Below, piece after piece: positions 1 to 43,082 of a stretch of DNA of 43,082 nt. Numbering within the stretch: position 1 is the stretch's first letter; the number at the start of each line of letters is the position of its first letter. The translations under genes were made by a program, and so were the position numbers. The notes under the pieces are model-generated. The model was not told where the DNA came from. It searched no databases and was given only the letters and a program-made list of their open reading frames with translations. Source of the DNA: a virus; IMG/VR virus record IMGVR_UViG_3300041405_000129, positions 1 through 43,082 of that record; one strand, written 5' to 3'.

Positions 1-127
1 GCCGGGAACATGCCTGCCCAACAGTTCATGCTGTGCCGTAGGTTGCGCTGCTCACGCTGTAGCTCGGCCTGCATGTTCGCGATGTTGCGGCCTATCGCCG
101 TGCCCTGATGTTGCTGCGCGATGTATT
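1..127. repeat. Terminal direct repeat, copy 1 (circular overlap)
   Basis: Bases 1-127 are identical to 42956-43082, starting GCCGGGAACATG and ending GCGCGATGTATT in both copies. Joining the copies restores an uninterrupted minus-strand reading frame, so this is an assembly overlap of a circular or circularly permuted molecule. A length of exactly 127 is a common maximum k-mer size in short-read assemblers, which argues against a true virion-end repeat. Confidence 0.95.
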
Positions 128-1613
128 GAGGTTTGTCGATCTTGTTGGCAGCAGTGCGCAGCGCGGCCAGCTCTTCGTCGCTGTATAGATAGATGTCACC
201 GTCAACCACTTGTGGCCCCTCACCAACCTTACCTGGCTCTGGCGGGTCTTGGCGTTTGCCGCAATAGGGGCACGTGTGCTTGATGCGCTCAAAGTGCTTG
301 GCGCACACCTGGCGCGTGACACCATCGTTGGCCAACTTGCGATCGCAGGTGCGCAGCGGAATACCGTCATCAGCACCACCGCGTCCACGGCTGGCCAAGG
401 TCCATAGCTTGTCTTGATCGGGTGGCCCACCGTGCCTGATGAGGTTGCCCACGTGGTCATGAATCACGCCGCGCGGCTTGTCAGACTGGCTGATCAGCAT
501 CAGGCGTTGCAGCGGTGTGTAGGTGTCCCAGGCTGCGGCCAGGATTGGGGAGATCATCAGACGCAGAACGCGCCCCCACTGCTGCGCGTACAGCGAGAAC
601 GAAGCGGTTGCCCGAGCCATGATCACAATTTCAATAGCCGGCAGGTCAAAGCCCTCGCCGAACAGATCGACGTTGACCAGCATCAGCAGCTCACGAGCGC
701 GGAACCTGCGCAGGATGTTGCGGCGCTCGGCGCTCGGCGTGTCGGCGGTGACCAGGGCTGCGGGCACACCGGACTGGTTGAACTTGTCGGTGAGCTTCTG
801 TGCCTCTTCAATGTTCTGCGCGAAGCAAACACCGAGCTTACCCATGGCTTCACTGACGTAGGTGCCAACCACCTCGCCGACGAAGAACTTGGAGCTGCGC
901 ATAAGCGCTGCAGCTTCCTCCTTGCTCAGCTCGCCGGTTGATGTTTTCTTGACCTTGCTCAAGTCGAGGTCGCGAACCTTGAAGCCCCGATAGTCATAGT
1001 CGGTCAGATAACCATTGTCGATGCACCAGCGCATGCCGGGGCCTTCAATCATCTGGTCAACAATCCCGTCAAAGTCGCGACCCAGGCCAGCGCCATCAGC
1101 GCGCAAAGGCGTAGCTGTATAAAGGATGCCCGCGCACTCGGGGCTGAAGAAGTTGAAGACCTGCCCCCACTTGTTTTTCTTTAGCGCATGGTGGCCTTCG
1201 TCGATCACGCCAAGTGAAGAGCGTTTGAAGCGATCACCCCAATCAGAATTTTTGGACTTCACGGTGTCCACGCTGGCGATGGTCCAGTCAGCCTTGTTCT
1301 GGTTGATGAAGCTGCGCCCAAATTCCTCATAGTGTTCAGTCTGGATGTCGGCAACCGTGGCCTTGGGCGCTGCGACTGAGTGCACGATGCCCTCACGGGC
1401 AAACGCTTTTGAGATTTGACCCACCAGTTCCTTGCGGTGCGCCATCGACACACCCCAGCCGTCATGGTGACGGGCCATGTCACCCATGCAGACTGTTTTG
1501 CCACCACCCGTGGGGATCACAACCATGACGTTGCGCCTACCCTTTGGCAGCTCTCTATGAGCGCGACGGGTCTTATCGTTCGCTTCTTGTTGGAAGCCCC
1601 GTAAATTCGCCAT
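1..1613 (-). CDS. DEAD/DEAH-like superfamily 2 helicase, N-terminal part (continues at 43082)
   Basis: This is the first 537 codons of a 601-aa protein that crosses the end of the window and stops at 42763. Walker A is PTGGGKT (residues 34-40), motif II is DEGH (138-141) in place of DEAD/DEAH, and motif VI is QQWGRVLR (344-351). The HDHVGN stretch that follows is typical of phage recombination helicases. A CPYC-type zinc-binding segment lies in the C-terminal third. The ATG at 1613 follows a purine-rich GGGGA and an AAAGG. The protein probably unwinds forked or recombining DNA beside the VRR-NUC gene in the same operon. Motif VI appears to be followed by an insertion of about 35 residues. The family call is firm; the substrate is unknown. 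Confidence 0.92.
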   Translation of the reverse strand, partial: MANLRGFQQEANDKTRRAHRELPKGRRNVMVVIPTGGGKTVCMGDMARHHDGWGVSMAHRKELVGQISKAFAREGIVHSVAAPKATVADIQTEHYEEFGRSFINQNKADWTIASVDTVKSKNSDWGDRFKRSSLGVIDEGHHALKKNKWGQVFNFFSPECAGILYTATPLRADGAGLGRDFDGIVDQMIEGPGMRWCIDNGYLTDYDYRGFKVRDLDLSKVKKTSTGELSKEEAAALMRSSKFFVGEVVGTYVSEAMGKLGVCFAQNIEEAQKLTDKFNQSGVPAALVTADTPSAERRNILRRFRARELLMLVNVDLFGEGFDLPAIEIVIMARATASFSLYAQQWGRVLRLMISPILAAAWDTYTPLQRLMLISQSDKPRGVIHDHVGNLIRHGGPPDQDKLWTLASRGRGGADDGIPLRTCDRKLANDGVTRQVCAKHFERIKHTCPYCGKRQDPPEPGKVGEGPQVVDGDIYLYSDEELAALRTAANKIDKPQYIAQQHQGTAIGRNIANMQAELQREQRNLRHSMNCWAGMFP

Positions 1614-1639
1614 CCTTTGAAATCCCCATGAAAAAGTAT

Positions 1640-1668
1640 TTGCAACCGGCGTTAATTATGCTTAGTCT
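1640..1668 (+). promoter_or_regulatory. Putative promoter for the plus-strand replication operon
   Basis: TTGCAA (1640-1645) and TAGTCT (1663-1668) are separated by 17 bases in the gap between the divergent genes starting at 1613 and 1704. The -10 is weak (three of six positions). A degenerate likeness to the phage's other promoters is possible but not convincing. Confidence 0.35.
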
Positions 1669-1683
1669 TGCCCCACATCACAA
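1655..1683 (-). promoter_or_regulatory. Putative promoter for the helicase operon
   Basis: On the minus strand TTGTGA (1683-1678) and CATAAT (1660-1655) are spaced by 17 bases, 40-70 bases ahead of the helicase ATG at 1613. It overlaps the plus-strand promoter candidate, so the two divergent operons may compete for RNA polymerase. Confidence 0.45.
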
Positions 1684-1703
1684 CCCCAACAGGACTACAA
1701 CTG

Positions 1704-2612
1704 ATGCAAATTTCTCTCAGCTTCAACCCCGCAGAAGACAAGCGCGAACACGTCGCCAGCGTGGTCGATGCAGTTTACGGCGTTAAGACTTCCCCAAAGC
1801 AGACAGCGGTTGCGGATGCCCCAGTTACTGCGCAACCTACGGCTGTCGCAGAACCTTTGCAGCCTTCCCAGGTGAACGCCCCTGCCCTGGTCGCTGAATT
1901 CCCAAACCCCTCGATTGCCCCTACTCAGGTGGCATCGGTTACCCCTGTCACGTCTTCCCCTGTCGGTGTCGACCTCGACAAGAATGGTATTCCTTGGGAC
2001 GCTCGCATTCACTCGGGTGGTGTGAATGACGACGGCACCCACAAGAAGAACAAAGATGGTTCGTGGGCCAAGAAAAAGGGCGTTGATGATCTGACCATCA
2101 GCACTATCACCAAAGAGCTGCAAAACCTGATGGCTGCTCAGATTGGCCACGCTGCGCCGCCTGCCGGCCTGCCTGCTGGTGGTGTGCTGGGAAACCCGGT
2201 GAACGTTCCGCATCAGGTGGCTGTGCCGCTCCCAACGGACCCAAACGCTTTTATCGCTCAGCCGATCAATCCAGCGCCTGTAACTCAAGAGGCTGCGCCA
2301 ACGCTCGCCCCTAACATCGCACCAATGCCGATGAGTGATGCCCCGCAGCTTGCGCCGAACGTTGCGCCTATGCCGGTCCCAATGCCTGCACCTGCCGCAG
2401 CACCAACCGACTACCCGAGCCTTGCCGTGTGGTTGGCACCGAACCTTGAAGAGTCCGGCGGCAAGCTCAAGCGCGAGCACGTTGAGCACTTCTGCGCACA
2501 GTGCGGCATTGTCAACGCTCAGGGTGTCGGTGACTTCTCACTGGTTGCTCAGCGTCCTGACGCGGTTGCCTGGCTGCACCAAGCATTCACCGCCCAACTG
2601 GCAGCGATGTAA
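1704..2612 (+). CDS. Pro/Ala-rich hypothetical protein with IPWDxRIHSGG-type motif
   Basis: The product has 302 aa. The ATG at 1704 has AGGA nine bases upstream; an in-frame TTG at 1668 is less likely. Near residues 91-105 the segment IPWDARIHSGG is followed by a basic KKNKDGSWAKKKGV stretch, a pairing I recognise from uncharacterised phage proteins encoded near replication genes. The remainder is low-complexity linker rich in Pro, Ala and Val, with repeated APN(I/V)APMP units. A folded C-terminal segment of about 70 residues contains CAQC. It is the first gene of the plus-strand operon and ends two bases before the DUF2800 gene, so a replication or recombination accessory role is plausible. 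No enzymatic motif is visible. Confidence 0.8.
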   Translation: MQISLSFNPAEDKREHVASVVDAVYGVKTSPKQTAVADAPVTAQPTAVAEPLQPSQVNAPALVAEFPNPSIAPTQVASVTPVTSSPVGVDLDKNGIPWDARIHSGGVNDDGTHKKNKDGSWAKKKGVDDLTISTITKELQNLMAAQIGHAAPPAGLPAGGVLGNPVNVPHQVAVPLPTDPNAFIAQPINPAPVTQEAAPTLAPNIAPMPMSDAPQLAPNVAPMPVPMPAPAAAPTDYPSLAVWLAPNLEESGGKLKREHVEHFCAQCGIVNAQGVGDFSLVAQRPDAVAWLHQAFTAQLAAM

Positions 2613-2614
2613 TC

Positions 2615-3772
2615 ATGGAAACCCCACAATTCACATTGCGCCCTAGCGCTGCGGGGTTGTGGGTTCGGTGCGCGGGCTATGCCACCATGGCTGCCCGCTT
2701 TCCCGAACTCCCCGGCGACAACGAGGTGCGCGAGGAAGGCACGGCGGCGCATTGGGTAGCCTATGAGATTGGCAACAATCGACCAGTACCAGAAGGGACC
2801 GTAAGTCCCAACGGGGTCGAGGTTACCGAGGAAATGCTTGACGGTGTTGCTGAGTACCTGGCGGTGCTGCGCTCTTGGGGCTCGCCGGTTTACATGGAAT
2901 CCCCGGTTGCAATCCCGAGCGTGCACGCTGAGTGTGGCGGCACCGTTGACGCATGGTCATGGGACGCTGCCAATCGCATTATGCGCGTTGCGGATTTGAA
3001 GTTTGGGTATGTTCCGGTAGATCCTTTCGAACTCTGGCAACTCATTTGCTACGTTCGCGGGGTGCTTGACTACCTGCAAGCAATCTATGGGCGGTTCACC
3101 GAGCACTTCACGGTTGAAATGATCATAGTGCAACCCCGTGGCTATGGGCACGATACTGTGAAGGTCTGGCGCACCAACAGCGAGAAGCTGATCCCGTACA
3201 TGACCACGCTGCGCACGGCTGCCAATGCAGCGGTTGCATTCCGTGATGGTAAATTTGATTTAACTGTTGGTAGTGAGCGCGGTGCATTTACTGCAGGCCC
3301 GCACTGCATGAACTGTTCGGCCAACGCGAATTGCGCAACCTTGCAAGCCGCATCGCTTCAACTGATCGACGTGTCAACGGATCATGGGGCACTTGAGTTG
3401 ACGGCTGACCAGGCCGCTGCTGAGCTGCGCCGATTGGACCGCGCTATCAAGGTGATGGAAGCTCGCCAATCTGGACTTGAGGGCAAGTTGACTCACGCAA
3501 TCCAGAAGGAAGGATTCATTCACCGCAACTTTGAAATGGGGAGCGGCAACGGTCGGGTAGTTTGGCAGGAAGGTAAAGCCGTGCAGGCTATTGCACTTGC
3601 CAAGGTGCTTGGATTCGACATCGCTAAACCGCTACAGGCTTTGACGCCCACCCAGGCCAAGGCCAAAATACCCGGCACCGTGCTGGACGCTTTCACGGTA
3701 CGTAAACCTGGCTCGCTGAAACTTCGGCGGCTCGCTGACAATCACGCTGACAAACTTTTCAATCAGGAATAA
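2615..3772 (+). CDS. DUF2800 family Cas4/RecB-like PD-(D/E)XK nuclease
   Basis: The product has 385 aa. The N-terminal RPSAAGLWVRCAGYA followed by EEGTAAHWVAYE matches the start of DUF2800 proteins. The core has VADLKFGYVPVD (the D-x-K of the PD-(D/E)XK site) and IIVQPRG. A C-terminal cluster CMNCSANANC, together with the N-terminal Cys, could hold a Cas4-like iron-sulphur cluster. It probably acts as a 5'-3' exonuclease preparing ssDNA for recombination or replication. It sits two bases after the preceding gene and five bases before the ssDNA-binding-like gene, the usual DUF2800-DUF2815 pairing. Length is normal for the family. The family is clear; the biochemical role is inferred. Confidence 0.88.
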   Translation: METPQFTLRPSAAGLWVRCAGYATMAARFPELPGDNEVREEGTAAHWVAYEIGNNRPVPEGTVSPNGVEVTEEMLDGVAEYLAVLRSWGSPVYMESPVAIPSVHAECGGTVDAWSWDAANRIMRVADLKFGYVPVDPFELWQLICYVRGVLDYLQAIYGRFTEHFTVEMIIVQPRGYGHDTVKVWRTNSEKLIPYMTTLRTAANAAVAFRDGKFDLTVGSERGAFTAGPHCMNCSANANCATLQAASLQLIDVSTDHGALELTADQAAAELRRLDRAIKVMEARQSGLEGKLTHAIQKEGFIHRNFEMGSGNGRVVWQEGKAVQAIALAKVLGFDIAKPLQALTPTQAKAKIPGTVLDAFTVRKPGSLKLRRLADNHADKLFNQE

Positions 3773-3777
3773 AGACA

Positions 3778-4962
3778 ATGCCTCTTAAACTTCTCTCCCC
3801 TGTTGGCCGTATCGTTCAAGGTAACCCGCTGTTCAAATCGCCCGTCATGGACGACGTGACCAAGCAACAGAAAATTGGCAAGGACGGCCAACCGTCGTTC
3901 AACTGGTGGATTACCGTAGCCTTCGACAAGCGCGACCCTGACACCTGGCCGATGATCTGCGCTATCAAGCAAGAAGCGGCGAGCGCCTATCCGCAACTGT
4001 TCCCCCAAGGCTGGAACCCGAACGCCCAAAATGAGGGCTGCGTGCGCCCTGACTTTGCATTCAAAGTGGTCGACGGCGACGGCACCGACCTCAACGGCAA
4101 GCCACACAGCAACAAAGAAGGTTGGGGCGGGCACTACATCGTCAAAATCAGCACCTACGCTGGCACTATGAAGTGCTACGACGGTCTGCAAAACAACCTG
4201 CCGATCACCGACATGGAACAGATCCATACCGGCAAATACGTTCGCGTCTCGCTGGATATCAAGGGCAACGGCTGGACGGGCCAAGGTAACAGCAAACCAG
4301 GTTTGTTTGTGAACCCTGATGGTGTGCAGCTCGTTGGCCACGGTGCCAAGATCAGCGGCGGTCCTGATGCCGATACCATGTTTGCACAACCTGTTAGCGG
4401 CTACATCCCGCCTGGCATGTCGACCACTGCGCCCGTTGCGGCTATCTCGATGCCAGGTCACCAGCCTGCACCGCAGCAAGCTATGCAGATGCCGCAAATG
4501 ACCCCGGCACCACAAGCTCAGCCGCAAATGCAGATGCAAGCCCCGCAACCATCTGCCGCACCCGTGTACACCATGACCCCGGCAGCTCAGGGCTACACCC
4601 GTGAGCAGTGGCTTGCCAACGGCCAGACGGACGAAAGCCTTATCGCCGCCGGCTACATGACCGTCAGCACCCCAGCACCTGCACCGGTCATGGTGGCCCC
4701 TCAGCCGCAAATGCAGATGCCTGCACCGATGGGTCAACAGCCTCAGATGCAAGCCCCGCAACAACCGGCTATGGTGGCCCCTCAGGCCGCACCGCAACCC
4801 CAAATGCAGATGGCTGTACCAAACCCGGCGTTCACTCAGTCGGCGATTGCACCGACCTACACCATGACCCCGGCAGCTCAGGGCTACACCCGTGAGCAGT
4901 GGCTTGCCAACGGCCAGACTGATGCATCATTGATCGCAGCAGGTATGATGCTCGTTGCCTAA
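3778..4962 (+). CDS. DUF2815-type ssDNA-binding-like protein with repeated C-terminal tail
   Basis: The product has 394 aa. Residues 1-190 match DUF2815, a family related to T7 gp2.5-like ssDNA-binding OB folds (FNWWITVAF, GGHYIVKISTYA, TGKYVRVSLDIKGNG). After residue 200 comes a long Gln/Met/Pro linker with repeated PQMQMQAP blocks. A motif YTREQWLANGQTD appears twice, the second copy at the extreme C-terminus, encoded by a perfect 62-bp direct repeat. The start ATG lies in AAAGACAATG, a context shared with several other genes here. A terminator follows. It probably coats ssDNA for the polymerase and helicases. The duplicated tail may be a partner-docking module, as SSB tails often are; that is inference. 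Confidence 0.85.
   Translation: MPLKLLSPVGRIVQGNPLFKSPVMDDVTKQQKIGKDGQPSFNWWITVAFDKRDPDTWPMICAIKQEAASAYPQLFPQGWNPNAQNEGCVRPDFAFKVVDGDGTDLNGKPHSNKEGWGGHYIVKISTYAGTMKCYDGLQNNLPITDMEQIHTGKYVRVSLDIKGNGWTGQGNSKPGLFVNPDGVQLVGHGAKISGGPDADTMFAQPVSGYIPPGMSTTAPVAAISMPGHQPAPQQAMQMPQMTPAPQAQPQMQMQAPQPSAAPVYTMTPAAQGYTREQWLANGQTDESLIAAGYMTVSTPAPAPVMVAPQPQMQMPAPMGQQPQMQAPQQPAMVAPQAAPQPQMQMAVPNPAFTQSAIAPTYTMTPAAQGYTREQWLANGQTDASLIAAGMMLVA
4567..4628 (+). repeat. 62-bp direct repeat inside the SSB-like gene, copy 1
   Basis: This segment is identical to 4858-4919, an offset of 291 bp or 97 codons. It encodes YTMTPAAQGYTREQWLANGQ plus the next codon. The reading frame is kept in both copies. Confidence 0.95.
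4858..4919 (+). repeat. 62-bp direct repeat inside the SSB-like gene, copy 2
   Basis: Second copy of the segment at 4567-4628. It forms the last part of the protein, ending about 14 residues before the stop. Zero divergence suggests a recent duplication or gene conversion. Confidence 0.95.
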
Positions 4963-4982
4963 CTGATCCTTCCCAACCTACA

Positions 4983-5010
4983 AACCCCGGCGAGTCCGGG
5001 GTTTTCTTTG
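4983..5010 (+). terminator. Rho-independent terminator after the SSB-like gene
   Basis: The stem AACCCCGG/CCGGGGTT has a CGAGT loop and runs into TTTTCTTT. It lies 20 bases after the SSB-like stop and only about 12 bases before the polymerase ATG. It would therefore attenuate polymerase transcription rather than close the operon, because no separate promoter is visible between them. Confidence 0.85.
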
Positions 5011-5021
5011 AGTGCACCAAT

Positions 5022-6965
5022 ATGGGCAATTACTCCCAGGCGCCAACAGACGTTGAATGCTACCGCAACTATTTTCTAATCAAGGCCCCCGGCTACAGTT
5101 TTGAGGTACGCCCGCACTGGCAGCTCCCCAACGTGATGGGGCTGCGGTTCTTCCTGGCATCGCACGAAATCATCACGTTCAACGGCAAGAACTATGATGA
5201 ACCGATGATTGCTGCATGCCTTCACCTCATCACGAGCAATCCAGCGATCACGCCCACCCAGCTTTGCGCAGCGCTCAAGGCGTACAGTGACAGCATCATT
5301 GTTGGGCGTGTCAGGGGCTGGCAGTTCTACAAGCAGAACAACATTCCCGAACTGACCTGGCTCAAGCACATCGACTTGTTTGAGGTAGCACCAGGCGTGG
5401 CCATCGGCCTCAAAATGTACATGGGGCGCATGCACTCAGAAACCCTGCAAGACCTGCCAGTTGATCCAATGGCAAACCTGACTGATCAGGAAATGACCAT
5501 TATTGAAAACTACTGCGGCAATGACTTGGCCGGCACGCAAAAGCTGAAGGACACCATCAAGGGTCGGCTTGAGCTGCGCCGCCAGATCAGCGCAGACCTC
5601 GGCGTTGATGTAATGAGTAAGTCAGACGCTCAGATTAGCGAGTCAACCATTATTGCAAAACTTGGGTTCCGCCCGCAGAAGGTGAGCTACCCGCACGGCT
5701 ATCAGTTCCACTACCAGGCCCCGCCGTTCATCAAGTTCAAGACGCAGCAGATGCGTGACGTGTTGGCCACTGTGCTGACTCACGCGTTTACGGTCAACGA
5801 TGTCGATCAGCTCAAAATGCCTGGCGACACTGATGAGGTTCTTGACGCTGACGGCCGCAAGATCAAAACAGGGATCATCATTCCCCCGGCGGTCGCCGCT
5901 TTGCGCGTGCATATGGGTTCAAGCGTTTATAAGTTCGGCATTGGTGGACTGCACAGCCAAGAAAAGTCGGTATTTCACCTGACCGAACCGGGCAAGTGGT
6001 CGCTGTCTGACCATGACGTTGCGAGTTACTACCCGTCGCTCATCTTGCTGATGAACATGTACCCCGGCGCGATCGGTGAGGCGTTCATTGAGATTTACCG
6101 CAGGGTCTACACCGAACGCCTACACGCTAAAAACATGGCAGGTGCGTGCAAGAAGGCCGGCGACAGCGAGGGCGCCAAGCGTTGGAAGACCATCGCAGAC
6201 AGCTTAAAAATTGTGCTTAACGGCGCGTTCGGCAAACTCGGCTCTAAATACTCAATCCTGTTTGCCCCAGAGCTGCTTATCCGCACCACCATCACCGGCC
6301 AGCTTGCGCTACTCATGCTCATTGAGGATATGGAACTGGCAGGTATCCCGGTGATATCGGCGAACACTGACGGCATTATCGTCAAGACGCCCCACGGTAT
6401 GGAAGCAACCCGCGATGCCATCCTCAAAGCATGGGAAGCGGCCACCGGCCTTGAGACTGAGGAAACCAAATACACCGCCGTGTTTAGCCGAGACGTGAAC
6501 AATTACATTGCGTTCAAACCTGACGGCACGCACAAGGCCAAAGGGTGCTTTGGTGAGTCTGGCGTCAGCCCCGAGGCCAGCCCAACCGGCAAGAACCCTG
6601 ACATTGATATCTGTTCTGACGCGGTGATTGCGTACCTGGCCAGGGGCACGCCGCTCTATACGACCATCAGGCAATGCACGGATATCAGACGCTTCCTCAC
6701 AGTGGCCACGTGTGCCGGTGGCGGGTATTGGGAAGGGACCGGTGAGGTGTTGGGTAAAACGGTTCGCTGGTACTACGGCAAGAACTCAACGCACGCCATC
6801 AGGTCAACCAAGCTACGCAACGGCCAGACCCAGGGCAACATGGTTGCGGGCAGTACCGGCAGTGTGCCGTGCATGCGCCTACCTGCTCAGCTCCCGGCAG
6901 ACATCGACTATGAGTTCTATGAGCGGGAAGCCTACAAAATGCTGGGAACAATTGGTGTTCGATAA
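5022..6965 (+). CDS. Family B DNA polymerase with 3'-5' exonuclease domain
   Basis: The product has 647 aa. Exonuclease motifs: Exo I D10-x-E12, Exo II FNGKNYDEP (N54, D59), Exo III YCGND (Y164, D168). Polymerase motifs: A DVASYYPSL (332-340), B KIVLNGAFGKLG (396-407), C SANTDGIIV with NTDG at 448-451. All expected acidic catalytic residues are present, so both activities should work. At 647 residues it is shorter than most cellular and T4-like members (about 800-900). It replicates the phage genome with the AEP primase/SF3 helicase encoded elsewhere. The ATG at 5022 is needed to include Exo I but has no good Shine-Dalgarno sequence, and a terminator hairpin lies just upstream, so expression is probably kept low. 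Confidence 0.94.
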   Translation: MGNYSQAPTDVECYRNYFLIKAPGYSFEVRPHWQLPNVMGLRFFLASHEIITFNGKNYDEPMIAACLHLITSNPAITPTQLCAALKAYSDSIIVGRVRGWQFYKQNNIPELTWLKHIDLFEVAPGVAIGLKMYMGRMHSETLQDLPVDPMANLTDQEMTIIENYCGNDLAGTQKLKDTIKGRLELRRQISADLGVDVMSKSDAQISESTIIAKLGFRPQKVSYPHGYQFHYQAPPFIKFKTQQMRDVLATVLTHAFTVNDVDQLKMPGDTDEVLDADGRKIKTGIIIPPAVAALRVHMGSSVYKFGIGGLHSQEKSVFHLTEPGKWSLSDHDVASYYPSLILLMNMYPGAIGEAFIEIYRRVYTERLHAKNMAGACKKAGDSEGAKRWKTIADSLKIVLNGAFGKLGSKYSILFAPELLIRTTITGQLALLMLIEDMELAGIPVISANTDGIIVKTPHGMEATRDAILKAWEAATGLETEETKYTAVFSRDVNNYIAFKPDGTHKAKGCFGESGVSPEASPTGKNPDIDICSDAVIAYLARGTPLYTTIRQCTDIRRFLTVATCAGGGYWEGTGEVLGKTVRWYYGKNSTHAIRSTKLRNGQTQGNMVAGSTGSVPCMRLPAQLPADIDYEFYEREAYKMLGTIGVR

Positions 6966-6968
6966 GTG

Positions 6969-6997
6969 TTGACCGACCGTCATTAGTGGTCTATTCT
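6969..6997 (+). promoter_or_regulatory. Promoter with GACCGTCATTAG spacer core (site 1, plus strand)
   Basis: TTGACC (6969-6974), the 17-base spacer GACCGTCATTAGTGGTC, then TATTCT (6992-6997). The start site would be near 7004, about 28 bases ahead of the small gene at 7032. Spacer and -10 closely match the five minus-strand cassettes at 34514-40727. Confidence 0.8.
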
Positions 6998-7031
6998 TCA
7001 ATTACTGAAACGAACAACGGAGCAAGACGAA

Positions 7032-7298
7032 ATGACTACAGCCACCTACATTGTTGAAATCTTCACCGCTGAAGCAACCAAGATTGCTTTCGTCGAAGCT
7101 GAAAGCCGTGCTGCTGCCATCAAGGCTGCAAAGGCCGCTATCAAAGCCGACCACGTCAAGCCAGCCAAAGCCCGTAGCATCGCCGCACAAACCGCTAACG
7201 ATATGATGGCAACCGGCAAACCTTACATCGACTTGCGCGGCCCGAAAGTCGCAACCGTCGCAATGCGCAAAAGCTTGGGTGCGCTAGTCGGCATGTAA
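7032..7298 (+). CDS. Small Ala/Lys-rich hypothetical protein
   Basis: The product has 88 aa. It is the first gene after the plus-strand promoter at 6969, with CGGAGCAA (7018-7025) upstream, a ribosome-binding sequence also found before four other genes here. The N-terminal half, TYIVEIFTAEATKIAFVEAESRAAAIKAAKAAI, looks like a small beta-beta-alpha fold, and the C-terminal half is basic. I do not recognise a family. It is the first of three small genes in a unit with its own strong promoter, which suits a highly expressed early host-takeover or DNA-binding protein. That is inference from position only. Confidence 0.75.
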   Translation: MTTATYIVEIFTAEATKIAFVEAESRAAAIKAAKAAIKADHVKPAKARSIAAQTANDMMATGKPYIDLRGPKVATVAMRKSLGALVGM

Positions 7299-7354
7299 CC
7301 AACCCCGTCCACCTCAAGCCCCTTAACTGGGACCAACCCAAAGGATTGACCGCA

Positions 7355-7561
7355 ATGACCATGCCAGACCCTGGCCGCGAGCTGATGCAAACCAAGCTTG
7401 ATATGGCTTTGAAGACCGACGAAGAACGGGCGCAGCAGTTGTTTCGTGAGGTGTTCGCCATGCTGGATTACGCGATGGTTGTCGGTCACCTCAGCCCCGG
7501 TGAGTTTAGCAACTGGCGCCGGCTGGTCGACATGCACAAACTCAGGCGTCAATATCTGTGA
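7355..7561 (+). CDS. Small hypothetical protein
   Basis: The product has 68 aa from the ATG at 7355, which has AAGGA nine bases upstream. An in-frame TTG at 7346 would add three residues and is less likely. It appears mostly helical, with segments like DEERAQQLFREVFAMLDYAMVV and FSNWRRLVDMHKLRRQYL. No domain is recognised. It lies in the same unit as the gene at 7032 and ten bases before the next small gene. Confidence 0.7.
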   Translation: MTMPDPGRELMQTKLDMALKTDEERAQQLFREVFAMLDYAMVVGHLSPGEFSNWRRLVDMHKLRRQYL

Positions 7562-7570
7562 GGTCTTGAA

Positions 7571-7735
7571 ATGAAACCCTTTTATAACGTGTGGGCCTAC
7601 GCGCCAGGTATTCAGCGCCGTTGGATTCACCCATCGAATCTGAAAACTAACGGTCGTGGTGGCTATACAGAAAGTTGGGCGGCTGACTACACCGCAGGTC
7701 CAACCTACGTACCAATCAAATGGTTTTACCGATAG
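7571..7735 (+). CDS. Very small aromatic-rich hypothetical protein
   Basis: A 54-aa frame, MKPFYNVWAYAPGIQRRWIH onward, ends in IKWFYR and a TAG at 7733. AGG lies eight bases upstream, directly after the previous gene's stop. It is rich in Trp, Tyr and Phe and moderately basic. The short gap, matching strand and an immediately following terminator support a real last gene of this unit. No family is recognised. Confidence 0.65.
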   Translation: MKPFYNVWAYAPGIQRRWIHPSNLKTNGRGGYTESWAADYTAGPTYVPIKWFYR

Positions 7736-7737
7736 AG

Positions 7738-7763
7738 AAAAGCCCTCATTGCGAGGGCTTTTT
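7738..7763. terminator. Bidirectional terminator between convergent operons
   Basis: The stem AAAGCCCTC/GAGGGCTTT has an ATTGC loop, with A-runs on the left and T-runs on the right. It can end the plus-strand early unit and the minus-strand lysis cassette. On the minus strand the stem also encodes the last residues and stop of Rz. Confidence 0.9.
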
Positions 7764-8249
7764 AATTTGCGTGTCGCCGTAGGTTTTGCATATGCGCAAG
7801 GTGTTCAATTGCTCGGCGTACTTTCGTCGGAACTCCAGATAATCCGATTCAGCAGCGGCATCAAGTCTTGCACCGGTTGCACTATCTCGGCTGGAACTGT
7901 CACTTGGGGCGGTGTTGGGCACACTGGGGCATCTTGCCGCGACGCGCAACCCACAAGCACCAGACTTAAGGCAACGGTTAAGACGGTCCAGCTCAGCGGC
8001 TTGCAGCTCGGTTGTTTTGGCATTGTCTTCTCTCTGTTTGGATATCGCAGCCTCACCGGCCTGCACCTTCTCGCCGGCTGCGTCCAAGGCCATCAGCACC
8101 GCTAAGGCGCGCTCTTTGGCATCGTTGGCCACGCTGACCTTGTACGCCTCGTGCTCAGCACCCCAGCGCCATTCCTGACCCATTCCGGCGACTGCCAGGC
8201 CAGCAGCGAATGCGCCACCCAACAACCAGGCCTGGGGGATCACGCGCAC
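7746..8249 (-). CDS. Rz: Rz-like inner-membrane spanin subunit
   Basis: The product has 167 aa. An N-terminal membrane anchor (LLGGAFAAGLAVAGMG, about residues 9-24) precedes a periplasmic helical region rich in Ala, Glu and Lys. This is the plan of Rz i-spanins that link inner and outer membrane in the last step of lysis. Its start overlaps the endolysin stop by ten bases. An Rz1-like lipoprotein is nested in another frame, which strongly supports the call. A central Cys/Pro/Ser-rich insert (about residues 90-115) is shaped by the overlapping Rz1 frame. Confidence 0.85.
   Translation of the reverse strand: MRVIPQAWLLGGAFAAGLAVAGMGQEWRWGAEHEAYKVSVANDAKERALAVLMALDAAGEKVQAGEAAISKQREDNAKTTELQAAELDRLNRCLKSGACGLRVAARCPSVPNTAPSDSSSRDSATGARLDAAAESDYLEFRRKYAEQLNTLRICKTYGDTQIKKPSQ
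7805..8023 (-). CDS. Rz1: Rz1-like outer-membrane spanin lipoprotein nested in Rz
   Basis: The product has 72 aa and lies wholly inside Rz in a different frame. The ATG at 8023 gives a lipoprotein signal: basic MPKQPSCK, hydrophobic WTVLTVALSLVLV, then the lipobox LVGC with lipidated Cys26. A Pro-containing mature part (CPTPPQVTVP) follows, as in Rz1 proteins. An upstream in-frame start at 8056 would put 11 extra residues before the signal and is unlikely. It should pair with Rz to fuse the membranes at lysis. Confidence 0.85.
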   Translation of the reverse strand: MPKQPSCKPLSWTVLTVALSLVLVGCASRQDAPVCPTPPQVTVPAEIVQPVQDLMPLLNRIIWSSDESTPSN

Positions 8250-8716
8250 GCTCGCACAGCGGCGTCATAGCGCGCCGGCCATTCATCAGGGTGGGGCTTG
8301 CCAGGGCGCCATACGCGCAAGTAAAGCTCCCATGCTGCCTCACATTGACCGACCGCAGGAAGCGCGAAGGGATCGCCGTACAGGTTGAGCCTGGCGAACG
8401 CAGCGGCCAGCACATCGTCACGTTCAAGGTTGGACCAGATAACCTCACGGTCCCATGGGCAGTTGCGGGCTGCGCATACTTGCCGCGCCAGATCGCGAAC
8501 GGTTTTTAGCGGGTGTTCCATCACGCCCGTAACGCCGCCATTCTTTTCGAACTGCCAGAAGCCACGAGCAGGACCGTTACCCATCTGTCGCCGGTGCTGC
8601 CAGTCTTTGGACTCTTGCGCGCCAATGGCTAGCAACTGCACCAGCGCAGACCGCGTGGTCATCTTGGAAGGGAGAAGGCTAAGCGCCTCGTTGATGGCGA
8701 GAAGTGGAAGGTTCAT
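8240..8716 (-). CDS. Endolysin, lysozyme-like peptidoglycan hydrolase
   Basis: The product has 158 aa. The segment IGAQESKDWQHRRQMGNGP followed by GFWQFEKNGGVTGVM resembles lysozyme-like phage endolysins, with the Glu in GAQES as the likely catalytic acid. No signal peptide is evident, so release would depend on a holin. It sits between the membrane protein at 8713 (ATGA overlap) and Rz (ten-base overlap), the standard place for an endolysin. The exact bond cut is not deducible from the sequence. Confidence 0.82.
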   Translation of the reverse strand: MNLPLLAINEALSLLPSKMTTRSALVQLLAIGAQESKDWQHRRQMGNGPARGFWQFEKNGGVTGVMEHPLKTVRDLARQVCAARNCPWDREVIWSNLERDDVLAAAFARLNLYGDPFALPAVGQCEAAWELYLRVWRPGKPHPDEWPARYDAAVRACA

Positions 8717-9015
8717 TGATTCACCTCCTTGACCTTGTCGATTGCGGTTTTGGTGGCATCGCTGGACTTTGAGGCGAGTTGCGCGATTTGGTTTACAAGG
8801 AAGGTGTTGCGATCGGTGAGCGCTTTGACTTCAGCTTTGTGAGCCCTGCGGATTGACGCACGCTCTTTGCTATGGATGGCCGTGATGTCCACGGTGGTTT
8901 GTCGGTTCTGCGCAGCGCTGATTGAATACCCGCAGCCCATCGACAGAATTACCGCCATTGCGAGATAGAGCGGGACCGCGCTTTTATCCCATGCTCTACG
9001 GATTTGTTCGCCCAT
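8713..9015 (-). CDS. Single-span membrane protein of the lysis cassette
   Basis: The product has 100 aa. One membrane segment, LYLAMAVILSMGCGYSISA (about residues 17-35), is followed by a charged helical region likely to form a coiled coil (VDITAIHSKERASIRRAHKA onward). It lies between another single-span protein and the endolysin and overlaps both neighbours. It may be a holin, antiholin or pore modulator. An Rz-like role is less likely because a clear Rz/Rz1 pair is present. Function is inferred from place and topology only. Confidence 0.65.
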   Translation of the reverse strand: MGEQIRRAWDKSAVPLYLAMAVILSMGCGYSISAAQNRQTTVDITAIHSKERASIRRAHKAEVKALTDRNTFLVNQIAQLASKSSDATKTAIDKVKEVNQ

Positions 9016-9349
9016 TTTGTGACCTCATAAACGCCTGAAGGGTTTCGCGCTGCTCGGCGTTCTCGCGGCGCAACTGTGTCAACTGCTCATCCATGCGTGC
9101 ATTTTGAACTTTAAGCTCAGATAGATCCTTGTTGAGCGTATTTACAGTAGACCATGCCTGTTCGGCTTTTGCTTCAAACAACTCGGCTTTTTCTTTCCAG
9201 TCGTCGCGGTCTGCTTGCAGGATCGAAACCTGGGTTGTCTCGTTCTTCTGCGAGTCCAGCCACTTATTGAGGGCTGCCGACATCGCAAAGAACACCCCAA
9301 CCCCTGTCGAGATAATAAGCGGCAGCCCGTCCAGGGAAGGTGCGTCCAT
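8996..9349 (-). CDS. Putative holin-like protein with long coiled coil
   Basis: The product has 117 aa. A short polar N-terminus is followed by one membrane segment, PLIISTGVGVFFAMSAALNKW (about residues 10-30), and then a long heptad-rich coiled coil to the end. It is the first gene of the lysis cassette and overlaps the next small membrane protein by 20 bases. One-span proteins can act as holins or pinholins, but the long cytoplasmic or periplasmic coiled coil is unusual. It may work with the product of 8713-9015 as a two-part holin. Confidence in a lysis role is moderate. Confidence 0.6.
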   Translation of the reverse strand: MDAPSLDGLPLIISTGVGVFFAMSAALNKWLDSQKNETTQVSILQADRDDWKEKAELFEAKAEQAWSTVNTLNKDLSELKVQNARMDEQLTQLRRENAEQRETLQAFMRSQNGRTNP

Positions 9350-9368
9350 CGGTAACCCTCAGATATGA

Positions 9369-9395
9369 GAACGCCAGGCAATGCACCTGGCGTTC
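9369..9395 (-). promoter_or_regulatory. Perfect 10-bp hairpin ahead of the lysis cassette
   Basis: GAACGCCAGG and CCTGGCGTTC form a perfect stem around a 7-base loop, in the gap between the fibre chaperone stop (9421) and the holin-like start (9349). No good T-tract follows on the minus strand, so it is more likely an RNA processing or attenuation element than a full terminator. Confidence 0.55.
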
Positions 9396-9420
9396 AAAGG
9401 ATACCACCGGCAATGTGCTA

Positions 9421-9864
9421 TCAGGAAGTCTGCGGCGCAACCGCTGAGACTGTCAGGTCCATACCGCTTGTCGGCTGCACTGGCCAAACAACGTCAGGTG
9501 GCCAGCCCTCTTGAGTTGTAACCCGACCCAGGTACACGGCGTAGCGCTTCCATTCAAGCAATTGAGCTTGACGTATTGGCAGCTCAGCCACTTCCTCAGG
9601 CGTGGCCATTTCCAGCTCAATTGCGTCATTGAGCGTGCTGATACGTGCAGTGAGCGCGGTCTTTTGGGCTGCTGCGAGCTGGGTGAGCTGTTGTAGAATG
9701 GTGCTATTTATCGCCAGGTAATCTGGTGGCGGATTCATGAATAGCAGATAGCGGGGGTCGTCGTCTTCCACAATCCCTATAAATCCTATGCTAGGGTCTT
9801 GCGGGGAGCCGAATACAGCACCAATAACCGCTTCTGTTACGTCAGTAAACTGCACATATTGCAT
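9421..9864 (-). CDS. Tail fibre assembly (Tfa-like) chaperone
   Basis: The product has 147 aa. The C-terminal half, with RQAQLLEWKRYAVYLGRV followed by GWPPDVVWPVQP, matches tail fibre assembly chaperones of the Caudo_TAP type, which have a conserved W-(K)-x-Y-x-x-x-L and a wP-x-x-P ending. It lies just after the fibre gene in transcription order, as these chaperones usually do, and should help fold or trimerise the fibre tip. Confidence 0.8.
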   Translation of the reverse strand: MQYVQFTDVTEAVIGAVFGSPQDPSIGFIGIVEDDDPRYLLFMNPPPDYLAINSTILQQLTQLAAAQKTALTARISTLNDAIELEMATPEEVAELPIRQAQLLEWKRYAVYLGRVTTQEGWPPDVVWPVQPTSGMDLTVSAVAPQTS

Positions 9865-9876
9865 ATAGCTACCCCT

Positions 9877-11013
9877 TTAAAAACTATAGTCAATCACGAA
9901 TGACTGAAAGGATGTTGTACCCGTGCTGACTTGGTTTACACGCCATACCGTTTGCGGAGTTAGCAGCGCAACGTCAGGCGCAGGTGCCCCAACTTGCAGT
10001 ACGTTGGCACCTGAGACTTGACGGGCACCCACGCCTGTGCTTGTTGACGCTAATTGAAACACGGCAGCCCCCGCTGCGGTTGACGCGGCTTGCATGCTCA
10101 AGCTTGCAAACTTTGCGTTGAGGGGAACTGCTGAAGCAATGGACAACAATGTAAACGAGGGCGTATTTAGAACCGACGTCAATACGTTTATTGGGTCAAG
10201 TGTTACTTTGCGGTCAATCTGGTACTGGCCTGCTTTAAACTGCCCGCTGCCATTTGTAGCCAACACACTAATCAACGCACTGGCCGTGTACCCTGCCGGC
10301 ATGCTTGGCCCTGAATACACCTCAGCCGAGGCCAGTGCTGTTGCGTTAACAGCCAACAGCGCAGGGTTAGTGCCACTCAGTGGCAACGAGGGGTTAAAAA
10401 TTGCGTACACACCAACGTAACCATTAACAGGCGCTGCGCCCGCATCCATCCCACCAACACCAACGCTTGCAAGGTTTATGCTTTTGCTAAACGCAGCAAG
10501 CGAATAGGCAGCAGCGCCAAGCGAGGTTTTAACTACTAATTCGTCAGCGGTGTACGTTGCTGACGATGAAGCTGCAGCTATAGCCGTTTTAAGGTTGCGT
10601 GCGAGGCCGATACTACCCGATGCGGTTGGGGTTGGTACAACAGGCGTGGAAACATCAGCCCAAAGGCTACCAACCGCATCGGGTGCCGCGCTGTTGTTGG
10701 CGATAGTGTTTCGGTACACAACGTTGTTGTGCCTTACGTATGCATTTATTTCATAGGGTGATACTAAACCCGCTACAGGAACCCAAATTGGGAAGCCAAG
10801 AGTTTGCAATTCAGCGATTGCACCAGTAACGTCAAACAGCACCCCGTTCATTTCTTGACGCCCAACAGGGCGATACGAAGGGTCAGTGTCGGGCAGTTGG
10901 TACTGTGAGCCCCAGCCTTGCGAATAACTGATTGCGCCTGCTGGGTCAGTAGCGTCAGGGGTGACAGTCTTGTCGCCGGTTGAGGCGAACGGAACAACGA
11001 AACGCTTAGCCAT
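9877..11013 (-). CDS. Tail fibre / receptor-binding protein
   Basis: The product has 378 aa. The N-terminal PFASTGDKTVTPDATDPAG and QGWGSQYQLPDTDP, then RQEMNGVLFDVTGAIAELQ, resemble baseplate-attachment ends of Mu/P2-like short fibres. The rest is a low-complexity Ala/Ser/Thr/Val beta-rich shaft with a distinct C-terminal head. It ends in a Phe, common for fibres folded by a Tfa chaperone. It lies between the DUF2612 baseplate gene and the chaperone gene. Host specificity should reside in the C-terminal part. Confidence 0.85.
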   Translation of the reverse strand: MAKRFVVPFASTGDKTVTPDATDPAGAISYSQGWGSQYQLPDTDPSYRPVGRQEMNGVLFDVTGAIAELQTLGFPIWVPVAGLVSPYEINAYVRHNNVVYRNTIANNSAAPDAVGSLWADVSTPVVPTPTASGSIGLARNLKTAIAAASSSATYTADELVVKTSLGAAAYSLAAFSKSINLASVGVGGMDAGAAPVNGYVGVYAIFNPSLPLSGTNPALLAVNATALASAEVYSGPSMPAGYTASALISVLATNGSGQFKAGQYQIDRKVTLDPINVLTSVLNTPSFTLLSIASAVPLNAKFASLSMQAASTAAGAAVFQLASTSTGVGARQVSGANVLQVGAPAPDVALLTPQTVWRVNQVSTGTTSFQSFVIDYSF

Positions 11014-11015
11014 AG

Positions 11016-11678
11016 TTATGCACCAAAGTTTCCATTTTCAAAGTTTAAGTGATTCGGGCCAAACCCGAACGATGGGCGCGGCTGAACTTGATACTTGATG
11101 CCCACGCCTGCTGGTCGCGGTAGCAGGTCGTAGTGATCCAAAATAAACTGCGTGCTGCTATCGGGCGCCTGTTCAAAAAAGTATGTCACAAAACTCATGT
11201 CGTAGGGGTCCGCTACAAATACCCGACCCTGGCCAACGTCAGTGAATATCTTTTTCAGGAAGCGGTTTGTTTCAGGGACCGTGCCGCGTGCGGTGAGCTT
11301 GAAGTACCGTAGGCGAATGATCAGCCTTTGTTGGTCGACAGTCAGCCCAATCGTGTTGCTGTTCTTGTTCCCAAAGTTCCCATTTTCAAAGTTGGCGTTG
11401 TTGCTGCCGAACCCGAAAGCGAACTTGCCGACGTCGGGCGCTGACGTGACCTGCATCGGCACATCAAGAATGCGCCCCCACACAGCAAGACCAAATTGGT
11501 TGGCGGTGCGGATATTGAAAACGTCCCGTATCCAGTCGGTCCAAAATTCACTTTGGTTCTTTTCGTACCACTCTTGCTTGAGGCGCGTTAGCTGCACCAG
11601 CTTATCGGCGCCGTCGTGCTCCCACAGCAGCGACTTGAGAACGTCAACGCTCGTATCAAGCGCTTGAATGCGGCTCAT
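11016..11678 (-). CDS. DUF2612-type baseplate protein
   Basis: The product has 220 aa. The N-terminal WEHDGADKLVQLTRLKQEWY and the following FWTDWIRDVFNIRTANQFGL match DUF2612 phage baseplate proteins, functionally like P2 gpI. It starts four bases inside the gpJ-like gene's end and lies just before the fibre gene, the usual J-I-H order. A short motif FGFG(S/P)N-x-x-NFENGNFG occurs twice, once mid-protein and once at the C-terminus. It probably links the baseplate wedge to the fibre. Confidence 0.82.
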   Translation of the reverse strand: MSRIQALDTSVDVLKSLLWEHDGADKLVQLTRLKQEWYEKNQSEFWTDWIRDVFNIRTANQFGLAVWGRILDVPMQVTSAPDVGKFAFGFGSNNANFENGNFGNKNSNTIGLTVDQQRLIIRLRYFKLTARGTVPETNRFLKKIFTDVGQGRVFVADPYDMSFVTYFFEQAPDSSTQFILDHYDLLPRPAGVGIKYQVQPRPSFGFGPNHLNFENGNFGA

Positions 11679-12871
11679 GCAGCCACCACTAGAACCCGCG
11701 CAATGGTGAGGTCTGCCTGATGGTCAAGCGCGATGGCCAGGACGTTGCTGTTCCACGTGATGCCGTCAGTTGAAAGCTCAACTTTGGTGACTTTGATCCG
11801 AGGTTCGACCTGATTGATGGCCCCTGCAATCTCCCATGGGCTCACCGACGCGCCGACAACAAGTCCTGCATCACCTTCAAGCTCGCCGGTTGCATAGGCC
11901 ATGGTTGCGTTGGGGATGATGGTTGCGCCGTCAGTGTTGTTGAACTTGGCGGTTACGCGAACGAACAGCGTCACCAAGGTTGGGCGGTCAAAGTTAATGA
12001 CATAGGTCTGGCCGCTCGCTGCCTCAACAACGTTAACCGTGACCGCGCCGTTGTACCCGCAACCCATACTTTTCGCTTCAAGCAGCGCGTTACCAATCTG
12101 TGCGTCAGTACCTCCGCGCACACATACCCAAATGCTGTGCTTCTTGAGAAAGATCCCATCAATGGTTGCGTCAACGTCGGTGTAATTCTCGCGGAACGTC
12201 AGCGACTCAACTTCGTCAATGTCCATCAAAGCCGAGATAATCGCCTCGGGCATGGCGACCGACTGCAACGCCAGGGTCAAGCGACGGCGACGGCGAGACG
12301 CAATGTCAGACTCAGCAAGCGCGCCGGGTATGGCCGCTGTGGGGTTCGTCACTGTTTCCCAGCCGAGCACGCCAGATGCAACAGCATTCAGCCCACCGAT
12401 AGCAACACCGATAGGTCCGAAGTCCTCAGCGACCATATCAACCGTGGCCAACCCTGGCGTCACCTCACCAATGATCACCGCAGACGCCGTGAGGAATCGT
12501 GCACCTGACGTCGTTACGACCGCAACAGAGTTGATGGGAACCAGTGTGCCGTTCTGCCCACCGAGAACAACCCCCGCTATAGTGCTGCGGGTCGCCGGTC
12601 GCCGGTCGCCATCGGTGAGCGCCCATATGGCGTCAAGGAATGGCCCGCCCGCATAATCAGGGTTGATCTGGTTGGCCACGGCTACGTTATTGCGCACCGA
12701 TGCGTCACGTACCTCGGTGTCCTGTACAACAATCGCACCCTGCGAGGTTTCAGGTTCAAGGATTACATCTGCGCCGTACGTCTCGCGCCATTCCTCTTTG
12801 ACCTCTTCAAGCAAGTCGGCGGTATCAGGCACTAGCAGACCGCTTGCAACAACGTATTCATAGTTAGACAT
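11675..12871 (-). CDS. Baseplate J-like wedge protein
   Basis: The product has 398 aa. The N-terminal region with TADLLEEVKEEWRETYGADV and the conserved NQINPDYAGGPFLDAIWALT, together with length and position, match baseplate J-like proteins of contractile tails. It overlaps the gp25-like gene and the DUF2612 gene by a few bases, which suggests coupled translation. It should form the inner ring of wedges around the central hub and trigger sheath contraction. Confidence 0.9.
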   Translation of the reverse strand: MSNYEYVVASGLLVPDTADLLEEVKEEWRETYGADVILEPETSQGAIVVQDTEVRDASVRNNVAVANQINPDYAGGPFLDAIWALTDGDRRPATRSTIAGVVLGGQNGTLVPINSVAVVTTSGARFLTASAVIIGEVTPGLATVDMVAEDFGPIGVAIGGLNAVASGVLGWETVTNPTAAIPGALAESDIASRRRRRLTLALQSVAMPEAIISALMDIDEVESLTFRENYTDVDATIDGIFLKKHSIWVCVRGGTDAQIGNALLEAKSMGCGYNGAVTVNVVEAASGQTYVINFDRPTLVTLFVRVTAKFNNTDGATIIPNATMAYATGELEGDAGLVVGASVSPWEIAGAINQVEPRIKVTKVELSTDGITWNSNVLAIALDHQADLTIARVLVVAA

Positions 12872-13208
12872 TTACGACCAACTCCCCTTCGGTGGTGTCC
12901 AAGGTCGCAGTGTACTTTAAAACGTCACCAACCCTTGTGATTTCAAAAGCAGTGACCGCGGTGACACCCTCAACTTGCAACAGGCGCGCACGCTGCGACA
13001 CCTCAAACGCTGCCTCGTTGGGATCAGCCGCCCAAGCGATCAATGCATAGGGTATACCCTCATCAAGCTTGTAAATCATTTCATCCCGGCGAGCTTGCAC
13101 ATATTGCTTGGCGGTTTGGGTGATCGCCTCGACACCGCCAATAATGGGAATCTGCCCGTCATCCCCGAACACAAAATTGTTGTTCTCATCAACCTGAAAA
13201 GTGCGCAT
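12864..13208 (-). CDS. gp25/gpW-like baseplate wedge protein
   Basis: The product has 114 aa from the ATG at 13208, which overlaps the stop of the spike gene (TAATG). A longer in-frame start at 13343 lies inside the spike gene and its extra 45 residues look non-coding. Features such as GGVEAITQTAKQYVQARRDE and the EGVTAVTAFEI strand fit the small gp25-like or DUF2634-like wedge proteins that precede gpJ. No catalytic role is expected. Confidence 0.78.
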   Translation of the reverse strand: MRTFQVDENNNFVFGDDGQIPIIGGVEAITQTAKQYVQARRDEMIYKLDEGIPYALIAWAADPNEAAFEVSQRARLLQVEGVTAVTAFEITRVGDVLKYTATLDTTEGELVVNV

Positions 13209-13870
13209 TAAATTGGAACCCCTGTTGTGCCGCTGCCGGTCGTCACACCGCCGTGCGTGTGGGTGTCGCCGACGTTCTTGCCGTTGTAGGTAAGACCCCC
13301 AGGTGGCCCCGTCATGGCGATGCCTGCCGGGGTCATGTTCCACGTGACGGTGCCCCGTGAAATCTTAACGCCGTTAACGCCAAGCGCGATGCAGGTTTGA
13401 CCGTCCAAGGTCTGCCAAACTGCGTTCTCAATGTTGGCCCCGTCGATGATCCAAGACTTGAGAGTGTCAGGAAAGAATACAGCGTCACTGAACTTGCATT
13501 GACGCTCGGTGTTCGGCCAGTCCTCGACACCACCACCCTGCATGATCAGACTGATATCGTTGTCGTTGGCAGCCAACCATCCCAGGTCACCGGCCTTTAG
13601 CGGAAAGCGCATAAACATGCCGCCGCCCCCGAAGCGGTACACCGGGATGTTGTAGACGTCGGCACGAGGCGTCTTGCTACCGTCGGTGCCACCCATCATT
13701 ACAATTGGGTGCAGCGTTGCGCGGTTGGTGGCGTCGTCATAGCTGACCACGCGGGCGGGCACCATGCCGTCAACCTCATTACGCAGCCAGTTGGCCAAGA
13801 ACTCATTGGTGATGCCGCCCATGTTGCCGGTGTTAGCCTGTTGTGTGTTGGGCTTCTGCAAGTCACTCAT
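13208..13870 (-). CDS. gpV/Gp138-like baseplate spike protein
   Basis: The product has 220 aa. An N-terminal OB-like region (VPARVVSYDDATNRATLHP) is followed by beta strands. The C-terminus carries DTHTHGGVTTGSGTTGVP, the HxH apex motif that binds a metal ion at the tip of contractile-tail spikes. Length and place, between hub and wedge genes, fit a membrane-piercing spike. Its stop overlaps the next gene's start by one base. Confidence 0.88.
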   Translation of the reverse strand: MSDLQKPNTQQANTGNMGGITNEFLANWLRNEVDGMVPARVVSYDDATNRATLHPIVMMGGTDGSKTPRADVYNIPVYRFGGGGMFMRFPLKAGDLGWLAANDNDISLIMQGGGVEDWPNTERQCKFSDAVFFPDTLKSWIIDGANIENAVWQTLDGQTCIALGVNGVKISRGTVTWNMTPAGIAMTGPPGGLTYNGKNVGDTHTHGGVTTGSGTTGVPI

Positions 13871-14700
13871 ACGCGGGTCGCCAATGCGGTGTACCAGAAC
13901 GGGGAGTCATGCGTCGCAACGTCAAACGAAAGTTGCGTTATCACATAGTCACCGTTGGCAGCGGGGTTGATTTGGGATTGTAGCCGTAGCGCACCACCGA
14001 GTACCGTATCTGCGTCAATCAGGAAGGTGACTTTCAATCCCTTCTCTGTCGGCTTCGGTACGCCCACCATCCCGGTGTTTTTATTCAGAATTCGAATGCG
14101 ACCAGTAAGCGGCATTTTGGCATCCTTCACAACCAGCTTGCCGTCATCAATATACGCGCTCACGCCGCCGGCCTGCTGCAACAGCTCAACCTGTTTTAGC
14201 TCGGGTCCGCTGTGCGAGTAGTTACCAATGTTCTTGTCCTGCGCCTGGAAGTCCAAGCTCACGCCGATGTCATCTGCAATGGATTTGGCAATGGCGCTGA
14301 GCTTGCTTTGCGCCCCGGCGGACTTGGCCGCAAGTTTACCTTTGCTGGCGTTGGCGGTCTTGGCAACAATCTCAAGCTCAATATCCGGCGGAACGCTCGG
14401 CTCGGCTGACGTGATGTCACCAATGAATATGCGAGTCAACCCCGTGGATACCCGGCCAACCTCAAGAATCAGCCGCTTTGGTGTCGGGTTGCTGTTAAAT
14501 GGACTCGCCTCGGTCACCAGAAAATCGCGGGTTGCGCGTGACAGGTTGGTAATGGTCACGGTGCACTCATTCTGCTCGGGGTTGGCGTACTTCGTGCCGG
14601 TCGCCTTCACCTTGAAACCCTGGCTGCTGTTGTACCAATTAATACGACCCTGTATTTCAATGCCAACGCGGGCTAACCGCAGATCCACCCCGCCCATCAC
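13867..14700 (-). CDS. Baseplate hub protein (gp27/gp44-like)
   Basis: The product has 277 aa. ECTVTITNLSRATRDFLV and repeated beta segments, plus a C-terminal domain ending TQLSFDVATHDSPFWYTALA, resemble tail hub proteins on which the spike docks. It overlaps the spike gene start by four bases (ATGA) and the small plug gene stop by four bases. It should form the trimeric ring at the end of the tube. Confidence 0.75.
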   Translation of the reverse strand: MMGGVDLRLARVGIEIQGRINWYNSSQGFKVKATGTKYANPEQNECTVTITNLSRATRDFLVTEASPFNSNPTPKRLILEVGRVSTGLTRIFIGDITSAEPSVPPDIELEIVAKTANASKGKLAAKSAGAQSKLSAIAKSIADDIGVSLDFQAQDKNIGNYSHSGPELKQVELLQQAGGVSAYIDDGKLVVKDAKMPLTGRIRILNKNTGMVGVPKPTEKGLKVTFLIDADTVLGGALRLQSQINPAANGDYVITQLSFDVATHDSPFWYTALATRV

Positions 14701-14996
14701 AGAACCTCTCCAGGGCTCACATAAACTAATTGCTGATCGACGCCAAACCGATCGTAATACGGCAGCTCATCATTCTCGGTGAGCAGCCAGAAGTTGCCAG
14801 AACCCTGCATGTACCGGTATGGGATCAGCGGCGAGCCTGCAACAATGCGCTGCCCTGACAAAAGCGTCACGTCATTCAGAGCCAAGGTGCAGCACATCAC
14901 CCCGTTACACTCCTTGAGCGTGATGTCCCACCGGTTGTTATCCAGCGTCACCGATAGCTCTTGGTTCGGGATTGCGTCAAGCGAAATAGTTCTCAT
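14697..14996 (-). CDS. Baseplate plug-like small protein (DUF6983-like)
   Basis: The product has 99 aa. NNRWDITLKECNGVMCCTLA and the closing GVDQQLVYVSPGE resemble small baseplate plug proteins found between Dit-like and hub genes in phages with DUF3383 sheaths. It overlaps both neighbours by four bases. The call rests on remembered family style and gene order; the fold is probably all-beta. Confidence 0.68.
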   Translation of the reverse strand: MRTISLDAIPNQELSVTLDNNRWDITLKECNGVMCCTLALNDVTLLSGQRIVAGSPLIPYRYMQGSGNFWLLTENDELPYYDRFGVDQQLVYVSPGEVL

Positions 14997-15541
14997 CCGT
15001 TGTATATCCCCGCGAGCACCGACGTTTTACGTTTAGTTGGCGCTGTACTTTCGGTGGTCTGCACTTGGCCTTTTTTGACGGTACTGGCCTGTGACTTATT
15101 AGCAACCTTGCGCGGCGGTAGCGCACCGTATTCAGGTTTGGCTGTTTCATACACCCGCATTTTTACCTGAATGACAACGCTTGCACCCTGCTCGGCGTTT
15201 TCGTCGTGCGGCATTTCATATATGAGCAATGACGAATAGGTATCAACGCGGGTCTGCACGGTCAACAGTTCTTGCGTTTTCCACGCCTGCTTGAACGCCG
15301 CGTAAATGTTGCGGGTGTCCTCGGTGAGCAAGAACGGTATTTCAATTTCAGTCGGCAGATAAACTATGTGATCTGACAGCTCACTGCCGTCCTCGGTCGT
15401 AAACCCGAGGACCTTTGACAGCTCGCGCACAGTCACCTGCATTGGCGAAGCCAGCGGGAACAACTGCGTGAGCGTATCGGCCTTGAGGATGGCAATTGCA
15501 TCTTGGCTCAGCGAGTTGATGCGGGTATCAGTGGACGCCAT
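14993..15541 (-). CDS. Dit-like distal tail / baseplate protein
   Basis: The product has 182 aa. The N-terminal region from about residue 27, with LFPLASPMQVTVRELSKVLG and DHIVYLPTEIEIPFLL, matches the N-terminal domain of Dit-like phage tail proteins. The last 45 residues are basic, Thr/Lys-rich and probably flexible. It lies directly after the tape-measure gene (one-base overlap), the expected position for the protein that starts the baseplate at the tube end. Confidence 0.78.
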   Translation of the reverse strand: MASTDTRINSLSQDAIAILKADTLTQLFPLASPMQVTVRELSKVLGFTTEDGSELSDHIVYLPTEIEIPFLLTEDTRNIYAAFKQAWKTQELLTVQTRVDTYSSLLIYEMPHDENAEQGASVVIQVKMRVYETAKPEYGALPPRKVANKSQASTVKKGQVQTTESTAPTKRKTSVLAGIYNG

Positions 15542-17091
15542 TAACGCGCTCTCCCATTGGCCGAACTTTCCTGCATCGACTTGAGCTGCTTATCAAGCTC
15601 GCCGGTAGATGCTTTAGCGATGCCTTGCGCGTCTGTAGCTTGCGGCGCGTTCACGTTGATTTCACCCACGCTCAGGTTGTTCTCAACCTTACTGCTGTTG
15701 GCATTGCTGATCGCAGCGCTGCTGGTCGAGTTGAGCGGGCTTGCTGCGGCCTTAGCCAACTGCTGCTGCCCCATGACAACGGTGTCATTGCCTGGAATGT
15801 CGCTCGCGTCCTGGCCACTACCACTACCACGTTGCCGCCCTTCCTTCGGGCCTACCTGTGCATCCTCATCCGACCCAATGCCGAAGAAGGATGCAACAGT
15901 GGACACCCCTGACGCAATCTGCTTGATACCCGCCAGAATGAAATCCATCATTTGCTGAAAGCCGACCGTTAGCGCTCGCCAAACGTCTGCACCCATCTGC
16001 CCGAGGAACTTGAACGCAGCAGCAACACCCTCAATAAGCGTCTGCACCATCGGGTACTTTTCGGCCATCTGACCTATGAACGAATCATTACCATCAATGA
16101 AGTTCATGATGTCGTCATAGATCAGCGCGAACGCCGCAGCCGCAACGGCAATGGCTGCACCAATAGCAAGGATGGGCCAGGTAGCAGCCAAGGTCGCAGC
16201 AGCAGCAGCCAGCATCGGCGGCACATAGAACACCGCAACAACAGCCCCGATCGCAATGAAGAACCCCGCCACCAAATCCTTATGCTCTTCCAGCCAGTTG
16301 AAACCGGCTGACAGCGCGTCTATGGCCTTTGTGAAGTAGGGCATGAGTTTTGTGCTGATACCGAGCCCAGCGCGTTCAAAGCCTGCCGTCAGTTCGTTCC
16401 ACGCTGATTTGAATTTTATGGCCTGCTCAGCGTTTTCCTTGGTGACCACGCCTTGTTCTTTCTGCTTCTCAAGTAGCCGCTCAAGTTCTTTGCGCCCTTT
16501 CAACAACAGCTCAACTGTGCGGTTGTCGGTAATGCCAAGTTCCTTGATTTTAAAAACAGCCTCGTTCTTTGGCAGCTTCTCGACCGCGCCGGCCAGTTCA
16601 AGCATCCCTTGCACTGCGCCCTTGGCGTTTCCGTCGGTGTCCTTGAGCCCAAGCCCAAGCGTCTTGAAGGCCTTTGCCGCGCCGGACTCGGCGTCCGTCA
16701 TCGCCTCACCCATTTTCTCGGCCAGGTCGGTCAGCGAATCGCGCGCACCTTGAGCATCCCCACCGGCTGCTTGCGCTGCTTTACCGAAGGCGTCAACGTT
16801 CTCAATCGTCTCACCGAGGGCGTCTGAGGTCTGCTTGAGTGCAACGATCATGTTGGCTGATTCGAACACCCCGCCGATGGACGCCTTGGCGACAAGAAAC
16901 CCAGCGAGTGCCCCGGCAGCCTTGGCTATCGTGTCGCTCATGGTCTTGCCGGTCTTCTCGGCTGCCGCGTCGGTATTCTTCAGCTTGGCAATTAGGGCGT
17001 CAGACGATAGCGCGGCCTTCTTGTTACCGTCGTCAACAGACTTGGTGTCTGACTGGAATATCGTGACCCAGGTGTCGAGAATACCGCCCAT
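15541..17091 (-). CDS. Tail tape measure protein
   Basis: The product has 516 aa from the ATG at 17091; an upstream GTG at 17094 is in frame but the ATG forms a TGATG overlap with the frameshifted chaperone. The N-terminal half is helical and Ala-rich. Central hydrophobic segments (DLVAGFFIAIGAVVAVFYV and AAAATLAATWPILAIGAAIA) are typical of tape measures that may enter the host membrane. The C-terminus is Ser/Asn/Gln-rich. Using the usual 0.15 nm per residue, the tail would be about 75-80 nm long. Confidence 0.9.
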   Translation of the reverse strand: MGGILDTWVTIFQSDTKSVDDGNKKAALSSDALIAKLKNTDAAAEKTGKTMSDTIAKAAGALAGFLVAKASIGGVFESANMIVALKQTSDALGETIENVDAFGKAAQAAGGDAQGARDSLTDLAEKMGEAMTDAESGAAKAFKTLGLGLKDTDGNAKGAVQGMLELAGAVEKLPKNEAVFKIKELGITDNRTVELLLKGRKELERLLEKQKEQGVVTKENAEQAIKFKSAWNELTAGFERAGLGISTKLMPYFTKAIDALSAGFNWLEEHKDLVAGFFIAIGAVVAVFYVPPMLAAAAATLAATWPILAIGAAIAVAAAAFALIYDDIMNFIDGNDSFIGQMAEKYPMVQTLIEGVAAAFKFLGQMGADVWRALTVGFQQMMDFILAGIKQIASGVSTVASFFGIGSDEDAQVGPKEGRQRGSGSGQDASDIPGNDTVVMGQQQLAKAAASPLNSTSSAAISNANSSKVENNLSVGEINVNAPQATDAQGIAKASTGELDKQLKSMQESSANGRAR

Positions 17092-17653
17092 CACTTACCG
17101 CCTTGTTTGCTGTGTTCAATGGCCATGTATTCGTTGAAGCGGTTGACCTGCACCATTTCCCACAGGTCAAAAGCCTCTTCCATATCTATTGAGGTTTTGA
17201 GTTCGGTGAACGTGACAGATCCCTGGTGACCGGTGAGGATGCAGCTAACGAATCCGTCACTGTTTGGATAAGCAACGGTAGGTGCTTGGCAATCAACCCG
17301 TGCAAGAAAGTCGAGAGATCGCCTTGACCGAAAAAACTGGTGTTGTACTGCAGCATTGCGTACTCAACACGCAACAGTTGTTCGCCGTCCACAATGTGGT
17401 TATTGATCAACGCTTCGTTGGTCAGCGCCACCTCACGCTGCCCCTCATCAATCCGAACGGCGACATAGCTAAGTAGCAGTTTCATCACATCCTTTGATGC
17501 TTGGTATTCGCCAAGCTTTGGGATGTTGCTCACTGGATACTTCGCCATCACTTCCCGCATTGGAATGGCGGGAAGCCGCGAGATAATGAAAGTTTTTTCA
17601 TTCCCGTCGCAGTCCTTGATTTGTACGTCTTTCGGTTTGATGAGGTCAGCCAT
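17091..17653 (-). CDS. Tail assembly chaperone, long form by -1 frameshift
   Basis: Reading 17653-17330 and then continuing in the -1 frame from base 17330 to the stop at 17093-17091 gives a fusion of 108 + 79 = 187 aa. The shift would occur at T TTT TTC (17336-17330). The -1 frame is open for all 79 codons and ends with FTELKTSIDMEEAFDLWEMV then QVNRFNEYMAIEHSKQGGK, a style I know from gpG-T type chaperone extensions. Its stop overlaps the tape-measure ATG as TGATG. Without it the 90 bases between the short form and the tape measure would be unexplained. Confidence 0.75.
17186..17653 (-). CDS. Tail assembly chaperone, short form
   Basis: The product has 155 aa. KTFIISRLPAIPMREVMAKY and a helical middle part fit the tail assembly chaperones found between tube and tape-measure genes in DUF3383-sheath phages. 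In the zero frame it stops at 17186 after a polar SPVTRDLSRSPNSKPQ tail. It should coat the tape measure before tube assembly, with a smaller amount of the frameshifted form. Confidence 0.82.
   Translation of the reverse strand: MADLIKPKDVQIKDCDGNEKTFIISRLPAIPMREVMAKYPVSNIPKLGEYQASKDVMKLLLSYVAVRIDEGQREVALTNEALINNHIVDGEQLLRVEYAMLQYNTSFFGQGDLSTFLHGLIAKHLPLLIQTVTDSLAASSPVTRDLSRSPNSKPQ
17330..17336 (-). promoter_or_regulatory. Slippery heptamer TTTTTTC for -1 frameshifting
   Basis: In the chaperone frame the codons read AGT TTT TTC GGT, giving T TTT TTC, a canonical X XXY YYZ site. Slippage places Phe107-Phe108 in the -1 frame with CGG next. No clear stimulatory pseudoknot was recognised by eye. 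Confidence 0.7.
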
Positions 17654-17657
17654 TGTC

Positions 17658-18119
17658 TTAAATCCCCGTGCCTTTCGTTGTCGCGATGTTTTCGAATGTG
17701 AAGCCGTAAACGCTGTCCTTGTAACGACCCGCTGACGTCGCCGAACGTCCCGGCATGTACGTGCCGCAGTGACCGCCGGAAAGCGTCACAGTGCCGCCGT
17801 CAGGGTAGTTGCCAACGAACGTGATCTTGTCCCGAGCAACGCGCTTGCCCTTGGCGGCACGGTTGGCGTCGAAGAGGTATTGCAGTGCAATGTCATCCTC
17901 GCTACCAGGCACCACGGCCACCTTGATTGGGATGGGCTTTGGTGCCGACCAGTGCACAAGGGTGCCGTTGGCGGTCATCGCGCTGTCAGCGATCTGGACC
18001 TCTGGGATGTCTAGCGGGTCAGTACCGTCAGCAACCTCGGTGATGGTCACGCCGTTGGGGTAGGTCGAGCTACCAACAACGCGGTAGCTAATGCCCGTCG
18101 AGCTAATGTCTTGCGGCAT
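17658..18119 (-). CDS. Tail tube protein (DUF3277-like)
   Basis: The product has 153 aa. PIPIKVAVVPGSEDDIALQY followed by LFDANRAAKGK, and the closing YGFTFENI, match DUF3277-type tail tube proteins. It directly follows the DUF3383 sheath gene (15-base gap), the fixed sheath-tube order of this phage group. It forms the inner tube through which DNA passes. Confidence 0.85.
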   Translation of the reverse strand: MPQDISSTGISYRVVGSSTYPNGVTITEVADGTDPLDIPEVQIADSAMTANGTLVHWSAPKPIPIKVAVVPGSEDDIALQYLFDANRAAKGKRVARDKITFVGNYPDGGTVTLSGGHCGTYMPGRSATSAGRYKDSVYGFTFENIATTKGTGI

Positions 18120-18134
18120 AATTAACGCTCCAAG

Positions 18135-19670
18135 TTATACGAGGTTGTGCGAGCCTTCAATTTTACGCACGACATCATTTTTCGAATAGACGAGAGTGTA
18201 CACGGCTTTGTACTCCGTGGTTTCGCTCGGGCCAATGTACGGCACAATCACAACGTCAGCCCAATAGCCGTTCGACTGCACGTCGCGCCAGGCGTCAACG
18301 TCACCGGTAAGCTGAGTGACTGCGATCTGCTGCAACGTGGTCAACGTCTTGCCGATGCTGATAACGCCGTTGCGCTTCGATTGCTCAATACGACCTTGCA
18401 GCAGGCCGAAAATGATACCGCGCCCTTGGTCGTTCGCGCCGATTTGAGCCAGTGCAATTTGCCCGCTGATGAAATCGGATTGCAACGCGGACTTGAGCCA
18501 CTGCTCGTTGAAGTGCACGTTCATGTCAAGTGGTGCTGTTGCCCCACCCAGCAGATAACCGCGCTGGAAGAACGACAGCTTTTGACCAGCGTTCGACGTG
18601 GTGCCGTAGTAGTTCACCCGGTTGGCATCCAAGCCGTTGGCGGTGGTGTTGTCGAACACATCATTGTTGTCGTCAGCATCGTTCGGGAATGGACCTTGGC
18701 GATACATCACGTTGACGACGGCGTTGGTGCGGTCGTAATCAATCGCAGCACCAACAGCAGCCGGCAACGATTCCTTATACTGGTCGGTCAAGCGGTTGAG
18801 GATAAGGCCGGTAGAGGCATAGGCCGCAAGGCGCGTGTAGGCTTCAGCAGCGGTTGCCAGGCTGACGACATAGTAGAACTGATACTTGACGTTCAACCCA
18901 GCGTTGTAGACCGCCACGGCTTCGGCTTCGTCCAGGGTGATCGCCCCGGCTGGTGCATAAGAGAATGTGCCGAACGAATCGGTCACTTGCTCAGCGACCT
19001 GCAAAGCCTCTACAGGCTCTTGAGCGGCTGCACCTGGCGACATGATGGTGAGAGCTGCGCGCCAGCCGAAGAGCGTACCGACATCACCCGCAATGGCTAC
19101 ACCGAGTGCTACCGGCGCAACCCCGGCACTACCACCAACCAGATTAAAAGACGTCGACACCGCATCATAGCTGACAGTTGCAGTCGCCCAAACAGGTGCA
19201 AGGTCTGCTGCACGAACAGCAACCTGCAAGATACTTGCAACATCGGCCAGGGTCAGCGCTGTCGAGAAATTCAAACCACTCAAGGATACTGAAACTTCAC
19301 CCAGCGTCAGCGGCAAAGTGCCCGCCGTGACTGCGGTAAAACTGGCAAGAACGGGTGCGATCTTAGCGCCGAAAATGCGCGGCTCACGATCGGCATTCAC
19401 GTATGCAGCAAAACGCAAAGTGTCGGCTTTGCTCGCAGGTGGCGGGGAAATGTAGGCCGCGTACTGTGCCGCGTACTCAGCGTCAGGCGAGCTGCTACCG
19501 AACAGCGCTGCCGCGTCCTTCGCAATCTCATCAGTGAAGGTGACCACGCTGCCGGCTGGAACTTTCGGGTCAGTTGTGAAACGCAGTGCGCAGAGCGAGC
19601 GCGCACCCGTCAACTGTGCGCCGACAACCCCCGACGTGATATCGACGTAACGGTTAATGCTAATGGACAT
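18135..19670 (-). CDS. Contractile tail sheath protein (DUF3383-like)
   Basis: The product has 511 aa. The N-terminal NRYVDITSGVVGA and GSVVTFTDEIAKDAAALFG and the C-terminal half (YRQGPFPNDADDNNDV, YLLGGATAPLDMNVHFNEQW, SDFISGQIALAQIGANDQG) fit DUF3383 sheath-like proteins. It is the largest tail gene apart from the tape measure and lies between neck and tube genes. It proves a contractile tail. Confidence 0.9.
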   Translation of the reverse strand: MSISINRYVDITSGVVGAQLTGARSLCALRFTTDPKVPAGSVVTFTDEIAKDAAALFGSSSPDAEYAAQYAAYISPPPASKADTLRFAAYVNADREPRIFGAKIAPVLASFTAVTAGTLPLTLGEVSVSLSGLNFSTALTLADVASILQVAVRAADLAPVWATATVSYDAVSTSFNLVGGSAGVAPVALGVAIAGDVGTLFGWRAALTIMSPGAAAQEPVEALQVAEQVTDSFGTFSYAPAGAITLDEAEAVAVYNAGLNVKYQFYYVVSLATAAEAYTRLAAYASTGLILNRLTDQYKESLPAAVGAAIDYDRTNAVVNVMYRQGPFPNDADDNNDVFDNTTANGLDANRVNYYGTTSNAGQKLSFFQRGYLLGGATAPLDMNVHFNEQWLKSALQSDFISGQIALAQIGANDQGRGIIFGLLQGRIEQSKRNGVISIGKTLTTLQQIAVTQLTGDVDAWRDVQSNGYWADVVIVPYIGPSETTEYKAVYTLVYSKNDVVRKIEGSHNLV

Positions 19671-19680
19671 GGTGGCCCCT

Positions 19681-20220
19681 TTATACTCGGTGAGTTGCGA
19701 ATTCTGCGGTTTGAATTATCGCAGACTTTTGGATTATGGAACGTTGGTAGCTGATAGTAAATTCAAACGTCGGACCAGCCTCAAATTGAGCGCGGTCATT
19801 GACGACAAAGTTAGGCTTTGTTGACGGGATCTTTTCAATGCCCATGCCGTTTGCTTTGAGTGCGGCAATGAACGGCGGCGAGGCCATCAGCATAAGCGCG
19901 AGCTTCACGACGTCAGCCGCACGCAGCACTGTCAGGTCGGTGACGTCAGCAGGCGCGAAGCCCTGCACCTGATAACTGATGCGCATACGCTGTGCGGACG
20001 TGACGGTTGTTTGCCCGGTGCCAATATCGGTCTGTTGACTGTTGCGTTGCGCGCCGTGCGGCACGTCGCCAATCTCAACGAAGTACAACACCGGGCCATC
20101 TAGCCGCCCTTGGTTGTTCGGCTGAAAGCTTGAAGTCACGTCAACCTCAGGGTGATCTTGCTCGGCCAGCATCGCCAGCATCTGCGCCCTGAAGAACGCC
20201 GCAATTTCGTTGTTTGTCAT
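19681..20220 (-). CDS. Neck / tail terminator-like protein
   Basis: The product has 179 aa. It starts with an N-terminal helix (TNNEIAAFFRAQMLAMLAEQ), then a beta-rich core and a C-terminal FEFTISYQRS strand, in the manner of tail terminators or gp12-like neck proteins. Its place directly before the sheath gene supports this. The exact family is not certain. Confidence 0.62.
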   Translation of the reverse strand: MTNNEIAAFFRAQMLAMLAEQDHPEVDVTSSFQPNNQGRLDGPVLYFVEIGDVPHGAQRNSQQTDIGTGQTTVTSAQRMRISYQVQGFAPADVTDLTVLRAADVVKLALMLMASPPFIAALKANGMGIEKIPSTKPNFVVNDRAQFEAGPTFEFTISYQRSIIQKSAIIQTAEFATHRV

Positions 20221-20594
20221 TAATCAGCCACTCCAATGTCAACGAACATTGCCGATTGCCAGCCGTCTACGTCGTTCCATGGGGTATCCGCTACCGTGCT
20301 GTACTTGCGCCCGTTGCGCTCAGCCAGGTCAGGGGATACCCCGCGAGCAATAGATTCGATAACCTCGCTGGTATAGAACATGTAATATTTCTTACTCAGG
20401 TCGAGCCCCAACGACTCATATTTGTTCTGGTCCACGGGCTGCCATGAGCCCTCAACAGGGATGCCCGCAGCATACGTGGACACCCACTCACCTATTGCAT
20501 TCTGCGTGCGGCTCAGGAAGCGATACAGCACGATTTGCTGAGGTGCGATAACAGTGAGTGCAATACCCAATAGGTTGCTTCCTGGCACTATCAT
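20220..20594 (-). CDS. Collar / head-tail connector-like protein
   Basis: The product has 124 aa. VLYRFLSRTQNAIGEWVSTY and GSWQPVDQNKYESLGLDLSK resemble small phage collar or head-closure proteins in DUF3383-sheath phages. It overlaps both neighbours by one to four bases (20220 and 20591-20594), so the connector genes are probably translationally coupled. Confidence 0.62.
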   Translation of the reverse strand: MIVPGSNLLGIALTVIAPQQIVLYRFLSRTQNAIGEWVSTYAAGIPVEGSWQPVDQNKYESLGLDLSKKYYMFYTSEVIESIARGVSPDLAERNGRKYSTVADTPWNDVDGWQSAMFVDIGVAD

Positions 20595-21091
20595 AACGTT
20601 GCGTCCTTCTCGGTGACTTGGTTTGTCAAACTGGTCTGCATGTAGCCGCTGAAGTGCAGCGGGTCTTTGTTCACTTCCTCAATGCTAACCCCGCGAACCC
20701 TGGCCCGCGCTGCGATCGTTGCATCAGCGAGCGGCGCAAACGCTGCAGTGGCCAAAGTCTTGCGGATGTCGCCGGCCACTTGCAACCCCATCAGCTCATA
20801 CATGTTGCTTGCGGTGTGCTTGCCGTCCATCACCGAGCGCGAACCCTTGGCCAGCAGCACAGACCAACCCTTTTGCTTCTCAGTCTGCGTTGCACGCACA
20901 AAGGACCGCGGGGGTTGGTTGTTCTCAGGGTTGCCGAACTCAGCGATGGTTGCCACGTAGGCCACCGGCACGCTGCTGTCAGGGTACTTGGCACTTGAGA
21001 ACCAACCAACGGCAGCCTGTTTGCTTTGCAGGTCAGCAAGCCGCTTGGCCAGGACATCCCGACCAACCCCGGCACCCTTCTTGGTAATCAC
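20591..21091 (-). CDS. HK97-gp10-like tail completion protein
   Basis: The product has 166 aa. VAYVATIAEFGNPENNQPPR followed by SFVRAT is the key motif of gp10-like or minor tail completion proteins (an EFG then PPR-S/F-FLR pattern). The rest is helical. It lies between the DUF4054 connector and the collar-like gene, as usual. It probably helps join head and tail. Confidence 0.75.
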   Translation of the reverse strand: MITKKGAGVGRDVLAKRLADLQSKQAAVGWFSSAKYPDSSVPVAYVATIAEFGNPENNQPPRSFVRATQTEKQKGWSVLLAKGSRSVMDGKHTASNMYELMGLQVAGDIRKTLATAAFAPLADATIAARARVRGVSIEEVNKDPLHFSGYMQTSLTNQVTEKDATL

Positions 21092-21546
21092 CGTAAACGC
21101 ATCCGACCGCGCACAACACCAAATGCACCACGGAACGCGGCACCCTCAGGCGCGCCACCGACGATACCGCCACCCTGCGACAGGATGCGCAGCAGGGCCA
21201 ACAGTTGTTTGCCGTATGGTGTGCTGTTGAGCCAGAAGGCCCAGGCACTTTTGCTCTCAGGTGCAACCAGGCTCACCGACACCTTGTCGATGCTTGCGCT
21301 TGATACCGGTGCGGCGCTGGTGTTGCCCGCAAGGATGAGCTGATTGGACCAAGCCAGGTGCGCAGTCATCAAGTCGAGCGCGAGTTGCAGTTGCGCGCCA
21401 CTCATGCCGCCCCAATCGCTTGGGAAAATGTATGCAGTCGCCATAGTAAAATACCCCGATAGTTGCCCATCGGGGTATTTGGTTGTGCTCGTGAAAGCTG
21501 GGAACTGAGCACGAAAGGCGACCGAGTTAAACGTATGCTCGGCCAT
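21088..21546 (-). CDS. DUF4054 head-tail connector protein
   Basis: The product has 152 aa. FRAQFPAFTSTTKYPDGQLS and the tail motif SAWAFWLNSTPYGKQLLALL fit DUF4054 adaptors. It overlaps the next gene by four bases. In this phage group the gene follows the capsid genes and encodes a ring that docks under the portal. Confidence 0.82.
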   Translation of the reverse strand: MAEHTFNSVAFRAQFPAFTSTTKYPDGQLSGYFTMATAYIFPSDWGGMSGAQLQLALDLMTAHLAWSNQLILAGNTSAAPVSSASIDKVSVSLVAPESKSAWAFWLNSTPYGKQLLALLRILSQGGGIVGGAPEGAAFRGAFGVVRGRMRLR

Positions 21547-21557
21547 GATGGTTCACC

Positions 21558-21977
21558 TTATTTGCGAGCGCGACGGCTGCCAGTTGGTGGCGGGGTATCA
21601 ATCTGCACAGTGTTGACCACGGTGGGTGGTTTCTCACCGTTCTCGGTAAAGTCCTGCTCAACGTCCGGCGCCGAGTCGTCGCGACCTTCCATGTCGGATG
21701 CAGCAAGGTCAGCGTCGCGGATGTCGCTCACGCTGTCGATGGTGATAAACCCGTTCTTTTCATGCATCAAGAAAGTTGGGTCTTTCTTCAGAAACTCAAG
21801 TTCCTCATCGGTGACTTGAGTACCGATACCGCGCGGCGTGATGATCGTCCGGCGGTCAGCAACGTTGGCGCCACCTTTGATGGTGACGCTCATACCTGCA
21901 ACACTCAAGCCGCCGGGGGAAAGTTTCCAGTCGGTGTAAGTAACACCACCGGTCATGGTCGAGAAAATCAATGGCAT
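21558..21977 (-). CDS. Hypothetical head-region protein
   Basis: The product has 139 aa from the ATG at 21977. An upstream in-frame start at 22022 would overlap the hairpin before it and is rejected. It begins MPLIFSTMTGGVTYTDWKLS, has a short KGGANV...VTDEELEFLKKDP section and ends in an acidic, then Pro/Arg-rich tail (TPPPTGSRRARK). The place between capsid and DUF4054 suggests a minor head protein. No domain is certain. Confidence 0.7.
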   Translation of the reverse strand: MPLIFSTMTGGVTYTDWKLSPGGLSVAGMSVTIKGGANVADRRTIITPRGIGTQVTDEELEFLKKDPTFLMHEKNGFITIDSVSDIRDADLAASDMEGRDDSAPDVEQDFTENGEKPPTVVNTVQIDTPPPTGSRRARK

Positions 21978-22002
21978 GTCAAAGCCCTTCTGTTGTTTGG
22001 AT

Positions 22003-22028
22003 AAGGGCGCCCAACATAGCACGCCCTT
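22003..22028 (-). promoter_or_regulatory. Hairpin between capsid gene and next gene
   Basis: AAGGGCG and CGCCCTT pair across a 12-base loop just after the capsid stop. No T-tract follows on the minus strand. It could stabilise the capsid mRNA 3' end or attenuate downstream transcription, giving high capsid output. Confidence 0.55.
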
Positions 22029-22037
22029 GACGGTTTG

Positions 22038-23153
22038 TTAAACGCCGGTGATGCGATACACGGCGAATGGGCGAGTAACCATCACGCCCGCAAGTGCGTT
22101 GGTGTAGTCCTCAACAGTGGTCTTCACGCGCTTCTCAATGCCCAATGGGTGAACCTTGGACGCGATAAGCTGTTGAATCACCTGGCCGGCGTCATCACCG
22201 GTTGCTTCCACCTTCTCAACGTAGATGTAGGCAACGTTCGCGCCACCGTTGGCCGCGTCGAATTCCGGCGCGTCTTCGGTCCGCACATTCGGGTAGTTCT
22301 CTTTCAGCCATTCACCAACCGTGGTGGTCCCCAGGTCGTTGGGGATGCTCAAGAACTCAATAACGCTGGTACCAGTGGCCAGGGTGATTGCCGCTTTCTT
22401 CGGATCGATGTTACCGCCCGAGCGGGTGCGCAGAGCAGCAAACGCGGTGCGCAGGTCGCGGACGATTTCAAGGAAAGTTTTATCCATCCACTTGGTCGAA
22501 CCACCAGCACCAGCAGGCACGGTTGCGTAAGCCAACAGACCAGGGTCGTTGAGCAAACCATAGGTGCGGTTGCTGCCGCTGTTGTAGCCGAAGAAGCCCA
22601 GACGGTTACGCGAGATTTCCAACGACATCATTGCAGCGTCACGCTTCTCAGCGGCGGCGTTGTCACGCATCAGTGCAGCGCGAGCGTCTTCCAGTGCGCC
22701 GATTTGAAAACCCTGTTCGAAGCGCACAATGTCGCGCTCTTCGAATGTCGGGTTGTAGCTGGAAAACGGAACGTTGCCGTGGTCGCTGTACGGCTGAGCA
22801 GCACCGACAGATTCCATGGTTTTTTGAACAACGCTGCCCATTTCCCAGGAACCAACAACGCGTTCACCCAACAGGTCATCGATCTTGCGAGCCGCTGTCA
22901 GAATGCGAATGGTGCCAGGCAACCAAGCTTGAGTGAATTGCAGCAGGGTTGCCGCGCTTGGCGTGGTGATCATCGCGGCGTCCATCGCGACGGCCATACG
23001 ACGAATGTCGTTCTCGGTGATACCCACGCCGATGGCGTCCAGGCCAAGACCACGAATGCCATGCTGCTTGATTTCATCAGCAGTGATATTCATGACCCCA
23101 ACGTTGCGGGCGTGAGTGGTGGAGCGGGTGCGGCTCGGTTGCAAGTGTGCCAT
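22038..23153 (-). CDS. Major capsid protein (DUF2184-like)
   Basis: The product has 371 aa. LLGERVVGSWEMGSVVQKTM, AAQPYSDHGNVPFSSYN and ERDIVRFEQGFQIG are hallmarks of DUF2184 HK97-fold capsid proteins, and the length is typical. It follows the cement gene and precedes the connector set. An N-terminal arm of about 50 residues is helical. No sign of an internal scaffold is seen; that role may fall to the Ala-rich part of the protease at 23689-24876. Confidence 0.9.
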   Translation of the reverse strand: MAHLQPSRTRSTTHARNVGVMNITADEIKQHGIRGLGLDAIGVGITENDIRRMAVAMDAAMITTPSAATLLQFTQAWLPGTIRILTAARKIDDLLGERVVGSWEMGSVVQKTMESVGAAQPYSDHGNVPFSSYNPTFEERDIVRFEQGFQIGALEDARAALMRDNAAAEKRDAAMMSLEISRNRLGFFGYNSGSNRTYGLLNDPGLLAYATVPAGAGGSTKWMDKTFLEIVRDLRTAFAALRTRSGGNIDPKKAAITLATGTSVIEFLSIPNDLGTTTVGEWLKENYPNVRTEDAPEFDAANGGANVAYIYVEKVEATGDDAGQVIQQLIASKVHPLGIEKRVKTTVEDYTNALAGVMVTRPFAVYRITGV

Positions 23154-23167
23154 GTTCGCGGCGTCCC

Positions 23168-23689
23168 TTAGTTAGTCAGCTTGATGCAGATGGTGTCACC
23201 ACCAGCAAGGTCGGTGCCGATGCGGTACACCACGGCGTTTGGCACCGCCAGGCTAAGAGCCGGCACTGCGGTTTCAGCAGGTACAGTTGCGATAACACCG
23301 GTCGCAATGGTGTAAATCACTTTGTCACTGATCTGAGCAGGTGCGGCAACGCTCACCCATACCATGCCCATTTCGAAGAACGTAGCCAAGCTACCAGGCT
23401 TGACCAGCAGGCTTGGGGCCAGCGGGCCACCGGCTGCGGTGCCGTAGTTGATCAGCTCTTTTGGAGTACCGGCGATACCACCAAATTGCAGATCGACGTT
23501 ACCAACGGTGTCGCCGCCAGGGCCGTACAGACCGGTGTCGCGGTTCTTGGTGAAGTAGCGGCCAAGCACGCAGTTGGCTGCGGTGGCGGCTGGGTCGATG
23601 GTGCCAGGGGTCGCACGCAGCGGGCCGTCAAATGCCAGCTCACCGGGAATGCCCGCACCAATGTTCGAATTTACGGTTTGCTGAAACAT
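23168..23689 (-). CDS. Structural cement (Gp24-like) capsid decoration protein
   Basis: The product has 173 aa. GIPGELAFDGPLRATPGTID and the following NCVLGRYF have the (V/I)PGE-L/A-x-DGP start typical of Gp24-like cement proteins. The rest is a beta-rich trimerising fold. It lies between protease and capsid genes. Its start overlaps the protease stop as TAATG, with CGGAGCAA just upstream. It should stabilise the expanded head. Confidence 0.82.
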   Translation of the reverse strand: MFQQTVNSNIGAGIPGELAFDGPLRATPGTIDPAATAANCVLGRYFTKNRDTGLYGPGGDTVGNVDLQFGGIAGTPKELINYGTAAGGPLAPSLLVKPGSLATFFEMGMVWVSVAAPAQISDKVIYTIATGVIATVPAETAVPALSLAVPNAVVYRIGTDLAGGDTICIKLTN

Positions 23690-24876
23690 TATGCTTTGCT
23701 CCGTTCGGCCAGTTTTTTATCCATCAGCGACGGCTTGCCGTCTGCTGCGTCCTGTGCAGCAACGGTGCTATTGCGCACGGTGCTGTCTTTGCTCGGGTCG
23801 CCCTTGCCGGCCAAGTAGCCCTTGAGGGTTGGAATCTCCAAACCCTTATCGACGGCAAGACCAAGCTTCTTGATGCCATAGGTGGCAATCTCGGCTTCGG
23901 TTTTACCCGAGTGGTCGAAGACGCCAACGTGCGGCTTGAGCTTGGCTGCCAGAGCCTGGCCGCGCTGGATGGCCTGGAACTGCGCCATAACCCGCGAGTT
24001 CACCGCAGCGTCCATAGCTTCGGCGGTCACTGGGGCTTCGTCCTTGGCTGGAACGTCGGCATCAGCAGCGGCTGCCGCTTTAGCTGCGTCATCTTCGTCC
24101 TTGGCTGGAACGTCGGCATCAGCAGCGGCTGCCGCTTTAGCTGCGTCATCTTCGTCCTTGGCTGGAACGTCGGCATCAGCAGCGGCTGCCGCTTTAGCTG
24201 CGTCATCTTCGTCCTCAACCACAACATCAGCCGGGTCTTTGGCGGGTACAAGCTTTGCGATTGCCTCAGCCAAAGCGGCCAAGAGTTTTTGGATTTCGTC
24301 CATTGCGGATGCACCTTTAATGTCGTTGTGGTCGAGAACTGCAACGCTTGACCCCATGCGCCCCTCATCAACTGAGGCCAAATGGTTGCCACGCAGATTC
24401 ACTTGTATTAAATCATATTTCTCACCGTTGTACTCACCGGGTTTCCAAACATAGGCGCACCGGTAGCCCAACGATAATTCGCGCTTACCTTGGTCAACTT
24501 CGTTCTTGTGAGCTTCAGAGAACAACTTGATGTTTGAGTAAACAGTGTTGTCCGTTTCATCAAACACAACTTGCTCACCTGTGACGCCACCAATCCCCTT
24601 TTCCTCAGGGCGCATGTAGCCTGACTCATCGCTGCCAAGCATGGTGTGGTCATTGATCCAGGGCAGCAGCGAGCAGCTAAACAGGAACTCGGGTTTCGCC
24701 AGTTCCTCAGCAGGACGCAGGACCATGTAGACCTTCTCAGGGTCAATGTTCTGTTCCTTGATGATGTCCTCACCAAGACTTGAGCCCAGGTAAGGGAACA
24801 CACCAACCTTGCTGATAGGGTTGCGCGCAACTTCAAACCAGCCGTTGAAGTCCTCGACTCGTTGCGTGGTTGGCAT
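23689..24876 (-). CDS. DUF2213-type prohead protease with Ala-rich scaffold-like repeats
   Basis: The product has 395 aa. Residues 1-190 carry ELSLGYRCAYVWKPGEYNGE and NLRGNHLASVDEGRMGSSVA, typical of DUF2213 capsid maturation proteases, with the usual late H and a Ser as likely catalytic residues. Residues about 222-280 hold three tandem 19-aa units PAKDEDDAAKAAAAADADV from an exact 57-bp repeat. The C-terminal helical part may act as scaffold and be removed on maturation. It lies between the MuF-like and cement genes, with one-base overlaps on both sides. Confidence 0.85.
   Translation of the reverse strand: MPTTQRVEDFNGWFEVARNPISKVGVFPYLGSSLGEDIIKEQNIDPEKVYMVLRPAEELAKPEFLFSCSLLPWINDHTMLGSDESGYMRPEEKGIGGVTGEQVVFDETDNTVYSNIKLFSEAHKNEVDQGKRELSLGYRCAYVWKPGEYNGEKYDLIQVNLRGNHLASVDEGRMGSSVAVLDHNDIKGASAMDEIQKLLAALAEAIAKLVPAKDPADVVVEDEDDAAKAAAAADADVPAKDEDDAAKAAAAADADVPAKDEDDAAKAAAAADADVPAKDEAPVTAEAMDAAVNSRVMAQFQAIQRGQALAAKLKPHVGVFDHSGKTEAEIATYGIKKLGLAVDKGLEIPTLKGYLAGKGDPSKDSTVRNSTVAAQDAADGKPSLMDKKLAERSKA
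24037..24215 (-). repeat. Three tandem 57-bp repeats in the protease/scaffold gene
   Basis: Units at 24037-24093, 24094-24150 and 24151-24207, with a partial start of a fourth to about 24215. Each encodes 19 residues of DEDDAAKAAAAADADVPAK type. The copies look identical apart from the edges. Frame is preserved, so copy number could change without breaking the gene. Confidence 0.95.
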
Positions 24877-25718
24877 TATTCGTCGTCCTCATCGTCAAAC
24901 GTAACTATTGGTCGCATTGTACAGCGGCAGTTGTAATCGTCACCAGGCAATCCGCGCTCGCCGGTTTTCTGGTCAATGATGGGTGGGTCATTGATATCGA
25001 ATATCCCGCCGTTCAATCCACCGTTGGCCGGCGAGTGCAGATGATACGGGCGAGGTTCTTGGCTCCCACCACTGTGCACCCATTCGAATTTGGTAATCCC
25101 GTTGGCTTTCATCTTGGCGGTGTTGATCGCGGTGTAAGCCTTGCGCGTCTGGTCAAGAGCAACCAACCTGGCGTGCCGCTTGGCTTCCCCGTAGCGCTCT
25201 TCCATGGCCGGCACCAAGTCCGCCAGGCCGTTACCCTTCTTGAGCGAGTCGTTGACGGACTTCTTTACCTTATCCAGATACTCAGCTGGGATGCGGGTTA
25301 TCAGGTCAACGTTGTCACTAATACGCGACTTGATAGCCTTGGTAACCGCCGGGGTGTTTTTCATGTTGAGCGTAAGGTCGGCGCTCGTTGATTTCAGGGA
25401 CCGCTCAAGGTTGCTGGTTGCGTTGGCGTTCACCCGAGTGAGAAACCCCGTGGCCAGCGGCGTTGCTTTAGCTGCGAACTTGGACGCCAGGCGTTCGGCG
25501 AGCCGTGACCAGAAGTCGCCCGCAGCATCTGCCGCAGCAGTATTTCGATACTCTGCTAAAACTGCCTTCTCCACTTCCTTGTGCATTTCAGCGGTGAGCG
25601 CTTCAAGCTCACGCACGTATGCAGCCCCCACGCTCACCGAGGGCTTGAGGGTCAATGCCCGCTTCGACTCAGTGCCGAGCGGGTCGACCTTGCGCACCAA
25701 GCGCACTTTCTTTTTCAC
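24876..25718 (-). CDS. MuF-like head morphogenesis protein
   Basis: The product has 280 aa. The C-terminal part, with FEWVHSGGSQEPRPYHLHS, FDINDPPIID and LPGDDYNCRCTMRP, is the phage Mu gpF-like signature (H, then D-C-x-C). The first 180 residues are helical. It overlaps the portal stop by four bases (ATGA) and the protease start by one. It should be a minor head protein bound near the portal. Confidence 0.88.
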   Translation of the reverse strand: MKKKVRLVRKVDPLGTESKRALTLKPSVSVGAAYVRELEALTAEMHKEVEKAVLAEYRNTAAADAAGDFWSRLAERLASKFAAKATPLATGFLTRVNANATSNLERSLKSTSADLTLNMKNTPAVTKAIKSRISDNVDLITRIPAEYLDKVKKSVNDSLKKGNGLADLVPAMEERYGEAKRHARLVALDQTRKAYTAINTAKMKANGITKFEWVHSGGSQEPRPYHLHSPANGGLNGGIFDINDPPIIDQKTGERGLPGDDYNCRCTMRPIVTFDDEDDE

Positions 25719-27571
25719 AACGGTGAGCCGCTATCAGCGTCGAAGTAATCCGATTCGCCATACCCACCCTCAATCAGCTCAGGTGGTACACCGTCCAGGC
25801 GCGCAGCCTCAAGGGAATGATGTCCATCGATCACCACGCGGTATTGCTTGCCGGTTACAACGTCCATGATCACTGGTGACACTTGAACCTGATAGTCCTT
25901 GGTGGCGCGCTTGGCCTCAACAATCTCAGGGTCCAGCCGCAACTGGTTGGTGATCAACTGCGGCTCATTCTCCAAAGCGTCAAAGCCTGGCTGTGCAGGT
26001 GCTGGGGGTTGCCCGACCTTGGCTGCATCAGGCTCGCCGTCAAGGTTCTCATCGGGGCGTAGCGCCTCAGCGATTCCGGTATACCCGCTATCCTTGTCAG
26101 CCCTCACGCGGTCGCGTTCGTCATAGCCGTCAATGGCCCCGGACGTAACGAGCTGCTGACCTGTCTGCGCTTTGATGAGGTTGATTTCGGCGTACTCTTT
26201 GGCTGTTGGGCTGTCGAGCGGTGCCCAACTGATTACGGTGTCCAGCGGCTGCCATTCGACGTCACGCTTACGCATGGCTGGCAGTACCGCGCTAAACATC
26301 AAGAGTTGGTGGTGACGCTCAACCAGGTCGGTGATAAAGCTCTGAATCGATTCAAGCTCTTCGTGGTATGTCGCCTCATCGTACTCACCGGTTGCGTTGA
26401 AGCCCTTGGGGGCTGTCATTAGCAGCTTGGTGCCTGGGACGTTGAGCGTTGCCGCAACCAACTGGAATTGCGACATGATCACAACGTCAAGGTCTGCCAG
26501 GGTCGTATCAAACTGCTGGTACTTGTCGTTGGTATCGCCGATGGTGACCGCATAGTTGTTCTGAAGCTCAGACACCTCAGCAAGCCGCGCACCGTATTTA
26601 GGCCCGAGCGCGATACCTTCCTCAAGTTCGGTTTGCAGCACGATCGTGCGCTTGGTTAAGGCGAGTTGCGGTGCCTCGTTGGCGGTGCGCTCGGCAGCGT
26701 AAACACGTTCCATAACTTTCTGCGGAACCGGGATGCCACCGTACAGGTAGGACGGTTTGAGGATGTCGATAACATCACCCTCGCGATAAATGATCAGGTG
26801 CGAGCGGTGATAGCGCTTACCGTTGATCACCCAGTATTTCGGCTCATAAAAGTGCATAGAGTCGGGGCGAGTGCTACCAGCAATGTCCAGCTCAGGGATG
26901 CACCAGTACGGGTCGACCTGCACAATGCCCTTGTAGCTGCCAGGCGTGATGCTGTCGATATTGAACGGCAACTCATAGAACAAAGGGTCAGTGCTTTCGA
27001 TCTGGAAGAAGGCAATACGAATGCCGAAAATCTTTCCCTTGTACACCCACTCAACCATGTTCTTGTGCAGCTTGAAACGCTTGTCCAGGCGCTTGATCAT
27101 GTTGAGCACTTCAGGTGCGTCAAGGTCACCGCCGTCAGGGGCATGGATGTCGAAACCGTGGCGAACAGCATCACGCGCAGGAATCAAGCAGCCCTTGTCG
27201 ATCAGCCAGTGTTGAGCCAGCAGCCCTGCCAACTGGTGACCGATAAACGTTTGGCTCAGAAACCAGTCAACAATCGCAGCCGGCGGACCTGCATCGGTGC
27301 CCACGCCATACCCGGTCTTGATGAACCCGTTAGCGCCCTCAGCAGAGTCGAGATTGTCCAGGCCCACGACATCGCCCACAGACGCTCGCGGCGCCACGCT
27401 AAACAAGCTGCCCATGAATTCACCAAGGGTCTTGCGTTCCTCAGCGCGCGCCGATCCTGAAAGGTCGGTCGAGAACATACCCGAGCGCCGCGGCTGGTCG
27501 CCCTCGGGTTCCATAGCCGGGATGGGGTCGGCAGTCGAGCCGATGAACCAGCGCCACAAACGTTTGAACAT
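25715..27571 (-). CDS. Portal protein (DUF1073/HI1409-like) with ParB-like C-terminal segment
   Basis: The product has 618 aa from the ATG at 27571, with GAGGG upstream; a start at 27628 would reach into the terminase gene. The middle part, including GLLAQHWLIDKGCLIPARDA, VPQKVMERVYAAERTAN and DLDVVIMSQFQLVAATLNVP, matches DUF1073 portals. The last 60 residues carry YRVVIDGHHSLEAARLDGVP, which looks like the nucleotide-binding box of ParB/sulfiredoxin-like domains. The portal is the DNA channel of the head; the role of the extra C-terminal domain is unknown. Confidence 0.87.
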   Translation of the reverse strand: MFKRLWRWFIGSTADPIPAMEPEGDQPRRSGMFSTDLSGSARAEERKTLGEFMGSLFSVAPRASVGDVVGLDNLDSAEGANGFIKTGYGVGTDAGPPAAIVDWFLSQTFIGHQLAGLLAQHWLIDKGCLIPARDAVRHGFDIHAPDGGDLDAPEVLNMIKRLDKRFKLHKNMVEWVYKGKIFGIRIAFFQIESTDPLFYELPFNIDSITPGSYKGIVQVDPYWCIPELDIAGSTRPDSMHFYEPKYWVINGKRYHRSHLIIYREGDVIDILKPSYLYGGIPVPQKVMERVYAAERTANEAPQLALTKRTIVLQTELEEGIALGPKYGARLAEVSELQNNYAVTIGDTNDKYQQFDTTLADLDVVIMSQFQLVAATLNVPGTKLLMTAPKGFNATGEYDEATYHEELESIQSFITDLVERHHQLLMFSAVLPAMRKRDVEWQPLDTVISWAPLDSPTAKEYAEINLIKAQTGQQLVTSGAIDGYDERDRVRADKDSGYTGIAEALRPDENLDGEPDAAKVGQPPAPAQPGFDALENEPQLITNQLRLDPEIVEAKRATKDYQVQVSPVIMDVVTGKQYRVVIDGHHSLEAARLDGVPPELIEGGYGESDYFDADSGSPL

Positions 27572-27582
27572 GGTAAACCCTC

Positions 27583-29172
27583 TTAGAAGCCTGAGCGGCG
27601 TGCGCGCTTGGAATAAAGCATCATGCATTGGTCCGCATAGTTTGGCGAGCGTGAGCCCTGCGGGGCCTTGTCAATCAAGATCTTACCACTACCGTTTTGC
27701 GACCACGTAGGTTGACTGAGTTCCTGAGTCAACTTAGTCAGCGCTTTCTTCTCAATCTTGCTGCTGTCAAGGCTGATGATTTCAGCCTCATCGTACGGCA
27801 GACCCTCAACGACAGCGCGGTATGTCATCTTGAAGCGTTCCATCAGACGCCACCATTCTTGAGCTTTGCGGTTCGCAAAGAAGTCTTCGTTGGTGCGACC
27901 CTTGCGACCCTGCTCGCCCTTGAATACCTCCTTGTCCTTGTCGATCACCGCACCCGAACCACGGAATGGGTTGACCTTCTGTGTGTGCTTGCCGCGCTTC
28001 TCGTTGAGAACCCTGGCATCACCGCGAACACCGACACCCAGACCGTCACTGTCAAAATCCCAGTCCTCTATATCGTTGTCGTCGGCAAGCTTAAAAGCGT
28101 ATGCCGTCGTGGCGAACGTATCAGAACCTTTACCCGACCAGGCTTCAACGAACTGCATGACCACGCCATGTCGGCAGCCCCAGCAGTTAAGGTCAATACC
28201 TTCGTCAGCAACGTCAAGCGCACCCCGGCGCTCACCGCTCGCCGTAAACCCAAGTTTAACGTGCGCATCAATTGCAGCCTGCACCCACTCACTTGGAATG
28301 AGGATGCCCGATTTGGAAGCGCTGAAATTCAGGTCAATTTCTTGAGCCACAATTATTGGGTTGTCGATGTCCTCGCACTTCTTCTTATACCAGGCGTCAT
28401 CTTTACGAGGATCGTCGCGCCAGTGGAACGTAAAAATACGGTGCTCTGGCCAACTGTGCACCTTGTCAGCGAACGGGTTATCGCGACCGTTGACTGAGCT
28501 GACCGATATCCGGCAGTTGGTCGTTGCTGACAGTGCAGCGTCAATCAGTTGCGGGCGAGGCTGAAAGGCCGATTCATCGTCGAAGTACAGCGCGGTACGA
28601 CCGCCTCGCCCGATGTTGTCGCCTGCCTCACCCTTGATGATTGATTGGGTTTCAGGAATGAAAATCTTGAGGTGGCTGCTGTGATCCTTGTTCGCCGAGT
28701 TGAAGCCGCCCCGGAACTCTTCGGGCAGGTGGTCAAGGAACATGCGCCCTTTATAGAACAGGGTGTCAGGGTCACCCACCTTGTCTACCAAGTCTTCCTT
28801 ACGCGAGCCAAACCCAATATTCATGTTGCTGCGGAAAAGGCACAGCGTTGCTGCCAGTTGCTGGCAGACCACCGACAGCCCCATGTCTCGCGACTTTGGG
28901 GCAACACCGGACTCGCCCGCCCGCCAGCGCTCAAGCACCCACTCAATAAAGTCGAGCTGCTTGGGAAACAGGATCATTGGCACGATGGGTGACAAGCCGC
29001 GCTCAATCAAACGTGGGTCGTAAGTAACGCCCCAATCGTTGATAAAGTCGTGAGGGTTTTCGCGGTAGTGGAATTTCAGCGCGGGAATGATTTCAGGCTT
29101 CTTGCGAATAGCGGCCAGGTTGTCTAGCCGCTCTTGCAGGATACCCCGGTAGTCGGGCGTCTTCCAATCCAT
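27583..29172 (-). CDS. terL: Large terminase subunit
   Basis: The product has 529 aa. Walker A-like APKSRDMGLS (91-100) is a deviant form common in terminases, and Walker B is TALYFDDESAF with D198-D199-E200. The nuclease half has an early Asp in ALDVADEG and a late Asp in PNYADQCMMLY. It is the ATP motor that packages DNA into the portal and cuts it. Its start overlaps the preceding small gene as ATGA. The cutting mode (headful or cohesive ends) cannot be read from the sequence. Confidence 0.93.
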   Translation of the reverse strand: MDWKTPDYRGILQERLDNLAAIRKKPEIIPALKFHYRENPHDFINDWGVTYDPRLIERGLSPIVPMILFPKQLDFIEWVLERWRAGESGVAPKSRDMGLSVVCQQLAATLCLFRSNMNIGFGSRKEDLVDKVGDPDTLFYKGRMFLDHLPEEFRGGFNSANKDHSSHLKIFIPETQSIIKGEAGDNIGRGGRTALYFDDESAFQPRPQLIDAALSATTNCRISVSSVNGRDNPFADKVHSWPEHRIFTFHWRDDPRKDDAWYKKKCEDIDNPIIVAQEIDLNFSASKSGILIPSEWVQAAIDAHVKLGFTASGERRGALDVADEGIDLNCWGCRHGVVMQFVEAWSGKGSDTFATTAYAFKLADDNDIEDWDFDSDGLGVGVRGDARVLNEKRGKHTQKVNPFRGSGAVIDKDKEVFKGEQGRKGRTNEDFFANRKAQEWWRLMERFKMTYRAVVEGLPYDEAEIISLDSSKIEKKALTKLTQELSQPTWSQNGSGKILIDKAPQGSRSPNYADQCMMLYSKRARRSGF

Positions 29173-29363
29173 CAGTCACCAACGTCAACAAACTTTCGAA
29201 TTTTGCCGATGCGCTTTGCGATTGCATCAACCTCGTTTTGCATGATCTGCATTTCTTCTTGAGTGACGTCTTCGAAACGCCATACCAGCTCAAGGTTTTC
29301 AATCACACCTTGAGCGTATCGGCGGGCCATGTCCTTTAGTACCTCGCGGCGCTCACGCTTCAC
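29172..29363 (-). CDS. Small helical hypothetical protein before terL
   Basis: The product has 63 aa, highly charged and fully helical (REVLKDMARRYAQGVIENLE, QIMQNEVDAIAKRIGKI). It overlaps terL by three bases and the preceding gene by four, so it is almost surely translated. No family is recognised. A terminase accessory role is possible from position. Confidence 0.7.
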   Translation of the reverse strand: MKRERREVLKDMARRYAQGVIENLELVWRFEDVTQEEMQIMQNEVDAIAKRIGKIRKFVDVGD

Positions 29364-29599
29364 AACTTCACCTTACCTATCCAGTTCCAGCAGTCCGCTT
29401 TGTACGCAACATCAAAGCTCTTGCACCGGCAATGCTCACCAAGTTCACAGTTGCCCACGCTGGTCGCAGCACACGTGCCGTCATGACCGCGATCCCGCGA
29501 GCACACCCAGCCCTCTGGTGGAACCTCACAAGGTTTGGAAATGGCCTTGACCGTGCCATTGGGTAGAGTGATGAATTCTTTGACGTCGCTGATGTTCAT
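29360..29599 (-). CDS. Cys-rich small hypothetical protein
   Basis: The product has 79 aa with seven Cys: a core of EVPPEGWVCSRDRGHDGTCA followed by NCELGEHCRCKSFDVAYKADC. The pattern suggests a small zinc-binding or disulphide fold. It overlaps its downstream neighbour by four bases and is two bases after the upstream gene. It lies in an accessory cluster between terS and terL. Function unknown. Confidence 0.7.
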   Translation of the reverse strand: MNISDVKEFITLPNGTVKAISKPCEVPPEGWVCSRDRGHDGTCAATSVGNCELGEHCRCKSFDVAYKADCWNWIGKVKL

Positions 29600-29601
29600 G
29601 C

Positions 29602-29853
29602 TTATTGGCTCCCCATGTACTGCTGTTGCGCCAAGGTCAGCAGACCCAAAGCCCTGGCGTTGTTGGTGCCACCTTGACCAGCAACCAGAATGACTAACTC
29701 GCGATCCCCGATAACCTCGAACGTCACAATGGCTGTGCGAATATCAGAGCGCAAACCCTGCTCAATCTGATCAGCCAACAACCGCAAGAACTCAGAGACG
29801 TCTGAATTCGAATTGCACTGACCGCTTATAGGCATTGCCTTTACGTTGCTCAT
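29602..29853 (-). CDS. Small hypothetical protein
   Basis: The product has 83 aa from the ATG at 29853; a longer in-frame start at 29868 lacks support. It has a helix DVSEFLRLLADQIEQGL, then beta strands TAIVTFEVIGDRELVILVAG and a helical end. It lies in the tight terS-terL accessory cluster. No domain is recognised. Confidence 0.68.
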   Translation of the reverse strand: MSNVKAMPISGQCNSNSDVSEFLRLLADQIEQGLRSDIRTAIVTFEVIGDRELVILVAGQGGTNNARALGLLTLAQQQYMGSQ

Positions 29854-29858
29854 CACAC

Positions 29859-30023
29859 CTATCTCCAATTCAAATCAATAACAGCTTGCTTGACGAACTC
29901 GCGGCGCTTGGCTTCGTCGGCTAGCGGTGCTGCCTGACCTGCTATATAAGCCTTGTGCAGCTCAGCGCGGAATTTAGGAACGCTCATGGATAGCTGACTT
30001 GTGCCGCTGCGGTTGTTGTTCAT
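29859..30023 (-). CDS. Very small hypothetical protein
   Basis: The product has 54 aa from the ATG at 30023, which overlaps the DUF3850 gene stop as ATGA. A longer frame from 30122 would lie inside that gene and is rejected. The C-terminal two thirds (VPKFRAELHKAYIAGQAAPL, RREFVKQAVIDLNWR) look helical. No family recognised. Confidence 0.62.
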   Translation of the reverse strand: MNNNRSGTSQLSMSVPKFRAELHKAYIAGQAAPLADEAKRREFVKQAVIDLNWR

Positions 30024-30685
30024 TTCAACCCACTCTTCAGACGCTCTATTTCGGCTGCCTGCTGGGCGATGGTGGCTTGCAGTTCGGCGAGTTCGGGCGG
30101 GGCGAAATATACTGCCTTCCACTTGAGTAGATCAGTCTCATCGCCATCAGTATTGCTGATCACTATACCGTCGTCCGACTCGTAGCAGACTTCCCCGCCA
30201 CTGGTCAGGACATACGCTGCCGGTTGAAACTCGACAAATGAAGTTGGCAGGAAGGCACGTTTAATTTTTTCATGTGCGTCTTTTAGTCTCGCTATCTCCG
30301 CTCGGTACTCTTCTTTGTGATCGGTGCTCTTCATCTGCTCCGCAAGAAGATCATGAGTTCGCATAACGCAGACATTTGCGACAACTAGCAATTCGCGATC
30401 CACACTAACTTCAGCCACCGGCTGGCGCTCGACGACAGGGGTGGCGTAGCTCAGAACGCAGATGTCATCAGGTAGACCATAGCCGCGCTGAATGTGAGTG
30501 ATAACGCGAACGATGCTTTTGTTAGCAGGATTTTGCCCAGTTTCGTCTATAAGGAACAGCTCTACTACATCCCCTTCACGAAATTCGCGGTCGGCACAGT
30601 TGCGCACTTCGCCGGTTTTGCGACCGCTAACAAGATCGTCAAACGGCTGCTGATGAATTTTCATATGGTGCACTTGCATTGTCAT
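30020..30685 (-). CDS. DUF3850 (ASCH-like) protein fused to an Ea22-like tail
   Basis: The product has 221 aa. HHMKIHQQPFDDLVSGRKTG and EVRNCADREFREGDVVEL match DUF3850, an ASCH-superfamily RNA-binding-like fold. From about residue 150, FQPAAYVLTSGGEVCYESDD and FAPPELAELQATIAQQAAEI resemble the C-terminal part of Ea22-like phage accessory proteins, ending in a coiled coil. It starts with ATG ACA ATG. It follows terS (four-base overlap) in the late operon. RNA binding or nucleotide modification is possible; no proof is seen. Confidence 0.8.
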   Translation of the reverse strand: MTMQVHHMKIHQQPFDDLVSGRKTGEVRNCADREFREGDVVELFLIDETGQNPANKSIVRVITHIQRGYGLPDDICVLSYATPVVERQPVAEVSVDRELLVVANVCVMRTHDLLAEQMKSTDHKEEYRAEIARLKDAHEKIKRAFLPTSFVEFQPAAYVLTSGGEVCYESDDGIVISNTDGDETDLLKWKAVYFAPPELAELQATIAQQAAEIERLKSGLK

Positions 30686-31464
30686 CCCCTTGCGTTCTTT
30701 TTGATGAATTCCGCGTAGACGTTCGCGGCTTCAACCGGATCAGCCGGCAGCGGGATGTTAGCACTAATTAACGGTCCACCGTCAGCCCCAGTAACGCGCA
30801 AATTATCCGGCGTCATTCCGTGGAACTTGGCCAGGTTGGCAAGCGCTGCATCCTGATCGCGCGTCAAAACCTGCATACCCTGCGCGGTCTGCTTAACCCC
30901 TGCGTACAGGCGCCGGCCTGCGCGGCTCAGTTTGCGGGTGTCAGCAAAGAACGTATCAAGGTGCCCCTCACCTTTGCACTCGGTGCACTCAGGATGAGGG
31001 CGGAACGTGAAGTTGAAGCCGTAGCCGCCCTCATCGCTCGGGATGGCCTGGCGCGGTTCGCCTTTACCTGGCTTGCTCTTGAGTGCCTGGCCTAACACGT
31101 ACGCGAATTCTGCTTTGTCCTTCCACTGATAGAGGTGACCACGTCCATAGCAATGTCGGCAACAGCGCCTCAAGTTGCTCATCAACTCGTTAGGATCAGC
31201 GGTCGCGATGTCCTGCCAAATTTCAAGAATCTGCTTAATTCCAAATTCAGCATCCTTGCTCACCTTTTTTTGAAGGTCTGAAATCAGCTCTTTGACTTGA
31301 GAACGCATTTTCAACGTTGCTGCTCTGCGCGAAATTTCAGAATTCGTCAGTCCCTCAACGCTGTACGCAAATTTGTAAGCTTCCATTGGCTTACCAGATT
31401 CAACGTATTTCTTCGCGAATTCACTTTCCTGCTTCGAAATTCGCCGTTTTCCACGCTTTTTCAT
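30682..31464 (-). CDS. terS: Small terminase subunit with zinc-finger insert
   Basis: The product has 260 aa from the ATG at 31464; a TTG at 31479 is less likely. The N-terminal part, SKQESEFAKKYVESGKPMEA followed by TNSEISRRAATLKM, is the DNA-binding helix-turn-helix of terminase small subunits. Two Cys pairs, CRHCYGRGH and CTECKGEGH, form a DnaJ-like zinc site, a variant known in some phage TerS. It should choose the packaging site. It is the first gene of the late block, just after the GGTTACAAG array, which may be its promoter or binding region. Confidence 0.82.
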   Translation of the reverse strand: MKKRGKRRISKQESEFAKKYVESGKPMEAYKFAYSVEGLTNSEISRRAATLKMRSQVKELISDLQKKVSKDAEFGIKQILEIWQDIATADPNELMSNLRRCCRHCYGRGHLYQWKDKAEFAYVLGQALKSKPGKGEPRQAIPSDEGGYGFNFTFRPHPECTECKGEGHLDTFFADTRKLSRAGRRLYAGVKQTAQGMQVLTRDQDAALANLAKFHGMTPDNLRVTGADGGPLISANIPLPADPVEAANVYAEFIKKNARG

Positions 31465-31488
31465 AATCTCAGCTCTCAAATGTGAAAA

Positions 31489-31773
31489 GGTTACAAGGTG
31501 GGGTTACAAGCTCGTAACCGCTACAGCCCTTGTATTCCGTGGCCTCCAGCCAAAAGGTTACAGGTTACAAGTGGAAAAAATCTAAATACACATAAATACG
31601 AGACACATGCATAACACTCATGGTGGCCACCTATCTATAGCTCTTCCTGTGTAGCTACTTTTCTATTCTACTTGTAACTTGTAACCTTAAGAGATAGAAA
31701 CCCAATAAAACCAAGGGGTTGGTGGGTTACAAGTGGCCTCTAGCTTGTGACCTATCTTGTAACCCTTGTAACC
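31489..31773. repeat. Eleven GGTTACAAG 9-mers flanking an AT-rich core: candidate origin or operator
   Basis: The 312-base gap between terS and the primase gene holds no gene. Plus-oriented copies start at 31489, 31502, 31556 (one mismatch), 31563 and 31725. Inverted copies start at 31511, 31671, 31744 (one mismatch each), 31678, 31756 and 31765. Seven of eleven are perfect. The left cluster (31489-31571) is mainly plus and the right cluster (31671-31773) mainly minus, around an AT-rich centre (31572-31670). Two inverted copies are back to back at 31756-31773. The layout is like iteron origins; an activator or repressor array for the late operon is the alternative. Confidence 0.85.
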
Positions 31774-31776
31774 TGA

Positions 31777-34401
31777 TCAGTTATTAACCAGTTCCGCAAG
31801 ATGTTGAATTTTCGTTAACTCCAACATCGATCTCAGCGTGTCGTTGCTATCACTCGCCACCGTCCCACGCTTCCACCACACCCGGTGCGCTTTCCCGTCC
31901 CACTTGATCACCCCCTTAGGCGAGAACCCCAAACGCGTCAACATGTGGCTAACCGCCGTAGTTTTCGGAATGTCCATCCCGTCCTGTACGCAGATGGTCC
32001 TCATAGCCGCTGCTAGCGCGCTGGAGCTTAAAACAAACTTACCGACACCCACGGCCCCGGTTTCGATGCATTGACGCGCCACGGCCTCATGAGCGTCTTC
32101 CCCGCCCGCTTGCATTTCAGCTTTCTCGCTGGTGTGAGGGGCTTTTGAGTTTGGCTTGAAATTGGCGCTCACCGGGTACTCAACAAAGAACTTGCGCCAC
32201 TCACCGCGTCGGGTGTCCTGCATGCTGTCAAACATCATGTCGTAGTGACCGGCTAACCCTTCGGTTGTCAGGCTCAATGCGCCAGCCAGGTCGCTCAAAT
32301 CACTGAAGGGTGAAAAGATCACCCACCAACGACGGTCGTTGTCTTCCAGCGGCACCGCGTCCACAAAGTTGGTGAATGCGATGTAGTTGGTGACGTTGAT
32401 GATTGACGCACCGGCGGGGCGACCCTTGCGGTTAATCTTGAGCGTGTTGTTGGTGATGGGCTCTTTGATCGCGTTGGCCACGGCATAGCGCTTGGCCCCG
32501 GTAATCATCAGTTCCTCAAAAGCGGTGACGCATGAGCCCTCTTGCCAGTCCCCGAAATCTGAGCATACCAACTTGGCCCCAACGCTGGTTGCGTTGGCAA
32601 ATCCCATCACCGCTTGCATGACGTTAATGATGAGCGACTTGCCGTCACCGGGCATGCCTTTGATGATTGGTGCATACCTGCATTTCTTGCCAGGGTTCTG
32701 CGCGCACCAGGCCATCCAGTCCAACAGGTTGAGATAGACCTCATTGCGGTTGCCGCACAGCGCTTGCAGGTGGCGCAGAAACGCTTGAATGGCATCAATT
32801 CCACCTTGGGTATAGCCGAGGGCGATTTCGGGCACCGTGCTCGGGCTGTACAGGTTGGCGTACCACCGGCCCTCATGATTAAAGATGCTCTCTTTACCTG
32901 GCAGATACATGCAGTCACCCACGGTGGCCGTGTTCCAGCGCTGTAGGCACCACTTGGCCGCGTCCTCACGATCACCGTTCGGCTTCTGCGGCATCATGCG
33001 CTCATACTGCGCATTGAACGCGGTGCGGCTCATGGTCTGAGCGCTCATCAGGTCAAAGAAGCAATCGGTGGCCATGACGTACACGTGGCGGTTGGCCCAC
33101 TCAGGAATAATGCCGCCGTCTTCGTCCTCAACCACCTGCAAGCGCACCATGGCCTTGCAGTCACTGATGCTGACCGGGAAATTCCAATCGGTCATTCGCT
33201 TCTTGATCGCTGCTGCCAGCCAATCCCGGTCAAGCATTGCAATTGAGCGATCAGCAGCTATCTGGGGGATAACGTCGTTGCGCAGGTCCGCGTCATCGTT
33301 GCAGCTCATGATAAGGTCAAAATATTCCTGCCGGCTCACACCCGCGGCAAGGGTCACAGTGGCGTCCAGTTTAGCCACGGTTTCCTTGTCCTGGCACACG
33401 TTGCGGGTTTGCTTGCAGGCACGGTCAACCGTCAGCTCAGCCAAGTAGGTGCGGTGATCGGTCCACTTGGGGCGCACCAACTTTGACGCCCACATCAAGC
33501 GCACCATCCGCTCAGCATCGCACCCCGTCCAGAACGCCAGGTGGGAAGCAAGCGCGAAATCAACCTCAGTGCCCCCATAGGGCAATCCGTCGCTGCGGCC
33601 CTCATCAGGATAGTGCTGCGCGAGCACCGGAACGTTGCAGGTCCACAAATCCGCAAAGGTCGCTTTACCACCAAACATGGCAGCACCCGACCGCGACTGC
33701 ATCGCGCGCCTTATCAGCTCATTGTCATCGGTGGGGCCATTCCAATCTGCGCGCGGGCCATTGCCCACCAGCATGGCAACAGACTGCTCAGGTTTGAAAA
33801 TGTTATCGACGATGTACTGTGCTTGAGCCCCAAGGTGTGTATCGGCAGACCCCCAAGCCTGGCCGCTCAAGCCGAACGCGATACCGCGACCGCTGGTGTA
33901 GAACTCAAGATCATTGCCAGGGTGCTCAGCGTTCCATGCTTGGGTTGGTCGTGTGCGGTGACCAGCCGGCGGGCAACCTCGACCTATAAGGTGGATGCCC
34001 TTTCCGCTAGAACTGTACTCAAAGAAGGCCCCTGGCAAGTTTTGGTAAAACCAGCTTGCCCAGGGTGTGAGCTGACCATCAGCACCAACACACCCGTCGA
34101 CATCCAAGAACCAATAACCGCAATCAGCAGTAACCATAAAACCGAGCGTGTAGACATAGCCGTCAAGTCTCCCAAAGTGAGCCGCAAGCTGAGCCGTGGC
34201 TACCTCATATGATGTCCACGCGTACGGTTTTTGAACGTCTGGACCTTTTAACTTTCCGTTCTCATCGAACTCAATTCGTCCATCAGGGTGCGCAGGCACC
34301 TTTAAGTATTTCCCCGGTTTCTTTGGATCTGGCGCCAAGCGCCACACAAACCATTGATTGATGGCGGTCATACCCGCCAAAGCAGTTGATAGCATTGTCA
34401 T
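31777..34401 (-). CDS. AEP-type primase-polymerase with SF3 (DUF5906-like) helicase
   Basis: The product has 874 aa from the ATG at 34401 (ATG ACA ATG; AAGG upstream). The N-terminal primase has D100-x-D102 (FLDVDG) and SSSGKGIHLIG with H137, the catalytic set of archaeo-eukaryotic primases. The C-terminal helicase has Walker A GMPGDGKS (582-589), then FGDWQEGSCVTAFEELMI and ITNNTLKINRKGRPAGAS, as in SF3/D5-like helicases. It primes and unwinds at the phage origin, and the repeat array lies right after its stop. A 75-bp structured leader precedes it. Confidence 0.92.
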   Translation of the reverse strand: MTMLSTALAGMTAINQWFVWRLAPDPKKPGKYLKVPAHPDGRIEFDENGKLKGPDVQKPYAWTSYEVATAQLAAHFGRLDGYVYTLGFMVTADCGYWFLDVDGCVGADGQLTPWASWFYQNLPGAFFEYSSSGKGIHLIGRGCPPAGHRTRPTQAWNAEHPGNDLEFYTSGRGIAFGLSGQAWGSADTHLGAQAQYIVDNIFKPEQSVAMLVGNGPRADWNGPTDDNELIRRAMQSRSGAAMFGGKATFADLWTCNVPVLAQHYPDEGRSDGLPYGGTEVDFALASHLAFWTGCDAERMVRLMWASKLVRPKWTDHRTYLAELTVDRACKQTRNVCQDKETVAKLDATVTLAAGVSRQEYFDLIMSCNDDADLRNDVIPQIAADRSIAMLDRDWLAAAIKKRMTDWNFPVSISDCKAMVRLQVVEDEDGGIIPEWANRHVYVMATDCFFDLMSAQTMSRTAFNAQYERMMPQKPNGDREDAAKWCLQRWNTATVGDCMYLPGKESIFNHEGRWYANLYSPSTVPEIALGYTQGGIDAIQAFLRHLQALCGNRNEVYLNLLDWMAWCAQNPGKKCRYAPIIKGMPGDGKSLIINVMQAVMGFANATSVGAKLVCSDFGDWQEGSCVTAFEELMITGAKRYAVANAIKEPITNNTLKINRKGRPAGASIINVTNYIAFTNFVDAVPLEDNDRRWWVIFSPFSDLSDLAGALSLTTEGLAGHYDMMFDSMQDTRRGEWRKFFVEYPVSANFKPNSKAPHTSEKAEMQAGGEDAHEAVARQCIETGAVGVGKFVLSSSALAAAMRTICVQDGMDIPKTTAVSHMLTRLGFSPKGVIKWDGKAHRVWWKRGTVASDSNDTLRSMLELTKIQHLAELVNN

Positions 34402-34414
34402 TGCCTTATTAACG

Positions 34415-34489
34415 AGAAAGCCCGTAACACTCTGGAAGGCTGCCAAGCTCCAGGGGTCAGTACCCCTGCCAGAGTGTTACGGGCTTTCT
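34415..34489 (-). promoter_or_regulatory. 75-bp structured leader: 21-bp perfect inverted repeat with inner hairpin
   Basis: Bases 34415-34435 and 34469-34489 are exact inverted repeats of 21 bp. Inside, CAGGGGT/ACCCCTG (34451-34468) forms a second stem with a 4-base loop, and AGCTTGGCAGCCT may form a small third one. The element lies in the leader of the primase mRNA; the ribosome-binding site and ATG follow within 15 bases. No T-tract follows, so it is not a simple terminator. It could be a riboregulator, a protein-binding RNA, a priming signal or a mini-transposon relic (no target duplication seen). Confidence 0.85.
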
Positions 34490-34513
34490 ACTGAATGGTT
34501 GAACTTGGCACCG

Positions 34514-34542
34514 GGAGTAGACCACAAATTACGGGCATTAAA
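34514..34542 (-). promoter_or_regulatory. Cassette promoter for the primase gene (site 2)
   Basis: TACTCC (34519-34514) follows a 17-base spacer GCCCGTAATTTGTGGTC (34536-34520) that matches the site-1 spacer at most positions. The -35 position is TTTAAT, formed by the T-tract of the terminator just upstream. A degenerate member; it may need an activator. Confidence 0.5.
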
Positions 34543-34564
34543 AAGCCCCGACAGTGCGGGGCTT
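34536..34564 (-). terminator. Terminator ending the predicted small RNA
   Basis: Stem AAGCCCCG/CGGGGCTT (34543-34550 and 34557-34564) with a 6-base loop and TTTTTAAT on the minus strand. It ends any transcript coming from 34644. Confidence 0.85.
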
Positions 34565-34645
34565 GAGGTGCGCTTGGTTAGAGCGCCGGTTGCATGGGGT
34601 AACCTCGCATTGTCGGGGTGGGTAGGTAAAACCTTTACAGCATCA
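34541..34645 (-). ncRNA. Predicted phage small RNA of about 100 nt
   Basis: Lies between a cassette promoter (34652-34680) and a strong terminator (34543-34564) with no credible reading frame. Internal pairing is visible: GCGCT/AGCGC around CTAACCA, and GGTT/AACC. The 348-base gap 34402-34749 thus holds, in transcription order, a terminator, a promoter, this RNA with its terminator, a promoter and the structured leader. The existence of the RNA is inferred from signals only. Confidence 0.5.
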
Positions 34646-34651
34646 GAGAAC

Positions 34652-34680
34652 CCAATAGACCACAAATAACAGACAAAGAA
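34652..34680 (-). promoter_or_regulatory. Cassette promoter for the small RNA (site 3)
   Basis: TATTGG (34657-34652), 17-base spacer GTCTGTTATTTGTGGTC (34674-34658), then TTCTTT at -35, merged with the T-tract of the preceding terminator. Spacer agrees with site 1 at 13 of 17 positions. The -35 is weak. Confidence 0.5.
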
Positions 34681-34713
34681 AAGCCCCGGTGCTGGGGAAA
34701 GCAACCGGGGCTT
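34676..34713 (-). terminator. Terminator after the RMF-like gene cluster
   Basis: Stem AAGCCCCGG/CCGGGGCTT (34681-34689 and 34705-34713) with a 15-base loop, followed on the minus strand by TTTTCTTTG. It ends the unit that starts at 37340. Confidence 0.88.
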
Positions 34714-34749
34714 GAGGTGTAGCCAAGCAATGACAATGCACGGGCGACT

Positions 34750-34911
34750 TTACGCACTCGCCTTAGCACTGTCAACTATCGCTGCGTCTTTCTCGGTCCA
34801 GCCCTGCTGCCACTGACGGCGCTCCCAATCCTTGCAGGCTGGTGGCGGTGTGCAGGGCTTGCCGTTGCGGCGCTGACTGGCCCCGCCGTGATACCAACGT
34901 GTCTGAGTCAT
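34750..34911 (-). CDS. RMF-like small protein 1
   Basis: The product has 53 aa: MTQTRWYHGGASQRRNGKPC, then TPPPACKDWERRQWQQGWTE and a short acidic end. G-x-x-x-x-R-x-x-GK-P followed by a W-x-x-GW block resembles ribosome modulation factor. It is the last gene of its unit; its start overlaps the previous stop as ATGA and a terminator lies 40 bases downstream. It may bind ribosomes or rRNA; this is inference from pattern. A Cys pair (C20 and C26) is a difference from RMF. Confidence 0.7.
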   Translation of the reverse strand: MTQTRWYHGGASQRRNGKPCTPPPACKDWERRQWQQGWTEKDAAIVDSAKASA

Positions 34912-35096
34912 TGCGGCTGCTCCGATCGGTCAGGTATCTGCTCACCGATCTTGTGGAACTCAGCGACAGCAGATTTAAAACCCTCTTCCCAAATCAGCGC
35001 CTTTGCCGACCGTGCACCGTACGGGTTGTTGACGGCGCTACCCTGACCGCTTTGGAATTCCTGTTCACCCTCTTTGAACCATTTGCTATTTCGCAT
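34908..35096 (-). CDS. RMF-like small protein 2
   Basis: The product has 62 aa. WFKEGEQEFQSGQGSAVNNP followed by YGARSAKALIWEEGFKSA has the RMF-type order: GxxxxxxG, NPY, then (W)xxGF/W. It overlaps its upstream neighbour by 11 bases and its downstream one by four. The C-terminus is polar (IPDRSEQPQ). It is probably a paralogue of its three neighbours. Confidence 0.7.
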   Translation of the reverse strand: MRNSKWFKEGEQEFQSGQGSAVNNPYGARSAKALIWEEGFKSAVAEFHKIGEQIPDRSEQPQ

Positions 35097-35262
35097 TGCA
35101 AGTCACCGAGTCAAAACCATCATTCCAGAAAAACCACTCGTTCGATTCTTTCTTGTGCTGGTTGGCTGCTTTGGCCGCACTGTCACCGTGAGCAGCGCGA
35201 GCCACACCGGCACCCCGGTCATAAGCGCACTGCTCACGCGTATTGCTTGGTTGCTTTTTCAT
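35086..35262 (-). CDS. RMF-like small protein 3
   Basis: The product has 58 aa: MKKQPSNTREQCAYDRGAGV, an Ala/Lys helix and the ending WFFWNDGFDSVTCNAK. AYDRGAGVARAAHGDSAA followed by W-x-x-GF recalls RMF's A-x-x-RGY-x-AG-x-x-G and its W-x-x-GW end. No Pro-Tyr element is present. It overlaps both neighbours (11 and 29 bases). Paralogy to the adjacent genes is likely but weak in sequence. Confidence 0.65.
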   Translation of the reverse strand: MKKQPSNTREQCAYDRGAGVARAAHGDSAAKAANQHKKESNEWFFWNDGFDSVTCNAK

Positions 35263-35446
35263 CGATCAGTTCCTTGTCTTTATCGTTCCAGCCGGCCAAC
35301 CACCACGACCAGGCCCACTGCATATAAGCATTTGGGTTCGTCAACTTCCCAACGCCATCAAGTCTTGCTTTCTCACCCTGGTAATAAGGTCTTGGAAACT
35401 TCAAACCGGGAACCCCTTTGCCACGTTGGTGACCACTGCGTTGCAC
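35234..35446 (-). CDS. RMF-like small protein 4
   Basis: From the ATG at 35446 the product has 70 aa. A TTG at 35404, overlapping the upstream stop as TTGA, would give 56 aa and may be the true start, because the first 14 residues lie inside the previous gene. The core PYYQGEKARLDGVGKLTNPN followed by WSWWLAGWNDKD has the RMF order GxxA(R)xxG, NP, then W-LAGW. This is the clearest RMF likeness of the four. Confidence 0.7.
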   Translation of the reverse strand: MQRSGHQRGKGVPGLKFPRPYYQGEKARLDGVGKLTNPNAYMQWAWSWWLAGWNDKDKELIDEKATKQYA

Positions 35447-35778
35447 ATTTGAATGCGGTACTCAGCATCCGTGGTTGGAGCGCGGCATTCCCAATCCTCA
35501 GGCGTGGTTGCGTCAGGGTATTCCGTGTAAACCTGGCCAATGTTATTGATGCTGAATGAGCTGCTGGTATCAACAATCAACCGCACGCACTGCTCCCAGT
35601 TGGTGAAAGGGTGAAAATGTTTACCGTTGGCGTAGATCATCCACTCATAACGAATATTGCGCAGGTCAACCTTATAGCCGGCAGCCAAAGCAGCACGCGC
35701 CGCTAACTGCATGAACTCGCCTTTGATCTGCGCAACATCAGCAGCCGTTTCTATCGGCTTGCAGGCTCCCCCATTCAT
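35401..35778 (-). CDS. Hypothetical protein, possibly NinX/DUF2591-like
   Basis: The product has 125 aa. An N-terminal helix is followed by DLRNIRYEWMIYANGKHFHP and FTNWEQCVRLIVDTSSSFSI, which recall the DW-x-x-G-x-LI pattern of NinX/DUF2591 phage proteins, though the match is loose. It overlaps its upstream neighbour by four bases. Early-operon accessory gene; function unknown. Confidence 0.65.
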   Translation of the reverse strand: MNGGACKPIETAADVAQIKGEFMQLAARAALAAGYKVDLRNIRYEWMIYANGKHFHPFTNWEQCVRLIVDTSSSFSINNIGQVYTEYPDATTPEDWECRAPTTDAEYRIQMCNAVVTNVAKGFPV

Positions 35779-36149
35779 TTGGACAACTCCGCACGAAGGT
35801 CAAAGTATTCGCGGCGCTCTTCAGCATCAAGGCCAACAGTGCGGTTGCGGTCTGCCAGCTCAGCAAAGCGGTCAACGCGGGTTAGTGGTTTACTATCGTC
35901 AAGTATCGGGACCGCAACCGATCGACAATTTACCGTGCGCACATCAGGTGCTTGAGCCCACACCGTCTTCGGGCGCTGCCGCTCTTCTTCATACTCGTTG
36001 GACTTCTCAACCCGACCAGCCGCTTTACCCTCGCGATACCCACGGTTGAACATTTCGGTTGTCGCCAACAAGATCACATAGATTGGCAACCATAACCCGC
36101 TTGTCAGAATGCACAGAATGATGTGCAGCCAATGCTTTACCTTTTTCAT
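35775..36149 (-). CDS. Small inner-membrane protein
   Basis: The product has 124 aa from the ATG at 36149, which forms TGATG with the previous stop. The N-terminal HWLHIILCILTSGLWLPIYVI (about residues 6-26) is one long or two short membrane segments, followed by a charged cytoplasmic part (FNRGYREGKAAGRVEKSNEY onward). Such early phage membrane proteins sometimes block superinfection; here that is only a suggestion. Confidence 0.68.
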   Translation of the reverse strand: MKKVKHWLHIILCILTSGLWLPIYVILLATTEMFNRGYREGKAAGRVEKSNEYEEERQRPKTVWAQAPDVRTVNCRSVAVPILDDSKPLTRVDRFAELADRNRTVGLDAEERREYFDLRAELSK

Positions 36150-36343
36150 CACGCTATATCCTCAAGAATTAATTGCATCATTGCCATTGGTGATTTGCAG
36201 TTCACTATCAGCAACAACATTTTATCGCCGCACTTCTTGTACCCTCTTAGAACCGTATCCCTCACAGCCTGGTCAGTCCCGTGAATCCGCATCGCCAGCG
36301 CACCCATTACCAAAACATCGCGGGTGCTGTACGCCCTGCGCAT
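36149..36343 (-). CDS. Small hypothetical protein
   Basis: The product has 64 aa from the ATG at 36343 (TGATG overlap; a GTG one codon upstream is also possible). Mostly helical, with RRAYSTRDVLVMGALAMRIH and KKCGDKMLLLIVNCKSPMAM. No family recognised. It is tightly coupled to both neighbours. Confidence 0.66.
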   Translation of the reverse strand: MRRAYSTRDVLVMGALAMRIHGTDQAVRDTVLRGYKKCGDKMLLLIVNCKSPMAMMQLILEDIA

Positions 36344-36690
36344 CACTCATAGCCCTCTTCGCACTCTTGGCACACATCGCCCAGCTCTTTACAGATTGAG
36401 CATGCTGGGGCCTTCTCAACTTTGCGTAACTGCTTCTCGCTTGGAACAAACCCACACTTGGGAATCTCGGCAAGCACAGTGCCAGCAGGCCCCGCAGCGT
36501 GGGCAACACGAACCATGTTGAGCAGCAGCTCCCGCCAGTCCGTGAACGCGTGCCAAGCGCACAGGTCTTGGATCATTGACCACGTGGTCTGCGGCACCGG
36601 CAACACGCGATCAACCATCCCCATCTTTTCGGCCAGCGCCTTTTTACGGGCGTATTGATCGCGCTTGTAATCAGCGTTGCTCTTAGCCAT
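36343..36690 (-). CDS. Putative ribbon-helix-helix protein with C-terminal zinc ribbon
   Basis: The product has 115 aa. The N-terminus, MAKSNADYKRDQYARKKALA followed by RVLPVPQTTWSMIQDLCAWH, resembles small phage RHH-type regulators (basic start, short beta strand, two helices). The C-terminus has CSICKELGDVCQECE, two CxxC pairs that could bind zinc. A DNA-binding role in early regulation is plausible. Confidence 0.66.
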   Translation of the reverse strand: MAKSNADYKRDQYARKKALAEKMGMVDRVLPVPQTTWSMIQDLCAWHAFTDWRELLLNMVRVAHAAGPAGTVLAEIPKCGFVPSEKQLRKVEKAPACSICKELGDVCQECEEGYE

Positions 36691-36696
36691 GGCAGA

Positions 36697-37071
36697 TTAT
36701 TGCCCCATCCCGAATACTGCCATGGCGATGCAAGCCACCCCGAACACCAAGCCCGCACCGTACCAGCAGGCCCGAACGCGGCTCACACCCAGCAGCGGAC
36801 GCGGTGCAGTTGGAAGCATCCCGAGCTTGCGCAGTTCGTCACGGGCCATCGGGGTTGCTTGGACGAACGGACGCGCCGGCTGCGGTGTGCAATCGCTGCA
36901 CTCAGCATGCCCTTTGCATACGCAAGACAAGCGGCCTTGGTTGCAGTTACACAGAGCGTGGCGGGCTTTGCGAGCTGCCAGCGCTTCACCCATCAAACGG
37001 TTCCAGCGGAACGCGCGGGCAACAAACTCTGCCTGGGTTTCGTTTACTGACTTGTGAATTTGCATGCTCAT
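36697..37071 (-). CDS. Cys-rich protein with C-terminal membrane anchor
   Basis: The product has 124 aa. A helical N-terminus (ETQAEFVARAFRWNRLMGEA) is followed by CNCNQGRLSCVCKGHAECSD and one more Cys, perhaps a zinc knuckle. A C-terminal span of about 20 residues (ACWYGAGLVFGVACIAMAVF) precedes only four residues, a tail-anchored plan. ATGA overlap with the upstream gene. Unknown function; host-envelope targeting is inferred. Confidence 0.68.
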   Translation of the reverse strand: MSMQIHKSVNETQAEFVARAFRWNRLMGEALAARKARHALCNCNQGRLSCVCKGHAECSDCTPQPARPFVQATPMARDELRKLGMLPTAPRPLLGVSRVRACWYGAGLVFGVACIAMAVFGMGQ

Positions 37072-37274
37072 ACGCTCCGTGCGGCTTCAGCGTTGAGACG
37101 GCGGCTATCTTTGGCCGATGGCTTGCGAGCGTCTTCCCAGCTACGGCGAGGGGTATCACCCTTCAAGCGGCGTGCCGCATTGGAAGTCTTGCGGCGAATA
37201 AGGCGTTGGGTAAAGTTTTGGAAGGTCAGGGTTTCGTAAATCGATCCAACCAAGTGAAGCAGAAGGTATTTCAT
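37068..37274 (-). CDS. Small basic hypothetical protein
   Basis: The product has 68 aa from the ATG at 37274, with CGGAGCAA (37287-37280) upstream; an in-frame start at 37313 lies in the promoter and is rejected. A hydrophobic start (MKYLLLHLVGSIYETLTF) is followed by an Arg/Lys-rich part. It is the first gene of the unit from promoter 37312-37340, so it should be strongly expressed. Function unknown. Confidence 0.7.
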   Translation of the reverse strand: MKYLLLHLVGSIYETLTFQNFTQRLIRRKTSNAARRLKGDTPRRSWEDARKPSAKDSRRLNAEAARSV

Positions 37275-37311
37275 GTTTTTTGCTCCGTCGTTTGCTTGTT
37301 CTGATGGATCC

Positions 37312-37340
37312 AAGATAGAACGCTAATGACGGTCTGTCAA
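37312..37340 (-). promoter_or_regulatory. Cassette promoter (site 4), strong
   Basis: TTGACA (37340-37335), 17-base spacer GACCGTCATTAGCGTTC, TATCTT (37317-37312). A near-consensus sigma70-type promoter. It directly follows a terminator and drives the 37274-34750 unit. Confidence 0.88.
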
Positions 37341-37342
37341 CA

Positions 37343-37373
37343 AATAAAAAGCCCCACCGATTGGCAGGGCTCT
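37343..37373 (-). terminator. Terminator after the gene at 37391
   Basis: AGCCCTGCC/GGTGGGGCT with an AATC loop and TTTTTATTT on the minus strand. Contains two G-T wobbles. It separates the 37391-37930 gene from the next promoter. Confidence 0.82.
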
Positions 37374-37390
37374 TAACGACGTAAAGAGTT

Positions 37391-37930
37391 TTAGGCAACA
37401 AGGCGCAGCTCCATTTGGGCACTCTTCATATACTGGTCCAGAAGCTTGCGCACCTTGGCCTCCAGCTCTTGTTGCTTGTTGGCGGCGAGGTTGTCCCGCA
37501 CCACAATCACGTCATGCCACAAAACACCTGTCAGGGTATTGGGCTCGGTCACCTGTACGCCAACCAATGCAGGGTCGGTTTTTGGTGCAGGCTTCTTCAG
37601 GTTGATCGCTCTGCGAATCTCTTCCATGTTTTTGCAGGTCGCAATCTTGATCTTGAACCCCAAAGCCCTGCGCACCGTGGACACGTACACCCCGATAACT
37701 TTAGGCGCTGGGGTGTCACCGGCCTTAGGTCTGCCCTGGCGCCGGGTCCACTTGTTCTGTTCAAACGCAGCAGACACCACATCGTCCAGCTTTTCCGGGG
37801 TGTCAACCTTCTCAGCCACTAGATACGCAATGAAGCGAGCGGCTACGGTGTCCAGGCCGTTGCGTGCAGCAGTCAGCTTGGTCTGTGCTTTTTGGGCGTC
37901 GATAAAGATAGTTGCAAGTTCAAGGCGCAT
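37391..37930 (-). CDS. Hypothetical early protein, single-gene unit
   Basis: The product has 179 aa. Helical N-terminus (LELATIFIDAQKAQTKLTAA), a basic middle part (QNKWTRRQGRPKAGDTPAPK) and a helical C-terminus. The middle part TPAPKVIGVYVSTVRRALGF could be a helix-turn-helix, but I cannot place it. It has its own promoter (37978-38005) and terminator, which points to a protein whose dose is controlled separately. The start is in a GACAATG context. Confidence 0.72.
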   Translation of the reverse strand: MRLELATIFIDAQKAQTKLTAARNGLDTVAARFIAYLVAEKVDTPEKLDDVVSAAFEQNKWTRRQGRPKAGDTPAPKVIGVYVSTVRRALGFKIKIATCKNMEEIRRAINLKKPAPKTDPALVGVQVTEPNTLTGVLWHDVIVVRDNLAANKQQELEAKVRKLLDQYMKSAQMELRLVA

Positions 37931-37977
37931 TGTCGTGTACCTGTCAATAAGCTGGCGGGATTGCCTGCCCTACTAAA

Positions 37978-38005
37978 AGAGTAGCGTATTATTGACGGTC
38001 TACAA
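37978..38005 (-). promoter_or_regulatory. Cassette promoter (site 5)
   Basis: TTGTAG (38005-38000), 16-base spacer starting ACCGTCAATAAT, TACTCT (37983-37978). Carries the GACCGTCA core of the family but a weaker -35. It precedes the gene starting at 37930. Confidence 0.65.
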
Positions 38006-38022
38006 TGTCCGTTCGTCAGACA

Positions 38023-38051
38023 GTAAAAAGCCCTTAGAATCAAGGGCTTTG
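38023..38051 (-). terminator. Terminator after the ParB-like gene unit
   Basis: AAAGCCCTT/AAGGGCTTT (38027-38035 and 38042-38050) with a 6-base loop, then TTTTTAC on the minus strand. Ends the unit from promoter 40727. Confidence 0.88.
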
Positions 38052-38056
38052 GTTGG

Positions 38057-38320
38057 TCAATCCAAACCAGTCTCGGGCGGTGCAAGGCGCACCCTGTTTG
38101 CCATCCGTTCGAAAGTTTCGGCCAGTGCCTCACGGCGCTCTTTGGACTTTGGCAACCAGAAGGTTACCGCGCTACGGTCGTCATCCTCGGGCGGATGGTG
38201 CAAGCGCTCGCTACTGTGCAGGATCATTTGCACGGCGCTGTAGGTCAACCCGGTGTTCGACACCTTGTGAATCTCAACGACTTCGCTTGTCAACTCCTGG
38301 CTGTAAACGTTGATTCTCAT
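38057..38320 (-). CDS. Small conserved-looking hypothetical protein
   Basis: The product has 87 aa: MRINVYSQELTSEVVEIHKV, TGLTYSAVQMILHSSERLHH, DDDRSAVTFWLPKSKERREA. I recall similar small proteins in other phages near ParB-like genes but know no function. Probably an alpha/beta fold. It overlaps the ParB-like gene stop by four bases. Confidence 0.72.
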   Translation of the reverse strand: MRINVYSQELTSEVVEIHKVSNTGLTYSAVQMILHSSERLHHPPEDDDRSAVTFWLPKSKERREALAETFERMANRVRLAPPETGLD

Positions 38321-39144
38321 GCTCGCACCTCATGCACTTCTTTCAATACTAGATTCAAAACCTGCAAACGGGTTTCGTCATCAAACTCAACCATTGCCGC
38401 AGCAGCATGAATCAGACGCTCTACCAGGGCCTCAGGGATGCGCTTAGGTCTGAGCACGGCGTTAGTCACCCGAGTCTTGCCGATCGCCTTGGCCTCAACG
38501 AGAGCTGCACCCAGCACCGCCCCAGCCTTGTCACCGTGAGTCTTCACAGCCTGCGCGGCAATAGTTGGTTTGACCTCACCGGCCTTGACCATTTCGTGCA
38601 CGTCGGTGTTGCCGCTGGCCAGGGTAAGGACGCGTTGAATCGTGGCCAACTTCTCACCGCTGCGGTCAGCTATCTGTTGCGGTGTCCAGCCAAACCCAAG
38701 CAGCTTGTTATAGACCCGCCCGAGCCCGAGCACGTCAACTTCGGCACGCTTGGTGCTGGTTGCCTGGCGCAACAGTTGCTCAGCGTCATTGCCGACAAAA
38801 GGTTTGACTGATACCCACGCTTCAAGAATTGTCGGGTCATCCTTGTTTGGGGTGCGGGGTAACGTCCCGCGTTCGTCCATCTTTTTAAAGGCAAAGCGGC
38901 GTGTGTGCCCCTGTACAACCCACACGCCACCCTCAGCACGCGGCACAACCTCAAGCGCCTCAACGGTGCCACCAGCTTCAAGGTACGCCACCAGCGCGTC
39001 AACGTCCTCTTGATACTTTGGCGAATTGTAGTCGCGAACGATGTTGAAGCCTGGTCGCTCGTGGATGTCTTCCAGACGAACGCTGTTGGCTTCACCGCGC
39101 TTTACGGTGCCGTCGTGACGCATGGATTTAAAGGTTGGTTGCAT
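38317..39144 (-). CDS. ParB/Spo0J-like DNA-binding protein
   Basis: The product has 275 aa. The N-terminal ParB-like domain has VWVVQGHTRRFAFKKM (the G-x-x-RR-x-x-A box). Residues about 150-200 (GFGWTPQQIADRSGEKLATI) form the helix-turn-helix. The last part is helical. No partner ParA is seen, so segregation is unlikely; a CTP-dependent DNA-binding regulator or nuclease-related role is more plausible. Starts in a TGACAATG context. Confidence 0.82.
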   Translation of the reverse strand: MQPTFKSMRHDGTVKRGEANSVRLEDIHERPGFNIVRDYNSPKYQEDVDALVAYLEAGGTVEALEVVPRAEGGVWVVQGHTRRFAFKKMDERGTLPRTPNKDDPTILEAWVSVKPFVGNDAEQLLRQATSTKRAEVDVLGLGRVYNKLLGFGWTPQQIADRSGEKLATIQRVLTLASGNTDVHEMVKAGEVKPTIAAQAVKTHGDKAGAVLGAALVEAKAIGKTRVTNAVLRPKRIPEALVERLIHAAAAMVEFDDETRLQVLNLVLKEVHEVRA

Positions 39145-39150
39145 TGTCAG

Positions 39151-39309
39151 TTATCCCAGTTCAGTAGAATCATTCAAGAAGGTAAAGGATGTGCGCTTTT
39201 CAATTTCTTTTGCAATCGAGTGCAGATAGGCGCGACTTGCGTAAACGGTAAACCAAACAGTCGAGCCGTTAGAGTGCTTAAACTTTAGGAGGAAGTTGCA
39301 CATTGTCAT
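39151..39309 (-). CDS. Very small hypothetical protein
   Basis: The product has 52 aa from the ATG at 39309 (ATG ACA ATG). LLKFKHSNGSTVWFTVYASR suggests two beta strands and a helix. It overlaps its upstream neighbour by 32 bases and ends six bases before the ParB-like start. A longer frame from 39342 is rejected because it extends further into the neighbour. Confidence 0.6.
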   Translation of the reverse strand: MTMCNFLLKFKHSNGSTVWFTVYASRAYLHSIAKEIEKRTSFTFLNDSTELG

Positions 39310-39682
39310 GTTCCGCCGTATCACCAATGGGAAAGAAATCATTGAGCAATTGAACTTGCGTCAAATGAAAGTTTGCACGCTTGTTATAGTGTTCCGAATC
39401 ACTCTTGCGCATGTCAGCATCAGCCGCGTATTCCCGCAATCGCAACACCGCCTGCCAGTGATGCAACCGAAGAGCCCGCAGACCTTCAACAATATAAGGC
39501 TGCATGGTTGGGACTTCTTCGGTCGTGCAGTCTTCGTCGCCCCACTTGTGACAGAACATCAACGCAAGTTCATTGCCGCAGCAATTGGTTTCAGCGCACT
39601 TGCGCACTTCATACGCCAACTGCTGGTCAGTGGTTGCAAAGCCCTCAGTCTTTGCGTTGTTCCAAACGATCCAATGAGTCAA
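39278..39682 (-). CDS. Hypothetical early protein
   Basis: The product has 134 aa. HWIVWNNAKTEGFATTDQQL and the Cys/His-containing ETNCCGNELALMFCHKWGDE suggest a metal-stabilised N-terminal fold, followed by helices. Overlaps its upstream neighbour by four bases. No family recognised. Confidence 0.68.
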   Translation of the reverse strand: MTHWIVWNNAKTEGFATTDQQLAYEVRKCAETNCCGNELALMFCHKWGDEDCTTEEVPTMQPYIVEGLRALRLHHWQAVLRLREYAADADMRKSDSEHYNKRANFHLTQVQLLNDFFPIGDTAEHDNVQLPPKV

Positions 39683-39975
39683 CGTAAGTACCTCGCAGCT
39701 TCGTTGAGCAACCGGGGCGCCACTTGTTCTAGAAGATCAGGTTGTGATTGCCTGGGTTGTTCGTACTGGTACTCAACAGGACCCGAGCCGACAGCCTCAC
39801 GGCACTTGAAGGTCACGCGGGTTCCTGCCGGTGCGCGGGCCACAACATCGCGTTCGATACCAGGCTTAGCCAAGTTGCAGATGTGCATACCTACATCATA
39901 CTGTGGGAAGTTGGCCACGGTTTCGTTTACGCACGGTTCACCCGCCAAGCAATAAGTCATCATGAGTTCAAACAT
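39679..39975 (-). CDS. Hypothetical early protein
   Basis: The product has 98 aa from the ATG at 39975, with GAGG nine bases upstream; a TTG at 39990 is in frame but lies across that site. It has several Cys (CLAGEPC, HIC, FKC). VGMHICNLAKPGIERDVVAR and TRVTFKCREAVGSGPVEYQY look beta-rich. No family recognised. Confidence 0.65.
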   Translation of the reverse strand: MFELMMTYCLAGEPCVNETVANFPQYDVGMHICNLAKPGIERDVVARAPAGTRVTFKCREAVGSGPVEYQYEQPRQSQPDLLEQVAPRLLNEAARYLR

Positions 39976-40672
39976 TTCGGATAGCCTCAACCATATCGTG
40001 GATGATCAACTCAATCTCAAGGTACGGGATGCCGCACGCCCTCAAGCTGGTTGCAAGTTCAGCCTTGATTGCCTTCTGCTTGGCGCGCTGGCGATCACTT
40101 TCAACCCCAAGTGTTGCAGACGTACCCAACTTGAACGCCGCTTTAGCAACATACTGGCGGGTAAGTTCCTGCTTTAACTTCTCGTTACGTTGGCTAGCAT
40201 CCATTGCTTGATGAATTTTAGTTCCAATAATTACAGCAGTCTTACCGCCTTCACCAACATCGTACTCATACCGCCGACCCACCGCGAACCCGGTTATATC
40301 TGCAACCCGTGGTTGACTGCCAACATTGGTGCGCACCAAAAACCCGCGCTCTTGAAGTTGCTTGGTCATTTCGCGGGCTGTCAGCACCGCGTCACCCGAG
40401 CAGCTACCCGACATTGACATCTTGCTTGGTTGAATCCGGCGAGGCTCAAGCGACCAGTTGCGGGCTTTCACAGCCTCAGCAGCGTTGAAGTTTTCCAGCT
40501 CGCCCATGCTCAGCTCTTGAAGCAACAGGTTCTCACCGCAGCCCTTGCAGCACAGGTGCGAGCCGTGAACAAAGCCAAGGGAGAGCACGTAGCGCTCTTG
40601 GCATTTCGGGCACTGGGTGAACCGCAGGCCGGTAAGCGTGCTGATGATTACCGCGTTACTGTGCATTGTCAT
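39968..40672 (-). CDS. Zinc-ribbon hypothetical protein
   Basis: The product has 234 aa from the ATG at 40672, with CGGAGCAA just upstream. The N-terminus has CPKCQERYVLSLGF and CCKGCGENLLL, a CxxC-CxxC zinc ribbon. The centre (VRTNVGSQPRVADITGFAVG) is mixed. The C-terminal half is helical and basic. First gene of the unit from promoter 40699-40727. DNA or RNA binding is possible. Confidence 0.72.
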   Translation of the reverse strand: MTMHSNAVIISTLTGLRFTQCPKCQERYVLSLGFVHGSHLCCKGCGENLLLQELSMGELENFNAAEAVKARNWSLEPRRIQPSKMSMSGSCSGDAVLTAREMTKQLQERGFLVRTNVGSQPRVADITGFAVGRRYEYDVGEGGKTAVIIGTKIHQAMDASQRNEKLKQELTRQYVAKAAFKLGTSATLGVESDRQRAKQKAIKAELATSLRACGIPYLEIELIIHDMVEAIRNV

Positions 40673-40698
40673 TGCTCCGTGTGCGTTCAAGTGAGCGA

Positions 40699-40727
40699 AC
40701 GATAGAACGCTAATAACGGTCTGTCAA
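40699..40727 (-). promoter_or_regulatory. Cassette promoter (site 6), strong
   Basis: TTGACA (40727-40722), 17-base spacer GACCGTTATTAGCGTTC, TATCGT (40704-40699). It follows a terminator by about 10 bases and precedes the zinc-ribbon gene. Confidence 0.88.
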
Positions 40728-40732
40728 CAGGA

Positions 40733-40758
40733 TATTAAAAAGCCGCTATGCAGCGGCT
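40733..40758 (-). terminator. Terminator after the TetR-like regulator gene
   Basis: AGCCGCT/AGCGGCT with a 4-base loop, then TTTTTAATAT on the minus strand. The stem contains the stop codon of the regulator gene. It closes the helicase-nuclease-regulator operon. Confidence 0.88.
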
Positions 40759-41264
40759 AAGATTTTGCGGGCCTGGCTCACAAGGTCCGGGGGAACGTGG
40801 TGCACATTCATGTCCAGCTCAATCGCATCGGCAACAATATCAACCTCTTTGACCGTCACGGCTTTGGCCAGCACCGCGTCACGCAGCCCGAGCACTGTGC
40901 CGAAATAGCGACTGATCAACCCGTCACTGATACCCAATGCGGTTGCCACGCTGGCGCGGCTCACCTCGCACAAGCCATGAGCCTTGGCTTGCTTGAAGGC
41001 CTCGGTGAGAATTTCAACCTTGCGCTCAGCAGGACTGAGGCGTGGGCACCGAACCTCAAGATCAGCAGCCATGGTGCCGTTGGCTACCCCGTAATCCTTT
41101 ACCGCGGTGCGGAATGCATCAATGCTGCCAAAGTGATTGGTTACCGCAAATTGATAGAAGCCGGTGGCGTCACTCATAACCTTGCTGGTCAGATGCCCCA
41201 GTCCGTGCACAAGGGCAAGTGCATGCCCCTTGACTAGTAGTTCTCGTTTTGTGTCCCGTTGCAT
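40746..41264 (-). CDS. Putative regulator with two TetR-like helix-turn-helix units
   Basis: The product has 172 aa. The C-terminal half, EILTEAFKQAKAHGLCEVSR followed by ASVATALGISDGLISRYFGT, is a TetR-type DNA-binding module. The N-terminal half, with a GHALALVHGLGHLTSKVMSD helix and NHFGSIDAFRTAVKDYG, looks like a second, diverged copy. No ligand domain follows. AGGAGG lies upstream. A candidate to bind the GACCGTCATTAG core of the phage promoters; it is the last gene of the helicase operon. Confidence 0.72.
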   Translation of the reverse strand: MQRDTKRELLVKGHALALVHGLGHLTSKVMSDATGFYQFAVTNHFGSIDAFRTAVKDYGVANGTMAADLEVRCPRLSPAERKVEILTEAFKQAKAHGLCEVSRASVATALGISDGLISRYFGTVLGLRDAVLAKAVTVKEVDIVADAIELDMNVHHVPPDLVSQARKILAAA

Positions 41265-41297
41265 CGCGCAACCTCCTAAGCGTAAGTAACGGGCACT

Positions 41298-41777
41298 TTA
41301 CAGGCTGCCGGGACCAGTTGCAAATAACGCCCTACCGCCAGAAGACAGCACCAGCTCAGCCCAAGTCTGCTGAGCCTGCTCGTGTTCGTCGCCGGTGTAG
41401 ACCCAGCCCTCTTCTTTCATTTCAACGCTCAGGAATCGCGCAATCTTGTACCCGACCATCCAAGGTGCAATGACCACGGGTTCCCAGCCGATGAGGTCCG
41501 CAGACTTGATCATCTTGTTTTGCTTCTCAGACTCGTTGGCCAGGCCATACCGCACGTAGCGCCCGCTCTTGTCAGGCAACGCGCCCACGTTGTTACGCCA
41601 CAAATGAATGCCCTTGTCGCTCGCCTCAAGCATCACCAGGGACTGTTGCCGCCCCTCGCTACCCAAAGGCCCATCCACTTCAACAGTCGGCGCGTGCGTC
41701 ACGCCCATTAGTGTTTCAAGCTCAAGGACGGCCCCGAAGGGCACCCCATGTCTTGCCGCCCAACTACGCAGGATCAC
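41298..41777 (-). CDS. VRR-NUC-like nuclease
   Basis: The product has 159 aa. HLWRNNVGALPDKSGRYVRY followed by a loop with ADLIGW, then FLSVEMKEEGW with the E-x-K pair, fits VRR-NUC/PD-(D/E)XK nucleases. QQTWAELVLSSGGRALFAT is the usual Q-x-x-W...GG end. It may cut replication or recombination intermediates with the helicase encoded two genes upstream. Overlaps its upstream neighbour by four bases. Confidence 0.85.
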   Translation of the reverse strand: MILRSWAARHGVPFGAVLELETLMGVTHAPTVEVDGPLGSEGRQQSLVMLEASDKGIHLWRNNVGALPDKSGRYVRYGLANESEKQNKMIKSADLIGWEPVVIAPWMVGYKIARFLSVEMKEEGWVYTGDEHEQAQQTWAELVLSSGGRALFATGPGSL

Positions 41778-42766
41778 TCAGGCAAGCCCGTCAAAATCAT
41801 CAATCCTGTTGCGTGATCGAAATGCTCATGCTCAACAAGAAACTCAACGCGCTGCCCAATCTGGTCAATCTGCTGCTTGGCTTTGTTCAACGCGTTCTCA
41901 ACTTCCTGAATTTTTGCACCCAGGCCGGCAAACTGAGCCTCGCTGTACGTGTGGTCAGGGGTGTCATCGTTGAGCTGGCCGTAATAGGCATTCAATTGCC
42001 GCTTTGCTTCAACGTGGGTGCTTGCCGCACCTGCAACTTGCTCGGCTTCGTCGTACCAAACGAATGTGTGATTGCCATATTGGGTGATTGCGCCATGGTG
42101 CAGTACCGCTACCGTTTCAGGCTCTGACGGGTAAGGTTTTGGCAGTTCTGGTGATGGCCACGGTTTCTCACTGAAAGGCTTGCCTGCTTCTGGCGGTGCT
42201 AACTGAGGTTGCGAGCGGGTGCGTTCAATGACGTGCGTGACACCATCAACCATAACGTCAGTTGCTCGGCGAGGCTGACCCCCGTCCCTGCTGACGTCAA
42301 ACCACACAACCCCAAAACAGTTGACCGTCACGTGTTGCTCATGCGCCTTGGCAAACTTCCAAAGCCCGCCGTTCTCAGCTTCGTCGGTTGTGAGGCGAGT
42401 GGCAGTGCTCTCAGTCATCGGATGGGTGTACGCAACTGGTGCTGGTGCTGGTGCTGGTGCTGGTGCTGGCATCATAGGTTGTGGGACATCCGTAAATCCG
42501 AACGCGTCAGTTGGGTACGATGGACCGTTGTCGAAATTGTGGCGCACCCACACTTTTGAATTCATAGCCGGATCTGGCGAAATCTCCAACTTATCGAACG
42601 CTTCACACCGCGACGCTGAAAAACCACTGCGGTGAGCTTGGTAGATCCGCTCACCATCAGCAGCAATGAACGGCTCATCGGTGTGAACCTGTGCGCGCCC
42701 AGCGCCGTCATAGCTTGCCCATTTCCAGTTGTTGCCCAGCCCTTCAAAGATTGCTTGCGTTGTCAT
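41774..42766 (-). CDS. Hypothetical protein with Ala-Pro linker
   Basis: The product has 330 aa. A globular N-terminal part (NWKWASYDGAGRAQVHTDEP) is followed by an (AP)n linker encoded by a hexanucleotide repeat. A second globular region (HEQHVTVNCFGVVWFDVSRD, THVIERTRSQPQLA) is followed by a Pro-rich stretch and a C-terminal coiled coil (EVENALNKAKQQIDQIGQRV). The start overlaps the helicase stop as ATGA and has CGGAGCAA upstream. No family recognised; an accessory to helicase and nuclease is possible. Confidence 0.75.
   Translation of the reverse strand: MTTQAIFEGLGNNWKWASYDGAGRAQVHTDEPFIAADGERIYQAHRSGFSASRCEAFDKLEISPDPAMNSKVWVRHNFDNGPSYPTDAFGFTDVPQPMMPAPAPAPAPAPVAYTHPMTESTATRLTTDEAENGGLWKFAKAHEQHVTVNCFGVVWFDVSRDGGQPRRATDVMVDGVTHVIERTRSQPQLAPPEAGKPFSEKPWPSPELPKPYPSEPETVAVLHHGAITQYGNHTFVWYDEAEQVAGAASTHVEAKRQLNAYYGQLNDDTPDHTYSEAQFAGLGAKIQEVENALNKAKQQIDQIGQRVEFLVEHEHFDHATGLMILTGLPE
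42436..42469. repeat. CTGGTG hexanucleotide microsatellite
   Basis: About five and a half copies of CTGGTG encode the Ala-Pro linker on the minus strand. Copy-number change by whole units would keep the frame. Confidence 0.9.
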
Positions 42767-43082
42767 GCTGCTTGCTCCGCGTGTTGGTTGGTGTCGGGGA
42801 ATGGTAGGTCATTAATAACGTATCCCGCAAGCAGCATTTTGGCTGTGATGCGCTCACGTAATTCTTTGGCGTCTTGAGCTTTCAAACCCATGGCTGCCAG
42901 CACGTCAAGTTTGAACGTGTGATAGAAACGCATGGTTACGCTTTCCAGATCATCCGCCGGGAACATGCCTGCCCAACAGTTCATGCTGTGCCGTAGGTTG
43001 CGCTGCTCACGCTGTAGCTCGGCCTGCATGTTCGCGATGTTGCGGCCTATCGCCGTGCCCTGATGTTGCTGCGCGATGTATT
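42763..43082 (-). CDS. DEAD/DEAH-like helicase, C-terminal part (continues from position 1)
   Basis: After the circular join this segment supplies the last 64 residues and stop of the 601-aa helicase. The frame from base 1 to base 42955 is unbroken (1613 + 193 = 1806 bases, exactly 602 codons). It includes a helical end (LDVLAAMGLKAQDAKELRER). Bases 42956-43082 are the duplicate of 1-127. The stop overlaps the next gene's ATG. Confidence 0.9.
   Translation of the reverse strand, partial: YIAQQHQGTAIGRNIANMQAELQREQRNLRHSMNCWAGMFPADDLESVTMRFYHTFKLDVLAAMGLKAQDAKELRERITAKMLLAGYVINDLPFPDTNQHAEQAA
42956..43082. repeat. Terminal direct repeat, copy 2 (circular overlap)
   Basis: Exact copy of bases 1-127. 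One of the two copies should be removed when the genome is treated as a circle. Confidence 0.95.

Follow-up and report, generated by a model that had tools for sequence, protein, structure and literature searches.

In PICI and SaPI elements the replication origin lies directly after the gene of its initiator, with two sets of iterons flanking an AT-rich stretch, and the initiator, which has primase and helicase parts, binds this origin by its C-terminal domain (PMC6092414, PMC7581432). SaPI Rep and SCCmec Cch2 both recognise their repeats by the C-terminal domain and are thought to self-load as helicases; for Cch2, a self-loading helicase, gel shifts place the binding of the C-terminal domain at repeats just downstream of its own gene, in its putative origin (PMC7581432). 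The PICI literature calls this origin type unique to satellites. In P4 the alpha protein is likewise a fused primase-helicase initiator, and the P4 annotation places the crr iterons directly after the alpha gene. A fourth point of comparison is the NrS-1 polymerase, made of prim-pol, HBD and DUF5906 helicase parts. The available excerpts of its description report that the C-terminal region forms a hexameric ring, call the tail domain a novel fold and give two copies of an 8-nt recognition sequence in the genome; these excerpts describe neither a winged helix nor an array (PMC7102993).

The stretch of DNA analysed here, which we call the window, is a virus record, 43,082 bases long. It encodes a major head protein, portal, tail sheath, tape measure, terminase subunits and a DNA polymerase, together with a Gp2.5-like ssDNA-binding protein and an exonuclease. 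With head, tail, terminase and DNA polymerase genes of its own it is a tailed phage and no satellite, unlike the PICI and SaPI elements. The exonuclease, ssDNA-binding protein and DNA polymerase genes lie at 2615-6965 on the plus strand, opposite to the primase, and the phage seems to bring its own polymerase. The features on which the argument turns are as follows.

31777 to 34401, minus strand: primase-helicase gene, 874 aa from ATG (889 from an upstream TTG)
31858 to 32094, minus strand: segment of the primase-helicase gene that encodes residues 770-848, the predicted winged helix, placed by AlphaFold2 secondary structure
31671 to 31773: primase-side iteron cluster, copies at 31671 (minus, AGTTACAAG), 31678 (minus), 31725 (plus), 31744 (minus, GGTCACAAG), 31756 (minus) and 31765 (minus)
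31575 to 31668: AT-rich stretch between the clusters, 36% GC in a window mostly at 50-60%, the presumed unwinding region
31489 to 31571: TerS-side iteron cluster, copies at 31489 (plus), 31502 (plus), 31511 (minus, GGTTACGAG), 31556 (plus, GGTTACAGG) and 31563 (plus)
31524 to 31544, minus strand: accessory element GGCCACGGAATACAAGGGCTG, inside the array, the only recognisable copy found in the window
30682 to 31479, minus strand: small terminase subunit (TerS) gene (Terminase_2, phrog_51), the next gene past the array

The initial annotation had described eleven copies of a 9-mer, in two clusters of mostly opposite orientation around an AT-rich stretch, between a primase-helicase gene and a small terminase gene. 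A recount by 9-mer scan gave exactly this: GGTTACAAG occurs 11 times at 31489-31773, in 7 exact copies and 4 that differ at one position, inside the non-coding gap between the primase and TerS reading frames, both on the minus strand, and the copies read + + - + + in the left, TerS-side cluster and - - + - - - in the right, primase-side cluster. Nor is the 9-mer equally dense elsewhere in the genome, which the same annotation had named as grounds for abandoning the idea, for outside the array the 43,082 bp hold 16 one-mismatch copies and not a single exact one. Over the whole window there are 27 matches with at most one mismatch where 7.3 are expected, and none of 100 shuffles reaches 27. The array starts 3 bp past the primase stop codon and thereby adjoins the gene of the candidate initiator directly 3'. 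Its inner copies form tandem pairs with 7-bp spacing, 31556/31563 on the plus strand and 31671/31678 on the minus strand, which face each other across the AT-rich stretch. By nearest-neighbour energy, no 100-bp stretch of the window is less stable than 31611-31710, which overlaps both the AT-rich stretch and the primase-side tandem pair. Cumulative GC skew, suggested earlier as a check at 31.6 kb, falls steadily across the window with no turn there and neither supports nor decides an origin.

We consider it highly likely that the array is the phage's replication origin and that its iterons are bound by the predicted C-terminal winged helix of the adjacent NrS-1-like primase-helicase. What the computation shows is the array itself, a constant position behind the primase gene, a layout that relatives conserve, a minimum of DNA stability between the two clusters, and the covariation of the repeated word with those primase residues that would be expected to touch DNA; of the functions first proposed for the array, the iteron origin is the one that is well supported.

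The primase-helicase consists, in order, of a prim-pol half, an NrS-1-type HBD (PF22763), a DUF5906 helicase and the predicted C-terminal winged helix. Both PF22763 and PF19263 score above their cut-offs, which gives the protein the prim-pol, HBD and DUF5906 composition shared with the NrS-1 polymerase, and its profile matches are NrS-1-type primase crystal structures and a 797-residue DNA primase (7ola). A search for relatives of this primase in bacterial genomes gave no confirmed one. Pfam has no domain over the C-terminal part, and a sequence search of this domain against the PDB gave nothing usable. AlphaFold2 models the C-terminal ~80 residues with helices at 770-781, 793-807 and 814-823, the last being the recognition helix, and with wing strands at 826-834 and 837-844. 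The domain is thus predicted to be a winged helix, its secondary structure fitting the order of helix, helix, recognition helix and two-stranded wing. Foldseek returned weak matches only, none below 1e-3, and the best of them (5e-3) are Cdc6/Orc1 initiators bound to origin DNA.

The window locus resembles the PICI and SaPI origins in that the array lies directly 3' of the initiator gene, as it does in most relatives with arrays, and in that the iterons form two sets around an AT-rich stretch; it differs in that the candidate initiator is an NrS-1-like prim-pol. It shares with Cch2 the repeats just downstream of the initiator gene, whereas Cch2 belongs to a staphylococcal mobile element, has only three iterons, with AAGTG, and carries no fused prim-pol. 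The likeness to P4 extends to the helicase part, which distantly matches P4 alpha, and to the P4 iterons GGTGAACAG, which are close to the GGTNNCNAG words of these phages. However, the P4 iterons are split between ori and crr, and the P4-family primase_Cterm model (TIGR01613) matches P4 alpha but has no match in the window protein, the Chi primase falling far below its cut-off. The C-terminal domains have no link in sequence either, hhalign of the window domain against the P4 alpha C terminus showing no relation.

To compare relatives we took 11 IMG/VR loci with 70-100% identical primases first and then more distant loci, followed by 80 from a profile query, 2 from a Silvanus query, and named phages. 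Some contigs are repeated among these, and 83 distinct loci were scored, an uneven sample drawn from metagenomes. The initial annotation had proposed looking for the same 9-mer at the same place in relatives, and had held that relatives lacking any repeated element here would speak against it. Relatives with primases 25-91% identical do carry an array in the same place and of similar layout, but the word itself usually differs (GGTCCCAAG, GGTCACAAG, GGTAACAGG, AGGTTCGAG, AGGTCGGAG and others) and is shared by only some of them. Among close relatives the place and orientations of the array are kept with the words GGTTACAAG, GGTCCCAAG, GGTCACAAG, GGTAACAGG and GGTTACAGG, and within one phage most copies carry the change jointly. 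Words diverge more in distant loci (AGGTCGGAGT, AGGATCGAGT, AGGTTCGAGG, AGGTAACAGT, ACCATACAAG and others). The suggestion of a new DNA-binding specificity therefore holds in a wider sense, each lineage having its own word. In named phages the arrays after the primase have these words:

Psp6: GGTAACAAG
Silvanus: GGTTACAGG
Curvibacter PCA1: GGTTCCAAG (weaker array)
BcepNazgul: AGGTCCGAAT
Chi: GGTTACAAA
STP-3: GGTAACAGA
JS26: CTACGCAAT
Vibrio 1.017.O: GTATCCGAA
AhaSv: ACTGTCACA

In AhaSv, Chi and STP-3 the array stands some 400-900 bp past the primase stop.

The place of the arrays was measured by scanning every locus from end to end for dense 9-mers, blind to gene position; an array counted as strong at a score of at least 4.4 (the maximum in shuffled loci was 3.4). 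Of the 54 strong arrays in the 83 distinct loci, 44 have their centre between -60 and +800 bp from the primase stop, a stretch that accounts for about 10% of the sequence scanned, and 7 of the remaining 10 are direct repeats on one strand. Many of the 83 loci fall below the threshold, and family members without an array exist. The convergent layout, in which one tandem pair is separated from an inverted one by a gap with a median of 100 bp, is present in 49 of the 58 loci to which a word was assigned. In six phages whose primase ends in another C terminus (JD001, Scuro, SppYZU01, OLIVR4, PVN06 and B2), no comparable inverted array stands directly after the gene.

Other repeats occur at these loci. 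In L024 and L025, whose primase C terminus also differs, direct repeats of GTGGGCGGC take the place of the inverted array, with seven direct TAGTGGGCGGC-like copies on one strand, 130-500 bp past the primase stop; these may be an origin of a different kind. Edwardsiella phage PVN06 (L033) has at least 25 direct copies of a 15-bp unit 736-1100 bp after the primase stop, probably a coding repeat. Most close relatives of the window carry two direct copies of a GCCCCGGTTTATAAGGG-like element per origin region, which in L001-L010 stand at about +58 to +66 and +237 to +247 after the primase stop; in L002 and L003 both copies are perfect. This element is possibly the site of a second protein or a piece of the unwinding region.

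The gene that follows the array varies while the array stays with the primase: it is an endolysin gene in Silvanus and a regulator gene in Chi, and in BcepNazgul the array is followed by the cos end. This bears on two further functions raised in the initial annotation. If the array were a packaging (pac) site bound by the neighbouring TerS, as the position of terS as the next gene in the window might suggest, its word should go with TerS. Instead, TerS proteins 89% (L001, the one most similar) and 81% (L003) identical to that of the window go with the other word GGTCCCAAG, and TerS proteins only 73% (L005), 69% (L006) and 43% (L020) identical go with the same word GGTTACAAG. We therefore rejected TerS as the binding partner, since the site word does not follow it across relatives and the downstream gene changes, and regard a pac site as highly improbable. 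Directly after terS the window has a DUF3850 / RNA-binding-like gene (30020-30685, minus strand).

The array also lies upstream of the late genes in the sense of transcription, and replication initiators often bind regulatory sites as well, so that it could be an operator switching on the late (terminase, head) operon or one through which the primase autoregulates its own operon. We found no sigma-70-like promoter or intrinsic terminator in the array region, however, and the convergent arrangement, with the window's least stable DNA in its middle, is one that an origin requires. Because the gene after the array varies, late switching is unlikely as the main role and would be a side role at most, though the primase may regulate its own operon; overall we rate this explanation as quite improbable.

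A pointer to the reader of the iterons comes from comparing words with primase residues. Words were assigned to 58 loci, 50 after removal of near-duplicates, from scan and motif output with the register set by eye; they derive from short, noisy arrays and were in part set by hand. For 279 primase columns, pairwise residue differences were compared with word differences after regression on helicase identity. With these semi-manual words from 50 loci, the top five columns are 840, 814, 815, 831 and 839, all of them in the recognition helix or the wing, and residue 840 reaches 0.53 as against 0.25 for the best column outside the C-terminal domain. The residues pair with particular word positions: 833 with 2-3, 831 with 5, 840 and 839 with 6-7, and 814 and 815 with 9-10. 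K833 is replaced by W in L054 and L058, the two loci in which the leading GG is swapped for CA or CC.

In a second run both words and register were set automatically, giving words identical to the earlier ones in 38 of 58 loci. Residues 840, 833 and 831 then rank first and 814, 815 and 838 are in the top ten, as are helicase column 698 and others. Columns 840 and 833 lie above the 99% level of the permutations, and none of 1000 permutations reaches the observed maximum; the permutation ignores the tree, so a fairer control is provided by the helicase columns, which have the same tree and mostly do not track the word. Seven residues track the word: 814, 815, 831, 833, 838, 839 and 840. Because the origin adjoins the 3' end of the gene, linkage may contribute to the correlation, yet the highest columns are of the contact type and do not cover the whole domain.

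Close pairs of loci illustrate the effect at the seven contact positions, with a mean of 1.3 changes when words are equal and 4.2 when they differ (mean helicase identities 0.79 and 0.75), a comparison that is no test because the positions were picked from the same data. The other winged-helix positions differ more too, 0.28 with equal and 0.42 with different words, so that general divergence of the domain accounts for some of the signal. At 63% helicase identity, L009 has the same word as the window and agrees with it at each of the seven positions. L109 (array after 3049) and L124 (array after 6319) have primase genes 93% identical and mixed arrays, five copies of GGGTCGAG and one of GGTTCGAG in the former against two and four in the latter, and in the column of residue 831 one has T and the other P. 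This looks like a word change caught part-way, copy by copy.

The covariation supports the predicted winged helix of the adjacent primase-helicase as the reader of the iterons. It also bears on the idea that the array serves a ParB-like protein as a partition or centromere-like site. Such a protein is encoded in the window (38317-39144, minus strand; phrog_1033, E = 8e-52), and Psp6 has a gene also annotated as ParB-like, upstream of its primase. However, the word tracks the primase, and no ParB-like gene is annotated in the stretches around the Silvanus, Chi and BcepNazgul arrays; we give a partition site almost no credence.

For the replication origin, the best reading by analogy is that it works like those of P4 and SaPI/PICI. 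Copies of the initiator would bind both facing clusters through the C-terminal winged helix, and two hexamers would assemble face to face, their helicase parts melting the AT-rich stretch between them. The prim-pol part would lay the first primers, which the phage's own DNA polymerase could then extend. Binding, the face-to-face loading of two helicases, unwinding and priming are all inferred from the P4, SaPI and SCCmec initiators.

In the literature searched, which was mainly open-access, we found no description of an origin for these tailed phages, and the same sources gave no description of such arrays in Chi-like phages or beside NrS-1-like primases. What is new, judged from sequence, is that a satellite-style origin type very probably occurs across many tailed phages, Chi, BcepNazgul, Psp6 and Silvanus among them. 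A probable origin and the protein reading it can thereby be named for tailed phages, and the satellite origin type would extend beyond satellites. Also new is a natural set of matched initiator-word pairs, some of them from phages with more than 90% identical helicases, which would open origin specificity to direct testing. Such pairs would show by which residues individual bases are read, and how a site present in many copies changes along with its reader. We would put at even chances the broader proposition that a large group of tailed phages to which Chi and BcepNazgul belong uses satellite-type iteron origins with lineage-specific words read through about seven recognition-helix and wing residues, so that the set forms a readable protein-DNA code and close relatives are mutually non-interchangeable for replication. 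If this is true, the drift of the word may have been pressed by co-infecting phages or satellites that exploit the same initiator.

Follow-up and report, generated by a model that had tools for sequence, protein, structure and literature searches.

Plasmid antisense RNAs have a promoter of their own, on the opposite strand. The C4 and CI RNAs, by which the temperate phage P1 and the satellite P4, respectively, silence operons of their own, are known as immunity RNAs. The C4 RNA is about 77 nt long, is made by RNase P and has three stems with the loops a′ and b′ (PMC5320573). By pairing with sites upstream and downstream of itself, the CI RNA of P4 brings about premature termination of the transcript to which it belongs, and the IsrK RNA of Gifsy-1 is a prophage leader whose action on the transcript carrying it is both in cis and in trans (PMC4825925). 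According to the plasmid attenuator principle, an RNA bound to the nascent leader favours a terminator hairpin before the replication gene (PMC3753616). Phage P1, which served as a yardstick, has a promoter, a1 and b1 within 22 nt, the C4 RNA of 77 nt and then a2/b2 near the start of icd, and the duplex between the inner part of C4 and a1/b1 has −21.1 kcal/mol and shows the two-block pattern also reported below. Rfam recognises the CI RNA of P4 as a C4-family RNA (8420-8507, 74.9 bits) and lists an a1b1/isrK-like RNA at 8615-8705, with the transcript running toward the alpha primase. The leaders of phage P1 (L282, 4231-4312) and P4 (L283, 8615-8705) are labelled by Rfam as both c4-a1b1 and isrK, suggesting that the two families describe one kind of leader.

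The locus described here lies in a virus record of 43,082 bases, which was analysed as a whole (the window). A preliminary description of this DNA had pointed to a perfect 21-bp inverted repeat at 34415-34489, and the repeat is confirmed: the arms at 34415-34435 and 34469-34489 are perfect complements of 21 nt each with 33 nt between them, and without gaps they can be extended at best to 32 nt at 88%. About 1e-6 perfect repeats of 21 bp with arms within ~100 nt would be expected by chance in 43 kb (43082 x ~100 / 4^21). The minimum free energy of the plus strand of 34405-34510 is −55.2 kcal/mol vs −30.0 ± 3.4 in 200 shuffles (z −7.4), and the minus strand, which is the coding strand, also folds. 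The 7-bp hairpin and the possible third stem proposed earlier are both present on the minus strand (CAGGGGU/ACCCCUG and the short GCU/AGC, respectively). The functional strand of the element is the minus strand, and the element sits in the leader of the primase mRNA. The conserved element reaches 20 nt further upstream than the 75-bp repeat, to 34509, so that its extent had been drawn too narrowly; complementarity between its loops and the 5′ end of the message, as well as a U-rich tract, had been missed, and these change the likely mechanism. The features are listed in the order of transcription, where alignment A1 comprises 13 distinct sequences, the window and 12 relatives.

34536-34565, minus strand: intrinsic terminator, AAGCCCCG...CGGGGCTTTTTAA, directly upstream of the promoter (from sequence)
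34516-34521, minus strand: −10-like hexamer TCTACT with extended TG, 6 nt before GCCAAG (by consensus match)
34501-34509, minus strand: site A, GCCAAGUUC, with 9 pairs to its partner A′; predicted to span +1 to +9 of the primase mRNA and invariant in its core across alignment A1
34489-34494, minus strand: site B, UCAGUA, whose partner is B′ in the P2 loop; its last A also opens P1 (alignment A1 and pairing count)
34469-34489, minus strand: 5′ arm of stem P1, 21 nt (sequence and covariation)
34451-34468, minus strand: P2 hairpin, CAGGGG-UACUGA-CCCCUG; the loop UACUGA (34457-34462) is B′ (fold and covariation)
34436-34450, minus strand: P3 and junction, GAGCUUGGCAGCCUU; A′ is GAGCUUGGC (34442-34450; fold, covariation and pairing count)
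34415-34435, minus strand: 3′ arm of stem P1, 21 nt (sequence and covariation)
34411-34419, minus strand: U-rich tract UUUCUCGUU, terminator-like, overlapping the base of P1 (T-tract score 3.11)
34404-34407, minus strand: Shine-Dalgarno sequence AAGG, 8 nt to ATG 34395 (from sequence)
31777-34395, minus strand: primase gene, encoding NrS-1 HBD and DUF5906 domains; ATG 34395-34393 is the likely start (Pfam, PHROGs DNA primase and comparison with L010)

RNAalifold recovered stems P1, P2 and P3 from alignment A1. In the named structure, 94.8% of the stem cells are paired and 18 of the 28 stem pairs have both sides changed, values that 0 of 500 shuffles reached for either measure, and only 40-51% of the stem cells paired when the partners were slid by 1-3 columns. 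That the stems are kept while their sequence varies across the 13 sequences points to a structured RNA, and the non-Watson-Crick stem cells on the primase-sense strand (16 G-U and one A-C, in sequences that are not independent) favour a minus-strand RNA over a DNA structure. An RNA with a three-way junction and under selection had been proposed in the preliminary description, and the covariation check that it had named beforehand as its refuting test came out in favour of the proposal, since relatives carry compensatory changes and an inverted repeat at the same place. From these comparisons of sequence, an RNA structure of the leader is near certain.

Close relatives of the primase are encoded on ten IMG/VR contigs. 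An inverted repeat of 19-25 bp, with differing arm sequences, is found at the same place in nine of the nine contigs with a whole leader (L002-L004 and L006-L011); the L005 contig begins inside the element, and L012 has the primase end only. In L004 and L006 an extra gene lies between the element and the primase, and the element remains promoter-proximal. This inserted gene, which starts MIISATGHRPDKLGGYG-like and lies between leader RNA and primase (2176-2625 in L004 and about 7528-8000 in L006), is by reading a putative SLOG/YpsA-like gene. Pattern scans added L098 (on the same contig as L008), L256, L272, L063 (with L265) and L271. L256 and L272 are primase leaders, and their primases are 61% and 58% identical to that of the window, respectively. 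The L063 element heads an operon of an HD-domain-like gene, so labelled from a reading of the sequence, followed by a DNA methylase, and the L271 element heads an operon in which a DNA methylase gene precedes one for a primase/helicase-like protein. The element is absent from primase relatives below about 45% identity (L375-L387, Psp6 and Silvanus) and from 80 loci with methylase relatives of L271. A loose pattern, GCCAAG...CAGTA...CTTGGC, gave mostly chance matches; a tighter pattern led to the real new members, and across 298 Pseudomonas genomes it yielded nothing credible. The same holds for model R1 in six genomes, four of them Pseudomonas, that had been reached via chance loci.

Each genome has one clear copy of the element, to which the L008 contig adds a sub-threshold match of 16 bits, and the copy stands at the same place in all close primase leaders, contrary to the earlier suggestion of a recent arrival or a mini-transposon. 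The dispersed copies for which a search had been proposed were not found among phage and plasmid records, where the DNA of the element gave chance matches only (19-34 nt). No Rfam 15 family matches the element at gathering score. Near-threshold Rfam matches at 34533-34782 (STnc100, asX2, atoC and others) fall on neighbouring terminators and lie far below the gathering scores. The element is a real, conserved and hitherto undescribed structured RNA that is absent from Rfam 15 and could be added as a family.

Upstream of stem P1 the leader reads GCCAAGUUC-N6/7-UCAGUA. The first block, site A, shows antiparallel complementarity to GAGCUUGGC (A′, in P3), and the second, site B, to UACUGA (B′, in the P2 loop). 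In alignment A1, 99% of the A:A′ cells are paired, and for A:A′ and B:B′ together the value is 97.4% vs 16-37% in slid controls. In both L063 and L271 one U-A pair per helix has become C-G, a change on both sides, at columns for which the search pattern had not fixed the partner; the covariation of A:A′ and B:B′ may rest on one evolutionary event. One B:B′ pair is broken in L272, and the altered loops of L010 and L256 still pair, with AAUCAGU (7 bp) and AUCAGU (6 bp), respectively. Sites A and B are near-invariant, unlike the specificity loops of C4, with a conservation that is inflated in L063, L271, L256 and L272 because the search pattern fixed most of A and B. The duplex between leader and core has predicted energies of −19.5 to −25.6 kcal/mol (−22.1 in the window); shuffled leaders average about −9 kcal/mol, and 0-3 of 5000 match the value of the real duplex. 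Judged from these counts and energies, the loops are likely to pair with the beginning of the message. A scan of the window genome that allowed G-U pairs found no comparable A/B site pair downstream of the element, and its top pair on the coding strand was A/B themselves.

In the window and in 12 of 12 relatives tested, a −10-like hexamer stands before site A at a spacing of 6 nt, or of 7 nt in two of the sequences, so that A should be +1 to +9 of the transcript. L063 and L271 have good −35/−10 pairs (TTGACG-17-CACAAT and TTGCTA-17-CATAAT, respectively), and the TG of an extended −10 is present where the −35 is poor. From consensus and conservation we infer that transcription starts at site A, and the mRNA should open with the stretch from A to B, ~21 nt long. 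Nearly all primase relatives have a similar terminator-like hairpin ahead of the leader, and the terminator isolates the leader promoter from upstream transcription. Terminator and promoter also form a module that occurs twice in the window, at 34518-34570 and 34656-34719 (33 nt at 82% identity, with CGGGGCTTGAGGTG twice), and in relatives differing small genes lie between such modules, as if at a cassette site.

The absence of a terminator T-tract, reported earlier, is doubtful. The base of P1, AAAGCCC...GGGCUUU, continues as UUUCUCGUU, which ranks in the top 0.6% of positions following GC-rich runs; its T-tract score of 3.11 compares with 3.89 and 4.38 for two clear neighbouring terminators and with 2.1-4.8 in the relatives. 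Across the relatives a P1 base of the AAAAGCCC...GGGCUUUU type leads into UUUCUCGUU or UUUUUCGUU, or into UUUUUCUUUU in L271, with U-tracts that are weak in some (L002 and L063). P1 shares with intrinsic terminators a GC-rich stem directly before a U-rich tract, and has an inner part of 33 nt in place of their short loop (3-8 nt); the standard terminator scan demands a short loop and therefore does not list P1. The start codon had been placed about 14 bases beyond the element, and the first ATG, 34401, is indeed 13 nt away. The likelier start is ATG 34395, which is in frame with it, because L010 lacks an ATG at 34401 and AAGG is better spaced for 34395.

The plan of the element is that of the C4 RNAs of phages P1 and P7 in several respects: a three-stem RNA of about 75 nt is closed by a long stem P1 with a three-way junction, and b′ precedes a′, with their complements a and b lying in the same transcript, close to its 5′ end and in the same order. 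The stretch from A to B measures 21-22 nt here and 22 nt in phage P1, and the window's pairing energy of −22.1 kcal/mol lies close to the −21.1 of phage P1. By contrast, C4 has a separate UUCG-type hairpin, b′ in a 12-nt loop and a single-stranded a′, whereas the element has two hairpins only, with B′ in the first loop (4-7 nt) and A′ in the second. A and B abut stem P1 here and are about 66 nt away from it in phage P1, where C4 lies upstream of the icd-ant operon of a temperate phage. With the covariance model RF01695, neither the window nor any of eight relatives had a match at the element (E <= 10), against 74.9 and 68.8 bits for P4 and phage P1, respectively, and RF03163 (c4-a1b1), which gives 51.0 bits on phage P1, likewise had no match at the element. 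P1 begins AGAAAG and lacks the GGW start for 5′ maturation by RNase P, and no clear second target of the a2/b2 type, with b2 at a ribosome-binding site, was found in the downstream scan.

As in the P4 CI system, the RNA lies in the leader of a transcript toward a primase, alpha in the case of P4, and has complementary sites in the same transcript. P4 differs in having a terminator-like hairpin with a U-run between the leader site and the CI RNA, a second downstream site and an integrase, none of which was found here, and in the several genes that lie between CI and alpha. The consensus hairpin loop UUGGCA of IsrK (RF01394) resembles A′, but there is no match at E <= 10 and IsrK regulates an antirepressor; the likeness of the A′ hairpin to the c4-a1b1/isrK hairpins (loop UUGGCA, 6-8 nt) may be chance. 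Hence, with no model match, different hairpins, no GG start and no clear second target, the element is C4/CI-like in plan and not a member of the family, and the likeness reflects either convergence or a very old common origin.

Our preferred reading, to which we would give somewhat less than an even chance, is that the element is an abbreviated C4/CI-like self-targeting leader whose target in trans is the nascent primase mRNA, with attenuation as the probable mechanism. The transcript would start at A, pass B and then fold into P1 carrying the B′ hairpin and a weak A′ hairpin, and in the finished fold A and B would form a free 5′ tail with B′ and A′ exposed. Geometrically, B:B′ is impossible inside a single P1-closed molecule because B abuts the base of the 20-bp P1 and B′ lies beyond its top. 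B:B′ has to form between two molecules, or before P1 closes, and A:A′ alone might form within a P1-closed molecule. Terminated or processed leaders would build up as the number of phage genomes rises, and their loops would bind A and B on new leaders in trans. Such binding would remove the competing A:A′/B:B′ pairing and let P1 close, and closed P1 with its U-tract would terminate transcription before the primase, the net effect being less primase and a negative feedback on replication. We infer the termination, the action in trans and the feedback from these features, which together suggest that the leader is an RNA brake on phage DNA replication. The proposed logic is that of pT181-type attenuators, in which an RNA-bound nascent leader favours a terminator ahead of the replication gene, with the difference that the sense and antisense parts are here in one transcript.

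The main rival to attenuation in trans is a co-transcriptional switch working in cis only, in which A:A′/B:B′ against P1 decides between termination and read-through and the choice is set by the speed of RNA polymerase, a ribosome or a ligand. In folds without the 3′ arm of P1, A:A′ (8-10 bp) is part of the minimum-energy structure in nine of nine sequences tested, and the later closure of P1 gains about 18-27 kcal/mol; the U-tract suits such an attenuator, and one molecule suffices for the pairings. However, A′ and B′ lie in loops that are exposed after P1 closure and follow the b′/a′ order of C4, as a trans-acting RNA needs, and no ligand-like conserved pocket is apparent; we regard a switch confined to cis as rather doubtful. 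Since the predicted leader is short (about 100 nt) and offers a single target, a single predicted start and compensatory mutations that are clear, the choice between cis and trans is directly testable. An element for processing or stability, with P1 as an RNase III substrate or a 5′ barrier maturing the primase mRNA in the manner of the early-gene leaders of T7, seems unlikely: it accords with a near-perfect duplex of 19-25 bp whose structure is kept while the sequence varies, but leaves the conserved loop sequences and their complementarity to the 5′ end unexplained.

A variable stem next to the gene, with loops and a junction of conserved sequence, might also mark the binding site of a phage protein, such as the primase itself, that represses translation, and in 11 of the 13 sequences the 5′ GCC is also able to pair with GGC at the Shine-Dalgarno sequence. 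Yet the element also heads operons that do not begin with a primase gene (L063, with its HD-domain-like gene and methylase, and L271, with its methylase), the leader complementarity is unaccounted for, and the Shine-Dalgarno sequence lies outside the stems; a protein-binding site is quite improbable on this evidence. The translational switch raised in the preliminary description is possible as such, and the same position of the Shine-Dalgarno sequence outside the main structure speaks against it. A DNA element, be it a single-strand initiation site, an attC-like site, a mini-transposon or a replication origin, would agree with the position upstream of the primase, the perfect arms and a likely iteron origin on the other side of the gene. 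We consider it very improbable given the excess of G-U over A-C cells on one strand, the lack of dispersed copies and a conserved part that begins at the predicted transcription start, and the single-strand initiation site of the preliminary description is disfavoured on the first and last of these grounds. An attC site was rejected, as the structure belongs to the transcript and the core, GTTACGG, departs from GTTRRRY.

Returning to attenuation in trans, a more specific and more speculative version of it would have a single promoter serve a self-targeting attenuator, the terminated leader being the antisense RNA that terminates later copies. A non-integrating phage would in this way meter its primase with one leader, and the module would have moved among replication operons that are unrelated to each other (primase; methylase; HD-domain gene and methylase). 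No PF00589-type integrase was detected in the window record or the ten relatives, records that may be incomplete, and lysogenic immunity, the known use of C4, is therefore unlikely here. If the reading is true, a compact relative in design of C4/CI, heading a primase operon with no integrase detected, would mean that the same logic also meters lytic DNA replication. The early region encodes a ParB-like protein (38317-39144, phrog_1033), for which a phage-plasmid life style was considered and set aside, as no ParA-type ATPase was found. Just past the end of the primase gene lies a cluster of eight GGTTACA iterons, which occur in both orientations (31483-31779); it is likely a replication origin. 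Iteron clusters of a similar kind are found behind the primase in L006, L010 and Stenotrophomonas phage Silvanus (L250), and the crr repeats of P4 occupy the same position, downstream of alpha. A replication block encoding an exonuclease, a Gp2.5-like SSB and a DNA polymerase lies on the plus strand at 1668-6965, opposite in orientation to the minus-strand primase operon.
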